From: Ferrovibrio terrae
GTDB lineage: Bacteria > Pseudomonadota > Alphaproteobacteria > Ferrovibrionales > Ferrovibrionaceae
Length of the DNA stretch: 64,000 nucleotides
Assembly (NCBI RefSeq): GCF_007197755.1
Contig: NZ_CP041636.1
Coordinates: 1,958,001 to 2,022,000 of the forward strand
Direction: 5' to 3'
The stretch's first letter is position 1. Each line of letters opens with the position of its first letter. Positions 1 through 64,000 of this stretch are shown here, piece by piece. Made by a program: the position numbers and the translations under genes. The notes beneath the pieces were generated by a model. It was given only the letters and a program-made list of their open reading frames with translations, was not told the DNA's origin and made no database searches.

Positions 1-118
1 GCATCTCAAGCTACCGCATCACGTCGATTTCCAGGCCGAGCTGACACTGGTGCGCACCATGCGGGCCGAGATTGCTGCTGCCAATGAACAGGCCGAGATG
101 GCGGAGGCCGCACAATGA
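1..118 (+). CDS. phnI: Carbon-phosphorus lyase complex subunit PhnI, C-terminal end (partial)
   Basis: Only the last 38 codons are inside the window, read in the frame that starts at base 2 and ends with TGA at 116-118. The tail is rich in Ala, Glu and Gln. Its ATGA overlap with phnJ (start at 115) and the fixed phnI-phnJ order in C-P lyase operons give the identity, more than the short sequence itself. PhnI belongs to the PhnGHIJ core complex and, with PhnGHL, attaches the phosphonate to the ribose of ATP. phnG, phnH and probably a phnF regulator are expected to the left of the window. Confidence 0.75.
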   Translation, partial: HLKLPHHVDFQAELTLVRTMRAEIAAANEQAEMAEAAQ

Positions 119-1026
119 ACACGCAGGGCTATGAAGCCAGCGCCACGCTCGCGGGCTACAACTTCGCTTTCCTGGACGAACAGACCAAGCGCATGCTGCG
201 TCGCGCGATCCTGAAGGCGGTGGCGATCCCGGGCTACCAGGTGCCGTTCGGCAGCCGTGAAATGCCGCTGCCCTATGGCTGGGGTACTGGCGGCATGCAG
301 GTGACGGCGGCGGTGATCGGCGCGAAAGACGTGCTGAAGGTGATCGACCAGGGTGCCGATGACACGACCAATGCCGTGTCGATCCGGCGCTTCTTCGTGC
401 GCATGACCAATGTCGCCACCACCGAGAAGACGCGCGAGGCCACGCTGATCCAGACGCGCCACCGCGTGCCGGAGACGCCGCTGTCGGAAGGCCAGATCCT
501 GGTCTACCAGGTGCCGATCCCGGAGCCGCTACGCTGGCTCGAGCCGCGCGAGACCGAGACCCGCAAGATGCATGCGCTGTCGGAATATGGCGTGATGCAT
601 GTGAAGCTGTATGAGGATATCGCCCAGCACGGCCATATCTCCACGGCCTACGATTATCCGGTGCTGGTGAACGGCCGCTACCTGATGCGCTGCTCGCCGA
701 TCCCGAAATTCGATACGCCGAAGCTGCATATGAATGCAGCACTCCAGCTGTTCGGCGCCGGCCGCGAAAAGCGCATTTACGCGGTGCCACCCTACACCGA
801 GGTCAGGCCGCTGGATTTCGAGGATCATCCCTTCGAAATCGAGCGCTGGCCGGAAGACTGCGCGCTGTGCGGCGCACATGACAGCTTCCTCGATGAGGTG
901 ATCCTGGATGACAAGGGCAGCCGCATGTTCGTCTGCTCGGACACCGATTACTGCGGCGAGCGCCGCGAGGCCGGCCATACCGGCCGCATGAGTGCACCCT
1001 ACACGAAGGCGGAGGCCGCCGAATGA
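115..1026 (+). CDS. phnJ: Alpha-D-ribose 1-methylphosphonate 5-phosphate C-P lyase PhnJ
   Basis: This is the radical-SAM-type enzyme that breaks the carbon-phosphorus bond, giving methane (or another alkane) and ribose cyclic phosphate. The protein has 303 residues, slightly longer than the roughly 280 of E. coli PhnJ, and has the family opening around 'GYNFAFLDEQTKR' (residues 14-26). The four cysteines expected for the 4Fe-4S cluster and radical chemistry are present near the C-terminus: C249 and C252 (CALC), C274 and C280 (CSDTDYC). The start overlaps the phnI stop (ATGA), and its own stop overlaps the phnK start in the same way, so translation is coupled along the operon. Confidence 0.97.
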   Translation: MNTQGYEASATLAGYNFAFLDEQTKRMLRRAILKAVAIPGYQVPFGSREMPLPYGWGTGGMQVTAAVIGAKDVLKVIDQGADDTTNAVSIRRFFVRMTNVATTEKTREATLIQTRHRVPETPLSEGQILVYQVPIPEPLRWLEPRETETRKMHALSEYGVMHVKLYEDIAQHGHISTAYDYPVLVNGRYLMRCSPIPKFDTPKLHMNAALQLFGAGREKRIYAVPPYTEVRPLDFEDHPFEIERWPEDCALCGAHDSFLDEVILDDKGSRMFVCSDTDYCGERREAGHTGRMSAPYTKAEAAE

Positions 1027-1811
1027 CCCCCGATCTTGACCAGACCCCGCTGCTCAGCGTGGAAGCACTGAATAAGAGCTTCGGCCGCCATGCGGCCTGC
1101 TGCGATGTCTCCTTCGACCTGTGGCCGGGCGAAGTGCTCGGCATCGTCGGCGAATCCGGCTCGGGCAAATCGACCTTGCTGAATGCCATCGCCGGGCGGC
1201 TTGCCGTGGACAGCGGCCGGGTGCTGTATCGCACCGGCGCGAACAGCATTGTCGATCTGGCGTCCGCGTCGGATGCACAGCGCCGCCACCTGATGCGCAC
1301 CGAATGGGGCTTCGTGCAGCAGCATGCCCGCGACGGCCTGCGCATGGGTTTTTCCGCCGGCGCCAATATCGGCGAGCGGCTGATGGCGCTGGGCGACAAG
1401 CATTACGGCAAGCTGCGCGACACCGCGCTGGACTGGCTGCAGGCGGTGGAGATCGCGCCGGAACGCATCGACGACCTGCCGCGGACTTTCTCCGGCGGCA
1501 TGCAGCAGCGCCTGCAGATCGCCCGCAACCTGGTGACGCGACCGCGCATCGTGCTGATGGACGAGCCGACCGGCGGCCTGGATGTTTCGGTGCAGGCGCG
1601 CCTGCTCGACCTGATCCGCCGGCTGGTGCAGGAGCACAACGTCGCCTGCATCGTGGTGACGCATGATCTGGGTGTCGCCCGCCTGCTGGCGCATCGCCTG
1701 ATGGTGATGCGGCGCGGCCAGGTGGTGGAAGCCGGTCTGACCGACCAGTTGCTCGACGATCCGCAGCATGCCTATACGCAGCTGCTGGTCTCCTCCGTGC
1801 TGAGCGTGTGA
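1023..1811 (+). CDS. phnK: C-P lyase ATP-binding subunit PhnK
   Basis: An ABC-type ATPase of 262 residues with Walker A GESGSGKST at 43-51, signature SGGMQQR at 157-163 and Walker B LMDEP ending at 182. In established C-P lyase systems PhnK is not a transporter ATPase; it docks on the PhnGHIJ core next to PhnJ and works with PhnL. The position directly after phnJ (4-bp ATGA overlap) and before phnL separates it from oligopeptide transporter ATPases, which it resembles. No membrane segments are visible, consistent with a cytosolic role. Confidence 0.95.
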   Translation: MTPDLDQTPLLSVEALNKSFGRHAACCDVSFDLWPGEVLGIVGESGSGKSTLLNAIAGRLAVDSGRVLYRTGANSIVDLASASDAQRRHLMRTEWGFVQQHARDGLRMGFSAGANIGERLMALGDKHYGKLRDTALDWLQAVEIAPERIDDLPRTFSGGMQQRLQIARNLVTRPRIVLMDEPTGGLDVSVQARLLDLIRRLVQEHNVACIVVTHDLGVARLLAHRLMVMRRGQVVEAGLTDQLLDDPQHAYTQLLVSSVLSV

Positions 1812-1818
1812 GCCAATC

Positions 1819-2517
1819 ATGACCGAGATGATCAAGGTCGAGAGCCTCGACAAGACCTTCACCCTGCACTTACGCGGCGGCATCGCCCTGCCGGTGCTGC
1901 GCAACACCGGCTTCAGCGTCAATGCCGGCGAATGCGTCACCCTGCATGGGCCATCAGGTGCCGGCAAATCCACCTTGCTGCGCTCGATCTACGGCAACTA
2001 CCGGCCGCAGGCGGGCCGCATCCTGATCCGCCATGACGGCGCACCCGTCGATATCGTGCCGGCCGAACCGCGCGTGGTGCTGGAAATCCGCCGCCGCACG
2101 CTGGGCTATGTCACCCAGTTCCTCCGCGTGATCCCGCGCGTCGCGACCCTGGATATCGTGGCGGAGCCGATGCTGGCGCGCGGCGCCGGCGAACAGGCGG
2201 CAAGGGCACGCGCCGCTGAACTGCTGGCCCGGCTGCAGATCGCGGAAAAGATGTGGAGCCTGCCGCCGGCGACCTTCTCGGGCGGCGAGCAGCAGCGCAT
2301 CAATATCGCGCGCGGCTTCTGTGCCGATTACCCGATCCTGCTGCTGGATGAACCGACCGCCTCGCTGGACGAAACGAACCGCAAAATTGTCATAAATCTC
2401 ATCGATGATGCGCGGCAGCGTGGGACAGCCATTGTCGCCATCGTGCATGATGCCGACACCCGCGCGGCGATCACCACGCGTCTGTTGCCGTTGGAAAGTC
2501 AGGGAGTTGCGGCATGA
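1819..2517 (+). CDS. phnL: C-P lyase ATP-binding subunit PhnL
   Basis: A 232-residue ABC-type ATPase with Walker A GPSGAGKST at 44-52, signature SGGEQQR and Walker B LLLDEP. PhnL is required with PhnG, PhnH and PhnI for forming alpha-D-ribose 1-methylphosphonate 5-triphosphate from ATP and the phosphonate. Its stop codon overlaps the phnM start (ATGA at 2514). Gene order and length match the family. It sits 7 bp after phnK and is clearly part of the same message. Confidence 0.95.
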   Translation: MTEMIKVESLDKTFTLHLRGGIALPVLRNTGFSVNAGECVTLHGPSGAGKSTLLRSIYGNYRPQAGRILIRHDGAPVDIVPAEPRVVLEIRRRTLGYVTQFLRVIPRVATLDIVAEPMLARGAGEQAARARAAELLARLQIAEKMWSLPPATFSGGEQQRINIARGFCADYPILLLDEPTASLDETNRKIVINLIDDARQRGTAIVAIVHDADTRAAITTRLLPLESQGVAA

Positions 2518-3662
2518 GTGCCGATCTGGTCATTACCAATGCCCGCATCATCGGGCGCAAGGATGAAATCGCCGGCGGCAGCCTGGCGGTGCGCGACGGC
2601 GTGATCGCCGATATCGGCGCCGGGCCGTCCGCCGTCGGCTCGGCCGAGGATTTCGGCGGCGACTATCTGCTGCCCGGCCTGGTCGAGCTGCACACCGACA
2701 ATCTGGAAAAGCATTTCGCGCCGCGTCCCGGCGTGCGCTGGCCGGCGAAACTGGCCGTGATCAACCACGACGCCCAGGTGGCGGCGGCCGGCATCACCAC
2801 GGTGATGGATGCCGTGGCGGTGGGCGATGTGCGCGAAGGTTCGGTGCGGCTGGCGATCCTGCGCGACATGATCGCGGCCATCGAGGAGGCCCAGAAGGGC
2901 GGCATGCTGCGCGCCGAACATCTGCTGCATCTGCGCTGCGAAATCTCGTTCAGGGATTTGATGCAGCTGATCGAGCCGATGTCGGATCTGAGCTGGCTCA
3001 AGCTGGTCTCGATCATGGATCACACGCCGGGCCAGCGGCAGTTCGTCAATCCGGAGAAGTATCGCCAGTATTACCAGGGCAAGTTCGGCCTCACCGACGA
3101 GGAAATGGACAGGTTCATGGCCGAGCAGATCGCCAATGCGCAGGCCTGGGGCGCCGAGAACCGCCGCAAGGTGGTGGCACTGTGCCATGCCAAGGGACTG
3201 CCGCTGGCCAGCCATGACGATGCGACTGCCGAGCATGTGGCTGAGGCCGCCGCCGACCGCATGGTGGTGGCGGAATTCCCCACCACGCACGAAGCGGCCA
3301 AACTGTCGCGCCAGCATGGCATGAAGGTGATGATGGGCGGGCCCAACGTGGTGCGCGGCGGGTCGCATTCCGGCAACATTTCCGCCAAATCGCTCGCGGA
3401 AAAGGGCGAGCTCGACATCATCTCGTCGGATTATGTGCCCAGCAGCATGCTGCAGTCGGTGTTCCTGCTGCCCGAACAGCTGCCCGGGATCAGCCTGCCG
3501 CAGGCCGTGGCGATGGCCTCCAGCAATCCGGCCGATGCCGTGGGTCTGACCGATCGCGGCGCCATCGAAACCGGCAAGCGCGCCGACCTGCTGCGCATCA
3601 GCCTGATCGACGATACGCCGGTGGTGCGCGCCGTGTGGCGCAGCGGCAAGCGTGTGATGTAG
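2514..3662 (+). CDS. phnM: Alpha-D-ribose 1-methylphosphonate 5-triphosphate diphosphatase PhnM
   Basis: A metal-dependent amidohydrolase-fold enzyme of 382 residues that removes pyrophosphate from the ribosyl-phosphonate triphosphate, giving the PhnJ substrate. Visible family features are the N-terminal 'VITNARIIGRKDE' strand, the metal motif HTDN after 'LLPGLVEL', 'SHDDAT', 'GGSHSGN' and 'SSDYVPSSML', and a C-terminal 'GKRADLLRI' sandwich strand. It follows phnL with a 4-bp overlap and is 11 bp from the HD-domain gene. Cytosolic; no signal peptide. Confidence 0.96.
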   Translation: MSADLVITNARIIGRKDEIAGGSLAVRDGVIADIGAGPSAVGSAEDFGGDYLLPGLVELHTDNLEKHFAPRPGVRWPAKLAVINHDAQVAAAGITTVMDAVAVGDVREGSVRLAILRDMIAAIEEAQKGGMLRAEHLLHLRCEISFRDLMQLIEPMSDLSWLKLVSIMDHTPGQRQFVNPEKYRQYYQGKFGLTDEEMDRFMAEQIANAQAWGAENRRKVVALCHAKGLPLASHDDATAEHVAEAAADRMVVAEFPTTHEAAKLSRQHGMKVMMGGPNVVRGGSHSGNISAKSLAEKGELDIISSDYVPSSMLQSVFLLPEQLPGISLPQAVAMASSNPADAVGLTDRGAIETGKRADLLRISLIDDTPVVRAVWRSGKRVM

Positions 3663-3673
3663 GGAGAGACATC

Positions 3674-4225
3674 ATGACTGTTCTCGACCAGATCATCACC
3701 GTGCTGGAAAAAGCCGGCGCCGAGCGCTACGGCATGGAAGCGGTCAGCCAGCTGGAGCATGCGCTGCAATGCGCCATGCATGCCGAGCGCACCGGCTCCT
3801 CGCCCGAACTGATCACCGCCTGCCTGCTGCATGACATCGGCCATCTGGTCGGCGAGGGCGACGAAGGCCAGGCCGAGCAGGGCGTCGATGCCGGGCATGA
3901 ACATCTCGCCGCCGACTGGCTGGAGCACTATTTCCCGCAGGCCGTCACCGAGCCGGTACGCTTGCATGTCGAGGCCAAACGCTATCTCTGCCAGGCCGAG
4001 CCGCATTACTGGGCCGGGTTGTCGCAGGCGTCGAAAACCAGCCTGGAAGTCCAGGGCGGCATCTACACTGCGGACGAGGCCGCGGGCTTCATCGCGCAGC
4101 CCTATGCGCGCGATGCCGTGCTGCTGCGCCGCTGGGACGACGCGGCCAAGACGCCGGAGCTGAAGACACCTGATCTGGCGCATTATCGCCCGATCATCGC
4201 GACGGCAATGAAGGCTGCCAGCTGA
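3674..4225 (+). CDS. Phosphonate-operon HD-domain protein, PhnZ-like mixed-valent diiron oxygenase
   Basis: This HD-fold protein of 183 residues resembles the 'phosphonate degradation associated HDIG' family, whose characterised member PhnZ oxidatively cleaves 2-amino-1-hydroxyethylphosphonate. Residues are spaced as I recall them for PhnZ: Tyr19 and Glu22 (PhnZ Y24, E27), His29, the pair His53-Asp54 in LLHDIGH, His75, His98 and Asp155 or Asp156. That would supply all six iron ligands. I chose the ATG at 3674 because an AGGGAGAG ribosome site precedes it at good distance; a longer frame exists upstream inside phnM. No phnY-type hydroxylase is visible in the window, so the actual substrate is open. 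Confidence 0.85.
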   Translation: MTVLDQIITVLEKAGAERYGMEAVSQLEHALQCAMHAERTGSSPELITACLLHDIGHLVGEGDEGQAEQGVDAGHEHLAADWLEHYFPQAVTEPVRLHVEAKRYLCQAEPHYWAGLSQASKTSLEVQGGIYTADEAAGFIAQPYARDAVLLRRWDDAAKTPELKTPDLAHYRPIIATAMKAAS

Positions 4226-4226
4226 G

Positions 4227-4784
4227 ATGACCATGCCAAAAGGCCGCCTCGTCCTGGTGACGGGGCCGAGCGGGGTGGGCAAGGACAGCCTGCTGGATGG
4301 CGCGCGCGTGGCGCTGGCCGGCCGCAGCGATATCGTCTTCCCGCGCCGTGTGATCACCCGCGCGGCCGGGCTGGGCGGCGAGGAGTATCAGGCCGTCAGC
4401 GAGGCGGAGTTCGCCGCTATGGTGGCGCGCGGTGCCTTCGCACTGTTCTGGACGGCGCATGGCCTGCACTACGGTATTCCGGCAAGTATAGAGTCCGATC
4501 TCGCTGCCGGCCGGCAGGTGGTGGTGAATGTCTCGCGCGGCGTGATCGAGGAAGCGCGGGCGAAGTATCCCGGCCTTCTGGTGCTCGCGATCAATGCTTC
4601 GCCGGATATGCTGCGCCGCCGGCTGCAGGCGCGCGGGCGTGAATCGGCCGTCGAGATCGAAGAACGGTTACAGCGCGCCGCGGCTTTCCGGCTGGACGGC
4701 GACGATGTCGCGGCGCTGAACAATGACGGCCCGCTGGCCGAGGGTGTGGCGGCACTCTCGCTGCTGCTGCAAAAACGCGGCTGA
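4227..4784 (+). CDS. phnN: Ribose 1,5-bisphosphate phosphokinase PhnN
   Basis: A guanylate-kinase-like P-loop enzyme of 185 residues that phosphorylates ribose 1,5-bisphosphate to PRPP, linking C-P lyase products to nucleotide metabolism. The P-loop GPSGVGKDS lies at about residues 14-22, with 'RRVITRA' and a 'HGLHYGIP' segment typical of PhnN rather than guanylate kinase. Start at 4227, one base after the stop of the HD gene; an internal ATG at 4233 is also possible. Last dedicated phn gene of this transcript before the LysE-type exporter. Confidence 0.93.
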   Translation: MTMPKGRLVLVTGPSGVGKDSLLDGARVALAGRSDIVFPRRVITRAAGLGGEEYQAVSEAEFAAMVARGAFALFWTAHGLHYGIPASIESDLAAGRQVVVNVSRGVIEEARAKYPGLLVLAINASPDMLRRRLQARGRESAVEIEERLQRAAAFRLDGDDVAALNNDGPLAEGVAALSLLLQKRG

Positions 4785-4823
4785 TCGGCCATACTGCGCT
4801 CCTGGCTTAAGGGAGTCGTCGCC

Positions 4824-5468
4824 ATGGAACATCTGCTTCCGCTCTTCAGCATCGTCGTCGCCATCGCGCTGGGCGCGATCAGCCCCGGCCCGAGTTTCGT
4901 GCTGGTGGCGCGCACCGCCATTGCCGGGTCGCGCGGCGCAGGGCTTGGCACTGCGCTTGGCATGGGGCTGGGCGGACTCACCTTCGCGACGCTGGCCCTG
5001 CTCGGGCTGATTGCCTTGCTGGCGCAGGTGGCCTGGCTTTATCTCGGGCTCAAGATTCTGGGTGGGCTGTATCTGCTGTATCTTGGCTGGCGGCTGTGGC
5101 GCGGCGCGCGCGAACCGTTGGCGGTGGATACCTCCGGCCAGGCTGGCCAAGGGGCGGGGCAGGGTTTCTGGCGTGCGGCGCTGCTCGGGCTGGTCACGCA
5201 GCTCAGCAATCCGAAAACCGCCGTGGTCTATGCCGGCATCTTCGCGGCCCTGCTGCCGGCGCAGCCGCTGCCGCTCTGGCTGGCGGTCACGCTGCCGGCG
5301 GCGATCTTCACGGTCGAATTCGTCTGGTATGCGCTGGTCGCCACGGCCTTCTCGGCCGGCGGTCCGCGTCGCCTGTATCTCGGTGGCAAGACCTGGATCG
5401 ACCGGCTGGCTGGCGGCGTGATGGCGGCGCTCGGCCTGCGTCTGGTTTTCGAGGGCGCGCGGGGCTAG
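4824..5468 (+). CDS. LysE/RhtB-family amino acid or metabolite exporter
   Basis: A 214-residue inner-membrane protein with about six hydrophobic segments and the family's N-terminal 'GAISPGPSFVLVARTA' motif. A second conserved patch, 'QLSNPKTAVVYAGIFAALLP', follows near residue 125. LysE/RhtB proteins export amino acids and related small molecules. It is 39 bp after phnN with its own GGGAG ribosome site, so it may be cotranscribed and could export an aminophosphonate by-product; that is inference. Its stop shares the CTAG with the convergent DUF1045 gene. Confidence 0.88.
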   Translation: MEHLLPLFSIVVAIALGAISPGPSFVLVARTAIAGSRGAGLGTALGMGLGGLTFATLALLGLIALLAQVAWLYLGLKILGGLYLLYLGWRLWRGAREPLAVDTSGQAGQGAGQGFWRAALLGLVTQLSNPKTAVVYAGIFAALLPAQPLPLWLAVTLPAAIFTVEFVWYALVATAFSAGGPRRLYLGGKTWIDRLAGGVMAALGLRLVFEGARG

Positions 5469-6157
5469 CCGCCCAGCCTGTAGCGCCCGGCGATGCGGAA
5501 ATTCGCCGACGGTTCCCCCTGCACGAACAGGCAGACCTCATCCAGCATGAAATCCTTGCGCAGGGCTGGCGCGGTCAGTTCGGTCAGGTGATCCAGCAGC
5601 AGGCCGCGCTCGGTCGCATCCTTGATTCTGCCGGTCAGGGTGAAATGCATGCGGAATTCTTCGAAGATGTAAGGATAGCCCCAGTCGCGCAGGTACTGCT
5701 CCTGCCGCGCGCTTAAACCGGCGGCGCGGCGGCGCGCCAGTTCCTGCTCCGATGGCGGCGCGCGGAACCGGTCGAAGGTGCGGATGCAATCGGCGGCCAG
5801 CGCATCCAGTTCTGCCGAAGGCACGGCCGGCCGCAGGGCGAGGAAGCTGCCCAGTGCGGCGGGCGTCAGCGTCAGGCGCAGGGGCCGGCGCGTGGCGGCG
5901 AATGTCTCCAGCGCCATGATCAGCTGGCCCTCGTCGCAGCCTTCGGCCAGATGGAACGGCGGCTTCAGCGTGCCGTGGAAACCGTATCTGCGTGGATCGG
6001 CGGTCAGGCTGGCGATCCGGCCAGCGTCAAGGCCTGCTGCCGGCACGGCCAGATACTGCGCGCCGGTCTCGGGATCCCAGCCGAGCCAGCGGGCTGCAAT
6101 ATCATGCAGCGGGTGGTCGGTGGCCGGAGCGACATAAAGGGCAAAACGCGGCGCCAT
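5465..6157 (-). CDS. DUF1045 phosphonate-metabolism protein (2H phosphoesterase-like)
   Basis: A 230-residue protein starting 'APRFALYVAP', matching the DUF1045 / putative phosphonate metabolism family found with phn genes. Two H-x-T motifs are visible, HGT in 'FHGTLKPPFHL' and HFT in 'MHFTLTGRIKD'. These are the hallmark of 2H phosphoesterases, which often act on cyclic phosphates. C-P lyase yields a ribose 1,2-cyclic phosphate, so a role in opening it is plausible but unproven. It is divergent from phnC, shares that intergenic region, and converges on the lysE-like gene with a 4-bp overlap (CTAG). Confidence 0.88.
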   Translation of the reverse strand: MAPRFALYVAPATDHPLHDIAARWLGWDPETGAQYLAVPAAGLDAGRIASLTADPRRYGFHGTLKPPFHLAEGCDEGQLIMALETFAATRRPLRLTLTPAALGSFLALRPAVPSAELDALAADCIRTFDRFRAPPSEQELARRRAAGLSARQEQYLRDWGYPYIFEEFRMHFTLTGRIKDATERGLLLDHLTELTAPALRKDFMLDEVCLFVQGEPSANFRIAGRYRLGG

Positions 6158-6240
6158 GGTCTAGACCTGTGTGCAGATGGTCTTGTGGGTAACCCTGACG
6201 GCCCGGAGTCGGTCGGGGATTTCACCCTGCCGTCGCCGAA

Positions 6241-6258
6241 CCGCAATCGAACTGTCAC
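6241..6258 (+). promoter_or_regulatory. Possible degenerate Pho box upstream of phnC
   Basis: CTGTCAC at 6252-6258 matches a PhoB half-site well. The position 11 bp upstream (CCGCAAT) matches only 4 of 7 bases. It lies 47 bp before phnC, between the divergent DUF1045 and phnCDE genes, where phosphate-starvation control is expected. Weak evidence by sequence alone. Confidence 0.3.
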
Positions 6259-6305
6259 ACCGCATTGCTATCAGCGTCCCCTACACGGAAACAGCGGGGA
6301 ATCGC

Positions 6306-7175
6306 ATGCGCGCGGCCATCGAGATCGCCCATCTATCGAAAACTTTCAAGACGGGCAAGCGCGCGCTCGACAATGTCAGCCTTGCGATCCAGCCCGGCGA
6401 GATGGTCGCGCTGATCGGGGCCTCGGGGTCGGGCAAATCCACCCTGCTGCGCCATGTCGCCGGCCTGATGCCGGGCGATCGCGACGCCGCGTCGCAGATT
6501 TCGGTCGATGGCCGCATGGTGCAGGCGGGTGGCCGCATCGGCAAGGGCATCCGTGAAACCCGCGCCGGCATCGGCTTCATCTTCCAGCAGTTCAACCTGG
6601 TCGGCCGCATGCAGGTGCTGACCAACGTGCTCGCCGGCAATCTCGGCCGCATGCCGCTGTGGCGCACGATGTTCAAGCTGTTCACCGACGACCAGCGGCG
6701 CATCGCCGTGGCAGCCCTCGACCGCGTCGGTATCGCGTCCTGCGCCTTCCAGCGCGCCTCGACTCTCTCGGGTGGCCAGCAGCAGCGCGCCGCCATTGCC
6801 CGCGCCTTGGTGCAGCAGGCCCGCGTCATTCTCGCCGACGAGCCGATTGCCTCGCTCGATCCGGAATCCTCGCGCCGCGTGATGGCGGCGCTGGCCGATA
6901 TCAACCGCTCGGATCGCGTCACCGTCGTGGTGTCGCTGCATCAGGTGGATTTCGCGCTGAAATACTGCCGCCGCGTCGTGGCATTGCGCGACGGCCGCGT
7001 GATGTATGACGGGCCGTCGGCGGCCGTCACCGCTGCCTTGCTGCGCGGCATCTACGGCGAGCAGACCGATCTCGATTTCGGATCTCTGGGCGAACCGGCC
7101 GATGTCGATCACGAGGTCGACCAGCCGGTCGACAGCGCGCGCCTCGTGCCGCGCATGCAGGCGCTGCCGGCCTGA
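6306..7175 (+). CDS. phnC: Phosphonate ABC transporter ATP-binding protein PhnC
   Basis: The ATPase of the PhnCDE importer: Walker [10 protein letters not shown] near residue 38, a signature LSGGQQQR and Walker B VILADEP, with the 'EQTDLDF' type C-terminus. From the ATG at 6306 the protein has 289 residues. The open frame runs upstream to 6171, but that part has no family similarity and spans the regulatory gap. First gene of phnC-phnD-phnE, divergent from the DUF1045 gene. Confidence 0.95.
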
Positions 7176-7229
7176 ATTTCACGCTTACCTCAAGACCACG
7201 TCCTTCAGTCAAACCACCGGGAGAAAACC

Positions 7230-8231
7230 ATGCTTCGTCGCACATTCCTCACCACCGCTGCCGTGCTGCTCGCCGGCACTGTCCTGTCGGGCACTGCCCA
7301 TGCGCAGCTGAAGGAAATCAACTTCGGCATCATCTCGACCGAGTCGAGCTCCAACCTGAAGACCATCTGGGAGCCATTCCTGGCCGATATGGAGAAGCAG
7401 ACCGGCAAGAAGATCAACGCCTTCTTCGCCCCTGATTATGCCGGCGTGATCGAAGGCATGCGCTTCAACAAGGTGCAGATCGCCTGGTACGGCAACGCTT
7501 CGGCCATCCAGGCCGTCGACCGTGCCGAGGGCGAGGTCTTCGTGCAGACCACCGCCAAGGACGGTTCGCCGGGCTACTGGTCGCTGCTGCTGGTCCATAA
7601 GGACAGCCCGATCAATTCACTGCAGGACGTGCTGGCCGCTCCGGGCAAGTACACCTTCGGCAATGGCGATCCGAATTCCACTTCGGGCTTCCTGGTGCCG
7701 AGCTTCTACGTCTTCGGCCAGAACAATATCGACCCGCGCAAGCATTTCAGCCGCATGGTGACGGGCAGCCATGAAGTGAATGCGCTGGCCGTCGCCAACA
7801 AGCAGGTTGATGTCGCCACCAACAATACCGAGAACCTGGAGCGCTTGCAGAAGACCCAGCCGGCCAAGGCCGCCGAGCTCAAGTCGATCTGGAAGTCACC
7901 GCTGATCCCGTCGGACCCGATTGTCTGGCGCAAGGACCTGTCGGATGCCGACAAGAAGACGCTCAAGACCTTCTTCATGACCTACGGCACCCAGACGTCG
8001 GGCAAGAGCGCCGACCAGCTGGGCAAGGAAACCAAGGTGCTGACCGACCTGCAGTGGGGCGCTTTCAAGGAGTCGAGCAACAGGCAGCTGATCCCGATCC
8101 GCCAGCTCGCGCTGTTCCGCGACAAGATCAAGCTGGAAGGCGACGCCAACATGGCCGCCGACGAGAAGGCGAAGAAGATCGCCGAGATCGACGCCAAGCT
8201 GGCCGATCTCAACAAGCAGATGGGGTCGTAA
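7230..8231 (+). CDS. phnD: Phosphonate ABC transporter substrate-binding protein PhnD
   Basis: Periplasmic binding protein of 333 residues with a clear Sec signal peptide ('[19 protein letters not shown]', cleavage likely after AHA at about residue 25). The mature part has typical PhnD patches: '[13 protein letters not shown]', 'AWYGNASAI', '[16 protein letters not shown]'. It delivers phosphonates to PhnE/PhnC. A GGGAGA ribosome site precedes the ATG at 7230. A strong hairpin follows the gene, which would favour higher PhnD than PhnE levels. Confidence 0.95.
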
Positions 8232-8241
8232 TCAACCACGC

Positions 8242-8279
8242 ACGGGGCGGCTCCGGCAGAGAAAGCTGGGCCGTCCCGT
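8242..8279 (+). terminator. Intercistronic stem-loop between phnD and phnE
   Basis: Arms ACGGGGCGGC (8242-8251) and GCCGTCCCGT (8270-8279) pair over 10 positions with one G-U. An inner CCGGC/GCTGG helix extends the stem. A T-rich stretch (CTCTGTTTCTT) follows. It may be a leaky terminator or an mRNA-stabilising hairpin 3' of the binding-protein gene. Confidence 0.6.
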
Positions 8280-8307
8280 CTCTGTTTCTTCTGCCTTGAG
8301 GTCTGTC

Positions 8308-9123
8308 ATGTCCGCCACTGCCGCCACCGCCATTCGCGAACTGCCGATCCATCCGCCCCGGCCCGGCGCGAAACATTCGCTGGGCAAGCTGGTGCTCTAC
8401 GGCCTGCTCGCCGCCATCCTGGTCTGGTCGTGGCAGGGCGCGGAAGTCGCGCCGCTCAAGCTGATCGCCGATGCCGGCAATATGGCGACTTTCCTCAGCG
8501 ATTTTTTCCCGCCGGATTTCAACGACTGGCGTTCCTATCTCTCCGAGCTGATCATCACGCTGCACATCGCCATCTGGGGCACCGTGCTGGCGGTGGTCTG
8601 CGCCGTGCCGCTCAGCCTGCTGGCGGCCGCGAATATTGCACCGGCCTGGGTCTACCAGCCGGTGCGCCGCGTGCTCGATGCCATGCGCTCGATCAACGAG
8701 ATGGTCTTTGCCATGCTGTTCGTCGTCGCGGTCGGCCTCGGGCCTTTCGCCGGCGCGCTGGCGCTCTGGCTGCATACCACGGGCGTACTGGCCAAGCTGT
8801 TTTCCGAGGCGGTCGAGGCGATCGATCCGCAGCCGGTCGAAGGCATCCGTGCCACCGGCGCCACTGCGCTGGAAGAAATCGTCTATGGCGTGATCCCGCA
8901 GGTGATGCCGCTCTGGGTGTCGTATTCGCTCTACCGCTTCGAATCCAACGTCCGCTCGGCCTCGGTGGTCGGCATGGTTGGCGCCGGCGGCATCGGCGTG
9001 GTGCTGTGGGAGGTGATCCGCAGCTTCCGTTTCGATCAGACCTGCGCCGTGATGATCATGATCATTCTGCTGGTCAGCCTGGTCGACCTGATCTCGGCCC
9101 GCATCCGCAAGCTGCTGGTCTAG
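8308..9123 (+). CDS. phnE: Phosphonate ABC transporter permease PhnE
   Basis: Inner-membrane permease of 271 residues with about six hydrophobic helices. It has a C-terminal '[17 protein letters not shown]' EAA-type coupling loop and '[20 protein letters not shown]', both typical of PhnE. The ATG at 8308 was preferred over an in-frame TTG at 8296. One permease gene only; together with phnC and phnD it forms a complete importer. A terminator-like hairpin lies just after the stop. Confidence 0.94.
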
Positions 9124-9131
9124 GCGGCAAC

Positions 9132-9168
9132 AAAAACGGCCCGCCGGTCAGGCGAGCCGTTTGTCTTG
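9132..9168. terminator. Terminator-like hairpin after phnE
   Basis: ACGGCCCGCC and GGCGAGCCGT form a 10-bp stem with one mismatch and a short loop. The stem is flanked by A-rich sequence before and a T-rich run (TTTGTCTT) after, so it could stop transcription from phnE on the plus strand and from the small minus-strand gene facing it. Confidence 0.6.
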
Positions 9169-9185
9169 CATCCTGAAATCAACGA

Positions 9186-9368
9186 TCAGTGGCGCAGCGG
9201 TATGCGCAGCTTGGGCGAATTGCGGTTGGCCGCCTGCCAGATCGGTTGCTCGGACACGGCATGCACCTCATCCTTGGCTGCGGCGTCGCCTTTGCGCGCA
9301 GTCAGCTTGGCGCGCGCCTTGGCGATGGCTTCCTGGGTCATATACAGCAGCAGGGTATTGGTCAGCAT
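9186..9368 (-). CDS. Small hypothetical protein, 60 residues
   Basis: A short basic protein with an N-terminal half that looks helical ('TQEAIAKARAKLTARK') and no signal peptide. I do not recognise a family. It is supported by a very good ribosome site (GGAGG, 6 bp before the ATG at 9368) and by its place between a terminator-like hairpin and another gene on the same strand. Function unknown. Confidence 0.55.
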   Translation of the reverse strand: MLTNTLLLYMTQEAIAKARAKLTARKGDAAAKDEVHAVSEQPIWQAANRNSPKLRIPLRH

Positions 9369-9461
9369 ACGTCGCCTCCATAATCTTGGCGAAAACAGTG
9401 TTGCATTGGATATTCACGTGCCGCGGCCGGCAATCCTGCGCAGCCCGGTCTGTAGTTGGCT

Positions 9462-10019
9462 TCAGCCAGCGACCCGCCAGACCCCGTCGGTCATGCGGCA
9501 GGCCGTGCCGTAAATCTGCTCATCCTGTCCGCCGACCGTGGCAATCGCCTGGTAGTCGCGGCAGAACTGCCCGTCGCGTTCAAACGTGCGCAGCGGCGTG
9601 ATGGCAAATGCCGCCCCGCCGTAATCCATCTTGGGTGCGCCATACCAGCGCACCGGCGCCCGATCCGGCGCGAATTCCAGTACGCGCGCCACGCAGGCCT
9701 GATCGATCTGGTCCATGCTCGTGCCGACTCTTGCGCCGACGAGGACACTGGAGCCGGGCGTGATGCGGCGGGCGAGCGAGCCGCGGTCACAGGTGCCGCG
9801 TTCGATGCCATAGGGGGCCGCGTAGGTGGCGTAGGGCATTGCTGCCAAAGCCGGGGCACTGGCATGCCAGGTGCCGGGAGAAGTCTTTAGCGGATCAGCC
9901 ATCGTCGCCCCGGATAACACCGAGGCGACGATGGCAGCGGCCAGGCCGAGGGTGGGTCGGCGACCGGGCCGCGGCGCGGCAGTGGAGGGGGTGCTCCACC
10001 ACGGGGTTGAGGCAGGCAT
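9462..10019 (-). CDS. Exported surface-antigen-like protein (RT0821/Lpp0805-type C-terminus)
   Basis: About 185 residues from the ATG at 10019; a longer frame to 10043 exists. A hydrophobic signal segment ('LGLAAAIVASVLSGATMA') is followed by a secreted domain with three or four cysteines. The C-terminal pattern 'CRDYQAIATVGGQDEQIYGTAC' cut short resembles the ending of rickettsial-type 17-kDa/RT0821 surface proteins (C-RDY---...VGG----YGTAC). Probably periplasmic or outer-membrane associated. The family call is from memory of this pattern and is moderate. Confidence 0.6.
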   Translation of the reverse strand: MPASTPWWSTPSTAAPRPGRRPTLGLAAAIVASVLSGATMADPLKTSPGTWHASAPALAAMPYATYAAPYGIERGTCDRGSLARRITPGSSVLVGARVGTSMDQIDQACVARVLEFAPDRAPVRWYGAPKMDYGGAAFAITPLRTFERDGQFCRDYQAIATVGGQDEQIYGTACRMTDGVWRVAG

Positions 10020-10046
10020 GACGCGCCGCTCCGCTAAACTCAAAAC

Positions 10047-10283
10047 TTACTGGCGACCGTTGCTCTTCTCGTTCGAGTCAACGATCAGGCCGCCGGCCGT
10101 ACCCGCGGCAGCACCGATCAGTGCGCCTGCGACCGTATGGCCGGTCAATAAACCAATGGCGGCACCGCCCGCGGCACCCATGGCGCCACCGGACACTGCA
10201 CGCTGCTGCGTGTTGTTCATGTTGCTGCAGCCCATCGCAACGAAACCCGTCAATGCCAGGGCGACGATCGTCGACTTTTTCAT
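10047..10283 (-). CDS. Small glycine-zipper lipoprotein
   Basis: 78 residues starting at the ATG at 10283, chosen for the CGGAGG ribosome site 5 bp upstream and the signal sequence 'KKSTIVALALTGFVAMGC'. Cys19 would be lipidated. The mature part is mostly glycine and alanine ('GGAMGAAGGAAIGLLTG'), the glycine-zipper pattern of YMGG/OmpA-like small envelope lipoproteins. It likely sits in the outer membrane. Same strand as the surface-antigen-like gene, 27 bp apart. Confidence 0.75.
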   Translation of the reverse strand: MKKSTIVALALTGFVAMGCSNMNNTQQRAVSGGAMGAAGGAAIGLLTGHTVAGALIGAAAGTAGGLIVDSNEKSNGRQ

Positions 10284-10599
10284 CGGATCCTCCGTCTCTA
10301 GCTCAGCAGGTGTCCGCGCCGCGCCGGTGAATCCGGCAATTGGTCTGGGGAGGCGGGAGACCTTGCTTCGCTGTTGAGAATTGGGGATATAACGATGTTC
10401 GGCAACGAGTATTTGCCCGCGTCCCCGTTTTATTGCGGCCATCACAAGTATACCCCGTTTACATCACATGATTATCACAGGAATTACTTTCCCCTTTACT
10501 TCGTTAGTAGTTCTGGTTGTTTTGCAAACACTCAAATATTGAGATTTCGAGATTCGCTGCGTCTTTTCCACGGTCACGGCCTTGCGTATCGTCACGGAC
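10284..10599. other. AT-rich intergenic region with divergent start signals
   Basis: About 315 bp between the minus-strand lipoprotein and the plus-strand proline-rich lipoprotein. It is clearly more AT-rich than its surroundings from about 10430 to 10560. It must carry promoters for both directions; TATACT on the minus strand near 10450 is a possible -10. I see no convincing gene here; open frames crossing it are shadows. Confidence 0.5.
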
Positions 10600-11112
10600 A
10601 TGCCGAATCGCGTTCGTCGACTTACTGCTCTGGCTGTCCTGTTCCTGCCGGTCATGCTGGCGGGCTGCGAGTTGCTGCACCTGCCGCCAGAGCCGGCGCC
10701 GCCGCCTGTACAGGCAGCGCCGCCGCCGGCAGCACCTGCTGTCGAGCCGCCGCCCGTGCGCGCTGCGCCGCTGCCGGCGCGCAAACCGCCGCAGCCTGCA
10801 GCACCCAGCGCAGCACAGCCGGCGCCAGTCGCGCCGGTGGAAGAAGCTTTGCCGCGCCCGCCTGTGGTGGTCGGCCTCACCCGCGATGGCCTGGTGCAGC
10901 AGTTCGGGCCGCCGGTCGCCGAACGCGAAGCCGCACCCGCGCGCGTGCTCGAATTCGGCGGTGCCGACTGCCGCCTCGCGGCGTATCTGTATTTCGATAC
11001 GACGCGCAATGATTTTTACGCCCTGCAATACGAGGTCAACGGCCTTCCTGCACCGCATGATGCCGTTGATCGCTGCCTCTCAAGGATTGCCCGCGATGCC
11101 AGCCGCCGCTGA
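10600..11112 (+). CDS. Proline-rich lipoprotein preceding a two-component system
   Basis: 170 residues from the ATG at 10600 (an in-frame TTG lies at 10582). Signal peptide with lipobox LAGC, then about 60 residues very rich in Pro and Ala that could span the periplasm. A small C-terminal domain follows with 'GLTRDGLVQQFGPP' and two cysteines ('GGADCRLAAYLYF', 'VDRCLSRI'); the first part recalls SmpA/OmlA-type folds. It overlaps the response regulator start by 17 bp, so it may be a sensor accessory. Function not established. Confidence 0.7.
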   Translation: MPNRVRRLTALAVLFLPVMLAGCELLHLPPEPAPPPVQAAPPPAAPAVEPPPVRAAPLPARKPPQPAAPSAAQPAPVAPVEEALPRPPVVVGLTRDGLVQQFGPPVAEREAAPARVLEFGGADCRLAAYLYFDTTRNDFYALQYEVNGLPAPHDAVDRCLSRIARDASRR

Positions 11113-11821
11113 CGCCCTCCTGATTGCCGTCGTCGATGACGACAATCTGTTCCGCGACACCATCTCCGCAAATCTGCGCGAGGCCGGCTATCGCGCCATC
11201 ACCTTCGACAACGGCCCGGCCCTCGTTGACTGGTTCGCCAAGGGCAATCGTTCGGCCGCGCTCCTGCTGGACTGGCAGATGCCGCTCCAGGATGGTCCGA
11301 CCACGCTGGAGCAGCTGCGCAGCGCCGGCCATGGCCTGCCGGTGATCTTCCTGACCGGCCTGAACCAGCCGATCTTCGAGGAAAAGGGGCTGAAGCTCGG
11401 CGCCGTCGATTTCGTCGACAAGAGCAAGAGCTTTGCCATCATCCTGCAGCGCCTGCGCATCGCACTGGCGGCCAAGGCGCCGGTGGCCGGTGAAGCCAAC
11501 GCCGTGTCGGTCGAAGGCGGCCTGGTGCTGGATGTCGCCAGCGCGCGCGCCTCCTGGAACAACGCCCAGGTCGATCTCACGCATGGCGAATTCAAGGTGG
11601 TGCAGCTGCTGGCGCAGCGCGCCGGCCGCGATGTCGGTTATCGCGAGATCTACGACGCGGTGCGCGGCGTCGGTTTCGAGGCCGGGCAGGGACCGGAAGG
11701 CTATCGCGCCAATGTGCGCGCCATGGTGAAACGCATCCGCCAGAAATTCCGCGACCTCGACACCGAATTCGACGCCATCGAGACCTATCCGGGCTTCGGC
11801 TATCGCTGGCGTCATGGCTGA
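11096..11821 (+). CDS. OmpR-type DNA-binding response regulator
   Basis: 241 residues from the ATG at 11096. Receiver domain at 9-120: acidic pair in VVDDD, phospho-acceptor in LLLDWQMP, and 'VDFVDKSKSF' where the conserved lysine is expected. A winged-helix output domain occupies about 135-240 ('DLTHGEFKVVQLLAQRAG', 'YPGFGYRWRHG'). The switch-region 'DKSKSF' instead of the usual 'KPF' marks a distinct subgroup. Its last 8 bases overlap the sensor kinase start, a classic coupled pair. Most of the longer open frame upstream of 11096 overlaps the lipoprotein gene and is not real. Confidence 0.9.
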   Translation: MPAAADALLIAVVDDDNLFRDTISANLREAGYRAITFDNGPALVDWFAKGNRSAALLLDWQMPLQDGPTTLEQLRSAGHGLPVIFLTGLNQPIFEEKGLKLGAVDFVDKSKSFAIILQRLRIALAAKAPVAGEANAVSVEGGLVLDVASARASWNNAQVDLTHGEFKVVQLLAQRAGRDVGYREIYDAVRGVGFEAGQGPEGYRANVRAMVKRIRQKFRDLDTEFDAIETYPGFGYRWRHG

Positions 11822-13322
11822 AGGCTCCACCCAGCTGCATCGGCTCTGGCGTTCGTTGACGGTGCGCGCGCTGGTCGTGCTCGCGCTGTTCATCGCGCTG
11901 CCGGTGGTGCTGTATCTCACGTTTCGCCAAGCGGATATCGACCGCCAGCGCCTGTTGCTGGAAAGCATCCGCGTGAAAGGTCTCACGGTGGGCCGCGTGC
12001 TGGAGGAACGGCTGCAGCGCGCCGACATGATTCCGCTGTTCCGGCTGGGCGAGGAACTGGCGCGTTTCCAGACCGAAGGCGTCAGCCTGCGCCTGCTGTT
12101 CCGTCCGCATGAAAGCGCGCCCGGCGCCGGCTTCCTCTATGTCGCCTCGGCGCCGCCGGTGCAGCCGGCCGATCTGGAAGACGAGCGCATGCGGCTGGAG
12201 GCCAGCGGCGTGCTGGCGCAGCTGGGCGAATCCTGCGCCGGCGACCTGCCGCTGGCGCTGCGTGTCGAACGCGCCGACCGCGTCGCCGAACTGATCACCT
12301 CGCTGACCCCTGTGCGCACCGCCCGCGGCTGCTGGGTGCTGGTGATTTCCAGCAACCTGACCGACGAGGCCGAGCAGCGGCTGGGCCAGCCCTACTGGCA
12401 TGCACCGGAAGTGCAGGTCGCGGCGGCGATCTACCTGATCTTTGCCGCCATCGTGCTGGTGATCGGCTTCGATCTCGCGCATGGCCTGCGTCGTTTCGCC
12501 GCCACGGCGCGTGCGGTGGCCGAACGCCGCATCGAGGGGCGGTTCGCGCAGCGCAACCAGATTCCCGAACTCGAACCGGTGGCGAATGCCTTCGACCGCA
12601 TGGAAGACAGTCTGCGCTCGACCGCCAGCGAGCTGCGCGCGGCAGCGGAAGAAAGCGCGCATGCCTTCAAGACGCCGCTGGGCACGATCCGGCAGGCCAT
12701 GGTGCCGCTGCGCACGCGCGTCGCCGGCGACGACAAGCGCAGCCAGCAGGCGCTGATGGCCGTGGATGGCGCGCTCGACAAGCTGGATATTCTGGTGCGT
12801 GCGTCGCGCAACCTGGATGACTCGGTGGCCGACCGGCTTGATCCGCCGCGCGAGAAGGTCGATCTCGGCGCGCTGGTCGAAGACGTGGTCGATACCTTCG
12901 CGGCCGATGCCGCCGCCCGCAATATCAGCCTGCGGCCCTCCATCGAATCCGAGGCCACCGCCCCGCTCGGCGGCCGCCTGATCGCCGATGCGCTCGGCCA
13001 GGTGATCGAGAATGCGCTGAGCTATGCGCCGGGCGGCAGCACGGTGACGGTGACCTTGCACCGTGGCACGCGCCGCGTGCTGATCGTGGTGGCCGACAAT
13101 GGCCCCGGCGTCGAGGCGGCGCTGATGCCGCATATCTTCGACCGCCATGTCTCCTTCCGCGACCGCAGCCGCAGCGATGCAGCCGGTGGCGGCACGTCGG
13201 GCAATTTCGGCCTCGGCCTGTGGGTGGCCAAGCGCAACATGGAATCGGTCGGCGGCACGATTGAAGCCGCGAACCGGCGCGGCGGCGGCTTCATCGTGAC
13301 TCTGGGCCTGCCGCTCGCCTGA
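11814..13322 (+). CDS. Transmembrane sensor histidine kinase
   Basis: 502 residues. First membrane helix at about 18-38, a periplasmic sensor of about 165 residues containing cysteines in 'GESCAGDLP' and 'ARGCWVLV', second helix at about 203-225, then a HAMP-like linker. Dimerisation/phosphoacceptor box 'SAHAFKTPLGTIRQ' (His in AHAFKTP) and HATPase motifs 'VIENALSYAPGG', 'VVADNGPGV' and 'GLGLWVAKR'. It overlaps the response regulator gene by 8 bp and is its likely partner. The stimulus is unknown; the preceding lipoprotein suggests an envelope signal. Confidence 0.92.
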   Translation: MAEGSTQLHRLWRSLTVRALVVLALFIALPVVLYLTFRQADIDRQRLLLESIRVKGLTVGRVLEERLQRADMIPLFRLGEELARFQTEGVSLRLLFRPHESAPGAGFLYVASAPPVQPADLEDERMRLEASGVLAQLGESCAGDLPLALRVERADRVAELITSLTPVRTARGCWVLVISSNLTDEAEQRLGQPYWHAPEVQVAAAIYLIFAAIVLVIGFDLAHGLRRFAATARAVAERRIEGRFAQRNQIPELEPVANAFDRMEDSLRSTASELRAAAEESAHAFKTPLGTIRQAMVPLRTRVAGDDKRSQQALMAVDGALDKLDILVRASRNLDDSVADRLDPPREKVDLGALVEDVVDTFAADAAARNISLRPSIESEATAPLGGRLIADALGQVIENALSYAPGGSTVTVTLHRGTRRVLIVVADNGPGVEAALMPHIFDRHVSFRDRSRSDAAGGGTSGNFGLGLWVAKRNMESVGGTIEAANRRGGGFIVTLGLPLA

Positions 13323-13913
13323 CTACAACACCATCTTGTCGCGCTGCTGGCGGCGCCAGGCAAAGGCCAGCAATCCGCCGCCGATCAGCAGCGCCAGGAT
13401 GCCCAGCACCCAGGTGGCGGCCAGCGCCACCGCATCGGGAAACAGCGCGAGCAGAAGCCCGATCACCAGCAGCAGGAGGCCACCGCGGCTCAGCGGCCAG
13501 TCGGCGACCTGCTTGCGCATCTGCAGGCTGTGCGTAATCGCGATCAGGCCGAACAGCACCAGCCAGCTGGCGAGCACGTAGATCAGCAGCGTAACAGTGG
13601 CCTGCGGCCACAACACGCTGACCAGGCCGACCGCCAGGCCGGCAATGCCGGTGGCCACCAGGATGCCGCGGCCGGGCGCGCCCTGCGGCACCCGCGATGA
13701 CAGGACGAGTGTGACACCGCCATCCAGCAGCGCATAGACGCCGAACAGCATCACCAATGCTGCCAGGCTGATGCCGGGCCAGAAGATCGCCACCAGGCCG
13801 AAGCCCACTGCGGCCATGCCGCGCAGCACGACCAGCCACCAGCTCCGGCGCGGCATCGGCGCGGCGGCGCCGGGCGGCATGCGTTCAATGATCGGTTCCC
13901 GGTCCTGAGTCAT
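13323..13913 (-). CDS. HdeD/DUF308-family membrane protein
   Basis: About 196 residues with six hydrophobic helices in three pairs ('VVLRGMAAVGFGLVAIFWPG', 'LVMLFGVYALLDGG', 'GIAGLAVGLVSVLWP' and so on), the repeat pattern of HdeD-like proteins linked to acid or envelope stress. I chose the ATG at 13913 because GAGG lies 5 bp upstream; an in-frame ATG at 13928 lacks a ribosome site and would start at the predicted transcription start. It ends one base after the kinase stop on the opposite strand. Confidence 0.8.
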   Translation of the reverse strand: MTQDREPIIERMPPGAAAPMPRRSWWLVVLRGMAAVGFGLVAIFWPGISLAALVMLFGVYALLDGGVTLVLSSRVPQGAPGRGILVATGIAGLAVGLVSVLWPQATVTLLIYVLASWLVLFGLIAITHSLQMRKQVADWPLSRGGLLLLVIGLLLALFPDAVALAATWVLGILALLIGGGLLAFAWRRQQRDKMVL

Positions 13914-13935
13914 CCTGTCCTCGTTCATGCCGGGC

Positions 13936-13964
13936 AGTATAACGGCTGAGTTGCCGATTGTCGC
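13936..13964 (-). promoter_or_regulatory. Predicted sigma-70-type promoter of the HdeD-like gene
   Basis: On the minus strand GCGACA (13959-13964) is followed after 17 bp by TATACT (13936-13941), close to TTGACA/TATAAT. Transcription would start near 13929, leaving a leader of under 20 bases before the ATG at 13913. Confidence 0.5.
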
Positions 13965-13992
13965 GCCGGGAGCAGCGCGCTACCCTTGGCGC

Positions 13993-15006
13993 ATGACAGA
14001 CCTCTCCGCTTTCATCGCCGGCCTGCCCAAGGCCGAGCTGCATATGCATATCGAGGGCAGTTTCGAGCCCGAACTGATGTATGCGCTGGCGCAGCGTAAC
14101 AATGTTGCCTTCGCCTATGACTCGGTCGACGCCCTGCGCGCGGCGTATAAGTTCGGCAACCTGCAGGACTTCCTCGACCTCTATTACCAGGGCATGGGCG
14201 TGCTGCTGACCGAGCAGGACTTTTACGACCTCGCCATGGCCTATTTCCGTCGCGCCGCATCGCAGACTGTGCGCCATGCCGAGATCATGTTCGATCCTCA
14301 GGGCCATACCGATCGCGGCGTGAAGTTCCAGACCATGATCGACGGGCTGTGGCGCGCCAAGGCAGACGCCGAGCAGCAGTTCGGCATGACCATCGGCATG
14401 ATCCTGTGCTTCCTGCGGCATCTGGATGAAGCCAGTGCGCTGCGCACGCTGGAAGAGGCGTTGCCGTGGCGCGACCGCTTCATCGCCGTCGGACTCGACT
14501 CATCGGAAAAAGGCCATCCGCCGTCGAAATTCAAAAACGTCTTTGCCCGGGCGCGGGCGCTGGGCCTGAAGGCCGTGGCACATGCCGGCGAGGAAGGCCC
14601 GCCGGACTACGTGTGGGAAGCGCTCGATCTGCTCAAGGTGCATCGCATCGACCATGGCAATCGCTCATTGGAAGACGACGCGCTGGTGGCGCGGCTGGTG
14701 CGCGACAAGATGCCGCTCACCGTCTGCCCGCTGTCCAACCTGCGGCTCTGCGTGGTGGACGACATGACCCAGCATCCGCTGCGCCGCATGCTGCGGGCCG
14801 GACTGGTGGCGACGGTGAATTCCGACGATCCGGCCTATTTCGGCGGCTATGTGAACGAGAATTACAATGCCGTGCAGCAGGCGCTGGATTTAAGCCGCGA
14901 CGAGATTGTGGCGCTGGCCGAAAACGGCTTCCGCGCCGCGTTCATCGATGCGGCGGCGCAGCAGCGACACATCGCGGCGCTGCGGGAATACGCCGTCAGC
15001 GACTGA
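13993..15006 (+). CDS. Adenine deaminase (adenosine deaminase-like, type 2)
   Basis: A zinc amidohydrolase of 337 residues that converts adenine to hypoxanthine, or adenosine to inosine. Motifs in order: 'LPKAELHMHIEG' with metal ligands HMH, 'VAHAGEEGPPDYVWEAL' (His and catalytic Glu), 'RIDHGNRSLED' and 'NSDDPAYFGGY' (metal-binding Asp). The GEEGPP and SDDPAYFGGY forms match the bacterial/fungal adenine deaminase branch rather than classical adenosine deaminase. ATG at 13993 gives the normal N-terminus; the longer frame to 13927 crosses the promoter of the divergent gene. Cytosolic purine salvage. Confidence 0.9.
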   Translation: MTDLSAFIAGLPKAELHMHIEGSFEPELMYALAQRNNVAFAYDSVDALRAAYKFGNLQDFLDLYYQGMGVLLTEQDFYDLAMAYFRRAASQTVRHAEIMFDPQGHTDRGVKFQTMIDGLWRAKADAEQQFGMTIGMILCFLRHLDEASALRTLEEALPWRDRFIAVGLDSSEKGHPPSKFKNVFARARALGLKAVAHAGEEGPPDYVWEALDLLKVHRIDHGNRSLEDDALVARLVRDKMPLTVCPLSNLRLCVVDDMTQHPLRRMLRAGLVATVNSDDPAYFGGYVNENYNAVQQALDLSRDEIVALAENGFRAAFIDAAAQQRHIAALREYAVSD

Positions 15007-15008
15007 TC

Positions 15009-15704
15009 TCACAGGTTCCTCGGCCGATAGCCGCATCCCAGATTGTCGGGTGAGCGTGTCGACATCGGCGCCCAGTCGTAAGCCAGCAGCCGCTTCGGAT
15101 CCTCGCGCGCCCAGCGCAGCGCGTCATGCCCGATCCAGAGCCCGAAGGATGGCGGCCCCGGCGGCTCCGGCACCACCTCATAATGCGGATAGCGCACAAG
15201 AATCTGCCGTTCGTTTGTGGTGAATCGCGCCAGCAGCCGGTAGATCTGCCGCGCGAAACGGGCATGGCCTTTGTGATGCGGGGCCGTATGAATCTCTATT
15301 AATCCCTCTTTGAAACGCTCGGGCCCCTTGTCGTCGGCCGGTGTTGGCTCGGCGCCTTTCCCCAAACCGATCTGCGGCCACGACTGCCCTTCGATGCTGA
15401 CTGACCAGCGAACACCTTTATGTATGGTGAGCTTTGTCGCCGGATCGAAGTGCATTTCAATCGGATATATGAGATCTGGATCCCAGAGGCTTCGCACAAG
15501 ATGAAGCTCCGGTTGCTCGGCTCCGATCTCTTCGGCAATGGTCAGATGCCGGTTGTACAGCGCATCCGGGAAAGCTTCTTCCAGGGCTGTCGCGAACAGT
15601 TTCCAGTCCAGCGGGCTCCAGCAGACATACCGGCTAAACACGCTGGGCCGCGTCAAACGCTGGATTTTCACAATCTCTGGCTGGTCGATTTTCGCTTTCC
15701 GCAT
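15009..15704 (-). CDS. Hypothetical protein coupled to the peptidoglycan-binding protein (candidate partner or immunity)
   Basis: About 231 residues from the ATG at 15704 (a GTG at 15710 is also in frame), beginning within 10 bp of the stop of the upstream gene, so the two are translationally coupled. Soluble, no signal peptide, rich in aromatic residues and prolines ('EPPGPPSFGLWIGHDALRWA'). I recognise no family. The arrangement, a modular surface-type protein followed at once by a small soluble partner, is what effector-immunity pairs look like, but nothing in the sequence proves it. Confidence 0.7.
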   Translation of the reverse strand: MRKAKIDQPEIVKIQRLTRPSVFSRYVCWSPLDWKLFATALEEAFPDALYNRHLTIAEEIGAEQPELHLVRSLWDPDLIYPIEMHFDPATKLTIHKGVRWSVSIEGQSWPQIGLGKGAEPTPADDKGPERFKEGLIEIHTAPHHKGHARFARQIYRLLARFTTNERQILVRYPHYEVVPEPPGPPSFGLWIGHDALRWAREDPKRLLAYDWAPMSTRSPDNLGCGYRPRNL

Positions 15705-15710
15705 GGCCAC

Positions 15711-17138
15711 TCACCGGGCTGGCAGCAGGCCGTCGCGCCGCAGCTTGCTATCCAGATCATCCCACATCGCCCGACAGCGCGAGGCAACATACTTCGCATA
15801 GTCCGATTCGCTTTCGCCCGGCTTCATCTTGCGCGCCCAGCCGGCGACGCCGACTTTAATATTACTTTCCAGCTTGTCGAAGCGTCGTCCTTCGTTGGCG
15901 GTCAGGCTCAACCGGTCATGTCCGTCGCCGGCCTTCTTGATGTCGACAGTGTTCATGCGTGCGGTATAGGGCGAAGCTTGGTCAACTTTCTTATCTTGAT
16001 CATCAAGCCTGCCGAAGCTGGCATCCGGACGGCTGAACGTTTTACTTCCATCGGGCCGGATGACTTCTTCCCGCAGGTATTTATCGCTCTCATCGCCATC
16101 CTTATATGCACCTGCAACATGCTTCAGTTCGCCCGCGAGGTCCGGATAGGCCTGAAGTTCCTCCAGGCAGGTGCGCACCATGATACGGTTGGCCTTCTCG
16201 GTTTCCGGCTTGCCGCGACTGCCATATGGATTGAGTTCCACGATGATGCCGGCCAGCCCTTCGGCGACAGGCTGCTGGGCCGGCGGCAGGCCCGAGATCC
16301 ACTCCTTCGTCTCGGGCGGGATCAATCGCTCGTCGTCGGGCTGTTTGTCCGCGGCCGGTCGGCCCTGCTGTGGCGGCTTGCTCTCAGATGGTTGCAGCGG
16401 CGGCACAGTTGCGCCGGCTTTCTCCGTCTCGCCCATCGGACGTGAGGGCGGTGCATCCGGCATGGTCGGCGGATGGGTGAATGTCTCGCCACGGTTCTTC
16501 AGGTACTGCTGCCGCAGGTATTCGCTTGCGCCGATCGCCAGCGGCGCCCCCATGAGCAGCAGAGGCAGCGCCACAGGCAGCATGGTTTCCTGCTGCCCGG
16601 GTGCGGGCGGCGAAGCCGGTGCCTCATCTGTCATGCTGGTATTCAGCAATTGAATCTGCGGCTTCTGTTCCGGCCCGCGCCATTCCATGGTCTGTAAGGT
16701 TGGCTCCGGATCACCGTCACGCTTCTCCATCGTGCGGTAAGGTGGCAGCGCGTCGGGATCGCGCGCGTAAGACTCGAAGAATCTGTCGACCTGCTGTGGT
16801 GTCGGGATCGGCTGGCCGCGCAGGCGTCCGCCCAGCAGGCCCTGCAGGCTCATCAGCGTTTCGCCTTCGCCATTCTCCCCCGCCATGCCGTTGCGCAGCG
16901 GCAGCAGCAGTCCGTCGACCGGCAGCCCATTGGCCTTCTGCACCCTTCCGATGGCGCGGAACAGCGGTTCGCCGGCCCAGCCCGTCGGCACGCCCGGTGC
17001 CGGCAGTTCGTATTCGCCCAATGAGGACAGCAGCGTCTGCGCCTTGATCACATCGGCGCGATCGTTGTCGCCATTGCGGCCGACCGAGCCGGCGAAGCTG
17101 AAGGGATCGGTGTCTTCAGGGAAGGGCAGCAGGCTCAT
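15711..17138 (-). CDS. Peptidoglycan-binding-domain protein with central hydrophobic segment and unknown C-terminal domain
   Basis: 475 residues. Residues 28-80 look like a PG_binding_1 repeat ('RADVIKAQTLLSSLG' ... 'VQKANGLPVDGLL'). A proline-rich stretch follows, then one hydrophobic segment at about 187-207 ('LPVALPLLLMGAPLAIGAS'), a Pro/Glu/Lys-rich linker (215-275), and a hydrophilic C-terminal domain (about 280-475) that I do not recognise ('VRTCLEELQAYPDLAGELKH', 'AGWARKMKPGE'). There is no signal peptide, so export would need another route. A TCCGGAG ribosome site precedes the ATG. A coupled gene follows. Candidate modular toxin or cell-wall protein. Confidence 0.75.
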   Translation of the reverse strand: MSLLPFPEDTDPFSFAGSVGRNGDNDRADVIKAQTLLSSLGEYELPAPGVPTGWAGEPLFRAIGRVQKANGLPVDGLLLPLRNGMAGENGEGETLMSLQGLLGGRLRGQPIPTPQQVDRFFESYARDPDALPPYRTMEKRDGDPEPTLQTMEWRGPEQKPQIQLLNTSMTDEAPASPPAPGQQETMLPVALPLLLMGAPLAIGASEYLRQQYLKNRGETFTHPPTMPDAPPSRPMGETEKAGATVPPLQPSESKPPQQGRPAADKQPDDERLIPPETKEWISGLPPAQQPVAEGLAGIIVELNPYGSRGKPETEKANRIMVRTCLEELQAYPDLAGELKHVAGAYKDGDESDKYLREEVIRPDGSKTFSRPDASFGRLDDQDKKVDQASPYTARMNTVDIKKAGDGHDRLSLTANEGRRFDKLESNIKVGVAGWARKMKPGESESDYAKYVASRCRAMWDDLDSKLRRDGLLPAR

Positions 17139-17191
17139 GTTTCGCTCCGGAATATGGAGGACTGAGAATATCTGGACTTTGATCCTATTAT

Positions 17192-17219
17192 AATGTACTA
17201 TTTATGTTCTTAATGTCAA
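17192..17219 (-). promoter_or_regulatory. Predicted promoter of the peptidoglycan-binding-protein gene
   Basis: On the minus strand a perfect -35 TTGACA (17214-17219) is followed after 16 bp by TACATT (17192-17197) in a strongly AT-rich patch (ATTATAAT at 17187-17194). The start would be near 17185, giving a leader of about 45 bases. Confidence 0.6.
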
Positions 17220-17329
17220 CTGGAGATATATGACCTGGACGAGTGGGGACTTGAATGCGGGTGTATGCATCATCGCCAGGATTTCGGGCGGCGGGTGCGG
17301 ATGGTTGGCTTGGACAATGACAAGGCGAA

Positions 17330-17470
17330 CGAACCGCTACGAACGCCAACGAAGCGCTACGAACACGCGCGAACACGCGCGAACACCAACGAGCATCAAA
17401 CGAACCGCTACGAACACCAGCGAAGCGAAACGAACGTAAACGAAGCGCTATGAACCCAAATGAGATCATT
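17330..17470. repeat. 10-bp-phased tandem repeat array, consensus CGAAC-N-C-N-A-A
   Basis: Fourteen consecutive units begin CGAA, CGAG, TGAA or TGAG at 17330, 17340, 17350, 17360, 17370, 17380, 17390, 17401, 17411, 17421, 17431, 17441, 17451 and 17461. Every step is exactly 10 bp except one of 11. The first five bases are strongly kept and the last five vary (CGCTA, ACGCG, ACCAA, GTAAA). A 10-bp period is not a codon multiple, which argues against coding, and equals about one helical turn, so the motif faces the same side of the helix throughout. It lies 190-330 bp upstream of the peptidoglycan-binding-protein gene and 150 bp past the end of lysR. Confidence 0.85.
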
Positions 17471-17575
17471 TGATACCAATGATATTACTGCCGGTATTCC
17501 CGCCTCTCATCCGCAACCCTCGGCCTTGTGTCGAGGGTCCATCTGCACGTTCCGATGCGCGGAGGGTTGGGATGG

Positions 17576-17610
17576 ATCCTCGGCCAAGAAAATGTCCTGG
17601 GCCCGAGGAT
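17576..17610. repeat. REP-like palindrome next to the lysR end
   Basis: ATCCTCGG (17576-17583) and CCGAGGAT (17603-17610) form a perfect 8-bp stem around a 19-base loop. It is flanked by GATGG and GACGGT as in the short intergenic palindromes common in alphaproteobacteria (from memory). It lies 12 bp after the lysR stop and could also act as its transcript end, though no T-run follows on that strand. A second arm, CGAGGGTCCATC at 17532-17543, is nearly complementary to 17571-17582, so alternative pairings exist. Confidence 0.5.
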
Positions 17611-17622
17611 GACGGTTTTGGT

Positions 17623-18531
17623 CTACCGCTTGCTCGCCTGCTTCACCGCATCGAGCAGCCAATCGCGGAAGGCGCGCAAGGCCGGATCGTTGCGGCGCGC
17701 CTCGGGATAAAACAGGCAGTAGGCCTGCTTGCTGCCGATGCTCTGCGTAAACGGCATCACCAGGCTGCCGTCGGCCAGTTCGGGCTCCACCAGGAAGCGT
17801 GGCACGATGGCAGCGCCCAGGCCAACGACGGCGGCCTGCACCACCATGGCGAACTGGCCATAGCGCGGGCCCAGCGTCACCTGCGGGGCCGCCATGCCGG
17901 CGGCAGTGAACCAGTCGGCCCAGGCCGAAGGCCGTGTCGATTGCTGCAGCAGCGGCAGCTTGAACAGGTCTTCCGGCTTCTTCACGCGGTGTTTCGTCAG
18001 CAGCTTTTTCGACGCCACCGGCACCAGCTCTTCCTCGATCAGGCGGTCGACTACTGCGCCAGGCCAGACCGGATCGCCGAACGAGATCGCGGCATCCAGA
18101 GGCTCGGCGGCGAAATCGAACGTCTCGATCCTTGTGGGCAGGTTCACCGTGATCTGCGGATGCTTTGCGGCAAACTCAGGCAGGCGCGGGATCAGCCAGC
18201 GCGTGCCGAAGGTAGGCAAGGTGGCGACCGTGAGGATGGCATTGCCGCTGCGCGCTGCCATGGTGTTGACGGTGGCGGCGCCGATGCGGCCCAGCGCGTC
18301 CTGGAGTTCTCTTGCGTAGCCTGCACCGGCCGGTGTCAGCACCACGCGCTGGCGGATGCGCTCGAACAGCGTGAGGCCGAGCAGTTCTTCCAGCAGCTGC
18401 ACGCGGCGGCTGACGGCGGCCTGGCTGACATTGAGTTCCGCCGCAGCCGCCGTGAAGCTCTCATGCCGCGCTGCCGCTTCAAAAGCGGTCAGCGCCGAGA
18501 GTGGCGGCAGGAAACGGCGGGGCAGGGCCAA
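17623..18531 (-). CDS. LysR-family regulator (GcvA-like), likely regulator of glutaryl-CoA genes
   Basis: 302 residues. Helix-turn-helix at about 8-66 ('PLSALTAFEAAARHESFT', 'LNVSQAAVSRRVQLLEE') and a LysR substrate domain ('ATLPTFGTRWLIPRLPEFAA', 'DAAISFGDPVWPG', 'VVGLGAAIVPRFL') of the GcvA type. It is divergent from gcdH with a 142-bp gap holding a T-N11-A palindrome. Such LysR genes next to gcdH are usually activators responding to glutarate or glutaryl-CoA; that role is inferred from context. Confidence 0.88.
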   Translation of the reverse strand: MALPRRFLPPLSALTAFEAAARHESFTAAAAELNVSQAAVSRRVQLLEELLGLTLFERIRQRVVLTPAGAGYARELQDALGRIGAATVNTMAARSGNAILTVATLPTFGTRWLIPRLPEFAAKHPQITVNLPTRIETFDFAAEPLDAAISFGDPVWPGAVVDRLIEEELVPVASKKLLTKHRVKKPEDLFKLPLLQQSTRPSAWADWFTAAGMAAPQVTLGPRYGQFAMVVQAAVVGLGAAIVPRFLVEPELADGSLVMPFTQSIGSKQAYCLFYPEARRNDPALRAFRDWLLDAVKQASKR

Positions 18532-18546
18532 GATATGCTCCGGAAA

Positions 18547-18569
18547 GTTGATAACCGTCAGTCATTAAC
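18547..18569. promoter_or_regulatory. LysR-type T-N11-A operator
   Basis: GTTGAT (18547-18552), 11 bases, then ATTAAC (18564-18569): an inverted repeat with one mismatch and the exact T-N11-A geometry. It lies 16-38 bp upstream of lysR, where autorepression is expected, and about 105 bp before gcdH. A TATAGT -10-like hexamer for gcdH is at 18634-18639. Confidence 0.6.
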
Positions 18570-18673
18570 CAATAGCAAATCATCGTTTGCGCGCCAAGCG
18601 CCGCTCGGGCAGCTTGCCGCACCAGTCGAGGGGTATAGTCTCCTCTTAAAAATCGCCACCTGAGGAAATCGCC

Positions 18674-19867
18674 ATGAACGCGCAGCAGCCTGCCACCAAA
18701 GCCGCCTTCAAGTGGGAAGACCCCTTCAACCTGGACGCCGAACTGACCGAGGACGAGCGCCTGATCCGCGACACGGCGCGCGACTACTGCCAGAGCAAGC
18801 TGCTGCCGCGCGTGAAGGAAGCCTTCCGCGAGGAAAAGACCGATCCGGCGATCTTCCGCGAAATGGGCGAACTCGGCCTGCTCGGCTCGATGATCGACGG
18901 CTATGGCTGCGCCGGCGCGTCCTATGTGGCCTATGGCCTGGTGGCGCGCGAGGTCGAGGGCGTCGATTCCGGCTATCGCTCGATGATGAGCGTGCAGTCG
19001 AGCCTGGTGATGTATCCGATCTATGCCTATGGCTCGGAAGCCCAGCGCCAGAAGTATCTGCCCAAGCTGGCGACCGGCGAGTGGATCGGCTGCTTCGGCC
19101 TGACCGAGCCCGATCACGGCTCGGATCCGGGCGGCATGAAGACGCGCGCCAGGCAGGTGCCCGGCGGCTATGAGCTGACCGGCGCAAAGATGTGGATTTC
19201 CAATTCGCCGCTCGCCCAGGTCTTTGTCGTCTGGGCCAAGACCGAGGATGGCATCATCCGCGGCTTCATCCTGGAAAAGGGCATGAAGGGGCTGTCGGCG
19301 CCGAAGATCAACGGCAAGCTCTCGCTGCGTGCGTCGATCACCGGCGAAATCGTCATGGACAGCGTGTTCGTGCCGGAAGAAAACATGCTGCCGAATGTGC
19401 AGGGCCTGAAGGGTCCGTTCGGCTGCCTGAACAGCGCGCGCTACGGCATCGCCTGGGGCGCCATGGGCGCGGCCGAAGCCTGCTGGCACCAGGCGCGCCA
19501 GTATGTGCTGGACCGCAAGCAGTTCAATCGTCCTCTGGCCGCCAACCAGATCATCCAGCTCAAGCTGGCCAATATGCAGACCGAGATCGCGCTGGGGCTG
19601 ACTGCCGCGTTGCGCGTCGGCCGCCTGCGCGATGCCGGCCAGGAAACCCCGGAGATGATCTCGCTGATCAAGCGCAACAACTGCGGCAAGGCGCTGGATA
19701 TCGCCCGCATGGCGCGCGACATGCACGGCGGTAACGGCATCCACGAGGATTATCACGTGATGCGCCATCTGGTGAATCTGGAGACGGTGAACACCTACGA
19801 GGGCACGCATGACGTTCATGCGCTGATCCTCGGCCGCGCCATGACCGGCATCCAGGCCTTCTACTAA
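18674..19867 (+). CDS. gcdH: Glutaryl-CoA dehydrogenase
   Basis: An FAD-dependent acyl-CoA dehydrogenase of 397 residues that oxidises and decarboxylates glutaryl-CoA to crotonyl-CoA in lysine, tryptophan and glutarate breakdown. Family marks: '[19 protein letters not shown]', '[10 protein letters not shown]', '[13 protein letters not shown]', and '[17 protein letters not shown]' with the catalytic base Glu376. The TYEGTHD form is characteristic of GcdH among acyl-CoA dehydrogenases. GAGGAAA precedes the ATG. Next gene is a CoA-transferase 31 bp downstream; cytosolic, electrons go to ETF. Confidence 0.95.
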
Positions 19868-19898
19868 GCCCTCACCTCAAGCAGGCGGAGCTGCCGGC

Positions 19899-21119
19899 AT
19901 GCGTGCGCTGGATGATATCGTTGTGCTGGATCTCAGCCGCGTGCTGGCCGGTCCGTGGTGCACCCAGAACCTGGCCGATCTCGGCGCCACCGTGATCAAG
20001 GTGGAAAAGCCGGGCGAGGGCGACGATACGCGCAAATGGGGTCCGATCTATCTCAAGGATCCTGCAACAGGCGCGCGCGCCGACTCCGCCTATTACCTTG
20101 CTGCCAATCGTGGCAAACGCTCGATCACCGTCGACATGGCCACGCCGGAAGGCCAGCAGATCCTGCGCGACCTCGCTGCAAAAGCAGACGTGGTGGTGGA
20201 GAATTACAAGCTCGGCGGGCTGAAGAAATACGGCCTGGATTACGACAGCCTGTCCAAGCTCAATCCGCGACTGGTCTACTGCTCGATCACCGGCTTCGGC
20301 CAGACCGGACCTTATGCGCCGCGCGCCGGCTACGACTTCATCATCCAGGGCATGGGCGGGCTGATGAGCGTGACCGGTGAGCGCGACGGCCTGCCGGGCG
20401 GCGGTCCGCAGAAGGCCGGCGTCGCACTGGCCGATGTGATGACCGGGCTTTACTCAACGATTGCCATCCTTGGCGCGCTGAACCAGCGCCATCGCTCAGG
20501 TCGCGGGCAGTATATCGACATGGCGCTGCTGGATGTGCAGGTGGCCGCGCTCGCCAACCAGGCGACGTACTATCTGGTCGGCAATGAAGTGCCCGAGCGC
20601 ATGGGCAACGGCCATGCCGCCATCGTGCCCTACCAGAGTTTTCCGACCTCGGACGGCCATGTGATCATCGCGGTCGGCAACGATGGCCAGTTTGCCAAGC
20701 TGGCGGATGAACTCGGCCATCCGGAATGGAAGAGCGATCCACGCTTCGCCACCAATATCGAACGGCTGCATCACCGCGCCGAGATTGTGGCCGCGATTTC
20801 GGAAGAGACGAAGACGCGCACCATCGACGATCTGATCGCCGCGCTGGAAAAGCGCCAGGTGCCCTGCGGGCCGATTAACACGGTGGATCGCGTGTTCGCC
20901 GATCCGCATGTGCAGGCGCGCGGCCTGCAGAAAACCGTGCCGCATACCGGGCAGGGCACGCTGCCCAGCGTCGCCAGCCCGCTGCGTCTGTCGGAGTCTC
21001 CGGTCTCGTACGACCGCGGCCCGCCGCTGCTGGGCGAGCATACCGACAAGGTGCTGGCCGAACAGCTCGGCTTCGATGCGGCGAAACTGGCGGAACTCCA
21101 CAACAAGGGAGTGATCTGA
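19899..21119 (+). CDS. Class III CoA-transferase (CaiB/BaiF), probable glutarate CoA-transferase
   Basis: 406 residues. N-terminal 'VLDLSRVLAGPWCTQNLADLGA' with 'VIKVEKPGEGDDTRKWGP', then 'VVENYKLGGLKKYGL', and catalytic Asp179 in 'ALADVMTGLY'. Family III enzymes move CoA between carboxylic acids, for example succinyl-CoA to glutarate. Directly after gcdH, this one probably makes glutaryl-CoA, as human SUGCT does. The substrate is inferred from context. Confidence 0.9.
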   Translation: MRALDDIVVLDLSRVLAGPWCTQNLADLGATVIKVEKPGEGDDTRKWGPIYLKDPATGARADSAYYLAANRGKRSITVDMATPEGQQILRDLAAKADVVVENYKLGGLKKYGLDYDSLSKLNPRLVYCSITGFGQTGPYAPRAGYDFIIQGMGGLMSVTGERDGLPGGGPQKAGVALADVMTGLYSTIAILGALNQRHRSGRGQYIDMALLDVQVAALANQATYYLVGNEVPERMGNGHAAIVPYQSFPTSDGHVIIAVGNDGQFAKLADELGHPEWKSDPRFATNIERLHHRAEIVAAISEETKTRTIDDLIAALEKRQVPCGPINTVDRVFADPHVQARGLQKTVPHTGQGTLPSVASPLRLSESPVSYDRGPPLLGEHTDKVLAEQLGFDAAKLAELHNKGVI

Positions 21120-21214
21120 CGGCAGGCGGCGAAAAATTCAGTTCGCCGGGAACAGTTGCTGTCGAGCCCGGTTTGACTCGCCAAGCAGACCAGAACCGAC
21201 CGGAGGACCGCGCC

Positions 21215-21364
21215 ATGCAGAACCAGTCCACCAATTCCGCGTCACCGAAAACAGTTCCGGCCCCGCAGTCGCTGTATCCCGATCTGGCGCCACGCCCCCA
21301 GCAGGGCGTCAATCCGAATGCCCAGCGCCAGCAGGAGCAGGCACAACAGCAGGTTCAGCAGTAA
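21215..21364 (+). CDS. Small glutamine- and proline-rich protein, 49 residues
   Basis: A short low-complexity protein (Gln, Pro, Asn, Ala) ending 'QQEQAQQQVQQ'. It has a GGAGG ribosome site 8 bp before the ATG at 21215. It is probably intrinsically disordered and I recognise no family. It may be cotranscribed with the CoA-transferase 95 bp upstream or stand alone. Support rests on the ribosome site and clean frame only. Confidence 0.45.
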   Translation: MQNQSTNSASPKTVPAPQSLYPDLAPRPQQGVNPNAQRQQEQAQQQVQQ

Positions 21365-21379
21365 CGCTGCGCTGGAAGC

Positions 21380-22597
21380 TTAAGCAGCCGGGAAACGGAC
21401 CCAGAAGCGGCTGCCGGCGCTTTCGCGGCTCTCGAAGCCGATCTCGCCCTTCATCGCCTGCGCCAGGCGGCTGGCAATCGCCAGGCCCAGGCCCAGGCCG
21501 GCCACGGTGCTGCCTTCGCGGCCGAGCCGGTTGAAGCTCTGGAAAGCCTCGCGCTGGCGGTCGGCGGCAATGCCACAGCCGGTGTCCTCCACAAAGAATG
21601 TGACGCGGCCGTCTTCGGTGGCGCAACCGAGCGTCACTTCGCCACCCAGCGCAGTGAACTTGAAGGCATTGCTGATGAAGTTGCCCAGGATGCGCAGCAG
21701 ATGGCTGTGGTCGGCTTTCAGGGTCGCGGCCGAAATGCAGGCGCGACGCATGAAAGCGATGCCGTTCAGCGCCGCGGCAGGCCGGTGCAGCGCATAGACT
21801 TCCTCGATCAGGGACTGCGCGCTTACCGTCTCGGTGCCGAACGGCACCACCTCGGCTTCAAGCTGCGCCATGGTCATCATGCTGTCGCTGATCCGCAGCA
21901 GGTTTTCGCCGGCGGTCTTCATGGCCGCGACATATTCCAGCTCTTCACGGCCGAGCCGCTTGCCCATGTTCAGTTCGAGAATCTGCGAGAAGCCGAGGAT
22001 CGCATTCAGTGGCGTGCGGAATTCATGGTTCATCGAGCTCAGCAACTTGCTCTTGAGCAGGTTGGCGGCATTCTGCGCGTTCACGCTGGCTTCGGCCTCC
22101 ATACGGGCGCGATGCAGTTCAAGCTCGTCCGAGGCAATCGCCGCCAGGCGGCGCAGTCGTGTCACGTCGTCGTCCGAGAAATTGCGCGGCTTGTTGTCGC
22201 CGACACATAGCGTGCCGATCCGCTGGCCGTCATCGGCGGTCAGCGCCACGCCGGCATAGAAACGCAGGCCCGGGCCGGCCAGGACCAGAGGGCTGTTGCG
22301 GAACTGCGGATGCTCGGTGGCATTCTCGACGATCAGAGGTTCGTCATCCAGGATGGTATGGGCGCAGAAGGAAATGCTGCGCGGGCTTTCGCTGACCGGC
22401 AGGCCATAATGCGACTTGAACCACTGCCGATCGGCATCGATCAGGCTGATCAGCGCGACCGGCACATCGAACAGGTCGGCGGCGAAGGCGGTCAGGCGGT
22501 CGAAACGCTCGTCCGGCGCGGTGTCCATGATGCGGTAGTCGCGCAGCGTGGCGAGACGCTGGTCTTCGTTGGCGGGCAGGGGAGCTGTGAAGGTCAT
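21380..22597 (-). CDS. GAF-domain sensor histidine kinase
   Basis: About 405 residues from the ATG at 22597; the frame extends to 22699 but the extra part is Arg-rich and looks non-coding. A GAF domain at about 20-165 ('[20 protein letters not shown]', '[19 protein letters not shown]', '[20 protein letters not shown]') is followed by HisKA '[19 protein letters not shown]' and HATPase 'FISNAFKFT', 'VEDTGCGI', '[12 protein letters not shown]'. No membrane helix, so it is a soluble kinase. It has no adjacent output regulator; it is divergent from the gamma-glutamyltransferase gene. Confidence 0.9.
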
Positions 22598-22761
22598 CTG
22601 GGGGTTTCGCGGCCGGGTTGCAGTTGCTGGTCCGGACGCTACATCACGGCGGGCGCGATGCTGCCTTACTTTCCGATAACGCCGTGATCTCCTTACCAAA
22701 CTTACATATGCTAGGATTGCGGAAGGCTTTCGGGGCCGCGCAACGCAGGGACGAACGCGCC

Positions 22762-24567
22762 ATGAGGATTTTCCGCAGAACAGGCCTGAAAAAGGCGGTG
22801 CCGGCCGGTCTGGCGATTCTGTTGGGCCTATCGCTGGCTGTGGGGGCGACGGGCCAACCCCAGGCTCAGCCCCGGGCGAATAATTTCGAAAGCATCGCGC
22901 CGGAGGCGGCGACCGGACGCAGCGAAAAGCAGGCGACTCGCGCCGCCAGCTACATGAACGCCGCCGCCAATCCGTATGCGGCCGAGGCCGGCGCCGAAAT
23001 CATGGCCATGGGGGGCTCGGCGGTGGATGCCGCGATCGCCACCGCCCTGGTGCTCAACCTGGTCGAGCCGCAATCGGCCGGCATCGGTGGCGGCGGCTTC
23101 ATGCTGGTCTGGGACAATGCGCAACGGAAGCTGCGCGCTTTCGATGGCCGCGAAACCGCGCCGGCTGGTGTCGACCGCCGGCTGTTCTTCGATGCCGCGG
23201 GCCGCAAGAAGGGATTCATGGAGGCGGTGGTCGGCGGAGCTTCCGTGGGCGTGCCTGGCATGCTGCGGATGTTCGAACTGGCGCATGCCGGCTACGGCCG
23301 GCTGCCCTGGGCGGCCCTGTTCCAGCCCGCCATCCGCTTGGCCGAGGCCGGCTTCCCGGTCTCGCCGCGCCTGCATGCGTTGCTGGAACGCGACCAGCAG
23401 CTGCGCCAGATGCCGCAGGCGCGGACGCTGTTCTACACCGAGGCCGGGACGGCAAAGCAGGTCGGCAGCCTGCTGGTCAATGCGCCATTTGCTGCCGTGC
23501 TGCGTCGTGTGGCGAGCGAAGGCTCCCAGGCCTTCTACACGGGGCAGGTCGCCGCCGACATCGTGGCGGCGGTACGCAATTCGCCCAATCCCGGCGGGAT
23601 GGTGCTGGAGGACCTGGCCGGCTATCGCGCCAGGGAGCGCGACCCGGTCTGCGCGCCGTATCGCGTCTATCGCGTCTGCACCATGCCGCCGCCGTCTTCG
23701 GCCGTGAACATGCTGCAGACGCTCGGGATTCTTTCGCATTTCGATCTCGCCCGGCTGGCGCCACTCTCACCCGAGGCCGTGCACCTGGTCGCCCAGGCCT
23801 CGCGGCTGGCCTATGCCGACCGCGACGTCTATGTCGGCGACCCCGATCATGTTCGCATGCCGCTGGAGGGCATGACCGAGCGCGGCTATCTCGCCAGCCG
23901 CGCGAAACTGCTCGATCCCGCGCGCGGCAGCACCGTGCCAGCGACACCCGGCGAACCGCCGAGCAAGCATGGCGCGCTGCCGGCCTATGGCCGCGACAGC
24001 GCCATCGAGTTGCCGTCCACCACGCATGTCTCCACCGTGGATGCCGCGCGCAACGCCGTGGCGATGACGGTGACGATCGAGAATGTCTTCGGCTCGAAGC
24101 AGATGGTGCATGGTTTTCTGCTCAACAACCAGTTGACCGATTTCTCGGCCGAGGCCGAGGAGAATGGCCGCCCCGTCGCAAATCGCATTGAGCCTGGAAA
24201 ACGCCCGCGCAGTTCGATGGCGCCGACGGTGGTGTTCAATGCGGACGGCTCGTTGCGACTGGTTGTGGGTTCGCCGGGCGGCAGCCGCATTCTTGGCTAT
24301 GTGGCGCAGGCAGTGATCGGCGTGCTGGACTGGCGGCTGGATATTCAGCAGGCGATCAGCCTGCCACATTACCTGGATCGCAATACCGGGCTGGAACTCG
24401 AAGAGGGCACAGCGGCGGCGGTTCTGGCCGAGACGATGCGCGCGCGCGGCCACAAGGCCAGCGTGATCGAGCTTAACAGCGGATTGCAGGGTATCGAAGT
24501 GCGCAGCGACGGCAGCCTGATCGGTGGCGCCGATCCGCGCCGCGAAGGCGTCGCGGCCGGCCGATAA
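22762..24567 (+). CDS. ggt: Gamma-glutamyltransferase (glutathione hydrolase)
   Basis: A periplasmic Ntn-hydrolase of 601 residues from the ATG at 22762, which gives a good signal peptide ('[20 protein letters not shown]'). It hydrolyses glutathione or moves the gamma-glutamyl group, after self-cleavage into two chains. The cleavage and nucleophile site is Thr420 in '[11 protein letters not shown]'. Other family patches are '[20 protein letters not shown]', '[11 protein letters not shown]' and '[10 protein letters not shown]'. A longer frame starting at a TTG (22618) would push the signal peptide inward and is unlikely. Confidence 0.93.
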
Positions 24568-24589
24568 GTCAGGCTGGCGATAACGGGCG

Positions 24590-26338
24590 TTATGTCGCTA
24601 CCGCCGTCCGCACCACCTGGCGCTGCGGCAGCAGGATCGTCACGATGGTGCCCGCGCCGCGGCGGCTGTCGATCATCATGCTACCGCCATGCATTTCCAC
24701 CAATGCCTTGGTGATCGGCAGACCGAGGCCGCTACCGCTGCTGCTGCGCGATTTCATATCACCGACCTGAACGAAGGGTTCGAGGATTTTCGGGATATCC
24801 TCGGGCGCGATACCGATGCCGGTGTCGCTGACCCAGATTTTCAGTCGCTCGCCCATGCGCAGCGCACCGATATCGACCGAGCCGCCCGGTGGCGTGAATT
24901 TCACTGCATTGGTCAGTAGGTTGACCATGATCTGGCGGAAACGCAGCGGATCGGCGATCAGCAGTTCGTCGGGAAAATTGCAGTTGAGCGCGACATCGCG
25001 CTCCATCGCCATCGGTTCGACCAGGCGACGGCATTGCAGTATCGTATCGCTCAGCCGGATCATTTCCAGATTGATGGTCATCTTGCCGGCGTCGATCTTC
25101 GACATGTCGAGGATGTCGTTGATCAGTTCGAGCAGATGCCGGCCGCTGTGGTGAATATCGCAGGCATATTCGTGGTATTTCGGCGGAATTGGTCCGAACA
25201 TGCGGTTCATCGTCAATTCCGAAAAGCCGATGATGGCGTTCAGCGGCGTGCGCAATTCGTGGCTCATCAGCGCCAGAAAGTCGGAGCGCGCCTTGCCGGC
25301 GGCCTCGGCGGCCAACTTCGCCGCCATCAGATCCTGCTCGCGTTCCTTCAGTGTGGTGATGTCGGTTTCGAGGTAGACGCAGAGCCCGGACGGGGTTTTC
25401 GCCTCGTCGATCTTGATCCAGCGACTGTCCTTGCCGCGTTCTTCCCAGCTGGTCTTCAGCACCGGCTCGCTGAAGATGGTCTCCTGCTCGTCGCTGCGCC
25501 GCCGGCGGAAAGCCTTGTTGGCGATCAGCTGCCGACCATTGGTGCCGAAAACGGCAAAGCCGTCACCGATCGCCTCTATGGCCTCGCCGATCTCGATATA
25601 GATGCTGTTCTCGGTCTCGAATTTTACGCGGATGAAATTCTGCCGGAAAAAGACGAAGCCAATCACGGTGGAAATCACGAAAAAGGCGATGCCGAAGCCG
25701 ACCGATTTCTGCCCCAGGCCGAGCAGGAAGTCGTCGATCGTGACCTCGAGCACAAAGGCGCCCATCATTTCACCGATCTGCCAGAGCGGCTGCCCGCGTT
25801 CGGCCGCCACCTGGTTGTGGCAGGTCACGCAATCCTGCTGCAGCGCGACCGAGGGATGGATCGAGCGCAGGATCGTGCCTTCCCTGGTCTTGAGGATGCG
25901 GACATCGGTGCCGGGGTCGGCTGTTGCGGCGATTTCCAGCAGACGGCGGCCGAGCCGGTCATCTGATGGCGGCGTGGCGATCTCGCGACCCGGAATGCCG
26001 ATCCAGCTGATGCGGGTCTGGTCGCGGTCGGTATTGGTTTCCAGATAGTTCTTGAGCGCGACATGGGTCAGGGTCGCCGGCGGCACGGCGGGATCGGACG
26101 TCAGGCTGGTATAGGCGCGCACGAAACCGTCGGCCAGCCGCAACAGAGCTTCCTTCTCGATCCTCTTGCTCTGCTCGAAATCGCGCTGCGCAAGTGTGTG
26201 GTAGGTGATCGCGAGCACGCCCGAGATCACAAAGGAGAACAGCGCGAAGACGACGAAGATCGAGAAGGATCTCGACTGCGTGAATGACTGCGATCGTCCC
26301 TTTGACGCTGTTGCGCCCTGTCTGAACCAGTGTTGGAT
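24590..26338 (-). CDS. Membrane sensor kinase with Tll0287/DUF3365-type heme (CxxCH) domain
   Basis: Numbering from the GTG at 26230: an extracytoplasmic DUF3365-like sensor with a c-type heme motif CVTCH at 134-138, a second membrane helix at about 177-197, a PAS-like segment, HisKA '[19 protein letters not shown]' and HATPase 'NLLTNAVKFTPPGG', 'VSDTGIGI', 'SGLGLPITKAL'. Starting at that GTG would cut the first membrane helix in half. The frame stays open upstream through 'FSIFVVFALFSFVISGVLA' to an ATC at 26338 that has GGAGG 6 bp before it, so I give that as the likely start. Probably senses redox state or a gas through heme. Confidence 0.85.
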   Translation of the reverse strand: MQHWFRQGATASKGRSQSFTQSRSFSIFVVFALFSFVISGVLAITYHTLAQRDFEQSKRIEKEALLRLADGFVRAYTSLTSDPAVPPATLTHVALKNYLETNTDRDQTRISWIGIPGREIATPPSDDRLGRRLLEIAATADPGTDVRILKTREGTILRSIHPSVALQQDCVTCHNQVAAERGQPLWQIGEMMGAFVLEVTIDDFLLGLGQKSVGFGIAFFVISTVIGFVFFRQNFIRVKFETENSIYIEIGEAIEAIGDGFAVFGTNGRQLIANKAFRRRRSDEQETIFSEPVLKTSWEERGKDSRWIKIDEAKTPSGLCVYLETDITTLKEREQDLMAAKLAAEAAGKARSDFLALMSHELRTPLNAIIGFSELTMNRMFGPIPPKYHEYACDIHHSGRHLLELINDILDMSKIDAGKMTINLEMIRLSDTILQCRRLVEPMAMERDVALNCNFPDELLIADPLRFRQIMVNLLTNAVKFTPPGGSVDIGALRMGERLKIWVSDTGIGIAPEDIPKILEPFVQVGDMKSRSSSGSGLGLPITKALVEMHGGSMMIDSRRGAGTIVTILLPQRQVVRTAVAT

Positions 26339-26445
26339 GGGACCCCTCCCGCCTTTACCTCACAGGTCACGGTATTTTCGCCCGTGAAGGGGGGGAATCA
26401 TCTTTTAGGGTTACTGTTGCATGTACCGTGTACGGCGCACCTGGG

Positions 26446-26904
26446 TCAGGCGTCGACTTCGACCGAGGTCATCGCCTGCCGCACCGCGTCGACAAGCTGC
26501 GAGGGCGTATAGGGCTTGGTCAGCCAGCCAAGCGGCTTGGCATGGGCGCAGCGTCCGGCCGAGACGCTATCGAGGTTGCCGGTGGCGAAAATCGAGCGTG
26601 CACCGGTTTCGCGAAAAATCTGCATCGCGGCCTCGATGCCATCGTGCGGGCCCGCCAGCCGGATATCCGTTACGGCCAAGTCTGGGTGATAAAGCCGTGC
26701 CAGTTTCACGGCCCGGTCCGCGGTATCGGCGATGCCGACGACGCGGAAGCCTTCCTCGATCAGGGCGGATTCCATCATCTCGGCGATCAGGGGATTGTCC
26801 TCGATCAGCAGGATGCGCGGTTTCACGGCAAGCCGCAGATCGGACGGCTCTGTTTCCTCAGGTTCAGTCGGGAAGACAGCGGGCGTGTTAGCGGAGTGAA
26901 ACAT
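26446..26904 (-). CDS. Single-domain response regulator (CheY-like)
   Basis: 152 residues: a short disordered N-terminus, then one receiver domain with the acidic pair in 'LLIEDNPLIAEM', acceptor Asp in 'LAVTDIRLAGPHDG' and Lys in 'WLTKPYTPSQ'. No output domain. It lies about 108 bp upstream of the heme-type kinase on the same strand and is its most likely phosphotransfer partner. It recalls FrzS/CpdR-like single receivers that act by protein contact. Confidence 0.88.
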   Translation of the reverse strand: MFHSANTPAVFPTEPEETEPSDLRLAVKPRILLIEDNPLIAEMMESALIEEGFRVVGIADTADRAVKLARLYHPDLAVTDIRLAGPHDGIEAAMQIFRETGARSIFATGNLDSVSAGRCAHAKPLGWLTKPYTPSQLVDAVRQAMTSVEVDA

Positions 26905-27050
26905 GTGCTTCCCCTTTCCTCAGGGCCGCAGGGCGCCGCATTCTGTGCACCAGCGTAGCCGCATGGCCAGCGGTCTTCTCGCAGGTCACAGTTTTGTTTC
27001 GAAGCAAATCCGGTGGTTGAAAACTACTGTGCCGGGCGCGAGCGCCTGAC

Positions 27051-27353
27051 TCACTTGCCACGCTGCTTGCGGGTGGCGGCTGCCTTCTTGGCGGCTTTCT
27101 TGCGCGCCGCCTTCGGCCGTGCCGCAGAAGCCGCGCCGCCTTTCTTGCCGCCCTTTTTCGAGGCGCTGCGATTTTCTGTCTTGCCGCGACCCGAACCGCT
27201 TTTCTTGCCGCCGCCGCTTTCCTTGTTCACTGTCGCCCTGGCGCGGTGCTCGGCTTCCTCCTTGCCGACGCCGCGTTTCTCATAACCTTCCTCGATATGT
27301 TCGGCCTTACGCTTCTGTTTCGACGTGTAGCTGGATTTGTCGCCCCTTGGCAT
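27051..27353 (-). CDS. Lysine-rich small basic protein ('plasmid stabilization'-annotated family)
   Basis: 100 residues. The conserved head 'PRGDKSSYTSKQKRKAEHIE' and 'GYEKRGVGKEEAEHRARATV' matches a short family often labelled plasmid stabilization protein or ChaB-like. The C-terminal half is a Lys/Ala/Gly tail like histone H1 ('KKAAKKAAATRKQRGK'), which suggests nucleic-acid binding. A GGGAG ribosome site precedes the ATG. Often seen near stress genes in alphaproteobacteria; true function not known. Confidence 0.75.
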   Translation of the reverse strand: MPRGDKSSYTSKQKRKAEHIEEGYEKRGVGKEEAEHRARATVNKESGGGKKSGSGRGKTENRSASKKGGKKGGAASAARPKAARKKAAKKAAATRKQRGK

Positions 27354-27499
27354 GCCGGTCTCCCTTAACGGCGGAACTACGCTGTTATCAGAAGGCCAAC
27401 GCGGGGCGTTGCCGCAGGTTCACGCTCCAGCGCAGCCATGAGAAACTTGTCACAGCACGCTCCCGGCCATCGAGGTCCACGAGAGGTGCGACCGTGTCG

Positions 27500-29596
27500 T
27501 CAGTTGCCGGGCCGGGCCCGCTGCTTTTCGCTGATCGTCTGCCGGATCGCGACAGCGAGGTCGGTATTCCGGTAGGGCTTCTGCAGAAACGGCCACTCTG
27601 TTGCCGGCTGGGCGCTGTTTGGCACGCCGGCGGCATTCGCCGATGTCAGCAGGATCGGCAGTTGCGGATACTGCGCCGAGACTTCCGCGGCAAGCTGATA
27701 GCCGTTGAAGGAGCCGGGCATGGCAATATCGGAGAAGATCAGGGTGATGTCCCTGGCGCCCTGCAAAGTTGCCACGGCCTCATCGCCATTCCTGGCTTCG
27801 AGTACGGCATATCCGAGGTCATGCAGGAAAGCTGAAACGGAAACGCGAACGGCTGGGTCATCTTCGACCACCAGAATCCGCTCGCCGGCCTGCGCTTTCG
27901 GCATGTCAGCCGGAATCCCAGGCTCGGCCTGCGGTTCAAGCGCGGCGAGAAGGCGAGGCAGCAGGATCTGGATCGTCGTGCCTTTGCCAACAGTGCTGCT
28001 GAGCCGGATGTATCCGCCGGACTGGCGCACGAAGCTGTAGATGATGCTGAGGCCGAGGCCGGTGCCCTTGCCGACTTCTTTCGCGGTGAAGAACGGCTCG
28101 AACACCTTGTCGATATGGGCGGGCGGAATGCCGATGCCAGTATCGGTCACGCTCAGGGAGACATAATCCCCGGCGGGAACGTCGCTGCCAGTGGCCGTCC
28201 TGATCGCGATGTTGCGCGTCTCCACTGTGAGATGGCCGCCTTCCGGCATGGCATCGCGCGAATTGACGGCCAGATTGACGAGGGCGGATTCCAGCTGGAT
28301 CGGATCGGCATAGACAGGCCAGAGATCCGGCGCGCGCAGGACATCCAGGAAGATCGTGTCGCTGATCAGTCGGCGCAGAATGACCTCGGTGTCGCCCACC
28401 AGGGTATTGAGGTCGAGTGGCCGAGGTTCGAGTTGCTGGTGGCGAGCGAAGGACAGCAGGCGCTTGGTCAGGTCGGCGCAGCGCAGCGCGCCAGTCAGGG
28501 CCAAGTCTATATTGCGCAGAACGGGGTTGCCGGGATCCGCCGTGCGGCGCATCCGGTCCAGGCTGGAAATTACCACGGTCAGCATATTGTTGAAGTCATG
28601 CGCGATGCCGCCGGTCAGGCGGCCCAGCGAATCCATCTTCTGGCCATGCACGGCCTGCTGTTCCAGCATGCGGCGGTCGGAAACGTCCAGCCAGCTGCCG
28701 ACGATCTCCGGTGCAGTGCCGTCGCCGCGCGCAATGTAAACCGCGTGATTGAGAAAGTAGCGGGAGGCGCCGTCTGCACACAGCCAGCGATATTCCGTGA
28801 CGGCGCTGCCGGTCTCCGGCAGCCGCTCGAAAAGCTGCCTGACCTGCGTCTGATCGTCGGGGTGAATGCGGTCAAACCAGAAGCCGGGCTCGAGAAAGTG
28901 CTCGGCCGCGAAACCGGATGGTCCCCGCACGGTCTCGCCGATTTTCAGCCGGGCCTGGAACGGTGCATCGGCCGGCATGGAATACAAGGCAATCGGCAGC
29001 GACCGCAGGATCAGCGCCTGGCCTTCTTCGACGCGCAGCAAGGCCATTTCCGCAGCCAGACGGCTTGCCTGTGCCTGCTGGTTTTCCAGCAGAAGGCGGC
29101 GTTCCTGCTCGACCTTGTGGCTGATCTCGCGGGTCTTCTTGTACAGATCGACAAAGACCGCGACTTTCGAGCGCAGGATGAATGGCTCGATCGGTTTAAA
29201 AACATAATCGACGGCGCCGGCCGTGTAGCCCTTGAACTCATGCACTTCATTACGGCTGACGGCGGTGAGGAAAATGATCGGAATGTGGCGCGACCGCTCG
29301 CGGCTCCGCACCAGGTCAGCCGTTTCGTAGCCGTCCATGCCCGGCATCAGCACGTCCATCAGGATCAGGGCACATTCGTTATGCAGGAGGTAGCGCAGCG
29401 CCTCCTCGCCGGACCGGGTGAACACCAGCTCCTCGCCGAGCTCTTCCAGGATCACCTGCAGGGCCGTGAGATTCCGCTCATCGTCATCGACGATCAGGAT
29501 CTTGGCCTTATCGGGCGCCGCATCCTCGGACGTTACGCCGCCCAGGCCGGTATCCGGCACCGCAGTCTCGGCTTGCATGGAGGCCTGGTCCTGCAT
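27500..29596 (-). CDS. Hybrid histidine kinase: REC-PAS-HisKA-HATPase-REC
   Basis: About 698 residues, soluble. N-terminal receiver ('ILIVDDDERNLTAL', acceptor in 'LILMDVLMPGMDG', 'VFKPIEP'), a helical linker, and a PAS domain ('RIHPDDQTQVRQLFERLPE', 'VGSWLDVSDRRMLE'). Then HisKA of the 'GGIAHDFNNMLT' type, HATPase ('NLAVNSRDAMPEGG', '[13 protein letters not shown]', '[10 protein letters not shown]') and a C-terminal receiver ('ILVVEDDPAVRVSVS', 'IFSDIAMPGSFNGY'). ATG at 29596; a GTG one codon earlier is also possible. It starts about 10 bp after the giant HAMP kinase and is surely cotranscribed with it. Confidence 0.92.
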   Translation of the reverse strand: MQDQASMQAETAVPDTGLGGVTSEDAAPDKAKILIVDDDERNLTALQVILEELGEELVFTRSGEEALRYLLHNECALILMDVLMPGMDGYETADLVRSRERSRHIPIIFLTAVSRNEVHEFKGYTAGAVDYVFKPIEPFILRSKVAVFVDLYKKTREISHKVEQERRLLLENQQAQASRLAAEMALLRVEEGQALILRSLPIALYSMPADAPFQARLKIGETVRGPSGFAAEHFLEPGFWFDRIHPDDQTQVRQLFERLPETGSAVTEYRWLCADGASRYFLNHAVYIARGDGTAPEIVGSWLDVSDRRMLEQQAVHGQKMDSLGRLTGGIAHDFNNMLTVVISSLDRMRRTADPGNPVLRNIDLALTGALRCADLTKRLLSFARHQQLEPRPLDLNTLVGDTEVILRRLISDTIFLDVLRAPDLWPVYADPIQLESALVNLAVNSRDAMPEGGHLTVETRNIAIRTATGSDVPAGDYVSLSVTDTGIGIPPAHIDKVFEPFFTAKEVGKGTGLGLSIIYSFVRQSGGYIRLSSTVGKGTTIQILLPRLLAALEPQAEPGIPADMPKAQAGERILVVEDDPAVRVSVSAFLHDLGYAVLEARNGDEAVATLQGARDITLIFSDIAMPGSFNGYQLAAEVSAQYPQLPILLTSANAAGVPNSAQPATEWPFLQKPYRNTDLAVAIRQTISEKQRARPGN

Positions 29597-29608
29597 CACA
29601 TCACCGGC

Positions 29609-32600
29609 TCACTCGCCCGCCATGGCATGAATCTGGCTGCGCAGAACCCAGACGCGGAGCAGGGAGACCAGATGATCGACGTCGACGGGCTTTGAGATGT
29701 AGTCCGACGCGCCGGCCTCCATGCATTTCTGGCGGTCCCCTTTCATGGCTTTCGCCGTCACGGCGATCAGCGGCAGGCCGCGCAGTTGCTCCTGCTGGCG
29801 GATAACGCCCATGGTCTGGTAGCCGTCCATGTCCGGCATCATGATGTCGATCAGGGCGATGTCGATATCGGGTTCATTCAGCAGGATCTGCACGCCATCG
29901 CGGCCGCTCTCGGCATAGATGACCCGTACGTCATGCTGCTCCAGCACGCTGGTGAGCGAGAAGATATTGCGGATGTCGTCGTCGACGATCAGCACCTTCT
30001 TGCCGCGCAGGACCGGGTCCTTCTGGCGAATCTGGCCGATCAGGTTGCGCTGATCGTTCGTCATGCCGCTGAGCGCCTGATGCAGGAAGAGTGAGGTTTC
30101 CTTCAGCAGCTCGCCCTTGCCCTTGGCTTCCAGCAGCAGGTCGTTCCGCACCGCGCGGGCAATATTGCCAGAGGATGCCATGCTCTGGTCGGAGTAGATG
30201 ATGACAGGGATATGGTCGCCACCCTGAGCCGCGCGATACTCTCGCACCATGCCGGCCGACTCATCGTCGAAGGAGGCTGCATCGATCACGATGCAGTCTG
30301 GCGTCATGGCTTCGAAACAGGCGGCCAGCGCCGCCTTCGAGGAGGCGACAGTGACGTTGATATCCGCCGTCTGCACCATTTTCGCGGTGGCTTCGGCATG
30401 TGTGGCACTCTGGTCGAACAGCAGCAGCGACCGTGTGTGGTTCTGCGAATAGTGGCTGATGCCTTCCAGTGCAGCCAGCAATGTGTCGCGGTCGGCCGGC
30501 TTGCCGGTAAAGCCGTGGGCCCCCAGCATCAATCCGTCGGCCTGCAGGTCGTCGCCAGAGATCATGTGAACCGGAATATGGCGGGTGGCGGGCTCGCGCT
30601 TCAGCAGGTCGAGCAGCGCAAGGCCATCCATGTCGGGCAGGCCGACATCCAGCGTGATGGCGCTGGGCTGATAGCGCTTTGCCAGTGCCAGGACGCCGGC
30701 GCCGGTGGTGGCGACAATGCCCTTGGCGCCGCGTCCCCGCACAAGATCAAGCAGGACGGAGGCGAAACCGTGGTCGTCCTCGACAATCAGCACGACCGGA
30801 TCCCCAGGCTGGAGGCGGTCGCGATCATCGTCGATCTCGATCGGGGCCAGCAGGGCAAGGCCGGCATCGGCACCGCTGTTGATGTAGCGTGCCGGCGACC
30901 GGCTGAAATGATGATGTTCGATGGCGGGCTGGAAATCGAGCGGCAGGTACAGGGTAAAGGAACTGCCGCGACCCGGCATGCTGGTGACCTGGATTTCACC
31001 TTCCAGCAGACGGGCGATTTCACGGCTGATCGACAGGCCGAGGCCGGTGCCGCCGTATTTGCGGCTGGTGGTGCCGTCGGCCTGCTGGAAGGCCTCGAAG
31101 ATCAGGCGCTGCTTGTCTTCGGGGATGCCGATGCCGGTATCGGTGACGGAAATCGCCAGCGCGGCGCTGGTCACGTTGCCCAGCCGGTGGGAGGAGGCCC
31201 AGTTATGCGGAGCGACGGTTGCGCTCAGGGTGACGCCGCCTTCATGGGTGAACTTGAAGGCATTGGACAGCAGGTTCATCACCACTTGCTGCAACCGCTT
31301 CTCGTCGGTGCGGATGGTGGCCGGAACGTTGTCAAACCGGATGTTGAAGCTGAGTTTCCGGTCGTTGGCGATCTGCGTGAAGGTGCGCTCCATATGCATC
31401 CGCAGATTCTCGAGCGGCAGGTCACCCACATCCAGGGTGACGGTACCGGACTCGATCTTCGACAGGTCGAGAATGTCGTTGATGAGCGACAGAAGGTCTG
31501 AACCGGCCGCGTGGATGGTGCGGCAGAAATCGGTCTGCTTGTCGGTCAGGTTGCCGTCCGGGTTGTCGGACAACAGCTTGCTGAGAATCAGCAGGCTGTT
31601 CAGCGGCGTGCGCAGTTCATGCGACATGTTCGCCAGGAACTCGGATTTGTACTTCGAGGTAAGGGCGAGCTGCTCGGCTTTTTCTTCCACGGCGCTGCGC
31701 GCCATTTCGATTTCTATATTCTTGGTCTCGACCTGCTTTTTCTCATTCGACAGCAGGATCGCCTTTTCCTGAAGCTCTTCGTTGGTGCGACGCAACTCGT
31801 CCTGCTGGTTTTTGAGCAGCTCCTCGGATTCCCGCAGCGACTTGGCCTGCAGTTCCAGTCGGTCATTCGTCGTCTTCAGTTCTTCCTGCTGGCTCTGCAG
31901 CTCGCGGGTCAGCAGCTGCGACTGCTGCAGCAGGCCTTCGGTACGCATCGTGGCTGCGATGGTGTTCAGCACGATGCCGATGCCTTCCATCAGCTGATCA
32001 AGGAAAAGCTGATGCGCATCGCTGAAGGTGCTGAAGCTGGCCAGCTCGATCACCGCATTGACTTCGCCTTCGAACAGCACCGGCAGTACCAGGATGCTGG
32101 CCGGCGGCGCATCGCCGAGCGCCGAGCCGATGCGGAGATACTGTTCGGGCACGGCCGGCAGCAACATGCGGCGCTTGTCGGCCGCGCACTGGCCGATCAG
32201 GCCTTCGCGCAGGCGAATCTTCGTTGCCAGTTCGGCCTGTTTCCCGGCCGCGTAGGAAGCGACCAGGTCGAGCGTGACGACATCATCATCGCGATTGGTG
32301 ACGTAGAAGACCGCATGTTGCGCGTTCACCAGCGGTGCAAGCTCGGACAGGATGAGGTTGGTCACCGTGTTGAGGTCACGTTCGCCCTGCAGCATGCGCG
32401 AGAAGCGGGCGAGATTGGTCTTGAGCCAGTCCTGTTCGGTATTCTTGAGGGTGGTGTCCTTCAGGTTGCGGATCATCTCATTGATGTTGTCTTTCAGCAC
32501 CGCAACTTCGCCCTGGGCTTCCACGGTGATGGACTGAGTCAGGTCGCCCTTGGTCACGGCAGTCGCCACTTCCGCGATGGCGCGCACCTGGGTCGTCAGG

Positions 32601-35395
32601 TTGGCCGCGAGCTGGTTGACGTTATCCGTCAGATCGCGCCACAGGCCTGCGGCGCCGGGCACCTTGGCCTGGCCGCCCAGCTTGCCGTCGATGCCGACTT
32701 CGCGCGCCACGTTGGTGACCTGGTCGGCGAAGGTTGCCAGCGTCTCGATCATGAAGTTGATGGTGTCGGCCAGCGCGGCGATTTCGCCCTTGGTTTCCAC
32801 CTCCAGCTTGCGGGTCAGATCGCCCTTCGCCACGGCGGTCACCACTTCGGCGATGCCGCGCACCTGATTGGTCAGGTTCTCCGCCATCATGTTGACGTTG
32901 TCGGTGAGGTCTTTCCAGGTGCCGTCGACGCCTTCCACGCGGGCCTGGCCGCCCAGCTTGCCTTCGGTGCCGACTTCGCGGGCGACGCGGGTCACTTCCG
33001 AGGCAAACGAATTGAGCTGGTCCACCATGGTGTTGATGGTGACCTTGAGCTGAAGGATTTCGCCCTTCACGTCCACGGTGATCTTTTTCGACAAGTCGCC
33101 GGTCGCCACGGCGGTGGTGACTTCGGCGATGTTACGCACCTGGCCGGTCAGGTTGGCGGCCATGAGGTTGACGTTGTCGGTGAGGTCTTTCCAGGTGCCG
33201 GCGACGCCTTCCACGCGGGCCTGGCCGCCGAGATTGCCTTCGGTGCCGACTTCGCGCGCCACGCGGGTCACTTCCGAGGCAAACGAATTGAGCTGGTCCA
33301 CCATGGTGTTGATGGTGTTCTTGAGCTCCAGAATCTCGCCCTTCACATCCACGGTGATCTTTTTCGACAAGTCGCCCTGCGCCACGGCGGTGGTGACTTC
33401 GGCGATGTTGCGCACCTGGCCGGTCAGGTTGGTGGCCATGGCGTTGACGTTGTCGGTGAGGTCTTTCCAGGTGCCGGCGACGCCTTCCACGCGGGCCTGG
33501 CCGCCGAGATTGCCTTCGGTGCCGACTTCGCGCGCCACGCGGGTCACTTCCGAGGCGAACGAATTGAGCTGGTCCACCATGGTGTTGATGGTGTTCTTGA
33601 GCTCCAGAATCTCGCCCTTCACATCCACGGTGATTTTCTTGGACAGGTTGCCCTGCGCCACGGCGGTGGTGACTTCGGCGATGTTGCGCACCTGGCCGGT
33701 CAGGTTGGTGGCCATGGCGTTGACGTTGTCGGTGAGGTCTTTCCAGGTGCCGGCGACGCCTTCCACGCGGGCCTGGCCGCCGAGATTGCCTTCGGTACCG
33801 ACTTCGCGCGCCACGCGGGTCACTTCCGAGGCGAACGAATTGAGCTGGTCCACCATGGTGTTGATGGTGTTCTTGAGCTCCAGAATCTCGCCCTTCACAT
33901 CCACGGTGATCTTTTTCGACAAGTCGCCCTGCGCCACGGCGGTGGTGACTTCGGCGATGTTGCGCACCTGGCCGGTCAGGTTGGTGGCCATGGCGTTGAC
34001 GTTGTCGGTGAGGTCTTTCCAGGTACCGGCGACGCCTTCCACGCGGGCCTGGCCGCCGAGATTGCCTTCGGTGCCGACTTCGCGCGCCACGCGGGTCACT
34101 TCCGAGGCAAACGAATTGAGCTGGTCCACCATGGTGTTGATGGTGTTCTTCAGCTCCAGAATCTCGCCCTTCACGTCCACGGTGATTTTCTTGGACAGGT
34201 TGCCCTGCGCCACGGCGGTGGTGACTTCGGCGATGTTGCGCACCTGGCCGGTCAGGTTGGTGGCCATGGCGTTGACGTTGTCGGTGAGGTCTTTCCAGGT
34301 ACCGGCGACGCCTTCCACGCGGGCCTGGCCGCCCAGCTTGCCTTCGGTGCCGACTTCGCGCGCCACGCGGGTCACTTCCGAGGCAAACGAATTGAGCTGG
34401 TCCACCATGGTGTTGATGGTGTTCTTGAGCTGGAGGATTTCGCCCTTCACGTCCACGGTGATCTTTTTCGACAAGTCGCCGGTCGCCACCGCGGTGGTGA
34501 CTTCGGCGATGTTGCGCACCTGGCCGGTCAGGTTGGTGGCCATGGCGTTGACGTTGTCGGTGAGGTCTTTCCAGGTGCCGGCGACGCCTTCCACGCGGGC
34601 CTGGCCGCCCAGCTTGCCTTCGGTACCGACTTCGCGGGCGACGCGGGTCACTTCCGAGGCGAAGGAACCGAGCTGATCCACCATGGTGTTGATGGTGTTC
34701 TTGAGCTGAAGAATCTCACCCTTCACATCCACGGTGATCTTTTTCGACAGATCACCTTTCGCCACAGCCGTCGTCACTTCGGCGATGTTACGGACCTGGC
34801 CGGTCAGGTTGGCAGCCATCAGGTTGACGTTGTCGGTGAGGTCCTTCCAGGTGCCGGCCACACCGCGCACGCGGGCCTGACCGCCGAGATTGCCTTCGGT
34901 GCCGACTTCGCGCGCCACGCGGGTCACTTCCGAGGCGAAGGAACCGAGCTGGCCCACCATGGTGTTCACGGTCTTGCCGATGCGCAGGAATTCGCCGCGC
35001 AGAGGCCGGCCGTCGATTTCCAGCTGCATGGTTTGCGACAGGTCGCCGCGCGCCACGCTGCCAATCACGCGCGACACTTCGATGGTCGGCTGCACCAGGT
35101 CGCCGATCAGCGAATTGACCGAGGCAACGCACGAATGCCAGCCGCCTGTGGCGCCGGGCAGAGCGCCGCGCTGCCCGATCTTGCCGTCCTTGCCGACCGC
35201 AACGCCGAGGCGCTCGAATTCGCTCGCCATCATCGCATTCATCTGCACGACATCGTTGAAGGCGGCGGCGATTTCGCCTTCGATGCCAGTCAGATCGTCG
35301 GCGAGCCGCACCGAGAAGTCGCCGCGTCGGAACGCGCGCAGCGCAGCCAGAAGGTTACGGGATTGCGGATCGGGAAGAGTTGCTGTTTGCGACAT
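29609..35395 (-). CDS. Giant soluble multi-HAMP hybrid histidine kinase
   Basis: 1928 residues without any membrane helix. Residues 1-990 hold about eleven HAMP-type units of 92 residues; seven in the middle (195-838) are nearly identical, and the first two and last two have diverged. Then a GAF domain (about 995-1140), a long coiled coil (about 1145-1245), HisKA with His1259 in '[18 protein letters not shown]', HATPase ('[10 protein letters not shown]', 'VTDTGIGI', 'GGTGLGLSI'), and three receivers. Receivers 1 and 3 have full motifs ('LIVEDD', '[11 protein letters not shown]', 'ISKPVD'); the middle one is degenerate. The design matches fungal group III (Nik1/Os-1) kinases, where HAMP arrays respond to osmotic or cell-wall stress. 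Confidence 0.93.
32882..34813 (-). repeat. Seven near-identical 276-bp tandem units encoding HAMP domains
   Basis: Within the giant kinase, one 92-codon unit is repeated seven times at exactly 276 bp. It is easiest to follow as the plus-strand word for '[13 protein letters not shown]' recurring near 33190, 33466, 33742, 34018, 34294, 34570 and 34846. Units differ at only a few codons, in alternating patterns (KG/TG/QG before DLSKK or NLSKK; LQLK or LELK). Such similarity means recent duplication or ongoing gene conversion. Confidence 0.92.
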
Positions 35396-35729
35396 GTCAG
35401 GTCATCCAGGTGAGCCGGGCAGCGGAAAAGCCCAGACAATAGAACCGGGTTGTCGAAGGTGCGGCACACAGTCACAGACGCTGCGGCCCCTGTGCAAGGC
35501 CGATTTCTGGTGCATCGGAGGCCGCAACTGGCAATCTACGCCCTTGCGATTCCTGTAAGCGTTCTGCTTGTGCGACAAGCTGTGCGGACCCTGGACCGGC
35601 AGGCTGTCCGCACCAAAGTCGAATGCGCGAAAAGGCGCGAAGAAATTCAGTTGCTGGCTGAGAACAATTGGCAGATTATTTCGTTCGAGCACGGTCCTTT
35701 TGTGGATCCGCACAGCGAAAGCCTTGCCC
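35396..35729. other. Intergenic region between divergent signalling genes
   Basis: About 330 bp between the minus-strand giant kinase and the plus-strand receiver gene. It must hold both promoters. Open frames crossing it (for example 35450-35764 on the plus strand) have no recognisable similarity and overlap the receiver start, so I do not call a gene. Confidence 0.4.
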
Positions 35730-36146
35730 ATGTCGTTCAAACGCATCCTGTTCGTCGACGATGAAATGCTGCTCCGCATGGCCATGGTGCCAGGGCTGGA
35801 AGAGGCCGGGTATGTCGTCGACGAGGCCGGCACGGGGAAACGCGCGCTGGAAATTTTTCGCGCCGCGTATGCCGGGATTTCCTGCGCGGTCATCGACATC
35901 GGCCTGCCTGACATGAAGGGCGACAGCCTCGTTGGCGAATTTCGCAAATTGTCGCCGCATCTGGGTATCGTGCTGGCGACGGGATATGGCGATGCCGAGC
36001 TCGTAAGGGCGTTCAGCGCCGATCCCGGCGTGCGGGTTGTTGCCAAGCCGTATTTTACCGAAGACCTGTTGGCAGCGATCGCCTCGGTCGGGCTGGTGAT
36101 ACCGCCTGCCGCTGAGACCGAGAGGCCGGCCATCGGACCGGCATGA
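35730..36146 (+). CDS. Single-domain response regulator
   Basis: 138 residues from the ATG at 35730. One receiver domain: 'ILFVDDEMLLRMAM', acceptor Asp in 'CAVIDIGLPDMKGD', a Thr in 'VLATGYGD' and Lys in 'VVAKPYFTEDLL'. No output domain. It is divergent from the giant kinase, whose phosphotransfer it could receive. Upstream in-frame sequence up to 35568 has no receiver similarity. Confidence 0.88.
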   Translation: MSFKRILFVDDEMLLRMAMVPGLEEAGYVVDEAGTGKRALEIFRAAYAGISCAVIDIGLPDMKGDSLVGEFRKLSPHLGIVLATGYGDAELVRAFSADPGVRVVAKPYFTEDLLAAIASVGLVIPPAAETERPAIGPA

Positions 36147-36640
36147 TCGCAACTGCCGGCGGGGTACAGCCTGCCGGTTTCAGGAATTGCGATGCAGCTT
36201 TGGGTTTTCCCGCCCCTGGTCGGATATGGCATCCGAACATTCCCCCGAATATTCCTGCTTAAGGGGGAAACGAAGCTTTACAGAAAGAGTTCCGAGCCTG
36301 TCGCACTCTTTTATGTAGCTGATTTATATAGATTATCTTAATCATGTCCGGCTGAACCGACTGTGTGGATCGTGCGCTGGGGTGATTACAGACCGGCAAA
36401 GCGGCCGCCGATAAATCTGAAACTGCCAATTGCTGGCCCGCGACTGTCTGGCCGTGAAGGTCAGCCCTTGCGGCCGCTGGAATAGCTGAGTCGCTGCGTC
36501 TGTACCGCATCGGGTGTGCGGTCGGCCTCGGCATTGAGCCGGAAACCAGCAGTATTATCGCAGCGCGGAACGCCTGGCCGTCTCGAAATTTATCAGAAAA
36601 CCGGCAAATCAGGCATTCTGGGCGATGCTTTGCCGCAGTG
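36147..36640. other. Long intergenic region before the catabolic operon
   Basis: About 490 bp without a convincing gene. It contains an AT-rich patch at about 36305-36350. A minus-strand open frame at 36259-36534 has no ribosome site or recognisable similarity. The end of the region leads into the paired operators at 36641-36682. Confidence 0.45.
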
Positions 36641-36654
36641 GTCTGTCAACAATT
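36641..36654 (-). promoter_or_regulatory. GntR operator site A1
   Basis: On the minus strand AATTGTTGACAGAC, matching the shared motif AACTGTTGACAATA at 11 of 14 positions. It is 28 bp centre-to-centre from site A2 and in inverted orientation, ahead of the carboxylase/transport/CoA-ester operon. Confidence 0.6.
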
Positions 36655-36668
36655 ATCCGTAGTTTGTC

Positions 36669-36682
36669 TACTGTTGACAAGT
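36669..36682 (+). promoter_or_regulatory. GntR operator site A2
   Basis: TACTGTTGACAAGT, 77 bp before the carboxylase start. The core GTTGAC fits the GT-N2-AC pattern of GntR operators, and it contains TTGACA, which could serve as a -35 element. Confidence 0.65.
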
Positions 36683-36758
36683 CTAAGTTCCATATGCTCT
36701 TGATCCTCGACTGAGGAAACGCGCGCTGCAACGACAGCGCTGATGAGCAGGAATTGGT

Positions 36759-39700
36759 ATGACGGGTCGGCACGACGTCATTGCGCATACGGTACTGGTC
36801 GCCAATCGCGGGGAAATCGCGATCCGCATCTGCCGTGCCGTGGCAGAGCTCGGCTGGCGCAGTGTTGTCGTTTACTCCGAAGATGATGCGGCGGCGCTGC
36901 ATACGCGGCAGGGCGATGTCGCGATTGCGCTGGGCGCGGCCGGCAGTGCCGCCTATCTCGATATCGCCAGGCTGATTGCGGTGGCGCGCCAGCACGGCTG
37001 CACGATGGTGCATCCCGGCTATGGCTTCCTCAGCGAACGCGCCGATTTCGCCCTGCAGTGCGAAGATGCCGGACTTATCTTTGCCGGCCCGAAGCCCGGA
37101 ACGCTGGCCACCTTCGGCAACAAGGCCGAAGCCCGCAAACTGGCCGCTGATTGCGATGTGCCTCTGCCGCGGGGAACCGGGCTGCTGTCATCGGGTGATG
37201 ACGCGCTTGCTTTCATGCAGACGCTGGGGCCGCAGGCCGTGATCATGTTGAAGGCGGCTGCCGGTGGCGGTGGCCGAGGTATCCGGATCGTGCGCGATCC
37301 GGCCAGTCTGGCGGTGGATTTCGCGCGCTGCAGCTCGGAGGCCACGGCAGCCTTCGGCAATGGCGACGTTTATGCCGAGGAATTCGTCGAGACTGCCCGG
37401 CATATCGAAGTTCAGCTGGCCGGCGACGACCATGGCAATGTCGTTGTGCTCGGCGATCGCGAATGCAGTCTGCAGCGCCGGCAGCAGAAGCTGATCGAAC
37501 TGGCGCCGTCGCCGGGTCTTGGCGTGAAGACACGGCGTGCGCTGTATGCCGCAACGCTCAGGATGGCGAAGCGCGTCAACTATCGCGGTCTTGGCACTTT
37601 CGAATTCCTGGTCCGCGTAGCGGACCAGGATGACAAGGCCGACATCCGTTTCATGGAGGTCAATCCGCGGCTGCAGGTCGAGCACACAGTGACCGAACAG
37701 GTCACCGGCGTGGATCTGGTGCAGCTGCAACTGCGCATTGCTGCGGGCGACACGCTTGACCGCAGCCGGCTGCCGGACCCTGAACGTCCCGTTGGCATGG
37801 CCATGCAGTTGCGCATCAACGCTGAAACCATGCGGCCGGACGGCACGGCGACACCCTCAACCGGGACTATCTCTGCACTTGACCTGCCGGCCGGGCCGGG
37901 TCTGCGCGTCGATAGCGCCGCCTATGTCGGTTATCCGCTCGGCGCCAGCTTCGATTCGCTGCTGGCGAAGGTGATCGTGCACACGACGGCGCAGGATTAT
38001 GCGGCTCTGGTCCGCAAAGCCTACCGCGCGTTGCGCGAAACGCATATTGGCGGCATTGCCAGCAACCTGGATTTTCTGCGCGCCTTGCTGCGCCATCCAC
38101 AGGTGGCGGCCAATCAGGTGCATACGCGCTTCATTGACGACAATATGGCCGAACTGGCTGGCGATGCCGCGACAGCGCATCCACTGCTGGTCTTCCCGCG
38201 CACGGGCGCCAGCCAGGTGCAGCCCCAGGCGGCAACGATGGCGACAGCACTGGCGGGGCCTGCAGGCACGCAGCCTGTCCTGTCGCCGATGACCTGCCGT
38301 GTCGTCGATATCCTGGTGCAGGTCGGCGATGAGGTGAAGGTCGGTCAGCCCCTGGTCGTCACCGAAGCCATGAAGATGGAATTCGTGGTTGAGGCGGCCT
38401 TCGGCGGCACCGTTGTCGTAGTCGCTGCCGGCAAGGGCGCGCCGCTCGCCGAGGGCAGCGCCGTGCTGCATATCCTGCCAAATGGCAGCGTCGCCAATGA
38501 TGAAGCGCGGGCGACGACCGAGCAGGATCTCGACCTGATCCGCGACGATCTTGCCACAGTGATGGCCGCCCATGCGCGGCTCGAAGATGCGGCGAGGCCG
38601 GATGCGGTCGCCCGTCGGCGCAAGACCGGCCAGCGCACGGCACGCGAGAATGTTGCGGACCTCTGTGATAGTCGCAGCTTCCAGGAATATGGCGGGCTTG
38701 CCGTCGCGGCGCAGACCAGCCGCCGCGAAGCTGAGGAATTACAGCGCATCAGCCCGGCAGATGGCCTGATCACCGGCGTGGGCACGGTGAATGCCGATCA
38801 GTTCGGCGCCGATCGCACGCGCTGCGCCGTGCTGGCCTACGACTACACGGTGTTTGCCGGCACGCAGGGCGTGATGGCCCATACGAAGAAGCGGCGCATC
38901 TTCCGGCTCGCCACGAAATGGCGCCTGCCGGTGATCATGTTTGCCGAAGGCGGTGGTGGCCGGCCTGGCGATACCGACGATAACGGCCATCTCAGGCTCC
39001 ATAACGCCAGCTTCTGGGCGCTGGCCCGGCTCAGCGGCGAAGTGCCGATCGTATCAATCGTCTCGGGTCGTTGTTTCGCCGGTAATGCGGCGCTGGCCTC
39101 CTGCGCCGATGTGATCATTGCCTGCGAGAACGCCTCCATCGGCATGGGCGGTCCCGCCATGATCGAGGGTGGCGGGCTGGGTGTGGTGGCGGCCGAGGAT
39201 GTCGGTCCGGTGGCGATGCAGTCGCGCAACGGCGTCGTCGATATCGTGGTGAAGGATGAAGCCGCCGCCGTCGTCACGGCCAGGAAATTCATCGGCTACT
39301 TCCAGGGTCCGCTGAAGGACTGGACATGTGCCGATCAGCGGCATCTGCGGCATATCGTGCCGGAGGAGCCGCGCCGCGCCTATAACATGCGCACCGTGAT
39401 CGAGGCGCTGGCCGATACGGACTCGGTGCTGGAACTGCGCCCGACCTTCGGCGTCGGCATCATCACGGCCCTGGTCCGGATCGCCGGGCAGCCCATCGCC
39501 ATCATCGCCAACAATCCGGCGCATCTTGCCGGTGCCATCGATGCCGAGGCGACCGACAAGGCAGCACGGTTCTCCGATCTGGCGGAAACCCTGCGCCTGC
39601 CGCTGCTCACGCTTTGCGACACGCCGGGCTTCATGGTGGGACCTGATGCGGAGAAGGAGGCCCTGGTCCGGCGTGCGGGCCATATGTTCGTCAGCGGTTC

Positions 39701-40118
39701 CAAACGCACCGTACCGCAATTCATGGTCGTGGTGCGCAAGGCCTATGGGCTTGGCGCGCTGGCCATGGTGGGCGGCAATTCCTTCGAACCGCTGTTCTGC
39801 GTTGCCTGGCCGACCGGCCATTTTGGCAAGATGGGCCTCGAGGGTCAGGTCAAGCTGGCCTATCGCAAGGAACTGGATGCGATCCCGGATCCTGTTGCAC
39901 GCGAGGCGCGGATTCGGCAGATGGTGGCCGACCTGCATGATCGCGGCAGTGCCCTCAACTCCGCGCCATATCTGTCGATTGACGACGTCATCGATCCCGC
40001 AGAGACGCGCGACTGGATTCTCGCCGGCCTGCAGATCGCCCGGCAGCGCGGTGATCTCATGGCACGGCAGCGCGCCACCACAGACCCGGAGCCCTTCGGC
40101 TCGGCCTGGTTCGGCTGA
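36759..40118 (+). CDS. Single-chain biotin-dependent acyl-CoA carboxylase (BC-BCCP-CT fusion)
   Basis: 1119 residues carrying all parts of a biotin carboxylase in one chain. Biotin carboxylase is at about 8-455 ('VLVANRGEIAIRICRA', 'VHPGYGFLSERADFA', ATP loop 'AAAGGGGRGIRIV', 'FMEVNPRLQVEHTVTE'). A linker leads to the biotinyl domain with Lys539 in EAMKMEF, and the carboxyltransferase follows at about 590-1110 ('GVMAHTKKRRIFRLA', 'CDTPGFMVGPDAEKEA', 'LEGQVKLAYRKEL'). This matches the single-chain LCC type of long-chain acyl-CoA carboxylases. Substrate here unknown; propionyl-CoA or a branched acyl-CoA is plausible. First gene after two operator sites. Confidence 0.9.
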   Translation: MTGRHDVIAHTVLVANRGEIAIRICRAVAELGWRSVVVYSEDDAAALHTRQGDVAIALGAAGSAAYLDIARLIAVARQHGCTMVHPGYGFLSERADFALQCEDAGLIFAGPKPGTLATFGNKAEARKLAADCDVPLPRGTGLLSSGDDALAFMQTLGPQAVIMLKAAAGGGGRGIRIVRDPASLAVDFARCSSEATAAFGNGDVYAEEFVETARHIEVQLAGDDHGNVVVLGDRECSLQRRQQKLIELAPSPGLGVKTRRALYAATLRMAKRVNYRGLGTFEFLVRVADQDDKADIRFMEVNPRLQVEHTVTEQVTGVDLVQLQLRIAAGDTLDRSRLPDPERPVGMAMQLRINAETMRPDGTATPSTGTISALDLPAGPGLRVDSAAYVGYPLGASFDSLLAKVIVHTTAQDYAALVRKAYRALRETHIGGIASNLDFLRALLRHPQVAANQVHTRFIDDNMAELAGDAATAHPLLVFPRTGASQVQPQAATMATALAGPAGTQPVLSPMTCRVVDILVQVGDEVKVGQPLVVTEAMKMEFVVEAAFGGTVVVVAAGKGAPLAEGSAVLHILPNGSVANDEARATTEQDLDLIRDDLATVMAAHARLEDAARPDAVARRRKTGQRTARENVADLCDSRSFQEYGGLAVAAQTSRREAEELQRISPADGLITGVGTVNADQFGADRTRCAVLAYDYTVFAGTQGVMAHTKKRRIFRLATKWRLPVIMFAEGGGGRPGDTDDNGHLRLHNASFWALARLSGEVPIVSIVSGRCFAGNAALASCADVIIACENASIGMGGPAMIEGGGLGVVAAEDVGPVAMQSRNGVVDIVVKDEAAAVVTARKFIGYFQGPLKDWTCADQRHLRHIVPEEPRRAYNMRTVIEALADTDSVLELRPTFGVGIITALVRIAGQPIAIIANNPAHLAGAIDAEATDKAARFSDLAETLRLPLLTLCDTPGFMVGPDAEKEALVRRAGHMFVSGSKRTVPQFMVVVRKAYGLGALAMVGGNSFEPLFCVAWPTGHFGKMGLEGQVKLAYRKELDAIPDPVAREARIRQMVADLHDRGSALNSAPYLSIDDVIDPAETRDWILAGLQIARQRGDLMARQRATTDPEPFGSAWFG

Positions 40119-40128
40119 GGGGGATGAC

Positions 40129-41160
40129 GTGACCGCCATACTGCCGCAGCACCAGCATAAACCGACAGGTAATGCGAATGACGCCGTGCCGGTCGTCAGC
40201 ATCGAGGATGTGAAGGTTCATTTTCCGGTGGCAAGGCGCAGCACGCTGCGTGCCATCGACGGTGTCAGCCTGCAGGTTTTCGAAGGCGAAGTCCTCGGCA
40301 TCATCGGCGAATCCGGTTCAGGCAAGTCCACCCTGGGCCGGGCCATCGTCGCGCTGCAGAAGGTCACGGCCGGCCGTATCCTCTGCGACGGCGTCGATCT
40401 GGGGCGGCTACGTGGCAAGGCATTGCGTGAGCGCCGTCGCGGCTACCAGATTGTTTTCCAGGATCCCGATGGCGCCCTGAACCCCCGGCTCACCATCCTG
40501 CAGAGCGTGCGCGAACCTATCGACATCGAAAGGCAGGGAACACAGGACGAGCGCAATCATAGGGCCATGGCCTGCCTCGACCAGGTCGGCCTCGGGCCGG
40601 ATTTCGCAAACCGCTATCCGCACCAGCTGTCGGGCGGGCAGAAGCAGCGCGTGATCATCGCCCGCGTGCTCACCATGCGACCGCGCGTCGTGGTCTGCGA
40701 TGAGGCAGTCGCAGCACTCGATGTCTCAATCCAGGCGGAAATCATCAACCTGTTCGCCGGGCTGCAGCAGAAACTGGGCCTGACCTACGTCTTCATCTCG
40801 CATGACCTGAATATCGTGGCGCATCTCAGCTCGCGCATCGCCGTGATGTATCTCGGCGTGGTGGTCGAACTGGCTCCGGTGGAAGATCTGCTCAGCAAAC
40901 CACTGCATCCCTATACGCTCAGCCTGCTGCAGTCGCGGCCAGATCCGGTGCCCGCCTCGATGCGGACCACGCAGCGCGAGACCCTGAAAGGCGAGATTCC
41001 GAGCGCGCTGGCGCCGCCATCGGGTTGCCGGTTCCGCACGCGCTGCCCTCGCGCAGAAAAGATTTGCGAAGACGAGGTTCCGGCCTGGGACAATCCGGAG
41101 CCCGGCCGATGGGTTGCCTGCCATTTCGCCGGTGATCACCGGACGAAAGAGTTCAGTTGA
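40129..41160 (+). CDS. Dipeptide/oligopeptide-type ABC transporter ATP-binding protein (DppF/OppF-like)
   Basis: 343 residues from the GTG at 40129, chosen because AGGGGG lies 5-6 bp upstream; the frame to 39526 overlaps the carboxylase. Walker A GESGSGKST, signature 'LSGGQKQR', Walker B 'VVVCDEAVAALD' and the C-terminal oligo_HPY cysteine motif ('GCRFRTRCPRAEKIC'). Partner of the OppD-like ATPase encoded at 44649. It is separated from that gene by the binding protein and both permeases, an uncommon order. Confidence 0.92.
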   Translation: MTAILPQHQHKPTGNANDAVPVVSIEDVKVHFPVARRSTLRAIDGVSLQVFEGEVLGIIGESGSGKSTLGRAIVALQKVTAGRILCDGVDLGRLRGKALRERRRGYQIVFQDPDGALNPRLTILQSVREPIDIERQGTQDERNHRAMACLDQVGLGPDFANRYPHQLSGGQKQRVIIARVLTMRPRVVVCDEAVAALDVSIQAEIINLFAGLQQKLGLTYVFISHDLNIVAHLSSRIAVMYLGVVVELAPVEDLLSKPLHPYTLSLLQSRPDPVPASMRTTQRETLKGEIPSALAPPSGCRFRTRCPRAEKICEDEVPAWDNPEPGRWVACHFAGDHRTKEFS

Positions 41161-41210
41161 AGTCGCGTGAAGAACGACAGGACACGACGGAAAAACAAGG
41201 AGAGGGAAGA

Positions 41211-42788
41211 ATGTCGAACGAGAAACAAATGAATATCGGCCAGATGACGGTGAACCGTCGTGAGTGGCTGCAGATTCTTGGCATTTCCGCGGCCGGTTCG
41301 ATGGCGGCAGGTCTGCCTTTTGGTGCCAGTTCGGCGCAGGCGCAGAAGCGCGGCGGCACCCTGAAGATCGCCTCGCCGCACAACCCGACCAGCATGGATC
41401 CCATCGCTGGCCGTCATGGCAGCGATCACATTCTGCTGTTCCCGGTGTTTGAAGCCCTTATCAATATCGACCTTGATACCCTGATGCCCAAGCCGGGCCT
41501 GGCGGAGTCCTGGGCGACACCGGATGCGACCACGCTGGTGCTGAATCTCCGGCGCGATGTCAAATTCCACGACGGCACGCCCTTCAATGCCGAAGCAGCC
41601 CGCTTCAACCTCGAGCGTGCCCGCACCGACAACAAGTCGCGGGTGAAGATCGACCTGATTTTCGTGAAGTCGATTGACGTCACCGGGGACTATCAGATCA
41701 CCCTGAGGCTGTCTGAGCCCGACGTGGTGCTGCTGTCCGTGCTGTCGGATCGCGCCGGCATGATGTCGTCGCCGAAGGCGGTGCAGGAGGCCGGCGACCG
41801 TTATGACCGTCTCCCGGTCGGCACCGGTCCGTGGCGCATGGACAGCTGGCTGGATGCGGAAAAGATCACCTACAGCCGCTTCGCCAGCTACTGGAACAAG
41901 AACACCGCTTACGTCGACAAGCTGGATGTTTCGATTATTACTGAAGTCAACACGGCGCTGCGCACGGTGACGTCGAAGCAGAATGACTTCGTCTTCCAGC
42001 TGGCGCCACAGCAGATTCCGATTGTCGAACGCTCGGGCCTGACGCTTGCCAAGGGCCAGACGGTCGCGACCTATCACCTGTACCTGAATTACGCCAAGGC
42101 GCCGCTGGACAACGTCAAGGTCCGGCTTGCCATGTGTCATGGCATCGACCGCAACGAATTCAATCAGCTGACCATGGGTGGCTATGCCGAGCCGACCATC
42201 CAGACGCTGCCGAAGTCGCATTGGGCCTACAACAAGGAGCTGGAAGGCACCTACCAGTATGACCCGGCGCTGGCACGTCGCCTGCTGGCGGAGGCGGGCT
42301 ACCCGAACGGCGTCGACATCGAAATGTACATCTACAATGACCAGCGCTCGCAGCAGCGTGGAGAAGTTCTGGTCGAGCAGTACAAGCGGTCGAATATCCG
42401 GATCCAGCTTCGCGCCGTCCCGGGCAACGAACTGGGCGCCAAGTATATGGGCGAGCAGCTCGGCAATGCGGCCTTCTCGGTTTACACCGGCCGCACCGAT
42501 CCGAGTCAGTTCTTCAGCATCATGTTCGACCCCAAGTCGTTCATCAATGCGTCGCGCATGTGGGGTGTTCCGGAACTGGAGAAGGCGATGACGGAATGCC
42601 GCACCACCTTCGACCAGGAGGAGCGGCGCAAGGCCATCGGCCGTGCCCTCAAGATCATCCATGAGAACGCGCTCTATGTGCCGGTCATCCTGCAGGTCGA
42701 CATTGCAGCGATGCAGCCGAAGGTGAAGGGCTACAAGCCCAACATCCTGGGTAAGCCGCGCTTCGAAGATGTCTATCTCGAAGGTTGA
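41211..42788 (+). CDS. ABC transporter substrate-binding protein, family 5 (SBP_bac_5)
   Basis: 525 residues from the ATG at 41211 (AGGAGAGG upstream). The N-terminus 'VNRREWLQILGISAAGSMAA' has a twin-arginine-like RREWLQ motif, so export may be by Tat. Mature family patches: 'GGTLKIASPHNPTSMDPI', 'LAESWATPDATTLVLNLRRD', 'VKFHDGTPFNAEAARFNLER', 'VGTGPW'. Family 5 proteins bind peptides but also many other ligands; here the catabolic neighbours suggest the organic acid or conjugate that the locus degrades. Confidence 0.92.
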   Translation: MSNEKQMNIGQMTVNRREWLQILGISAAGSMAAGLPFGASSAQAQKRGGTLKIASPHNPTSMDPIAGRHGSDHILLFPVFEALINIDLDTLMPKPGLAESWATPDATTLVLNLRRDVKFHDGTPFNAEAARFNLERARTDNKSRVKIDLIFVKSIDVTGDYQITLRLSEPDVVLLSVLSDRAGMMSSPKAVQEAGDRYDRLPVGTGPWRMDSWLDAEKITYSRFASYWNKNTAYVDKLDVSIITEVNTALRTVTSKQNDFVFQLAPQQIPIVERSGLTLAKGQTVATYHLYLNYAKAPLDNVKVRLAMCHGIDRNEFNQLTMGGYAEPTIQTLPKSHWAYNKELEGTYQYDPALARRLLAEAGYPNGVDIEMYIYNDQRSQQRGEVLVEQYKRSNIRIQLRAVPGNELGAKYMGEQLGNAAFSVYTGRTDPSQFFSIMFDPKSFINASRMWGVPELEKAMTECRTTFDQEERRKAIGRALKIIHENALYVPVILQVDIAAMQPKVKGYKPNILGKPRFEDVYLEG

Positions 42789-42809
42789 CCGGACCACGGG
42801 AGACTAAGC

Positions 42810-43769
42810 ATGAGGGCGAAGCGGATTGGACGATTGGTCGGACACAGCCTGCTGCAGGCCGGGCCGGTGCTTGTCGTGGCCACATTCATGGTCTTCGCCC
42901 TCATGCAGCTCGTCCCCGGCGACGTGGCGATCGCGCTGGCCGGTGAAAACGCCACCCGCGACCGCGTGGAAGAAATCCGCGTTCTCTACGGACTCGACAA
43001 ACCGATCCTGGAACAATACGGCAGCTGGCTCTGGAAGATGGCGCAGGGCGACATGTCGGTCTCCATGCTCTCGGCTGAGCCAGTCTTCGACTCGATCCAG
43101 CGCCGCCTGCCCGTGACACTGCTAATTGTCGGGCTGGCCATGCTGGTTTCCCTTGCGATCGGCATTCCGCTCGGCATCACGGCCGCGGTACGTCCACGTT
43201 CTCTGATCGACTCTTTCGTGACCGCATTTGCATCACTGGGTATTGCGCTGCCCAGTTTCTGGCTGGGAATGATCCTGGTCTCGATCTTCGCCATGAGCCT
43301 GAACTGGTTCCCGGTCTCCGGCATGGTGAAGATGGCGACGAATCCCTGGGGCGCAGTCTGGCATTCCATCCTGCCGGCCGTTGCACTGGCCGCCAGCGGT
43401 GTCGCCGAAGTGGCTCGGCAAACGCGTAGTGCCTTGCTCGAGGTCCAGTCCTCGCAATACATGCGCACACTGCTGGCAAAGGGTCTGCCACAGTCGAGGA
43501 TTTTCTGGAAACACGGCTTGAAAAATATCAGCGTCACGCTGCTCACGGTCATCGGGCTGCTGTTCAACCGGCTGCTGGGCGGCACAGTCGTGATCGAAGC
43601 GGTCTTCGCGATTTCCGGGATGGGCAGCCTCGTTGTCTCCGCCGCCACCGGCAAGGACTATCCCGTGATCCAGGGCGTGATGCTGACCATGGTGGTGATC
43701 GTGGTGGCCGTGAATCTTGCCATCGAAATTCTCTACGCCGTGTTTGATCCCAGGGTTATGAAACGATGA
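42810..43769 (+). CDS. ABC transporter permease (DppB-like)
   Basis: 319 residues with six membrane helices. The N-terminal signature 'LMQLVPGDVAIALAGENATR' and 'EIRVLYGLDKPILEQYG' is typical of DppB/OppB, and the EAA loop is 'RTLLAKGLPQSRIFWKHGLK'. It follows the binding protein by 21 bp and overlaps the next permease by 4 bp (ATGA). Confidence 0.93.
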   Translation: MRAKRIGRLVGHSLLQAGPVLVVATFMVFALMQLVPGDVAIALAGENATRDRVEEIRVLYGLDKPILEQYGSWLWKMAQGDMSVSMLSAEPVFDSIQRRLPVTLLIVGLAMLVSLAIGIPLGITAAVRPRSLIDSFVTAFASLGIALPSFWLGMILVSIFAMSLNWFPVSGMVKMATNPWGAVWHSILPAVALAASGVAEVARQTRSALLEVQSSQYMRTLLAKGLPQSRIFWKHGLKNISVTLLTVIGLLFNRLLGGTVVIEAVFAISGMGSLVVSAATGKDYPVIQGVMLTMVVIVVAVNLAIEILYAVFDPRVMKR

Positions 43770-44647
43770 GCCAGTTGAAAATCGCCTCATTCGCGGGCGC
43801 TGCCGTGCTGCCCAAGGCGACGCCGGGCATCTACCTGTTTTTGCGCAAGCTGGGTTTCTATCTCAGCCTCGGCTACCTGGTGTTCCTGGTGCTGCTGGCG
43901 ATCTTTGCCCCCTGGATCGCGCCGCATACGCCCACCCTGCAGAATCCGTCGGATGTGCTGCTGCCGGCCGACGGCAATTATCTGCTCGGCACCGACGACC
44001 TGGGCCGCGATGTATTCAGCCGGCTGATCTGGGGCGCGCCACTTACACTCTACGGCAGCATCCTGGCCGTGCTGGTTGCCTGCTGCATCGGGCTGCCTTT
44101 TGGTCTGATTGCCGGTTTCAGCGGCGGCTGGATCGATGCCGCGATCAGCCGCACCGTTGATACCATGCTCTCCTTCCCGGCTATCGTGCTGGCCATCGGC
44201 GTGACAGGCGTGCTGGGCGTCGGGCAGACCAACAGCATGATCGCGATCGGCATTGTCTTCTCACCGACCATCGCACGTCTGGTGCGCGGACAGACGCTGA
44301 TCGGCCGCGAGGCACTCTATGTCGATGCCGCACGCTGCTTCGGCGCCAGCAGCACGCGCCTGATCGTCCGGCACATTCTGCCCAATGCGATCCAGCCGGT
44401 GATTGTGCAGGTCACGCTGCTGCTCGCCACTGCGCTTCTGGCTGAGGCAAGCCTGAGCTTCCTGGGTCTGGGTGTGCAGCCGCCACAGCCGAGCTGGGGC
44501 GCTATGCTGGCGCGTGCCTATCATTACATGGAGATCGCCCCGTCGCAGATGTATGCGCCCGGCATCGCGATCCTGGTGACGGCGCTCAGCTTCAACACGC
44601 TCGGTGAAAATCTCCGGGTCATCCTCGATCCGACGAGACGGCGCTGA
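43766..44647 (+). CDS. ABC transporter permease (DppC-like)
   Basis: 293 residues. One N-terminal helix, then the family motif 'YLLGTDDLGRDVFSRLIWGA', a membrane core, and the EAA loop 'RCFGASSTRLIVRHILPNAI'. C-terminal 'SLSFLGLGVQPPQPSWGAML' and 'FNTLGENLRVILDP' are standard for DppC. It starts within the stop of the DppB-like gene, and the next gene starts two bases after its stop. Confidence 0.93.
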   Translation: MSQLKIASFAGAAVLPKATPGIYLFLRKLGFYLSLGYLVFLVLLAIFAPWIAPHTPTLQNPSDVLLPADGNYLLGTDDLGRDVFSRLIWGAPLTLYGSILAVLVACCIGLPFGLIAGFSGGWIDAAISRTVDTMLSFPAIVLAIGVTGVLGVGQTNSMIAIGIVFSPTIARLVRGQTLIGREALYVDAARCFGASSTRLIVRHILPNAIQPVIVQVTLLLATALLAEASLSFLGLGVQPPQPSWGAMLARAYHYMEIAPSQMYAPGIAILVTALSFNTLGENLRVILDPTRRR

Positions 44648-44648
44648 G

Positions 44649-45677
44649 ATGGCCATGAGCAGTCCCATGCAGCAAGCGCACAGTGACAGCCAGACCAAGC
44701 CGCTCCTGGACGTACGGAATCTCAACATCTTCTTCGAGATGCCCTACGGCATGGTGCCAGCAGCCAGCGAGATCAGCTTCTCGGTCAATCCTGGCGAACG
44801 TGTCGGCATCGTCGGCGAAAGCGGCTGCGGCAAGACCATCACGGGGCTTTCGCTGCTCGGCCTGCTGCCGCCGCAGATCGCCCGGGTCTCCGGCAGCGCC
44901 ATCTTCGAGAACCAGAATCTGCTGACTATGCAGCGGTCGCAGTTGCGCCGGATATCCGGCGCGGGCATCGGCATGATCTTCCAGGAGCCGATGCGGGCAC
45001 TCGACCCGGTCTTCACCATCGGGGAGCAGATTTCAGAGACGTTACAGGCGCATGCCAATGTGAGCCGCCGTGAGGCGCGCCTGCGTACCATCGACGCGCT
45101 GGCCGAAGTCGGCATCCCGTCGCCTGAACGGCGTTACGACGATTATCCGCATGCCTTGTCTGGCGGCATGCAGCAGCGTGTGATGATTGCGATGGCTCTG
45201 ATCTGCCAGCCCAAGCTGCTGATCGCTGACGAACCGACCACGGCGCTCGATGTCACGGTGCAGGCCCAGATCATCGACCTGCTGCACAAGATCAGCGATG
45301 AGCGCGGTACGGCGCTGCTGTTCATCACCCACGATCTTGGCGTGGTGGCCGAGCTTTGCACCCGCGTGCTGATCCTCTATGCGGGCCAGATCGTCGAGGA
45401 TGCATCGATCGAGAGTGTATACCGTTCGCCCAGGCATCCCTATACCTCGGCACTGTTCCAGTCGATGCCGCGTCTGAGTCTGCGCGGCAAGCCGCTGCCG
45501 TCCATCGGGGGCCGTGTTCCCAGCTTCGCGAATATGCCGGATGGCTGCCGTTTCCGGGAGCGCTGCGCGCATGCGCAGCCTGGCTGCATGCTGAAACCGG
45601 AAATCGAAACTTTCGACGAGCGTCGGGTGCGCTGTTTCCGCGCACGCGAACTCACCCTGCCTGGCGCCGTAGCCTGA
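44649..45677 (+). CDS. ABC transporter ATP-binding protein (DppD/OppD-like)
   Basis: 342 residues from the ATG at 44649, immediately after the permease stop. Walker A GESGCGKT, '[20 protein letters not shown]', signature 'LSGGMQQR', Walker B '[12 protein letters not shown]', H-loop '[13 protein letters not shown]', and the C-terminal cysteine cluster '[15 protein letters not shown]'. Completes the importer with the ATPase at 40129. Confidence 0.93.
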
Positions 45678-45700
45678 TCAACGAGAGGAGCTGAACTGAT

Positions 45701-46855
45701 ATGGGTCCGTTGAAGGGGCTTAAAGTGATCGAGATGGCCGGGATCGGCCCGGGGCCGTTCTGCGCGATGATGCTGTCGGATATGGGCGCGGATGTCATCC
45801 GTATCGACCGCGCCGATGCCGTCGGGGCCAAGGGCGAGCGCGATCCGCGTTTTGAAATACTCAATCGCGGGCGCCCCTCTATCGCTCTCGATCTCAAGAA
45901 GCCGCAGGCCATCGAGCTCGTACTAAAGTTGGTGAAGGATGCCGATGTCCTGATGGAAGGCTTCCGGCCCGGCGTCATGGAGCGTCTGGGCCTCGGGCCG
46001 GCGGAGTGCGCCAAGGTGAACCCGAAGCTGGTCTACGGCCGCATTACGGGTTGGGGCCAGGACGGGCCGCTGGCCCAGGCCGCAGGCCACGACATCAATT
46101 ACATCGCTATCACCGGTGCGCTGAACGCCATCGGTCGTGGCGGCGAGGCGCCGGTGCCACCGCTCAACCTGGTCGGCGATTTCGGCGGTGGCTCGATGTA
46201 CATGCTGTTCGGCATTCTGTGTGCCCTGTGGGAGCGCGAGCGATCAGGGACCGGGCAGGTGGTCGATGCCGCCATCGTCGATGGCGTCAATTCGCTGTCC
46301 AGCTTCCTGTTCGGTGCACTTGCCCGCAACGGGTGGGTCAACGAGCGCGGCGCCAATGTGCTCGACGGCGGCCGGCCCTGGTATGACAGCTACCAGACCA
46401 AAGACGGCGGCTATATCTGTATCGGCCCGATTGAAGCGCGCTTCTACCAGCTGTTCCTCGAACGTGTTGGCTTGGCCGGTGAAGGCCTGCCCGACCAGAA
46501 CGATCCCGCCGGCTGGCCTTTGCTGCGCGAACGTTTCACCGCGCTGTTTAAAACCAAAACGCGCGACGAGTGGTCCAGCCTGCTCGAAGGGACGGACGCC
46601 TGCTTTGCACCAGTGCTCAGCATCACCGAGGCGCCGAATCATCCGCACAATGCCGCGCGCGGCAATTTCACCGAGATAGACGGCGTGACGCAGCCGGTGC
46701 CGGCACCGCGCTTCAGTCGTACGAAAGCAGAGATTGCCGGCCCGGCCTCGCGCGCGGGTCAGAAGACGCGCGTCGGCCTTGCCGGCTGGGGGATTTCAGA
46801 CACCGACATCCAGACACTGCTGGATGAAAAAGTGGCCGTGCAGGCGGCGGGTTGA
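45701..46855 (+). CDS. Alpha-methylacyl-CoA racemase-like enzyme (class III CoA-transferase fold)
   Basis: 384 residues. 'GIGPGPFCAMMLSDMGADVI' at the N-terminus, then His130 in 'AAGHDINYIAITGAL' and Asp160 in 'PLNLVGDFGGGSMYM'. These are the catalytic pair known from mycobacterial MCR (H126, D156), with the same 30-residue spacing. It would interconvert 2R and 2S methyl-branched acyl-CoA esters. That, with the branched-chain-type partners nearby, is the best clue that the substrate carries an alpha-methyl branch. Confidence 0.88.
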   Translation: MGPLKGLKVIEMAGIGPGPFCAMMLSDMGADVIRIDRADAVGAKGERDPRFEILNRGRPSIALDLKKPQAIELVLKLVKDADVLMEGFRPGVMERLGLGPAECAKVNPKLVYGRITGWGQDGPLAQAAGHDINYIAITGALNAIGRGGEAPVPPLNLVGDFGGGSMYMLFGILCALWERERSGTGQVVDAAIVDGVNSLSSFLFGALARNGWVNERGANVLDGGRPWYDSYQTKDGGYICIGPIEARFYQLFLERVGLAGEGLPDQNDPAGWPLLRERFTALFKTKTRDEWSSLLEGTDACFAPVLSITEAPNHPHNAARGNFTEIDGVTQPVPAPRFSRTKAEIAGPASRAGQKTRVGLAGWGISDTDIQTLLDEKVAVQAAG

Positions 46856-46864
46856 GGTTCAGTC

Positions 46865-47725
46865 ATGGCGATTTCCTACGACGTGTTGAAGAACCGGTAT
46901 TTCGAGCCCATCACGCAGGACTACGGCACGCGCGACACCATGCTCTACGCACTCGGCGTGTGCTGTGGCGACGATCCGACGGATGCGAAGGACCTGCGGT
47001 TTGTTTACGAGGAGAACCTGCAGGCATTGCCGACGATGGCGACGGTGCTGTGCTTCCCCGGGTTCTGGCTAAAACAGCCGGATACCGGTGTAAACTGGCA
47101 GCATGTGCTGCATGGCGAGCAGTTTCTCACCATGCATCGCCCGCTGCCGCCGAGCGGCAAGCTGGTCGGCAAGCAGCATATCGAGGAAATTGTCGATAAA
47201 GGCCCAGGCCGGGGTGCGCTGATCTATGTCAAGCGCGAGCTGAGCGACGCCGTGACCGGCGAGCCGGTCTGCACCGTGGGCCTGTCGAGCTTTGCGCGCG
47301 CTGATGGCGGTTTTGGCGGCCCATCGGGTCCGGCGAGGCCGGCGCACCAGATTCCGGAGGGTGCGCCGGATATGGTATGCGACCTGCGCACCTGGAAGCA
47401 TTCCGGGCTGATCTATCGTCTGAATGGCGATTATAATCCGTTGCATGCCGATCCTGCGGTGGCGACAGCGGCTGGCTTCGAGCGGCCGATCCTGCATGGC
47501 CTGTGCACCTATGGCGTTGCCGGCCGCGCCCTGATCCGCAGCCTCTGCGACAATGACGCTTCGCGGCTGAAGCAGCTCAATGTGCGCTTCTCCGCTCCGG
47601 TCTATCCCGGTGAGACGATCCGTACCGAAATCTGGCAGCAGGGCCCGGGACTGGCCGCATTCCGCAGCCGTGCGGTCGAGCGCGACAAGGTCGTCCTCGA
47701 TAACGGGATGCTGGTCTACGCATGA
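46865..47725 (+). CDS. MaoC-like (R)-specific enoyl-CoA hydratase, double hot-dog
   Basis: 286 residues: an N-terminal hot-dog half ('ENLQALPTMATVLCFPGFWL') and a C-terminal hydratase-2 half with 'YRLNGDYNPLHADPAVATAA' and 'FERPILHGLCTYGVAGRAL'. The catalytic Asp and His lie in GDYNPLHADP. It resembles the peroxisomal MFE-2 hydratase domain. The SDR at 49324 resembles the matching dehydrogenase domain, so the two could act in sequence. Its stop overlaps the next start (ATGA). Confidence 0.88.
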   Translation: MAISYDVLKNRYFEPITQDYGTRDTMLYALGVCCGDDPTDAKDLRFVYEENLQALPTMATVLCFPGFWLKQPDTGVNWQHVLHGEQFLTMHRPLPPSGKLVGKQHIEEIVDKGPGRGALIYVKRELSDAVTGEPVCTVGLSSFARADGGFGGPSGPARPAHQIPEGAPDMVCDLRTWKHSGLIYRLNGDYNPLHADPAVATAAGFERPILHGLCTYGVAGRALIRSLCDNDASRLKQLNVRFSAPVYPGETIRTEIWQQGPGLAAFRSRAVERDKVVLDNGMLVYA

Positions 47726-49269
47726 GCCCTGTGCAGACAAACACGCGCGCTATCGTGTCCGGCGATATGGTGCGCCCGATCGGCGAAGTCTCGCGTCGGG
47801 CCGGTCATATTGCCTTCGGCCTGAACCGTCTCGGCATCGGCCCCGGCACCGCTGTGGCGATCCTGATGCGCAACGAGATTTCATTTGTCGAAGTCAGCCA
47901 GGGCATCACCATGCTGGGCGCATATGCCGTGCCGCTGAACTGGCATCTGGCGCCGCCGGAAATCGAATACGTGCTGGGCGACTGTGCCGCGCAGGTGTTG
48001 TTCGTCCATGCCGATCTGCTTGATCTGGTGCCCCCGTCGGTTCTGGTCGACAACAAATTGACCGTGATCGTGGTCCGCACGCCAGAAGACGTCTGCAAGG
48101 CCTACCAGGTTTCACCTGCCAGGGCGGCGGTCCCGTCCGGGATGCTCGAACTGGAAAGCTGGATCGGCCTGCAGCAGGCCTGGACGGTGCCGCCCGTTCC
48201 GGCACCCGAAAGCATCATCTACACTTCCGGCACGACCGGAAAACCGAAAGGCGTGCGGCGCAATCCGCCCACGGCCGAACAGCGCCGCCGCCTCGACACC
48301 ATGCGCGAGCAGGTCTATGGCCTGCGCGCCGGTATCCGGTTGCTGGTGCCGGCACCGATGTATCACGCCGCGCCGAATGTCTTCGCCATGGCTGGCGCCA
48401 AGGTTGCCGAGCATCTGGTGCTGATGCCGAAGTTCGACGCTGAGGATTTTTTGCGGCTGGTCGAACAGCACCGCATCACCAATATCGTGACGGTGCCGAC
48501 CATGTTCGTGCGCCTGCTGCGGCTGCCCGAAGCGGTGCGCCGGCGCTATGACCTGAGATCGCTGCGGATGGTGCACCATGCCGCCGCACCATGCCCGCCG
48601 GACGTGAAGCGAGCCATGATCGAATGGTTCGGCCCGATCATCCATGAATGGTATGGCACGACGGAATCGAGCGTCGTCACCGCCTGTAACAGCGAGGAAT
48701 GGCTGTCGCATCCGGGCACGGTGGGGCGTGCGATACCGGGAGCGCGCATCGAAGTGGTCGGGGAAGATGGTGCAGTGTTGCCGCCGGGCAGTCCGGGCGA
48801 GCTCTATGTCGGCCTCGATTTCCTGCCTGACTTCACCTACCACAATCGCAGTGAGGACCGGCAGCAGATCGGGCGCAACGGCCTGATCACCGGTGGCGAT
48901 ATCGGCTACCTGGATGCCGAGGGCTTCCTGTTCCTGTGCGACCGCAAGAAAGACATGGTCATTTCAGGCGGCGTGAACATCTACCCTTCGGAGGTGGAAG
49001 CCGCGCTGCTGTCGATGCCCGCGGTGCTGGACTGCGCGGTGATCGGCATTCCCGATGCGGAATTCGGCGAAGCCGTGTTGGCCCTGGTGGTACAGGACGG
49101 CAGCACCGACGAGGCCGCGATCCGCAAAGAGCTTGGCCAGAGACTGGCGCGATTCAAGTTACCCAAAGCGATCGAGTTTCGTGACAGCCTGCCGCGCGAC
49201 GACGCCGGCAAGCTGCTCAAGCGCCGGCTGCGTGAGCCCTACTGGGAGAATGCCCCGCGGGTGATCTAG
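47722..49269 (+). CDS. AMP-binding acyl-CoA ligase
   Basis: 515 residues of the ANL superfamily. AMP-binding loop 'YTSGTTGKPKGV', 'HEWYGTTESSVV', hinge 'GDIGYLDAEGFLFLCDRKKD', 'VISGGVNIYPSEVEAAL', and the C-terminal catalytic Lys in 'GKLLKRRLR'. It activates a carboxylic acid with ATP and CoA. The N-terminus is slightly short for the family. One of two such ligases in this operon, which suggests two different acids are activated. Confidence 0.92.
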   Translation: MSPVQTNTRAIVSGDMVRPIGEVSRRAGHIAFGLNRLGIGPGTAVAILMRNEISFVEVSQGITMLGAYAVPLNWHLAPPEIEYVLGDCAAQVLFVHADLLDLVPPSVLVDNKLTVIVVRTPEDVCKAYQVSPARAAVPSGMLELESWIGLQQAWTVPPVPAPESIIYTSGTTGKPKGVRRNPPTAEQRRRLDTMREQVYGLRAGIRLLVPAPMYHAAPNVFAMAGAKVAEHLVLMPKFDAEDFLRLVEQHRITNIVTVPTMFVRLLRLPEAVRRRYDLRSLRMVHHAAAPCPPDVKRAMIEWFGPIIHEWYGTTESSVVTACNSEEWLSHPGTVGRAIPGARIEVVGEDGAVLPPGSPGELYVGLDFLPDFTYHNRSEDRQQIGRNGLITGGDIGYLDAEGFLFLCDRKKDMVISGGVNIYPSEVEAALLSMPAVLDCAVIGIPDAEFGEAVLALVVQDGSTDEAAIRKELGQRLARFKLPKAIEFRDSLPRDDAGKLLKRRLREPYWENAPRVI

Positions 49270-49323
49270 CGGCCGGTATTGCAATTGATAGTTCACAAAA
49301 ATAGAGCAGTCAGGAGAAAGAAA

Positions 49324-50250
49324 ATGACAACCGCAGAATGCCTGAAAGACAAGGTGATCGTCATAACCGGCGCTGGCCGTGGCATCGGCCGCGCCATTGC
49401 GTTGCTGGCAGCCGAACAGGGCGCCAAGGTGGTGGTCAACGATCTGGGCGGTGCGTCCGATGGTGAGGGCGGCGCCGATGCCTCGCCGGCCGAATCTGTT
49501 GTCGAGGAAATCCGCAAGGCGGGCGGCAAGGCCGTCGCGAATACCGACAGCGTCGCGGAAGCCTCCGGTGCCAACAACATCATCAAGACTGCGATCGACA
49601 GCTTCGGCCAGATCGACTGCGTGGTGAACAACGCCGGCATCCTGCGCGACCGTATCTTCCACCGCATGTCGGTGGTCGATTTCGAGATGGTGATCAAGGT
49701 CCATCTGCTCGGCAGCTTCTACGTCGCGCGCGCGGCGGCGCCATATTTCAAGGAGCAGAACAGCGGCTCCTATGTGCATTTCACCTCGACCTCGGGCCTG
49801 ATCGGCAATTTCGGGCAGAGCAACTACGCGGCGGCCAAGCTCGGCGTCGTCGGCCTGTCCAAGGGCATCGCGATGGACATGCAGCGCTACAATGTGCGCT
49901 CCAACTGCATCGCACCATTTGCCTGGAGCCGGCTGATCGGCACCATTCCGACCGAGGGCGATCCGGAAAAGGAACGTCGTGTGCAGCGGTTGCAGGAAAT
50001 GGGTCCGGAAAAGATCGCGCCGCTGGCGGTCTATCTCGCCAGCGACCTGTCCGAGAATGTGAGCGGGCAGATCTTCGGCTCGCGTATGAACGAAATCTTC
50101 CTGTTCAGCCAGCATCGGCCTATCCGCTCGACGCATCGCAGCGAAGGCTGGACGCCGCAGAGCATCGCCGAGCATGGTATGCCGGCGATGGAGAGCAACT
50201 TCCTGCCGCTCAGCCGCACGGCCGATATCATCGGCTGGGATCCGATCTGA
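49324..50250 (+). CDS. Short-chain dehydrogenase, MFE-2/17beta-HSD4-like
   Basis: 308 residues from the ATG at 49324 (CAGGAG upstream). Cofactor motif 'TGAGRGIGRAIALLA', then 'VVVNDLGGASDGEGGADAS', which is typical of the (3R)-hydroxyacyl-CoA dehydrogenase domain of peroxisomal MFE-2. Also NNAG, Ser in 'FTSTSGLIG' and catalytic Tyr/Lys in 'SNYAAAKLG'. The C-terminal 45 residues are longer than in most SDRs. Likely oxidises the hydroxyacyl-CoA made by the hydratase at 46865. Confidence 0.9.
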   Translation: MTTAECLKDKVIVITGAGRGIGRAIALLAAEQGAKVVVNDLGGASDGEGGADASPAESVVEEIRKAGGKAVANTDSVAEASGANNIIKTAIDSFGQIDCVVNNAGILRDRIFHRMSVVDFEMVIKVHLLGSFYVARAAAPYFKEQNSGSYVHFTSTSGLIGNFGQSNYAAAKLGVVGLSKGIAMDMQRYNVRSNCIAPFAWSRLIGTIPTEGDPEKERRVQRLQEMGPEKIAPLAVYLASDLSENVSGQIFGSRMNEIFLFSQHRPIRSTHRSEGWTPQSIAEHGMPAMESNFLPLSRTADIIGWDPI

Positions 50251-50265
50251 GGAAGGCCGCCGGGC

Positions 50266-51432
50266 ATGAGCACGCATAGCAGATCGTATATCGTCGGCGT
50301 CTACGAGCATCCGACGCGGAAAGCCACAGACAAATCGGTGGTGCAGCTCCACGCGGAATCCGCGCTCGGCGCCCTGCGTGACGCCGGGCTTACCGCGGCG
50401 GATGTTGATGGTTACTTCTGTGGTGGCGATGCGCCCGGCGGAATCCAGACTGTCGAGTATCTTGGCCTGAAACTGCGGCATTTCGATGCCACCGAGGCTG
50501 GCGGCGCCAGTTATGTACTGGATGTCGGTCATGCGGCACAGGCGATTGCGGCGGGTAAATGCAGCGTCGCGCTGATCACGCTGGGTGGCCGGCCGCGTTC
50601 CGAAGGTGTCGCCACGGGCACCACGCCGCGGATTTACAATGCGGCCTCGCCGGATGTGCCCTTCGAAGCCCCGTTCGGCGCCACGGTCGTCAACATGTAT
50701 GCCATGTCGGCGGCGCGGCACATGTATGAATATGGCACCACGGGCGAGCAGTTGGCCTGGATCAAGGTCGCGGCCTCACATCATGCCCAGCACAATCCGA
50801 ATGCGCTGCTGCGCGATGTGGTCACGGTGGAGGAGGTGATGGCCTCGCCGGTGATTGCCGATCCGCTGCGTCGGCTGGATTGCTGTGTCATCACCGATGG
50901 CGGCGGCGCCATCATTGTGGCGCGGGAAGATATCGCCCACCGGCTGAAACGGCCGCTGGTGAAAGTGCGGGGCACTGGCGAAGCGATCAAGCATAGTGCG
51001 GGCGGTCGCGTGGTCACGACCGTCTCTGCCGCTGCGGTTTCCGGTGCAACCGCCTTTGCCGAAGCCGGTATTACGCCCGCGGATATCGATTATGTCTCGC
51101 TCTACGACAGCTTCACCATTACGACGCTGATCCAGATCGAGGATCTCGGTTTCTGTGCCAAAGGCGAGGGCGGGCGGTTCGTCGCTGATGGCAACCTGAT
51201 TTCCGGTGTTGGCAAGCTGCCATTCAATACGGACGGCGGCGGGTTGTGCAACAACCATCCGGCCAATCGCGGCGGCATCACCAAGGTGATCGAAGCCGTG
51301 CGCCAGTTGCGTGGCGAGGCGCATCCGAAGGTTCAGGTCAAGGATTGCCGCCTGGCCCTGGCCAATGCGATCGGCGGCGCGGCGCTGGCCAACCGGCATT
51401 GCAGCGCAACCCTGATTATGGAACGGGAGTGA
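50266..51432 (+). CDS. SCP2/Ltp-type thiolase-fold protein lacking the nucleophilic Cys (possible acyl-CoA retro-aldolase)
   Basis: 388 residues with a thiolase fold of the lipid-transfer-protein kind ('GVYEHPTRKATDKSV', 'AGITPADIDYVSLYDSFTIT', 'NTDGGGLCNNHPANRGGITK'). Where thiolases have their reactive Cys, this one reads 'DATEAGGAS' (residues 74-82), with no Cys. Steroid-side-chain aldolases such as Ltp2 also lack it and need a DUF35 partner; the next gene, 7 bp away, is exactly that. I therefore favour a carbon-carbon retro-aldol cleavage over thiolysis, as inference. Confidence 0.82.
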   Translation: MSTHSRSYIVGVYEHPTRKATDKSVVQLHAESALGALRDAGLTAADVDGYFCGGDAPGGIQTVEYLGLKLRHFDATEAGGASYVLDVGHAAQAIAAGKCSVALITLGGRPRSEGVATGTTPRIYNAASPDVPFEAPFGATVVNMYAMSAARHMYEYGTTGEQLAWIKVAASHHAQHNPNALLRDVVTVEEVMASPVIADPLRRLDCCVITDGGGAIIVAREDIAHRLKRPLVKVRGTGEAIKHSAGGRVVTTVSAAAVSGATAFAEAGITPADIDYVSLYDSFTITTLIQIEDLGFCAKGEGGRFVADGNLISGVGKLPFNTDGGGLCNNHPANRGGITKVIEAVRQLRGEAHPKVQVKDCRLALANAIGGAALANRHCSATLIMERE

Positions 51433-51439
51433 CCACGCC

Positions 51440-51838
51440 ATGACTCAAGTCCAGCGCGAGGTGATGCCTCCCACAATCAGCCCGGAAACAGCACATTTCT
51501 GGGAAGCAGCACGCAACGGCAAGCTCGCCCTGCGTTACTGTCGCAGCTGCAAGCAGCATCATTACTATCCGCGTTCGATCTGTCCGCTGTGTTTCAGCGA
51601 CGAGACCGAATGGCGCGACAGCCCGGGCCGCGGCGTGATCCACTCCTTTTCGGTCATGCGCAAAGCACCGGTTCCCTATGCGATTGCCTATATCGAGCTT
51701 GCCGAGGGCACGATGATGCTGAGCAACGTGATCAACTGCGATCTGGACGCTTTGGCGATCGGGCAACGCGTCAGGTTGCAGTTCCTGCCATTCGACGGCG
51801 GTGCGCTGCCGGTTTTCGAACCCGACGACGCAAAATAA
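51440..51838 (+). CDS. DUF35 OB-fold protein with zinc ribbon, partner of the thiolase-fold protein
   Basis: 132 residues. N-terminal rubredoxin-like zinc ribbon with Cys pairs in 'RYCRSCKQHHYYPR' and 'CPLCFSDETEW', then an OB-fold ('GRGVIHSFSVMRKAPVPYAI', 'GQRVRLQF'). Proteins of this family bind SCP2-type thiolases or aldolases and may bind acyl-CoA. It follows its presumed partner by 7 bp. Confidence 0.9.
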   Translation: MTQVQREVMPPTISPETAHFWEAARNGKLALRYCRSCKQHHYYPRSICPLCFSDETEWRDSPGRGVIHSFSVMRKAPVPYAIAYIELAEGTMMLSNVINCDLDALAIGQRVRLQFLPFDGGALPVFEPDDAK

Positions 51839-51852
51839 AGCCGGCGCGCCGC

Positions 51853-53451
51853 ATGGCCTATTTCCCGGAGTCTTACAATCCGTTTGAAGGCATGAACCTG
51901 GAATGGCTGCTGGCCGCGCAGGCGCAGCGGCGTGGCGGCCATCCCTTCATCGTCTTCGAGCCGTTCGACCGGCCCGCGCAGACACTGACTTACGCGGAAT
52001 TCCACGACACGGCTGTTCGTCTCGCCAATGGCCTGCGACAGCGCGGTATCAAACGCGGCAGCCGCATCATCATCCATCTCGACAACTGCCCGGAGTTCCT
52101 GTTGGCCTGGTGTGCCTGCGGAATCGTCGGTGCCATCGCGGTCACCACCAACACACGCTGTTCGGAAGATGAGCTGCGCTATTTCTCGGATCATTGCGAC
52201 GCCGAGGCAGTGATTACGCAGCCCCAGTATGCCGGCATGGTGCAGAGCGCCTGCCGGACCGCGCGGTGGATTGCCGTCACCGATCACAATGCCGGCGAGC
52301 CGGCGACGGGATCGGAGCGTCCGGCCGAATCAGAACGCTTCATGCGTTTGCTTTCCGCAGTTGGAAACAGCGATATCGTCCCACCTGGCCCGGACACACC
52401 GCTGGGTGTGCAGTATACCTCCGGCACGACGTCGCGGCCCAAGGCTGTGCTGTGGACCCATGCCAACGCCTTGTGGGCGGCTCGCGTTGGTGCCAGCCAT
52501 GAAGGCCTGGTGCCTTCCGACGTGCATCATTGCGTACTGCCGCTGTTTCATACGAATGCGCTGTCTTATTCGTGGCTGTCCTGCTTCTGGGCCGGCGCGA
52601 CCTTCGTGCTGCAGCCGCGCTTCAGTTCCAGCCGGTTCTGGGAGGTGGCGGTCAGGAATCGCAGCACCTGGAGTTCGATCACCGGCTTCTGCTATCGCGC
52701 CCTGGCCAATGTCGAGATGCCGCAGAAGCACTATTTCCGCTGCTGGGGCGTGGCGCTGACCGATCCGCTGGTGCGCGACACCTTCGGTATTCCTCCGCTG
52801 AGCTGGTGGGGCATGACCGAAACGCTGACGCAGGGCATCATCGGCTATCCGCATTTGCCGGTGGCGGATGGCGCCATCGGGCGACCGGCGCCGGAATACA
52901 CCATCCGGATCTGCGATGCCGATGGCCGTCCGGTTCGCCGTGGCGAGACCGGAACAATTCATATCGGCGGCCAGCGTGGCGTCTCGCTGTTCAGGGAATA
53001 TCTTGGCGATGAGACGGCTACTGCGGCCGCTTTCGACGAGGACGGCTTCTTCAATACCGGTGACCAGGTCACGGTCCTGCAGGATGGCAGTGTACGCTTC
53101 GCCGACCGGCTCAAGGACATGCTCAAGGTTGGCGGCGAGAATGTCGCCTCCTCCGAAATAGAGCGGGTGCTGAATGCCTTGGACGGCATCGAGGAGTCGG
53201 CCGTGGTTGGCAAGGCACATCCGATGCTGGACGAGGTGCCCGTGGCTTTTATCCGGCTTGGTCCAGCCCTGGCAGGACAAGCCCCGGACGCCATTGAAAG
53301 CCTGGTCAAGGCCGCCTGTAAAAAGCTGCTTGCCGACTTCAAGATTCCCCGGGAGGTTCACATCGTCGAGGATTTCCCACGGGTCAGCGTCGGTAAAATC
53401 TCCAAGCCGCAATTACGGGCGATCTTGAAAGCGATTCCGCAACATTGGTAA
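51853..53451 (+). CDS. AMP-binding acyl-CoA ligase (second)
   Basis: 532 residues from the ATG at 51853; the longer frame to 51589 overlaps the DUF35 gene. Motifs: 'YTSGTTSRPKAVLWTHAN', 'WWGMTETLTQG', 'DGSVRFADRLKDMLKVGGEN' and catalytic Lys in 'RVSVGKISKPQLR'. It resembles crotonobetaine/carnitine- or ATP-dependent CoA ligases of the CaiC type. Last gene of unit A; its stop is 7 bp before operator B. Confidence 0.92.
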   Translation: MAYFPESYNPFEGMNLEWLLAAQAQRRGGHPFIVFEPFDRPAQTLTYAEFHDTAVRLANGLRQRGIKRGSRIIIHLDNCPEFLLAWCACGIVGAIAVTTNTRCSEDELRYFSDHCDAEAVITQPQYAGMVQSACRTARWIAVTDHNAGEPATGSERPAESERFMRLLSAVGNSDIVPPGPDTPLGVQYTSGTTSRPKAVLWTHANALWAARVGASHEGLVPSDVHHCVLPLFHTNALSYSWLSCFWAGATFVLQPRFSSSRFWEVAVRNRSTWSSITGFCYRALANVEMPQKHYFRCWGVALTDPLVRDTFGIPPLSWWGMTETLTQGIIGYPHLPVADGAIGRPAPEYTIRICDADGRPVRRGETGTIHIGGQRGVSLFREYLGDETATAAAFDEDGFFNTGDQVTVLQDGSVRFADRLKDMLKVGGENVASSEIERVLNALDGIEESAVVGKAHPMLDEVPVAFIRLGPALAGQAPDAIESLVKAACKKLLADFKIPREVHIVEDFPRVSVGKISKPQLRAILKAIPQHW

Positions 53452-53457
53452 CTTGAA

Positions 53458-53471
53458 AACTGTTGACAATT
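53458..53471 (+). promoter_or_regulatory. GntR operator site B, with overlapping promoter
   Basis: AACTGTTGACAATT, 13 of 14 to the shared motif. Its TTGACA (53463-53468) is followed after 17 bp by AAATAT (53486-53491), a plausible sigma-70 promoter for the flavoprotein operon. Regulator binding here would cover the -35. Confidence 0.68.
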
Positions 53472-53563
53472 TACGATTCCTCGGCAAATATGCAGATTAA
53501 GTAGGGATTTCCGGGGTTTGCCGTGTGGTGCCCCGATTGAGCAAAGGGAAGGAAGCGGACGCG

Positions 53564-55048
53564 ATGGCGTATGATGTTGTGGTGGCGGGTGCGGGAAATG
53601 CGGCGCTGTGTGCGGCGTTGTCGGCCCGGGAGAATGGCGCGAAGGTCCTGGTGTTGGAACGCGCCCCGGAATCCGAGCGTGGCGGCAACTCCTACTTCAC
53701 CGCCGGCGGTTTCCGTTTTGCCCATGATGGCCTGGACGATGTCTGCCAGGACATTCTGACCGATCTTTCCGACGCCGAGCGCAACCAGATCGTGCTGCCC
53801 AAGCATACCCGGCAGTTCTTCTACGACCAGCTGATGGAAATCACCCATCACCAGTCCGACGAGTCGCTGGCAAATCTTCTGGTCGACCGTTCGCGCCCCA
53901 CCATGGCCTGGCTGCGCTCGCATGGCATCCGCTTCGTGCCGATGTTCGGCCGCCAGTCCTACCTCGTGGACGGCAAGCATCACTTCTACGGCGGCGTGAA
54001 TATCGAGGCAGTGGGCGGCGGTGCCGGCCTGGTCGAAGCCGAGATCGCCCGCGCCGAGAAGCTCGGCATCGAAATCCGCTACGACACGGCGGCCATCGGC
54101 CTGGTCCAGGAAAAGAATCGCGTAGTCACGGGCGTGAAGGTGCGCACCAAGGGCGGCTATGACGAGATCGAGACCAAGGCGGTCATTCTCGCCTGCGGCG
54201 GCTTCGAGTCAAATCCGGAAATGCGCGTGCGCTACCTCGGCCCGGGCTGGGATCTGTGCCGCGTTCGTGGCACGCGCCACAATATGGGCGAGGGCATCAA
54301 CATGGCCCTGGCGATCGGTGCGCGGCCCTACGGCAACTGGTCGAGCTGCCATGCCTGTGAATGGGATATTTCGGCGCCGCCCTATGGCGACCGCTGGGTG
54401 CTGGACAACTTCCAGAAACATTCCTATCCGCTCGGCATCATGGTCAATCTGGATTGCGATCGCTTCGTCGATGAAGGCGAGAACTACCGCAACCTGACCT
54501 ACGCCAAGTTCGGCCGCGAAATCATGAAGCAGCCGCGCCGCACGGCGATCCAGATCTTCGACCAGCAGACGGTCAAGATGCTGCGTGACGAATACCGCAT
54601 CAAGGAAGTGACCAAGGCTGAGGCGAATACCATTGCCGAACTGGCCGAGCAGCTCGAAGTCGATCCCGCCGCTCTGGAAAAGACAGTTAACGAATATAAT
54701 GCCGCCTGCGGTCCGGAGCCATACAATCCGGCGATCCTGGATGGCAAGAAGACCACCGGCTTGCGCGTGCCGAAGTCGAATTGGGCGCTGCCGATCAACA
54801 AGCCGCCTTACGTGGCCTATGTCACCACCACCGGTATTACTTTCACCTTCGGTGGCCTACAGGTGAATACCAGCGGCGAAGTGCAGGATATGACCGACCA
54901 GTCCATCCCAGGTCTGTATGCTGCGGGCGAGCTGGTGGGTGGTCTGTTCTTCGAAAACTATCCGGGCGGCACCGGCCTGATGTCCGGCTCCGTCTTCGGC
55001 AAGCTGGCCGGCGAAAGCGCAGCCAGCTATTCGAAGGGCAAGAACTGA
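53564..55048 (+). CDS. FAD-dependent dehydrogenase, tricarballylate dehydrogenase (TcuA)-like
   Basis: 494 residues from the ATG at 53564 (GGGAAGGAAG upstream). N-terminal FAD site 'VVVAGAGNAALCAALSAREN' with 'VLVLERAPE' and 'GGNSYFTAGGFRF', and C-terminal 'GLYAAGELVGGLFFENYPGG' plus 'GTGLMSGSVFG'. The fumarate-reductase/succinate-dehydrogenase flavoprotein fold with these patches is closest, as I recall, to TcuA, which oxidises tricarballylate to cis-aconitate. No tcuB-like electron-transfer gene is nearby. First gene of unit B. Confidence 0.87.
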   Translation: MAYDVVVAGAGNAALCAALSARENGAKVLVLERAPESERGGNSYFTAGGFRFAHDGLDDVCQDILTDLSDAERNQIVLPKHTRQFFYDQLMEITHHQSDESLANLLVDRSRPTMAWLRSHGIRFVPMFGRQSYLVDGKHHFYGGVNIEAVGGGAGLVEAEIARAEKLGIEIRYDTAAIGLVQEKNRVVTGVKVRTKGGYDEIETKAVILACGGFESNPEMRVRYLGPGWDLCRVRGTRHNMGEGINMALAIGARPYGNWSSCHACEWDISAPPYGDRWVLDNFQKHSYPLGIMVNLDCDRFVDEGENYRNLTYAKFGREIMKQPRRTAIQIFDQQTVKMLRDEYRIKEVTKAEANTIAELAEQLEVDPAALEKTVNEYNAACGPEPYNPAILDGKKTTGLRVPKSNWALPINKPPYVAYVTTTGITFTFGGLQVNTSGEVQDMTDQSIPGLYAAGELVGGLFFENYPGGTGLMSGSVFGKLAGESAASYSKGKN

Positions 55049-55073
55049 ACATGCAGTCTCAGGAGTCCATGCG

Positions 55074-56555
55074 ATGGCCGAGCTGAAGCAGTATCAGCTG
55101 TATATCGACGGCGCATGGCGCGACGGCGCGAAGAGCCGGCGTTTCCCGACGATCAATCCCTTCACCCGCCAGGCCTGGGCATCCATCCCCCAGGCCGAGG
55201 CGGGTGATGTCGCCGATGCCGTCGCAGCGGCGCGCCGTGCTTTTCCCGACTGGAGCGCCCGCCCCGGCATTGAACGTCAGAAACTGATGCTCAGACTCGC
55301 GGAACTGCTGGAGGCCGAAGCCGACCGCATGTCGCGGCTGGAAACGACCGACAACGGCAAGGTGATCCGCGAAACCAAGCCGCAGATGATGTTTGCCGCG
55401 CGGCAGTACCGCTTCTTTGCTGGCTATGCGGACAAGATTTACGGCAGCGTGATCCCGCTTGATCAGCCGGATGTCTTTGATTTTGTCATGCGCGTGCCGA
55501 TCGGCGTGGTGGCGCTGATCACCGCCTGGAATTCGCCGATCACCCTGCTGGCCAACAAGCTGGCGCCGGCACTGGCCGCGGGCAACTGTGCAGTGATCAA
55601 ACCGTCAGAGCATGCTTCGGCCACCACACTCGAATTCGCCGCGCTGGTCGAGAAGGCCGGTTTCCCGAAGGGCGTGGTCAATGTGGTCACCGGCGATGCC
55701 GAGGTCGGCCGCGCGCTCAGCGAGACGCCGGGTCTCAACCGGATCAGCTTCACCGGCAGCGCCCAGGTGGGCCGCCACATCGCGGCGGCGGCCGGACGTA
55801 ACCTGGTGCCGGTGACGCTCGAACTGGGCGGCAAATCGCCAAACATCATTTTCGACGACGCTGACCTGAACAAGGCTGTAGCCGGTGCGCTGGCCGGCAT
55901 CTTCGGCGCCAGCGGACAGACCTGCATCGCCGGCTCGCGCCTGCTCGTGCATGAAACCGTGCATGACGAGGTGGTCGAGCGGCTGGCAAAGCGTGCGGCG
56001 GCGATCAAGATGGGCGATCCGCTCGATCCCGCCACCGAAATGGGCACTGCCGCCAACGAGCAGCAGTTCAATCGCATCCTGGATTTCATCGCCTCGGCCA
56101 AGCAGGCGGGCATGCAGCTGGTGACTGGCGGCGATGCTGCACGCGACGGCGACCTGGCGCAGGGTTTCTTCGTACAGCCGACCATTTTCAGCGGCGTCAC
56201 GCCGGATGCCCATCTGGCACAAGAAGAAATCTTCGGCCCCGTTCTGGCCATCCTGAAGTTCAAGGATGAAGCAGAGGCCATCCAGATCGCCAATTCGACG
56301 TCTTATGGCCTGGCCGCCGGCGTGTGGACCCGCGATGTCGGCCGCGTGCACCGCATGGTGCGGGCGATCGAAAGCGGTGTTGTCTGGGTCAATACCTACA
56401 GGGCCGTGGCTGCCCAGGCGCCGTTCGGCGGCATGAAGGAAAGCGGCTTCGGTCGCGAGCGCGGCGAGCAGGCCCTGCAGGAATACACCACAACCAAGAA
56501 TGTCATGATCGATTACTCGTCGCAGGACCGCGACCCGTTCGTCATGCGAACCTGA
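55074..56555 (+). CDS. NAD(P)-dependent aldehyde dehydrogenase
   Basis: 493 residues. Fold marks in order: 'TAWNSPITLLANKLAPALAA', 'KPSEHASATTLEFAALVEKA', 'FTGSAQVGRHIAAAA', catalytic Glu in 'TLELGGKSPNIIFDDADL', catalytic Cys in 'GQTCIAGSR', and 'EIFGPVLAILKF'. It oxidises an aldehyde to an acid, perhaps the aldehyde released by the putative retro-aldolase in unit A. It starts 25 bp after the flavoprotein gene. Confidence 0.93.
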   Translation: MAELKQYQLYIDGAWRDGAKSRRFPTINPFTRQAWASIPQAEAGDVADAVAAARRAFPDWSARPGIERQKLMLRLAELLEAEADRMSRLETTDNGKVIRETKPQMMFAARQYRFFAGYADKIYGSVIPLDQPDVFDFVMRVPIGVVALITAWNSPITLLANKLAPALAAGNCAVIKPSEHASATTLEFAALVEKAGFPKGVVNVVTGDAEVGRALSETPGLNRISFTGSAQVGRHIAAAAGRNLVPVTLELGGKSPNIIFDDADLNKAVAGALAGIFGASGQTCIAGSRLLVHETVHDEVVERLAKRAAAIKMGDPLDPATEMGTAANEQQFNRILDFIASAKQAGMQLVTGGDAARDGDLAQGFFVQPTIFSGVTPDAHLAQEEIFGPVLAILKFKDEAEAIQIANSTSYGLAAGVWTRDVGRVHRMVRAIESGVVWVNTYRAVAAQAPFGGMKESGFGRERGEQALQEYTTTKNVMIDYSSQDRDPFVMRT

Positions 56556-56578
56556 TTTCGACTGAAAGCAGACGCTGT

Positions 56579-57508
56579 ATGCCCTATCTGATTGGCGCTG
56601 ACCGCCCTGATACCCCGCCCGGCCTGGCTTTCCGCCAGCTGCTGCAACGACCGCAGATTCTGCAGATCCCGGGCGCGCATAGCGGGCTTGCCGCTTTGCA
56701 GGCCAAGGCCGCCGGTTTCGAGGCCCTGTATCTGTCGGGTGCCGCGATGACGGCCTCGATGGGCCTGCCTGATCTTGGCATCATTTCGATCAACGATGTC
56801 TGCTTCTTCCTGCGGCAGATTGCGCGCGCGTCCGGTCTTCCAGTGCTGGTCGATGGCGATACGGGCTATGGCGAAGCCCTGAACGTCATGCACATGGTGC
56901 TGAATTTTGAAGAAGCTGGCGCTGCGGCCGTGCAGATGGAAGATCAGTTGTTGCCCAAGAAATGCGGCCATCTGAACGACAAGAAACTCGCCAGCGCCTA
57001 TGACATGGCCGCCAAGGTGGCCGCTGCGGCCAAGGCCCGCAAGCATATGGTCATTGTCGCCCGTACCGATGCCGTGGCCAGCGAAGGTCTGGATGGTGCC
57101 GTGGCGCGCGCCAAATTGTATTTGGAGGCCGGTGCCGACGCGATTTTCTGCGAGGCGCTGACGTCAGCAGAGATGTTCCGCGAGTTCTCCCGCCAGGTCA
57201 AAGCGCCACTGCTCGCCAACATGACCGAGTTCGGCCGCACGCCTTTCTTCACCGCGAAGGAATTCGAAGAGATGGGCTACAAGATGGTGATCTGGCCGGT
57301 CAGTTCGCTGCGTGTCGCCGCCAAGGCACAGGAGCGTCTGTATGCCTCGATCCGCAGCGAAGGCGGGACGCACAAGATGTTCGATGCGATGCAGACCCGC
57401 GCCGAACTCTACGACGCCATCGGCTATCACGATTACGAAGCGCTCGACGCCAATATTGTGAAAACCATCACCCCACAGGGTATGCCCCAGAACGACGACC
57501 AGGATTGA
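56579..57508 (+). CDS. Isocitrate lyase/PEP mutase-family lyase (methylisocitrate or 2,3-dimethylmalate lyase-like)
   Basis: 309 residues from the ATG at 56579; the upstream frame overlaps the aldehyde dehydrogenase. Family marks: 'IPGAHSGLAALQAKAAGFEA', 'LVDGDTGYGEALNV' (metal Asp), 'VQMEDQLLPKKCGHL' with the KKCGH catalytic loop, and 'IVARTDAVASEG'. This PrpB-like branch cleaves methylisocitrate to pyruvate and succinate, or dimethylmalate to pyruvate and propionate. No methylcitrate synthase is nearby, so the second type fits the neighbours better. Confidence 0.9.
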   Translation: MPYLIGADRPDTPPGLAFRQLLQRPQILQIPGAHSGLAALQAKAAGFEALYLSGAAMTASMGLPDLGIISINDVCFFLRQIARASGLPVLVDGDTGYGEALNVMHMVLNFEEAGAAAVQMEDQLLPKKCGHLNDKKLASAYDMAAKVAAAAKARKHMVIVARTDAVASEGLDGAVARAKLYLEAGADAIFCEALTSAEMFREFSRQVKAPLLANMTEFGRTPFFTAKEFEEMGYKMVIWPVSSLRVAAKAQERLYASIRSEGGTHKMFDAMQTRAELYDAIGYHDYEALDANIVKTITPQGMPQNDDQD

Positions 57509-57525
57509 GCCGGGAGAGAATGACG

Positions 57526-58515
57526 ATGGGTTACAGTATCAAGGATGCCGTCTATGTGATTACGGGAGGCGCAAGCCTGATCGGTTCGCATATCGCCGAT
57601 CTCCTGCTGGAAGGCGGCGCGAAGGAAATTCGGCTGCTGGATAATTTCTCCCTCGGCACGCCGGAGACCATAGCACATCTGCTCGACAATCCGCGTATCA
57701 AACTGATCCGCGGCGATATTCTGCGCCTGAACGAACTCATCGACGTCATGCAGGGCGTCGACGGCGTCTTTTCGCTGGCCGGGTTCCTGACTCTGCCGAT
57801 GTCGCAGAATCCCTCTCTGGGCATCGCTGTGAACACCATCGGTATGGTGAACACGCTGGAAGCCTGCCGCATCGCCAAGGTGCGCCGGATCATTTTCTCG
57901 TCCTCTGTCTCGACCTACGGCAATTCCACTGCCGACGTGATCACCGAGGATGTTCCGTTCTCCGCCGCGGGCCTGCAGCCGGCGTCGATTCTGTATAGTA
58001 CCAGCAAGCTGATGGGCGAGGGGCTTTGTGCCCAGTATGCCCGCACTTATGGCATCCAGTTCAATGCGTTGCGATTCTCGTCCGTCTATGGGGAGCGGCA
58101 GCACTGGCGCGCGGTGAACGCTGTCTTCATTGCCCAGACCTGCGAAAAGGTTCGGGCTGGTGAAGCACCGGTCATCATCGGCGACGGTAGCGAAGTGCAT
58201 GACTATGTCTACGTCACCGACGTGGCTGCGGCTTGCATCGACGCCATGACCAGCGACTCGCATGGCCACGTGCTGAACATCTGCACGGGCGTTGACACGA
58301 CACTGAAGCAGGTTGTCGAGATCGTGCTTGATGCCTACGGCGCCGAGCAACTGAAGCCGGTCTATCAGGAAGACAAGCGCGCGGTGAAGTCCGCCGCGAC
58401 CGACAAGCTGAATTTCAGTCGCGCCAAAGCGGAGACCGAAATCGGCTGGACGCCCAAGGTCAGCGCGGATGCCGGTATTCGCCGTTACATTGCATGGGCT
58501 AACGCACGGGCCTGA
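57526..58515 (+). CDS. NAD-dependent epimerase/dehydratase-family protein (extended SDR)
   Basis: About 329 residues from the ATG at 57526 (GGGAG 9 bp upstream; an ATG at 57520 is too close to it). Rossmann motif 'VITGGASLIGSHIADLL', Ser in 'IIFSSSVSTYGN', and Tyr/Lys in 'ILYSTSKLMGE'. It looks like UDP-sugar epimerases but sits in a catabolic operon. It could be a dehydrogenase for a hydroxy-acid or sugar-acid part of the substrate. Specific role unknown. Confidence 0.85.
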   Translation: MGYSIKDAVYVITGGASLIGSHIADLLLEGGAKEIRLLDNFSLGTPETIAHLLDNPRIKLIRGDILRLNELIDVMQGVDGVFSLAGFLTLPMSQNPSLGIAVNTIGMVNTLEACRIAKVRRIIFSSSVSTYGNSTADVITEDVPFSAAGLQPASILYSTSKLMGEGLCAQYARTYGIQFNALRFSSVYGERQHWRAVNAVFIAQTCEKVRAGEAPVIIGDGSEVHDYVYVTDVAAACIDAMTSDSHGHVLNICTGVDTTLKQVVEIVLDAYGAEQLKPVYQEDKRAVKSAATDKLNFSRAKAETEIGWTPKVSADAGIRRYIAWANARA

Positions 58516-58542
58516 AAACGTATGGGCTGAACGGAGATCATC

Positions 58543-59679
58543 ATGCAGCGTCGCTTGCGAGCGGTTTTCATGCGCGGGGGGACGTCCAAGGCCCTGATCT
58601 TCCGCCAGGAGGACCTTCCGGCGGCGCGCGATGACTGGGCGCCGATTTTTCTCGGGGCGCTCGGGTCGCCCGATCCGAACGGGCGTCAGCTCGACGGTAT
58701 GGGTGGAGGCGTCTCATCGCTGTCGAAGATCTGCATCATTGGTCCGTCAAGCCGCACCGATGCCGATATCGACTATACATTCGCGCAGGTCTCGGTCTCG
58801 GATGCGGTGGTGGACTATGCCGGCAACTGCGGCAACATGTCCTCCGCCGTCGGCCCCTTTGCCATCGACGAGGGCCTGATCCCGGTGCCGGCGAATGGCA
58901 TGACCAGCGTCCGGATCCACAACACCAATACCCGCAAGATCATCGTCGCCACCTTCGCGGTGCATAACGGCATTGCCGTGGTCGACGGTGACTGCGAGAT
59001 CGACGGCGTGGCCGGCAGCGGTGCGCCGATCAAGCTGGATTTTCTGGCGCCTGGTGGATCGAAAACCGGCAAGCTGCTGCCGACCGGCCAGGCGGTGGAT
59101 CGTCTGACGCTGGCCGATGGGTCGGTGATCGAGGCCACCCTCGTCGATGCGGCAAATCCGGGGATTTTCGTCCGCGCCAGCGACCTTGGCCTGACTGGCC
59201 TCGAATCGCCACAGGCGATGGAGCGCGATGCGGATCTGATGCAGCGTATGGAAGCCGTGCGGCTGGCCGGCTCCGTTGCGATGGGGCTGACGGCCGATCT
59301 TGCGGCAGCAGCGCGAATGCCGAGTATTCCCAAAATCGCTGCAATTGCGCCGAGCCAGACTTTCACCGCGTTGTCTGGCCGAGTTTACCAAGCGTCGGAA
59401 GCCGACATCCTCGTCCGGATGATTTCTGTGGGCCAGCCACATCGGGCCGTTCCGATCACCGGGGGGTTATGTCTGGCGGCGGCCTGTCGCGTGCCGGGGA
59501 GCCTGGCGCAGCAGATGCTGCGTCCGGATCAGTCCGGGGCGATCCGGGTGGGTCATCCTTCAGGTATGCTGATGGTGGATGCAACTGCTGAAGTCACAGC
59601 TGGCTCTGCAGTCATTGCGCAGGCGAGTCTCTACCGCACGGCGCGGCGCCTGTTTCAGGGCGAAGTCTTTTACAAATAG
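58543..59679 (+). CDS. PrpF/DUF453-family isomerase (methylaconitate / 3-methylitaconate isomerase-like)
   Basis: 378 residues. 'VFMRGGTSKALIFRQEDLP' at the N-terminus, Lys62 in 'GVSSLSKICIIG' and Cys96 in 'DYAGNCGNMSSAVGPFAI'. Their 34-residue spacing equals that of the catalytic Lys73/Cys107 pair I recall for PrpF. The family moves double bonds in unsaturated di- and tricarboxylic acids: methylaconitate (PrpF), methylitaconate (Mii), oxalomesaconate. Next to a dimethylmalate-lyase-like gene, the methylitaconate role is attractive. Last gene of unit B. Confidence 0.9.
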   Translation: MQRRLRAVFMRGGTSKALIFRQEDLPAARDDWAPIFLGALGSPDPNGRQLDGMGGGVSSLSKICIIGPSSRTDADIDYTFAQVSVSDAVVDYAGNCGNMSSAVGPFAIDEGLIPVPANGMTSVRIHNTNTRKIIVATFAVHNGIAVVDGDCEIDGVAGSGAPIKLDFLAPGGSKTGKLLPTGQAVDRLTLADGSVIEATLVDAANPGIFVRASDLGLTGLESPQAMERDADLMQRMEAVRLAGSVAMGLTADLAAAARMPSIPKIAAIAPSQTFTALSGRVYQASEADILVRMISVGQPHRAVPITGGLCLAAACRVPGSLAQQMLRPDQSGAIRVGHPSGMLMVDATAEVTAGSAVIAQASLYRTARRLFQGEVFYK

Positions 59680-59732
59680 AAAACCTCCCAGAAATCAGGG
59701 GTTACGTGAGTATCGACCGAAAACAGGGTGCA

Positions 59733-59746
59733 AACTGCTGACAATA
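59733..59746 (+). promoter_or_regulatory. GntR operator site C (autoregulatory)
   Basis: AACTGCTGACAATA, 13 of 14 to the shared motif, 81 bp before the GntR gene. A TATAAA at 59751-59756 just downstream could be the -10, so the site would lie inside the core promoter, as expected for autorepression. Confidence 0.62.
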
Positions 59747-59827
59747 ATACTATAAACGGCCAAAGAATCGGCGCGGATAGGTTGTCCCAATCCTTACTCA
59801 GCGCGACGACCAGATGGTGAACCGGGT

Positions 59828-60568
59828 ATGAGCGGCCTTCTAACGAACCAGGTGCAGCGGCAATCGCTGGTCGATACCGTAACCGAGCGGTTGGAAGCTG
59901 CCATCGTCGCCGGCGAACTTGAACCGGGTCACCGCATCAGCGAAAACGCTCTGGCGGCCGCATTGGGCGTGAGCCGCGGCCCGTTGCGGGAAGCGATCCG
60001 CCGCCTGGAAGGGCGGAAGTTGCTCGAACGCACCCCGAATATCGGCGTGCGTGTGGCGAAGATTTCGATCCAGGATCTCAAGCAGTTGCTCGAGGTGCGC
60101 GAGTCACTGGAAGGCATGGCCTGCCGGCTCGCAGCCACCGAAATGACCGATGCCGAGATCGAGGAACTGAAGCGATTGCTGTCGGAGCATGAGCGCCAGG
60201 AAGGCGTGCTCGGCGGCACCGGGTATTACCAGTATCCCAAGGACGAAGACTTCCACTTCTGCATCGCGAAAGGCAGCCGCAACAAGTGGCTTGCCGAGAT
60301 GCTCTGCGATGGCCTGTATGACCTGCTTCGGGTTTATCGCTTCAAATCGAGCACCCGCGCCGGACGCGCGCAGCAGGCCCTGAGCGAACACAAGGCTATC
60401 GTGGCTGCGATCGAAAGCCGCGATCCGGACATGGCGGAAGTGGCGATGCGTCGCCATCTGCGCAATGCGCGGGCCCATATTGATGTTCGCGAGGCCCAGG
60501 ACAAGCTTTCCGACAGCGAAAGCAGTGTCGATTCAAAAAAGCTCGTCAAGGCGCTGGCGAAAATCTAA
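59828..60568 (+). CDS. GntR-family transcriptional regulator, FCD type
   Basis: 246 residues. Winged helix at about 10-75 ('VDTVTERLEAAIVAGELEPG', 'SENALAAALGVSRGPLREAI', 'RRLEGRKLLERTPNIGVRV') and an FCD ligand domain at about 85-225 with metal-type residues in 'VRESLEGMACRLAA', 'DEDFHFCIAKGS' and 'LSEHKAIVAAIESRD'. FCD regulators usually sense organic acids and repress catabolic operons. It sits among units that share one palindrome-like motif, which is probably its operator. It ends in a 4-bp overlap with the convergent synthetase gene. Confidence 0.92.
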   Translation: MSGLLTNQVQRQSLVDTVTERLEAAIVAGELEPGHRISENALAAALGVSRGPLREAIRRLEGRKLLERTPNIGVRVAKISIQDLKQLLEVRESLEGMACRLAATEMTDAEIEELKRLLSEHERQEGVLGGTGYYQYPKDEDFHFCIAKGSRNKWLAEMLCDGLYDLLRVYRFKSSTRAGRAQQALSEHKAIVAAIESRDPDMAEVAMRRHLRNARAHIDVREAQDKLSDSESSVDSKKLVKALAKI

Positions 60569-62622
60569 CGCCGCAGCAATACGGCATCACAGGCGATCAC
60601 GCCCTGCCCCAGAACCCTGAGCGGGTTGATTTCAAGCGAATCGATCTCGTCTGCATGTGTCGCGAAGAATTGCGACAGGCATTCGATCGCCTTGGCTGCA
60701 GCTTCCAGGTCAGCCACAGGCAGGCCGCGGAACCCCTCCAGAATCTTCCTGCCCCGTAACGACTGTAATGCACGCATTGCTTCTGCGGCGCTGACCGGTG
60801 CAAGGCGACAGACGGCGTCGCGGTAAATCTCCGCCTGCACACCGCCGAGCCCGATCATCACGGTTGGCCCGAGTTCGGCATCATGCTGGAATCCGAGAAT
60901 CAGTTCCGCGCCCGGCGGTGCCATGCGTTCAATCAGGACGGCATTGCCAAGTCGCTCCAGCATGCCGGATGCGGCTCTTGCGACATCGGGTGGCGACGTC
61001 AGATTCAGCGCCACGCCGCCGACATCGCTTTTGTGCAGGATCTCGGCACTGTGAATCTTCACAACGACCGGCAGACCGATCTCCAATGCCACGCCGACAG
61101 CACGACCGCTATCCGTGGCCACGCCGCCTTTCGGGACCGTGATTCCGGCAGCCGCCAGCACGATCTTGGCGGAGAATTCCGTGCCGTCATGCCGACGCAG
61201 CGCTTCGGCGGCGCGGCTGAAATTTTGTTCCGGCAGCGGCTCAATGTTCCGATGAAACAAATGCGCCAGCGTGCCCAACGCAGTGACGGCGCGGGTGTGA
61301 TCCTCGAAAACGGCAAATCCGGCGGCTTCATAACTCGCGACCGTATCGCGATCCGCAACAATGCAGAGTACCATCGGCTTGTCCGGATACTGGACCGGCA
61401 GTGGCGACAGGATCTGCGACAGGCGCGGCGCAATGCTTTTTGAACCCGCCGTGACGGTGAAGAAAGCGATTAAGGCGTCAAGTCCATCCTCGCGCAGCAC
61501 GACGTCCAGATTGTCGCGGACGAGATCCAAGTTATTGAAGGCCTGTGCCGTCACATCGATGGGGTTGCGCGTGGCCGCATAGGGATTGATCGCCTTCAGC
61601 CTAGCCTGGGCTTCGTCAGGCAGGGCAGGAACTTCCAGTCCAACCTGGGCGGCAATATCGGCCATCTGCACGCCGACTGCGCCGGAGATGCTGATCAGGC
61701 CGACCCGGTTGCCGCGCGGACGTGGCGCGCGCTGCAGCAGATAGGCCGCATCCACCATCGCCTCGGTGCTGTGCATCCGGACGGCACCGAATTGTTGCAG
61801 CATGCCCTCAAACACCATGTCGCTGCCACTCATCGCGGCGGTATGCGTCTGCGCTGCGGCGGCGCCGACAGCACTGCTGCCGGATTTCATGAACAGGACT
61901 GGCTTGCCAGCTTGCCGGGCCACCTCCAGTCCTTCCACCAGAGTGTCGCGCGCATGAACGCCCTCGGCATAAGCGAGGATGATGCTGATATCGGGCTGCC
62001 CGGCCAGCCACTGAATGCCCTGTCCGACATCGACGCCGGCCTCGTTGCCGGTGGTCAGCCACTGTCCGATTTTAACGCCGCGCTGCAGGGCGATCTTGGC
62101 CAGGTGGCTGCCGAAGCCGCCGCTCTGGCTGATGATTCCCACATTGCCGTCCGCGGGAAAACCGCTCTCGAAGATGGCAGAGAAACTGGCATAGAATCGA
62201 TGCGCAACATTAAAGGCGCCGAGGCAGTTCGGGCCGAGCAGGGCCATGCCGGCCTCGCGCACCATGCGACTCAATTCATCCTGCCGCTCACGGCCTTCGG
62301 CGCCGGCTTCGGCGAAATCGGCGCTGAACAGCACGGCGCCACCAACGCCGCGCGCCACGCATTGCCGGATAGCTTCCATGGCCGGAGCGGCCGGCAGTGC
62401 GATAATCGCCATATCGACGGCTTCAGGCAGATCAGTAACAGAGCTATAGGCTTTGAGACCCTGGACGGTCTCGTAATTCGGATTGATCGGATAGATCGGC
62501 CCTTCAAAGCCGGCGTCGAGCAGATACCGGACCGGCCGACCGCCGATACGCGTGGGATTCTCGGATGCGCCAATCACCGCGACCGAGCGCGGTCGCATCA
62601 GTCTTGCAAGATCAATGGTCAT
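60565..62622 (-). CDS. ADP-forming acyl-CoA synthetase (acetate-CoA ligase family)
   Basis: 685 residues with fused alpha and beta parts. CoA-binding Rossmann domain at about 8-135 ('RSVAVIGASENPTRIGG', 'PIYPINPNYETVQGL'), succinyl-CoA-synthetase-like domains including the region of the phospho-histidine ('THTAAMSGSDMVFEGMLQQF'), and a C-terminal ATP-grasp part ('VVKIHSAEILHKSDVGGVAL', 'SLEINPLRVLG'). It makes acyl-CoA from acid, ATP and CoA with ADP and phosphate as products. In this locus it could activate propionate or the starting acid. Last gene of the minus-strand unit. Confidence 0.9.
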   Translation of the reverse strand: MTIDLARLMRPRSVAVIGASENPTRIGGRPVRYLLDAGFEGPIYPINPNYETVQGLKAYSSVTDLPEAVDMAIIALPAAPAMEAIRQCVARGVGGAVLFSADFAEAGAEGRERQDELSRMVREAGMALLGPNCLGAFNVAHRFYASFSAIFESGFPADGNVGIISQSGGFGSHLAKIALQRGVKIGQWLTTGNEAGVDVGQGIQWLAGQPDISIILAYAEGVHARDTLVEGLEVARQAGKPVLFMKSGSSAVGAAAAQTHTAAMSGSDMVFEGMLQQFGAVRMHSTEAMVDAAYLLQRAPRPRGNRVGLISISGAVGVQMADIAAQVGLEVPALPDEAQARLKAINPYAATRNPIDVTAQAFNNLDLVRDNLDVVLREDGLDALIAFFTVTAGSKSIAPRLSQILSPLPVQYPDKPMVLCIVADRDTVASYEAAGFAVFEDHTRAVTALGTLAHLFHRNIEPLPEQNFSRAAEALRRHDGTEFSAKIVLAAAGITVPKGGVATDSGRAVGVALEIGLPVVVKIHSAEILHKSDVGGVALNLTSPPDVARAASGMLERLGNAVLIERMAPPGAELILGFQHDAELGPTVMIGLGGVQAEIYRDAVCRLAPVSAAEAMRALQSLRGRKILEGFRGLPVADLEAAAKAIECLSQFFATHADEIDSLEINPLRVLGQGVIACDAVLLRR

Positions 62623-63035
62623 GCAGTCTCCAGATCGAGGCGCAACCTTGCCTCGCCGATTGCCAGCAGTCTGTCTCCGCTGTGGAGCGTGAGCGCCAGT
62701 GTGACCGTATCGGTCGCGCAGGTTTTTACCTTGATGCGATAGGTTGTCGGTTCGCCAGCCTTCACGACATTCAGCAGCTTGCTCTGGAAAGACCCGCCGC
62801 GATCCCAGGCCGTGCTGCCGAACAGACTGCAGAGCCAGGATTCAAAAACCGCCAGAATCATCATGCCATGCGCAATCGTGCCGCCAAACGGGGTCTTTGC
62901 CGCATAGTCGGGATCGGTATGGATCGGCGCATCCGTGCCATGCAACTGGCCAAATGCGATGAAGCGGGCCTGGGTCAGTTCCGGCCCGGGTCGTTCAAAC
63001 GACTGGCCGACTGTGAGGTCGCGGAGCTTCAGCAT
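62619..63035 (-). CDS. MaoC-family hot-dog dehydratase
   Basis: 138 residues, single hot-dog domain: 'TVGQSFERPGPELTQARFIA', then the hydratase loop 'HGTDAPIHTDPDYAAKTPFG' and 'GTIAHGMMILAVFESW'. Probable enoyl-CoA hydratase or dehydratase acting on a short-chain ester. It overlaps both neighbours by a few bases, so the three genes form one coupled unit. It probably pairs with the next hot-dog protein as a heterodimer. Confidence 0.87.
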   Translation of the reverse strand: MLKLRDLTVGQSFERPGPELTQARFIAFGQLHGTDAPIHTDPDYAAKTPFGGTIAHGMMILAVFESWLCSLFGSTAWDRGGSFQSKLLNVVKAGEPTTYRIKVKTCATDTVTLALTLHSGDRLLAIGEARLRLDLETA

Positions 63036-63460
63036 GGCCAGTACAGGATATGCCGGACCAGCAGTACGTCGCGGCGTTCCACGCCGGCCTGCACACGTTG
63101 CTCCACGACGATAAAGCGCTTGTCGTTGCGAATGTATTTGTCGGCGATACGCACAATCGTCACCAGCGTTTCGCCGAGCCGGGCGCAGTCATACATCTCC
63201 AGTTCTTCCTGGGCATGCAGAACGCCCGGCGGGAACAGCACATTGCTCTTGAAGGCGCGCAGTTCGTTGAGCAGGAAGGCCGGCACCCGGGTTCCTGGGC
63301 CAATAGGGGTGTCGCGATCGCCCATGCAGTCATGGAAGGCGGCGACGGCCGTGGCATCCACGACCAGGGGATAGGGGGCGAAGGTGCGGCCGACCTCGAT
63401 CTCGTCGTAACCGGTTCCTTCCCAGCCGCCCATGCGCCGGTCTGGTTCTGGCGTCGCCAA
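63029..63460 (-). CDS. Hot-dog (FAS1-type dehydratase N-terminal-like) protein, partner of the MaoC dehydratase
   Basis: 143 residues. 'YDEIEVGRTFAPYPLVVDAT' and 'AFKSNVLFPPGVLHAQEELE' resemble the non-catalytic half of heterodimeric hot-dog dehydratases. The catalytic Asp/His loop of MaoC is not evident here. It overlaps the MaoC gene by 7 bp. First gene of the divergent unit, about 64 bp from operator D1. Confidence 0.8.
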   Translation of the reverse strand: MATPEPDRRMGGWEGTGYDEIEVGRTFAPYPLVVDATAVAAFHDCMGDRDTPIGPGTRVPAFLLNELRAFKSNVLFPPGVLHAQEELEMYDCARLGETLVTIVRIADKYIRNDKRFIVVEQRVQAGVERRDVLLVRHILYWPC

Positions 63461-63523
63461 TGATCGTCCTCCGGCGCTGTGTGCATCCGACTACCCGGCA
63501 TTTTCCTATTCCGGGACGTCTTT

Positions 63524-63537
63524 ATTGTCAACAGTTG
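63524..63537 (-). promoter_or_regulatory. GntR operator site D1
   Basis: On the minus strand AACTGTTGACAATA, an exact copy of the consensus. On this strand TTGACA is followed after 17 bp by TAGGAA, a possible promoter for the hot-dog/synthetase unit. Confidence 0.66.
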
Positions 63538-63553
63538 ACCATCTAAGTTGAAG

Positions 63554-63567
63554 ACTGTTAACAATCT
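63554..63567 (+). promoter_or_regulatory. GntR operator site D2
   Basis: GACTGTTAACAATC, 11-12 of 14 to the motif, with a perfect TGTTAACA palindrome at its core. It is 30 bp centre-to-centre from D1 (about three helical turns) and 32 bp before the MmgE/PrpD gene. Confidence 0.6.
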
Positions 63568-63598
63568 GGCCTCCAGAAGCCGGAACAGGCATCAGAGC

Positions 63599-64000
63599 AT
63601 GACCCAACATTCCCCTATCCGCACCCAATCCCAGCGCCCGCCCACGCAGGATCTTGCCGAGTTTACAGCCGCCCTGTGCTTTGAAGACATTCCGGCACCG
63701 GTGCTGGATCGGGCCAAGCTGCTGATCTTGGACTCATTGGGCGTCGGCCTTGCCTCCAACGCCTATCCGTTTGCCGATCGGGTGGTTGCGGGCGTTGCAG
63801 TGCATGGCGAGGCCGGGACGTGCCGGCTGATCGGCCGACGCGAGCGTCTACCGGTGCGGGATGCCGCGCTGGCGAATGGCGTGCTGATGCATGGCCTCGA
63901 CTTCGATGATACCCATCTGAACAGCATCGTCCACACCACGGCCACCAGCCTGCCCTGCGCCCTGTCGTTCGCGGAGCAGCTTGGTTTGCATGGCCGCGAT
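63599..64000 (+). CDS. MmgE/PrpD-family protein (partial, N-terminal 134 codons)
   Basis: The gene runs off the right edge. Starting at the ATG at 63599, the first 134 residues match MmgE/PrpD: 'LAEFTAALCFEDIPAPVLDR', 'LLILDSLGVGLASNA', 'AALANGVLMHGLDFDDTHLN'. The family includes 2-methylcitrate dehydratase and cis-aconitate decarboxylase. As a dehydratase or decarboxylase of a tricarboxylic or branched acid it fits the PrpF-like and TcuA-like genes of unit B. It is divergent from the hot-dog unit with two shared operator sites between. Confidence 0.85.
   Translation, partial: MTQHSPIRTQSQRPPTQDLAEFTAALCFEDIPAPVLDRAKLLILDSLGVGLASNAYPFADRVVAGVAVHGEAGTCRLIGRRERLPVRDAALANGVLMHGLDFDDTHLNSIVHTTATSLPCALSFAEQLGLHGRD

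Follow-up and report, generated by a model that had tools for sequence, protein, structure and literature searches.

What is a row of short repeats, each opening with nearly the same bases and each placed one helical turn after the last, doing between a regulator gene and the gene of a peptidoglycan-binding protein? Such an array lies at 17330-17470, on the forward strand, of the 64-kb stretch of Ferrovibrio terrae DNA analysed here (the window; C1:1958001-2022000 of the 4.26-Mb single-contig genome, G000). We propose, tentatively, that it serves as a platform for a DNA-binding protein, and we weigh this against a role as RNA, as a functionless repeat, as coding sequence and as curved DNA.

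The phased array and its family in Ferrovibrio

A first-pass annotation of the window had described 14 units at exact 10-bp intervals with a single 11-bp step, and a chain search bears this out. Each unit consists of a CGAA-like core and six variable bases. The first half of the array reads CGAACCGCTA, CGAACGCCAA, CGAAGCGCTA, CGAACACGCG, CGAACACGCG, CGAACACCAA and CGAGCATCAAA, the last being the 11-bp step (17390-17400, forward strand), and the second half continues with CGAACCGCTA, CGAACACCAG, CGAAGCGAAA, CGAACGTAAA, CGAAGCGCTA, TGAACCCAAA and TGAGATCATT. In 200 first-order Markov sequences of 64 kb with the dinucleotide composition of the window, the longest chain had four units. Tandem Repeats Finder (TRF) gives periods of both 10 and 20 for the array, and no convincing intrinsic terminator or inverted repeat was found there. 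The longer, 20-bp super-period of the array family had escaped the first-pass annotation.

That annotation had described this one array and proposed a search for it in this and related genomes. The pattern CGAAN6CGAAN6CGAA matches G000 188 times (83 and 105 on the two strands), compared to none on either strand for the reversed control pattern, and the matches cluster into about 22 arrays of 8-16 units each, of which the window array is one. Four-unit matches occur by the dozen in five of ten Ferrovibrio genomes, two near-complete congeners have none, and eight genomes from other genera of the family contain no five-unit match; arrays were seen in no further genus of the order. When 84,980 genomes were scanned for six units, the matches listed outside Ferrovibrio were mostly tandem repeats of near-identical units at single loci. 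Across the arrays of five species, 454 steps measure 10 bp and eight measure 11 bp. Eleven-bp units like that of the window, of the form CGAGCA[TC]CAAA, recur in other arrays and match one half of the 21-bp units (TCAGCACCAAA-TAGACCTGAC) found at related loci.

The setting upstream of a peptidoglycan-binding-protein gene, from which the window array was first described, is accurate at this locus and does not extend to the family. Neighbours of the G000 arrays are functionally unrelated and include tctC, lysE, recA, the genes for ribosomal proteins S4 and L13, an alternative oxidase, mnmA, flagellin, regulators of the MarR, ArsR and AsnC types, clpB and others. Helix-phased operators and LexA boxes are already known. 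What appears to be new is a genus-restricted set of long phased arrays with an exchangeable vocabulary, lying beside LexA-type boxes; a limited literature search on phased intergenic arrays and on Ferrovibrio repeats returned nothing relevant, and no precedent.

LexA-type boxes and genes beside the arrays

Leftward of the window array, with its start codon 191 bp away, is a minus-strand gene (15711-17138) for a 475-aa protein with an N-terminal PG_binding_1 domain (Pfam PF01471, E 6.5e-8). It is followed in the same direction by a 233-aa gene (15009-15710, minus strand) that has no match in Pfam, PHROGs or NCBIfam and whose relatives sit near other boxed PG_binding_1 genes. On the opposite side a LysR-type regulator (17623-18531, minus strand; Pfam PF03466 and PF00126) turns its 3' end towards the array. 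A predicted sigma70-type promoter, TTGACA-16-TACATT (17192-17219, minus strand), would drive the PG_binding_1 gene leftward, and its TTGACA is retained at the G006 and G008 orthologs of this locus (L347 and L348) and in the paralogous locus L203. Between its -35 and -10 elements, as read on the minus strand, falls the box GTACTATTTATGTTC (17195-17209, forward strand), a GTAC-N7-GTTC variant of the LexA-type direct repeat. Comparison of leaders further revealed a partly conserved motif between box and array, GAATGC-GGGT-GTATGC (17253-17268, forward strand), with the counterpart G[AC]ATAC-N4-GTATGC at several other loci.

Boxes of this kind accompany most of the family. Under a strict GTWC-N7-GTTC pattern, 15 of the 22 G000 loci have a promoter-overlapping box within about 300 bp of the array, and by eye the count is about 18, where chance would give 0.006 boxes within 300 bp per array. 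Throughout G000 the fixed box pattern matches 41 times and its control once; part of the boxes that lack a CGAAC array are followed by other phased units. At most loci the box has an AT-rich spacer and lies 30-260 bp ahead of the array, overlapping a promoter of sigma70-like type, and at a few it is weak or absent. Seven or eight of the 22 arrays have an exact LexA-type operator box on the array strand, two have it reversed, and the window has the GTAC-N7-GTTC form.

The alphaproteobacterial LexA motif is GAAC-N7-GAAC (PMC3323433, PMC8565304), and this motif is present in the lexA promoters of eight congeners. The array-linked boxes share with the SOS operators of Alphaproteobacteria (GTTC-N7-GTTC) the 11-bp spacing of the direct repeat, the overlap with promoters and the presence at the lexA promoters of the genus; they differ in that long phased arrays accompany them. 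The GTAC-N7-GTTC variant, a non-canonical LexA site, is about as common here as the canonical form. Judged by their sequence, the array-linked boxes are probably bound by LexA, and those of the GTAC form may be as well, with less confidence. Weak second LexA_DNA_bind matches, confined to three array-bearing genomes, resemble a regulator of the AsnC/Lrp type and were set aside.

Several other features of the window deserve mention in their own right. Both the PG_binding_1 gene and the 233-aa gene (15009-17138) are related to genes at other places in the genome. A box of this kind also precedes several of these relatives, and some of them are more alike at their N-termini than at their C-termini. 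The two genes are possibly an SOS-controlled toxin/immunity or lysis-type pair. Beside the array, at 17516-17616, lies a separate, dispersed and partly self-complementary repeat (CCCTCGGCC..CGAGGG), apparently of REP type. It is abundant in G006 and G008, and G000, G004 and G007 also contain some copies. Farther along, a 276-bp tandem repeat (32816-34966; 7.8 copies, 93% matches) is contained in a 1928-aa minus-strand open reading frame (ORF) whose translation resembles a hybrid histidine kinase in which HAMP-like units are repeated.

Turnover of units and of array types

How the units change bears on whether the array is a product of replication slippage, which the first-pass annotation had raised in the form of a slippage-prone switch. 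In a slippage minisatellite neighbouring units would be the most alike. In G000 units differ at 3.36 of the six variable bases within arrays and at 3.33 between arrays, adjacent units are more dissimilar than expected and units two steps apart are more alike (both p ~0.002). Two classes of unit alternate, such that 100 of 135 classed neighbours differ, and this alternation accounts for the 20-bp super-period; it is significant in G000 only, with weaker trends in the same direction in the other genomes. The variable words are far from a product of independent columns (CGCTGG is observed 14 times against 0.1 expected), and no three-unit word or block is common to different G000 arrays, which argues against block copying between arrays there. 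Some duplications within arrays do occur, most clearly in G009. As the arrays were located by their CGAA core, the constancy of CGAA itself is not independent of the search.

The vocabulary of variable words is a property of the species. Arrays of the same genome are more alike than orthologous arrays in 30 of 37 pairs (p 2e-4, the pairs not being fully independent), a permutation of labels reached this in 0 of 5000 trials, and the flanks of the genomes compared are about equal in G+C. Given equal likeness within and between arrays, dissimilar neighbours, the lack of common blocks and the species vocabulary, the arrays appear to have evolved neither by slippage nor by block copying, and the slippage-prone switch is disfavoured. 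The evolution of the units fits selection by a trans-acting factor.

Position is more durable than sequence. By comparison of flanks, 17 of the 22 G000 loci group with arrays of other species, and at orthologous loci the box is retained while the array is swapped for another phased type (21-bp units, ATAAGC or AAAAC) that keeps the phasing of ~10.5 bp. At the mnmA locus the box GTTCGTGATATGTTCTCATAAG (GTTCGTGTTATGTTCTCATAG in G009; some differ by one tail base) is retained in four species. It is followed in G000 by CGAAC units and then 21-bp units, in G004 by ATAAGC units, in G006 mostly by 21-bp units and in G009 by AAAAC units. In G008 the same locus has ATAAG and then 21-bp units, with no box recognised within the stretch shown, and two array-less species have nothing of the array kind there. 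The window locus likewise carries CGAAC units in G004, a mixed array in G006 and 21-bp units in G008. Because the 21-bp unit, TCAGCACCAAA plus TAGACCTGAC, corresponds to two array half-sites, the arrays of 10, 20 and 21 bp can be read as variants of a single two-turn unit. Separately, the boxes at L380 (G000 3192489) and L376 (G000 2175836) precede a phased array of another kind, ACGAAACTGG CTCAAACAGG, of 20 bp, with 96% autocorrelation in L380 and a strong predicted bend.

A proposed DNA platform and its alternatives

We propose a model in which the array is a cis-acting DNA platform, a set of tandem two-turn operators beside a promoter with a LexA-type box, for a DNA-binding protein that assembles head to tail. 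Each operator would be 20 or 21 bp long and made of two half-sites, 10 or 11 bp each, that face the same side of the helix. The candidate protein would bind these operators cooperatively and so modulate the neighbouring promoter, which in the window would be the TTGACA-16-TACATT promoter of the PG_binding_1 gene, ~110-250 bp from the array. With about 22 copies, and more if other unit types are counted, the platforms would be the scattered members of a family found in one part of Ferrovibrio. A multimeric protein-binding platform was among the options of the first-pass annotation, and it is the one best supported by the retained phasing, the turnover of units, the species vocabulary and the adjacency of box and promoter, to the extent that we give it not quite an even chance. 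The binding protein, its polymeric nature and its effect on the promoter are what we infer from these patterns. Some observations sit less easily with a platform: over 14 units, steps of exactly 10 bp lose register with a helix of 10.5 bp per turn, the genes beside the arrays have no function in common, the box is weak or missing at a few loci, and the T-poor sense strand and constant orientation to most boxes are better explained by an RNA.

Action as RNA is the main rival since the CGAAC strand is poor in T, weakly folded and oriented with many promoters. A boxed promoter firing rightwards would yield a short, SOS-induced, U-poor and weakly structured noncoding RNA, which might act as a protein sponge or in Rho loading. 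The sense strand of the CGAAC arrays has 1-4% T, is rich in C and mostly folds less than the antisense strand. Further, at 39 of 56 loci a simple score gives the better promoter as the one directed into the array, and the arrays keep to one side and orientation relative to the GTWC-N7-GTTC boxes, save for a few reversed boxes. At the window locus, however, the stronger promoter is TTGACA-16-TACATT, which points away from the array, and no clear terminator follows the array. Helical spacing in steps of 10, 11 and 21 bp fits DNA better, orthologous loci carry 21-bp and ATAAGC arrays in which T is visibly not scarce, and an Rfam covariance search gave no credible match. We hold an RNA role to be possible and rather doubtful. 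The arrays might instead be minisatellites without a function, which expand at particular intergenic positions and undergo homogenisation across loci, for they are tandem, fast-evolving and mostly intergenic, with the occasional internal duplications described above, and other bacteria carry CGAA-N6 tandem arrays. The units of those arrays are nearly identical, whereas here likeness within arrays equals that between them, neighbours are dissimilar, almost no multi-unit blocks are held in common, and different species retain the period, orientation, position and linked box. This explanation seems unlikely to us.

Two further explanations we consider very improbable. The arrays could encode a small (RTxxNxxExx)n protein: stops are few on the T-poor strand, the reading M[HR]HRQD.GRRV...GLDN..ANEPLRT is common to the window and its ortholog L209, and the arrays of L189 and L220 form the in-frame end of an HTH-like ORF of 262-276 aa. 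Yet a search of 56 arrays for starts and Shine-Dalgarno sequences in three frames found no consistent start with a ribosome-binding site, the 10- and 11-bp steps shift the frame, and TAG, TGA and TAA occur within array types at orthologous loci. A degraded coding repeat, which the first-pass annotation had considered, is thus not the general case, L189 and L220 being the exception. As for bent DNA, another of its suggestions, intrinsic curvature from phased A-tracts could be the conserved property, as AA dinucleotides recur with a significant period of 10-11 bp in several of the other array types, whose predicted bend is also raised; the window array (bend p 0.78) and the other CGAAC array tested (bend p 0.68) do not show this under a wedge model, so that bending is not supported as a property common to the family.

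For a protein platform there are precedents. On direct repeats, BldC protects four tracts spaced by one helical turn (PMC5859096), RdfS takes up ~10 bp per protomer (PMC11963761), and for both about one protomer per 9-10 bp is found (PMC5859096, PMC11963761). The Ferrovibrio arrays are likewise direct repeats one helical turn apart, and they share with these BldC-type and RdfS/Xis-type winged-helix filaments the site spacing, the protomer-sized unit, a variable number of repeats and a direction near promoters. The sites in these two papers have few units, which for BldC are AT-rich direct repeats, whereas about 22 loci here bear 8-16 units each, with a core, CGAAC, that is GC-rich and a vocabulary that spans the species.

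Tandem direct repeats whose unit spans one or two helical turns (10-11 or 20-22 bp) are also known from plasmid iterons and parC-type centromeres. The Ferrovibrio arrays resemble them in this, but are scattered on the chromosome beside unrelated genes, and no replication (rep) or partition gene adjoins the arrays examined. With REP/BIME elements and minisatellites they have in common many copies, an intergenic location and turnover between species; they differ in having no palindromic unit and in their exact one-turn phasing, alternating classes, conserved positions and linked box.

In a broader context, the 22 or more loci, mostly LexA-boxed, could make up a genus-restricted binding system tied to DNA damage. 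Each locus would carry a helix-phased array in the 10-bp words of its species, and co-evolution with a factor that forms polymers would change these words at all loci together, leaving box, position and phase in place. We offer this as a doubtful extension of the platform model. If true, it would be a chromosomal system not previously described and a natural experiment in which binding sites are rewritten genome-wide in each species with spacing and position retained, so that one could study directly how a multimeric DNA-binding factor and its sites evolve together. The arrays, and perhaps array RNAs, may thus add a new layer to the SOS response of an alphaproteobacterial genus.

Candidates for a factor linked to the arrays are the HTH-like proteins of L189 (4784-5572) and L220 (4381-5208), ORFs of 262-276 aa without a family match that contain the array, and a related small HTH ORF in L375 (1546-1797), which has a relative in L231 and, in L375, a box upstream and 10-bp units of the GATAGGCGCC type after it.
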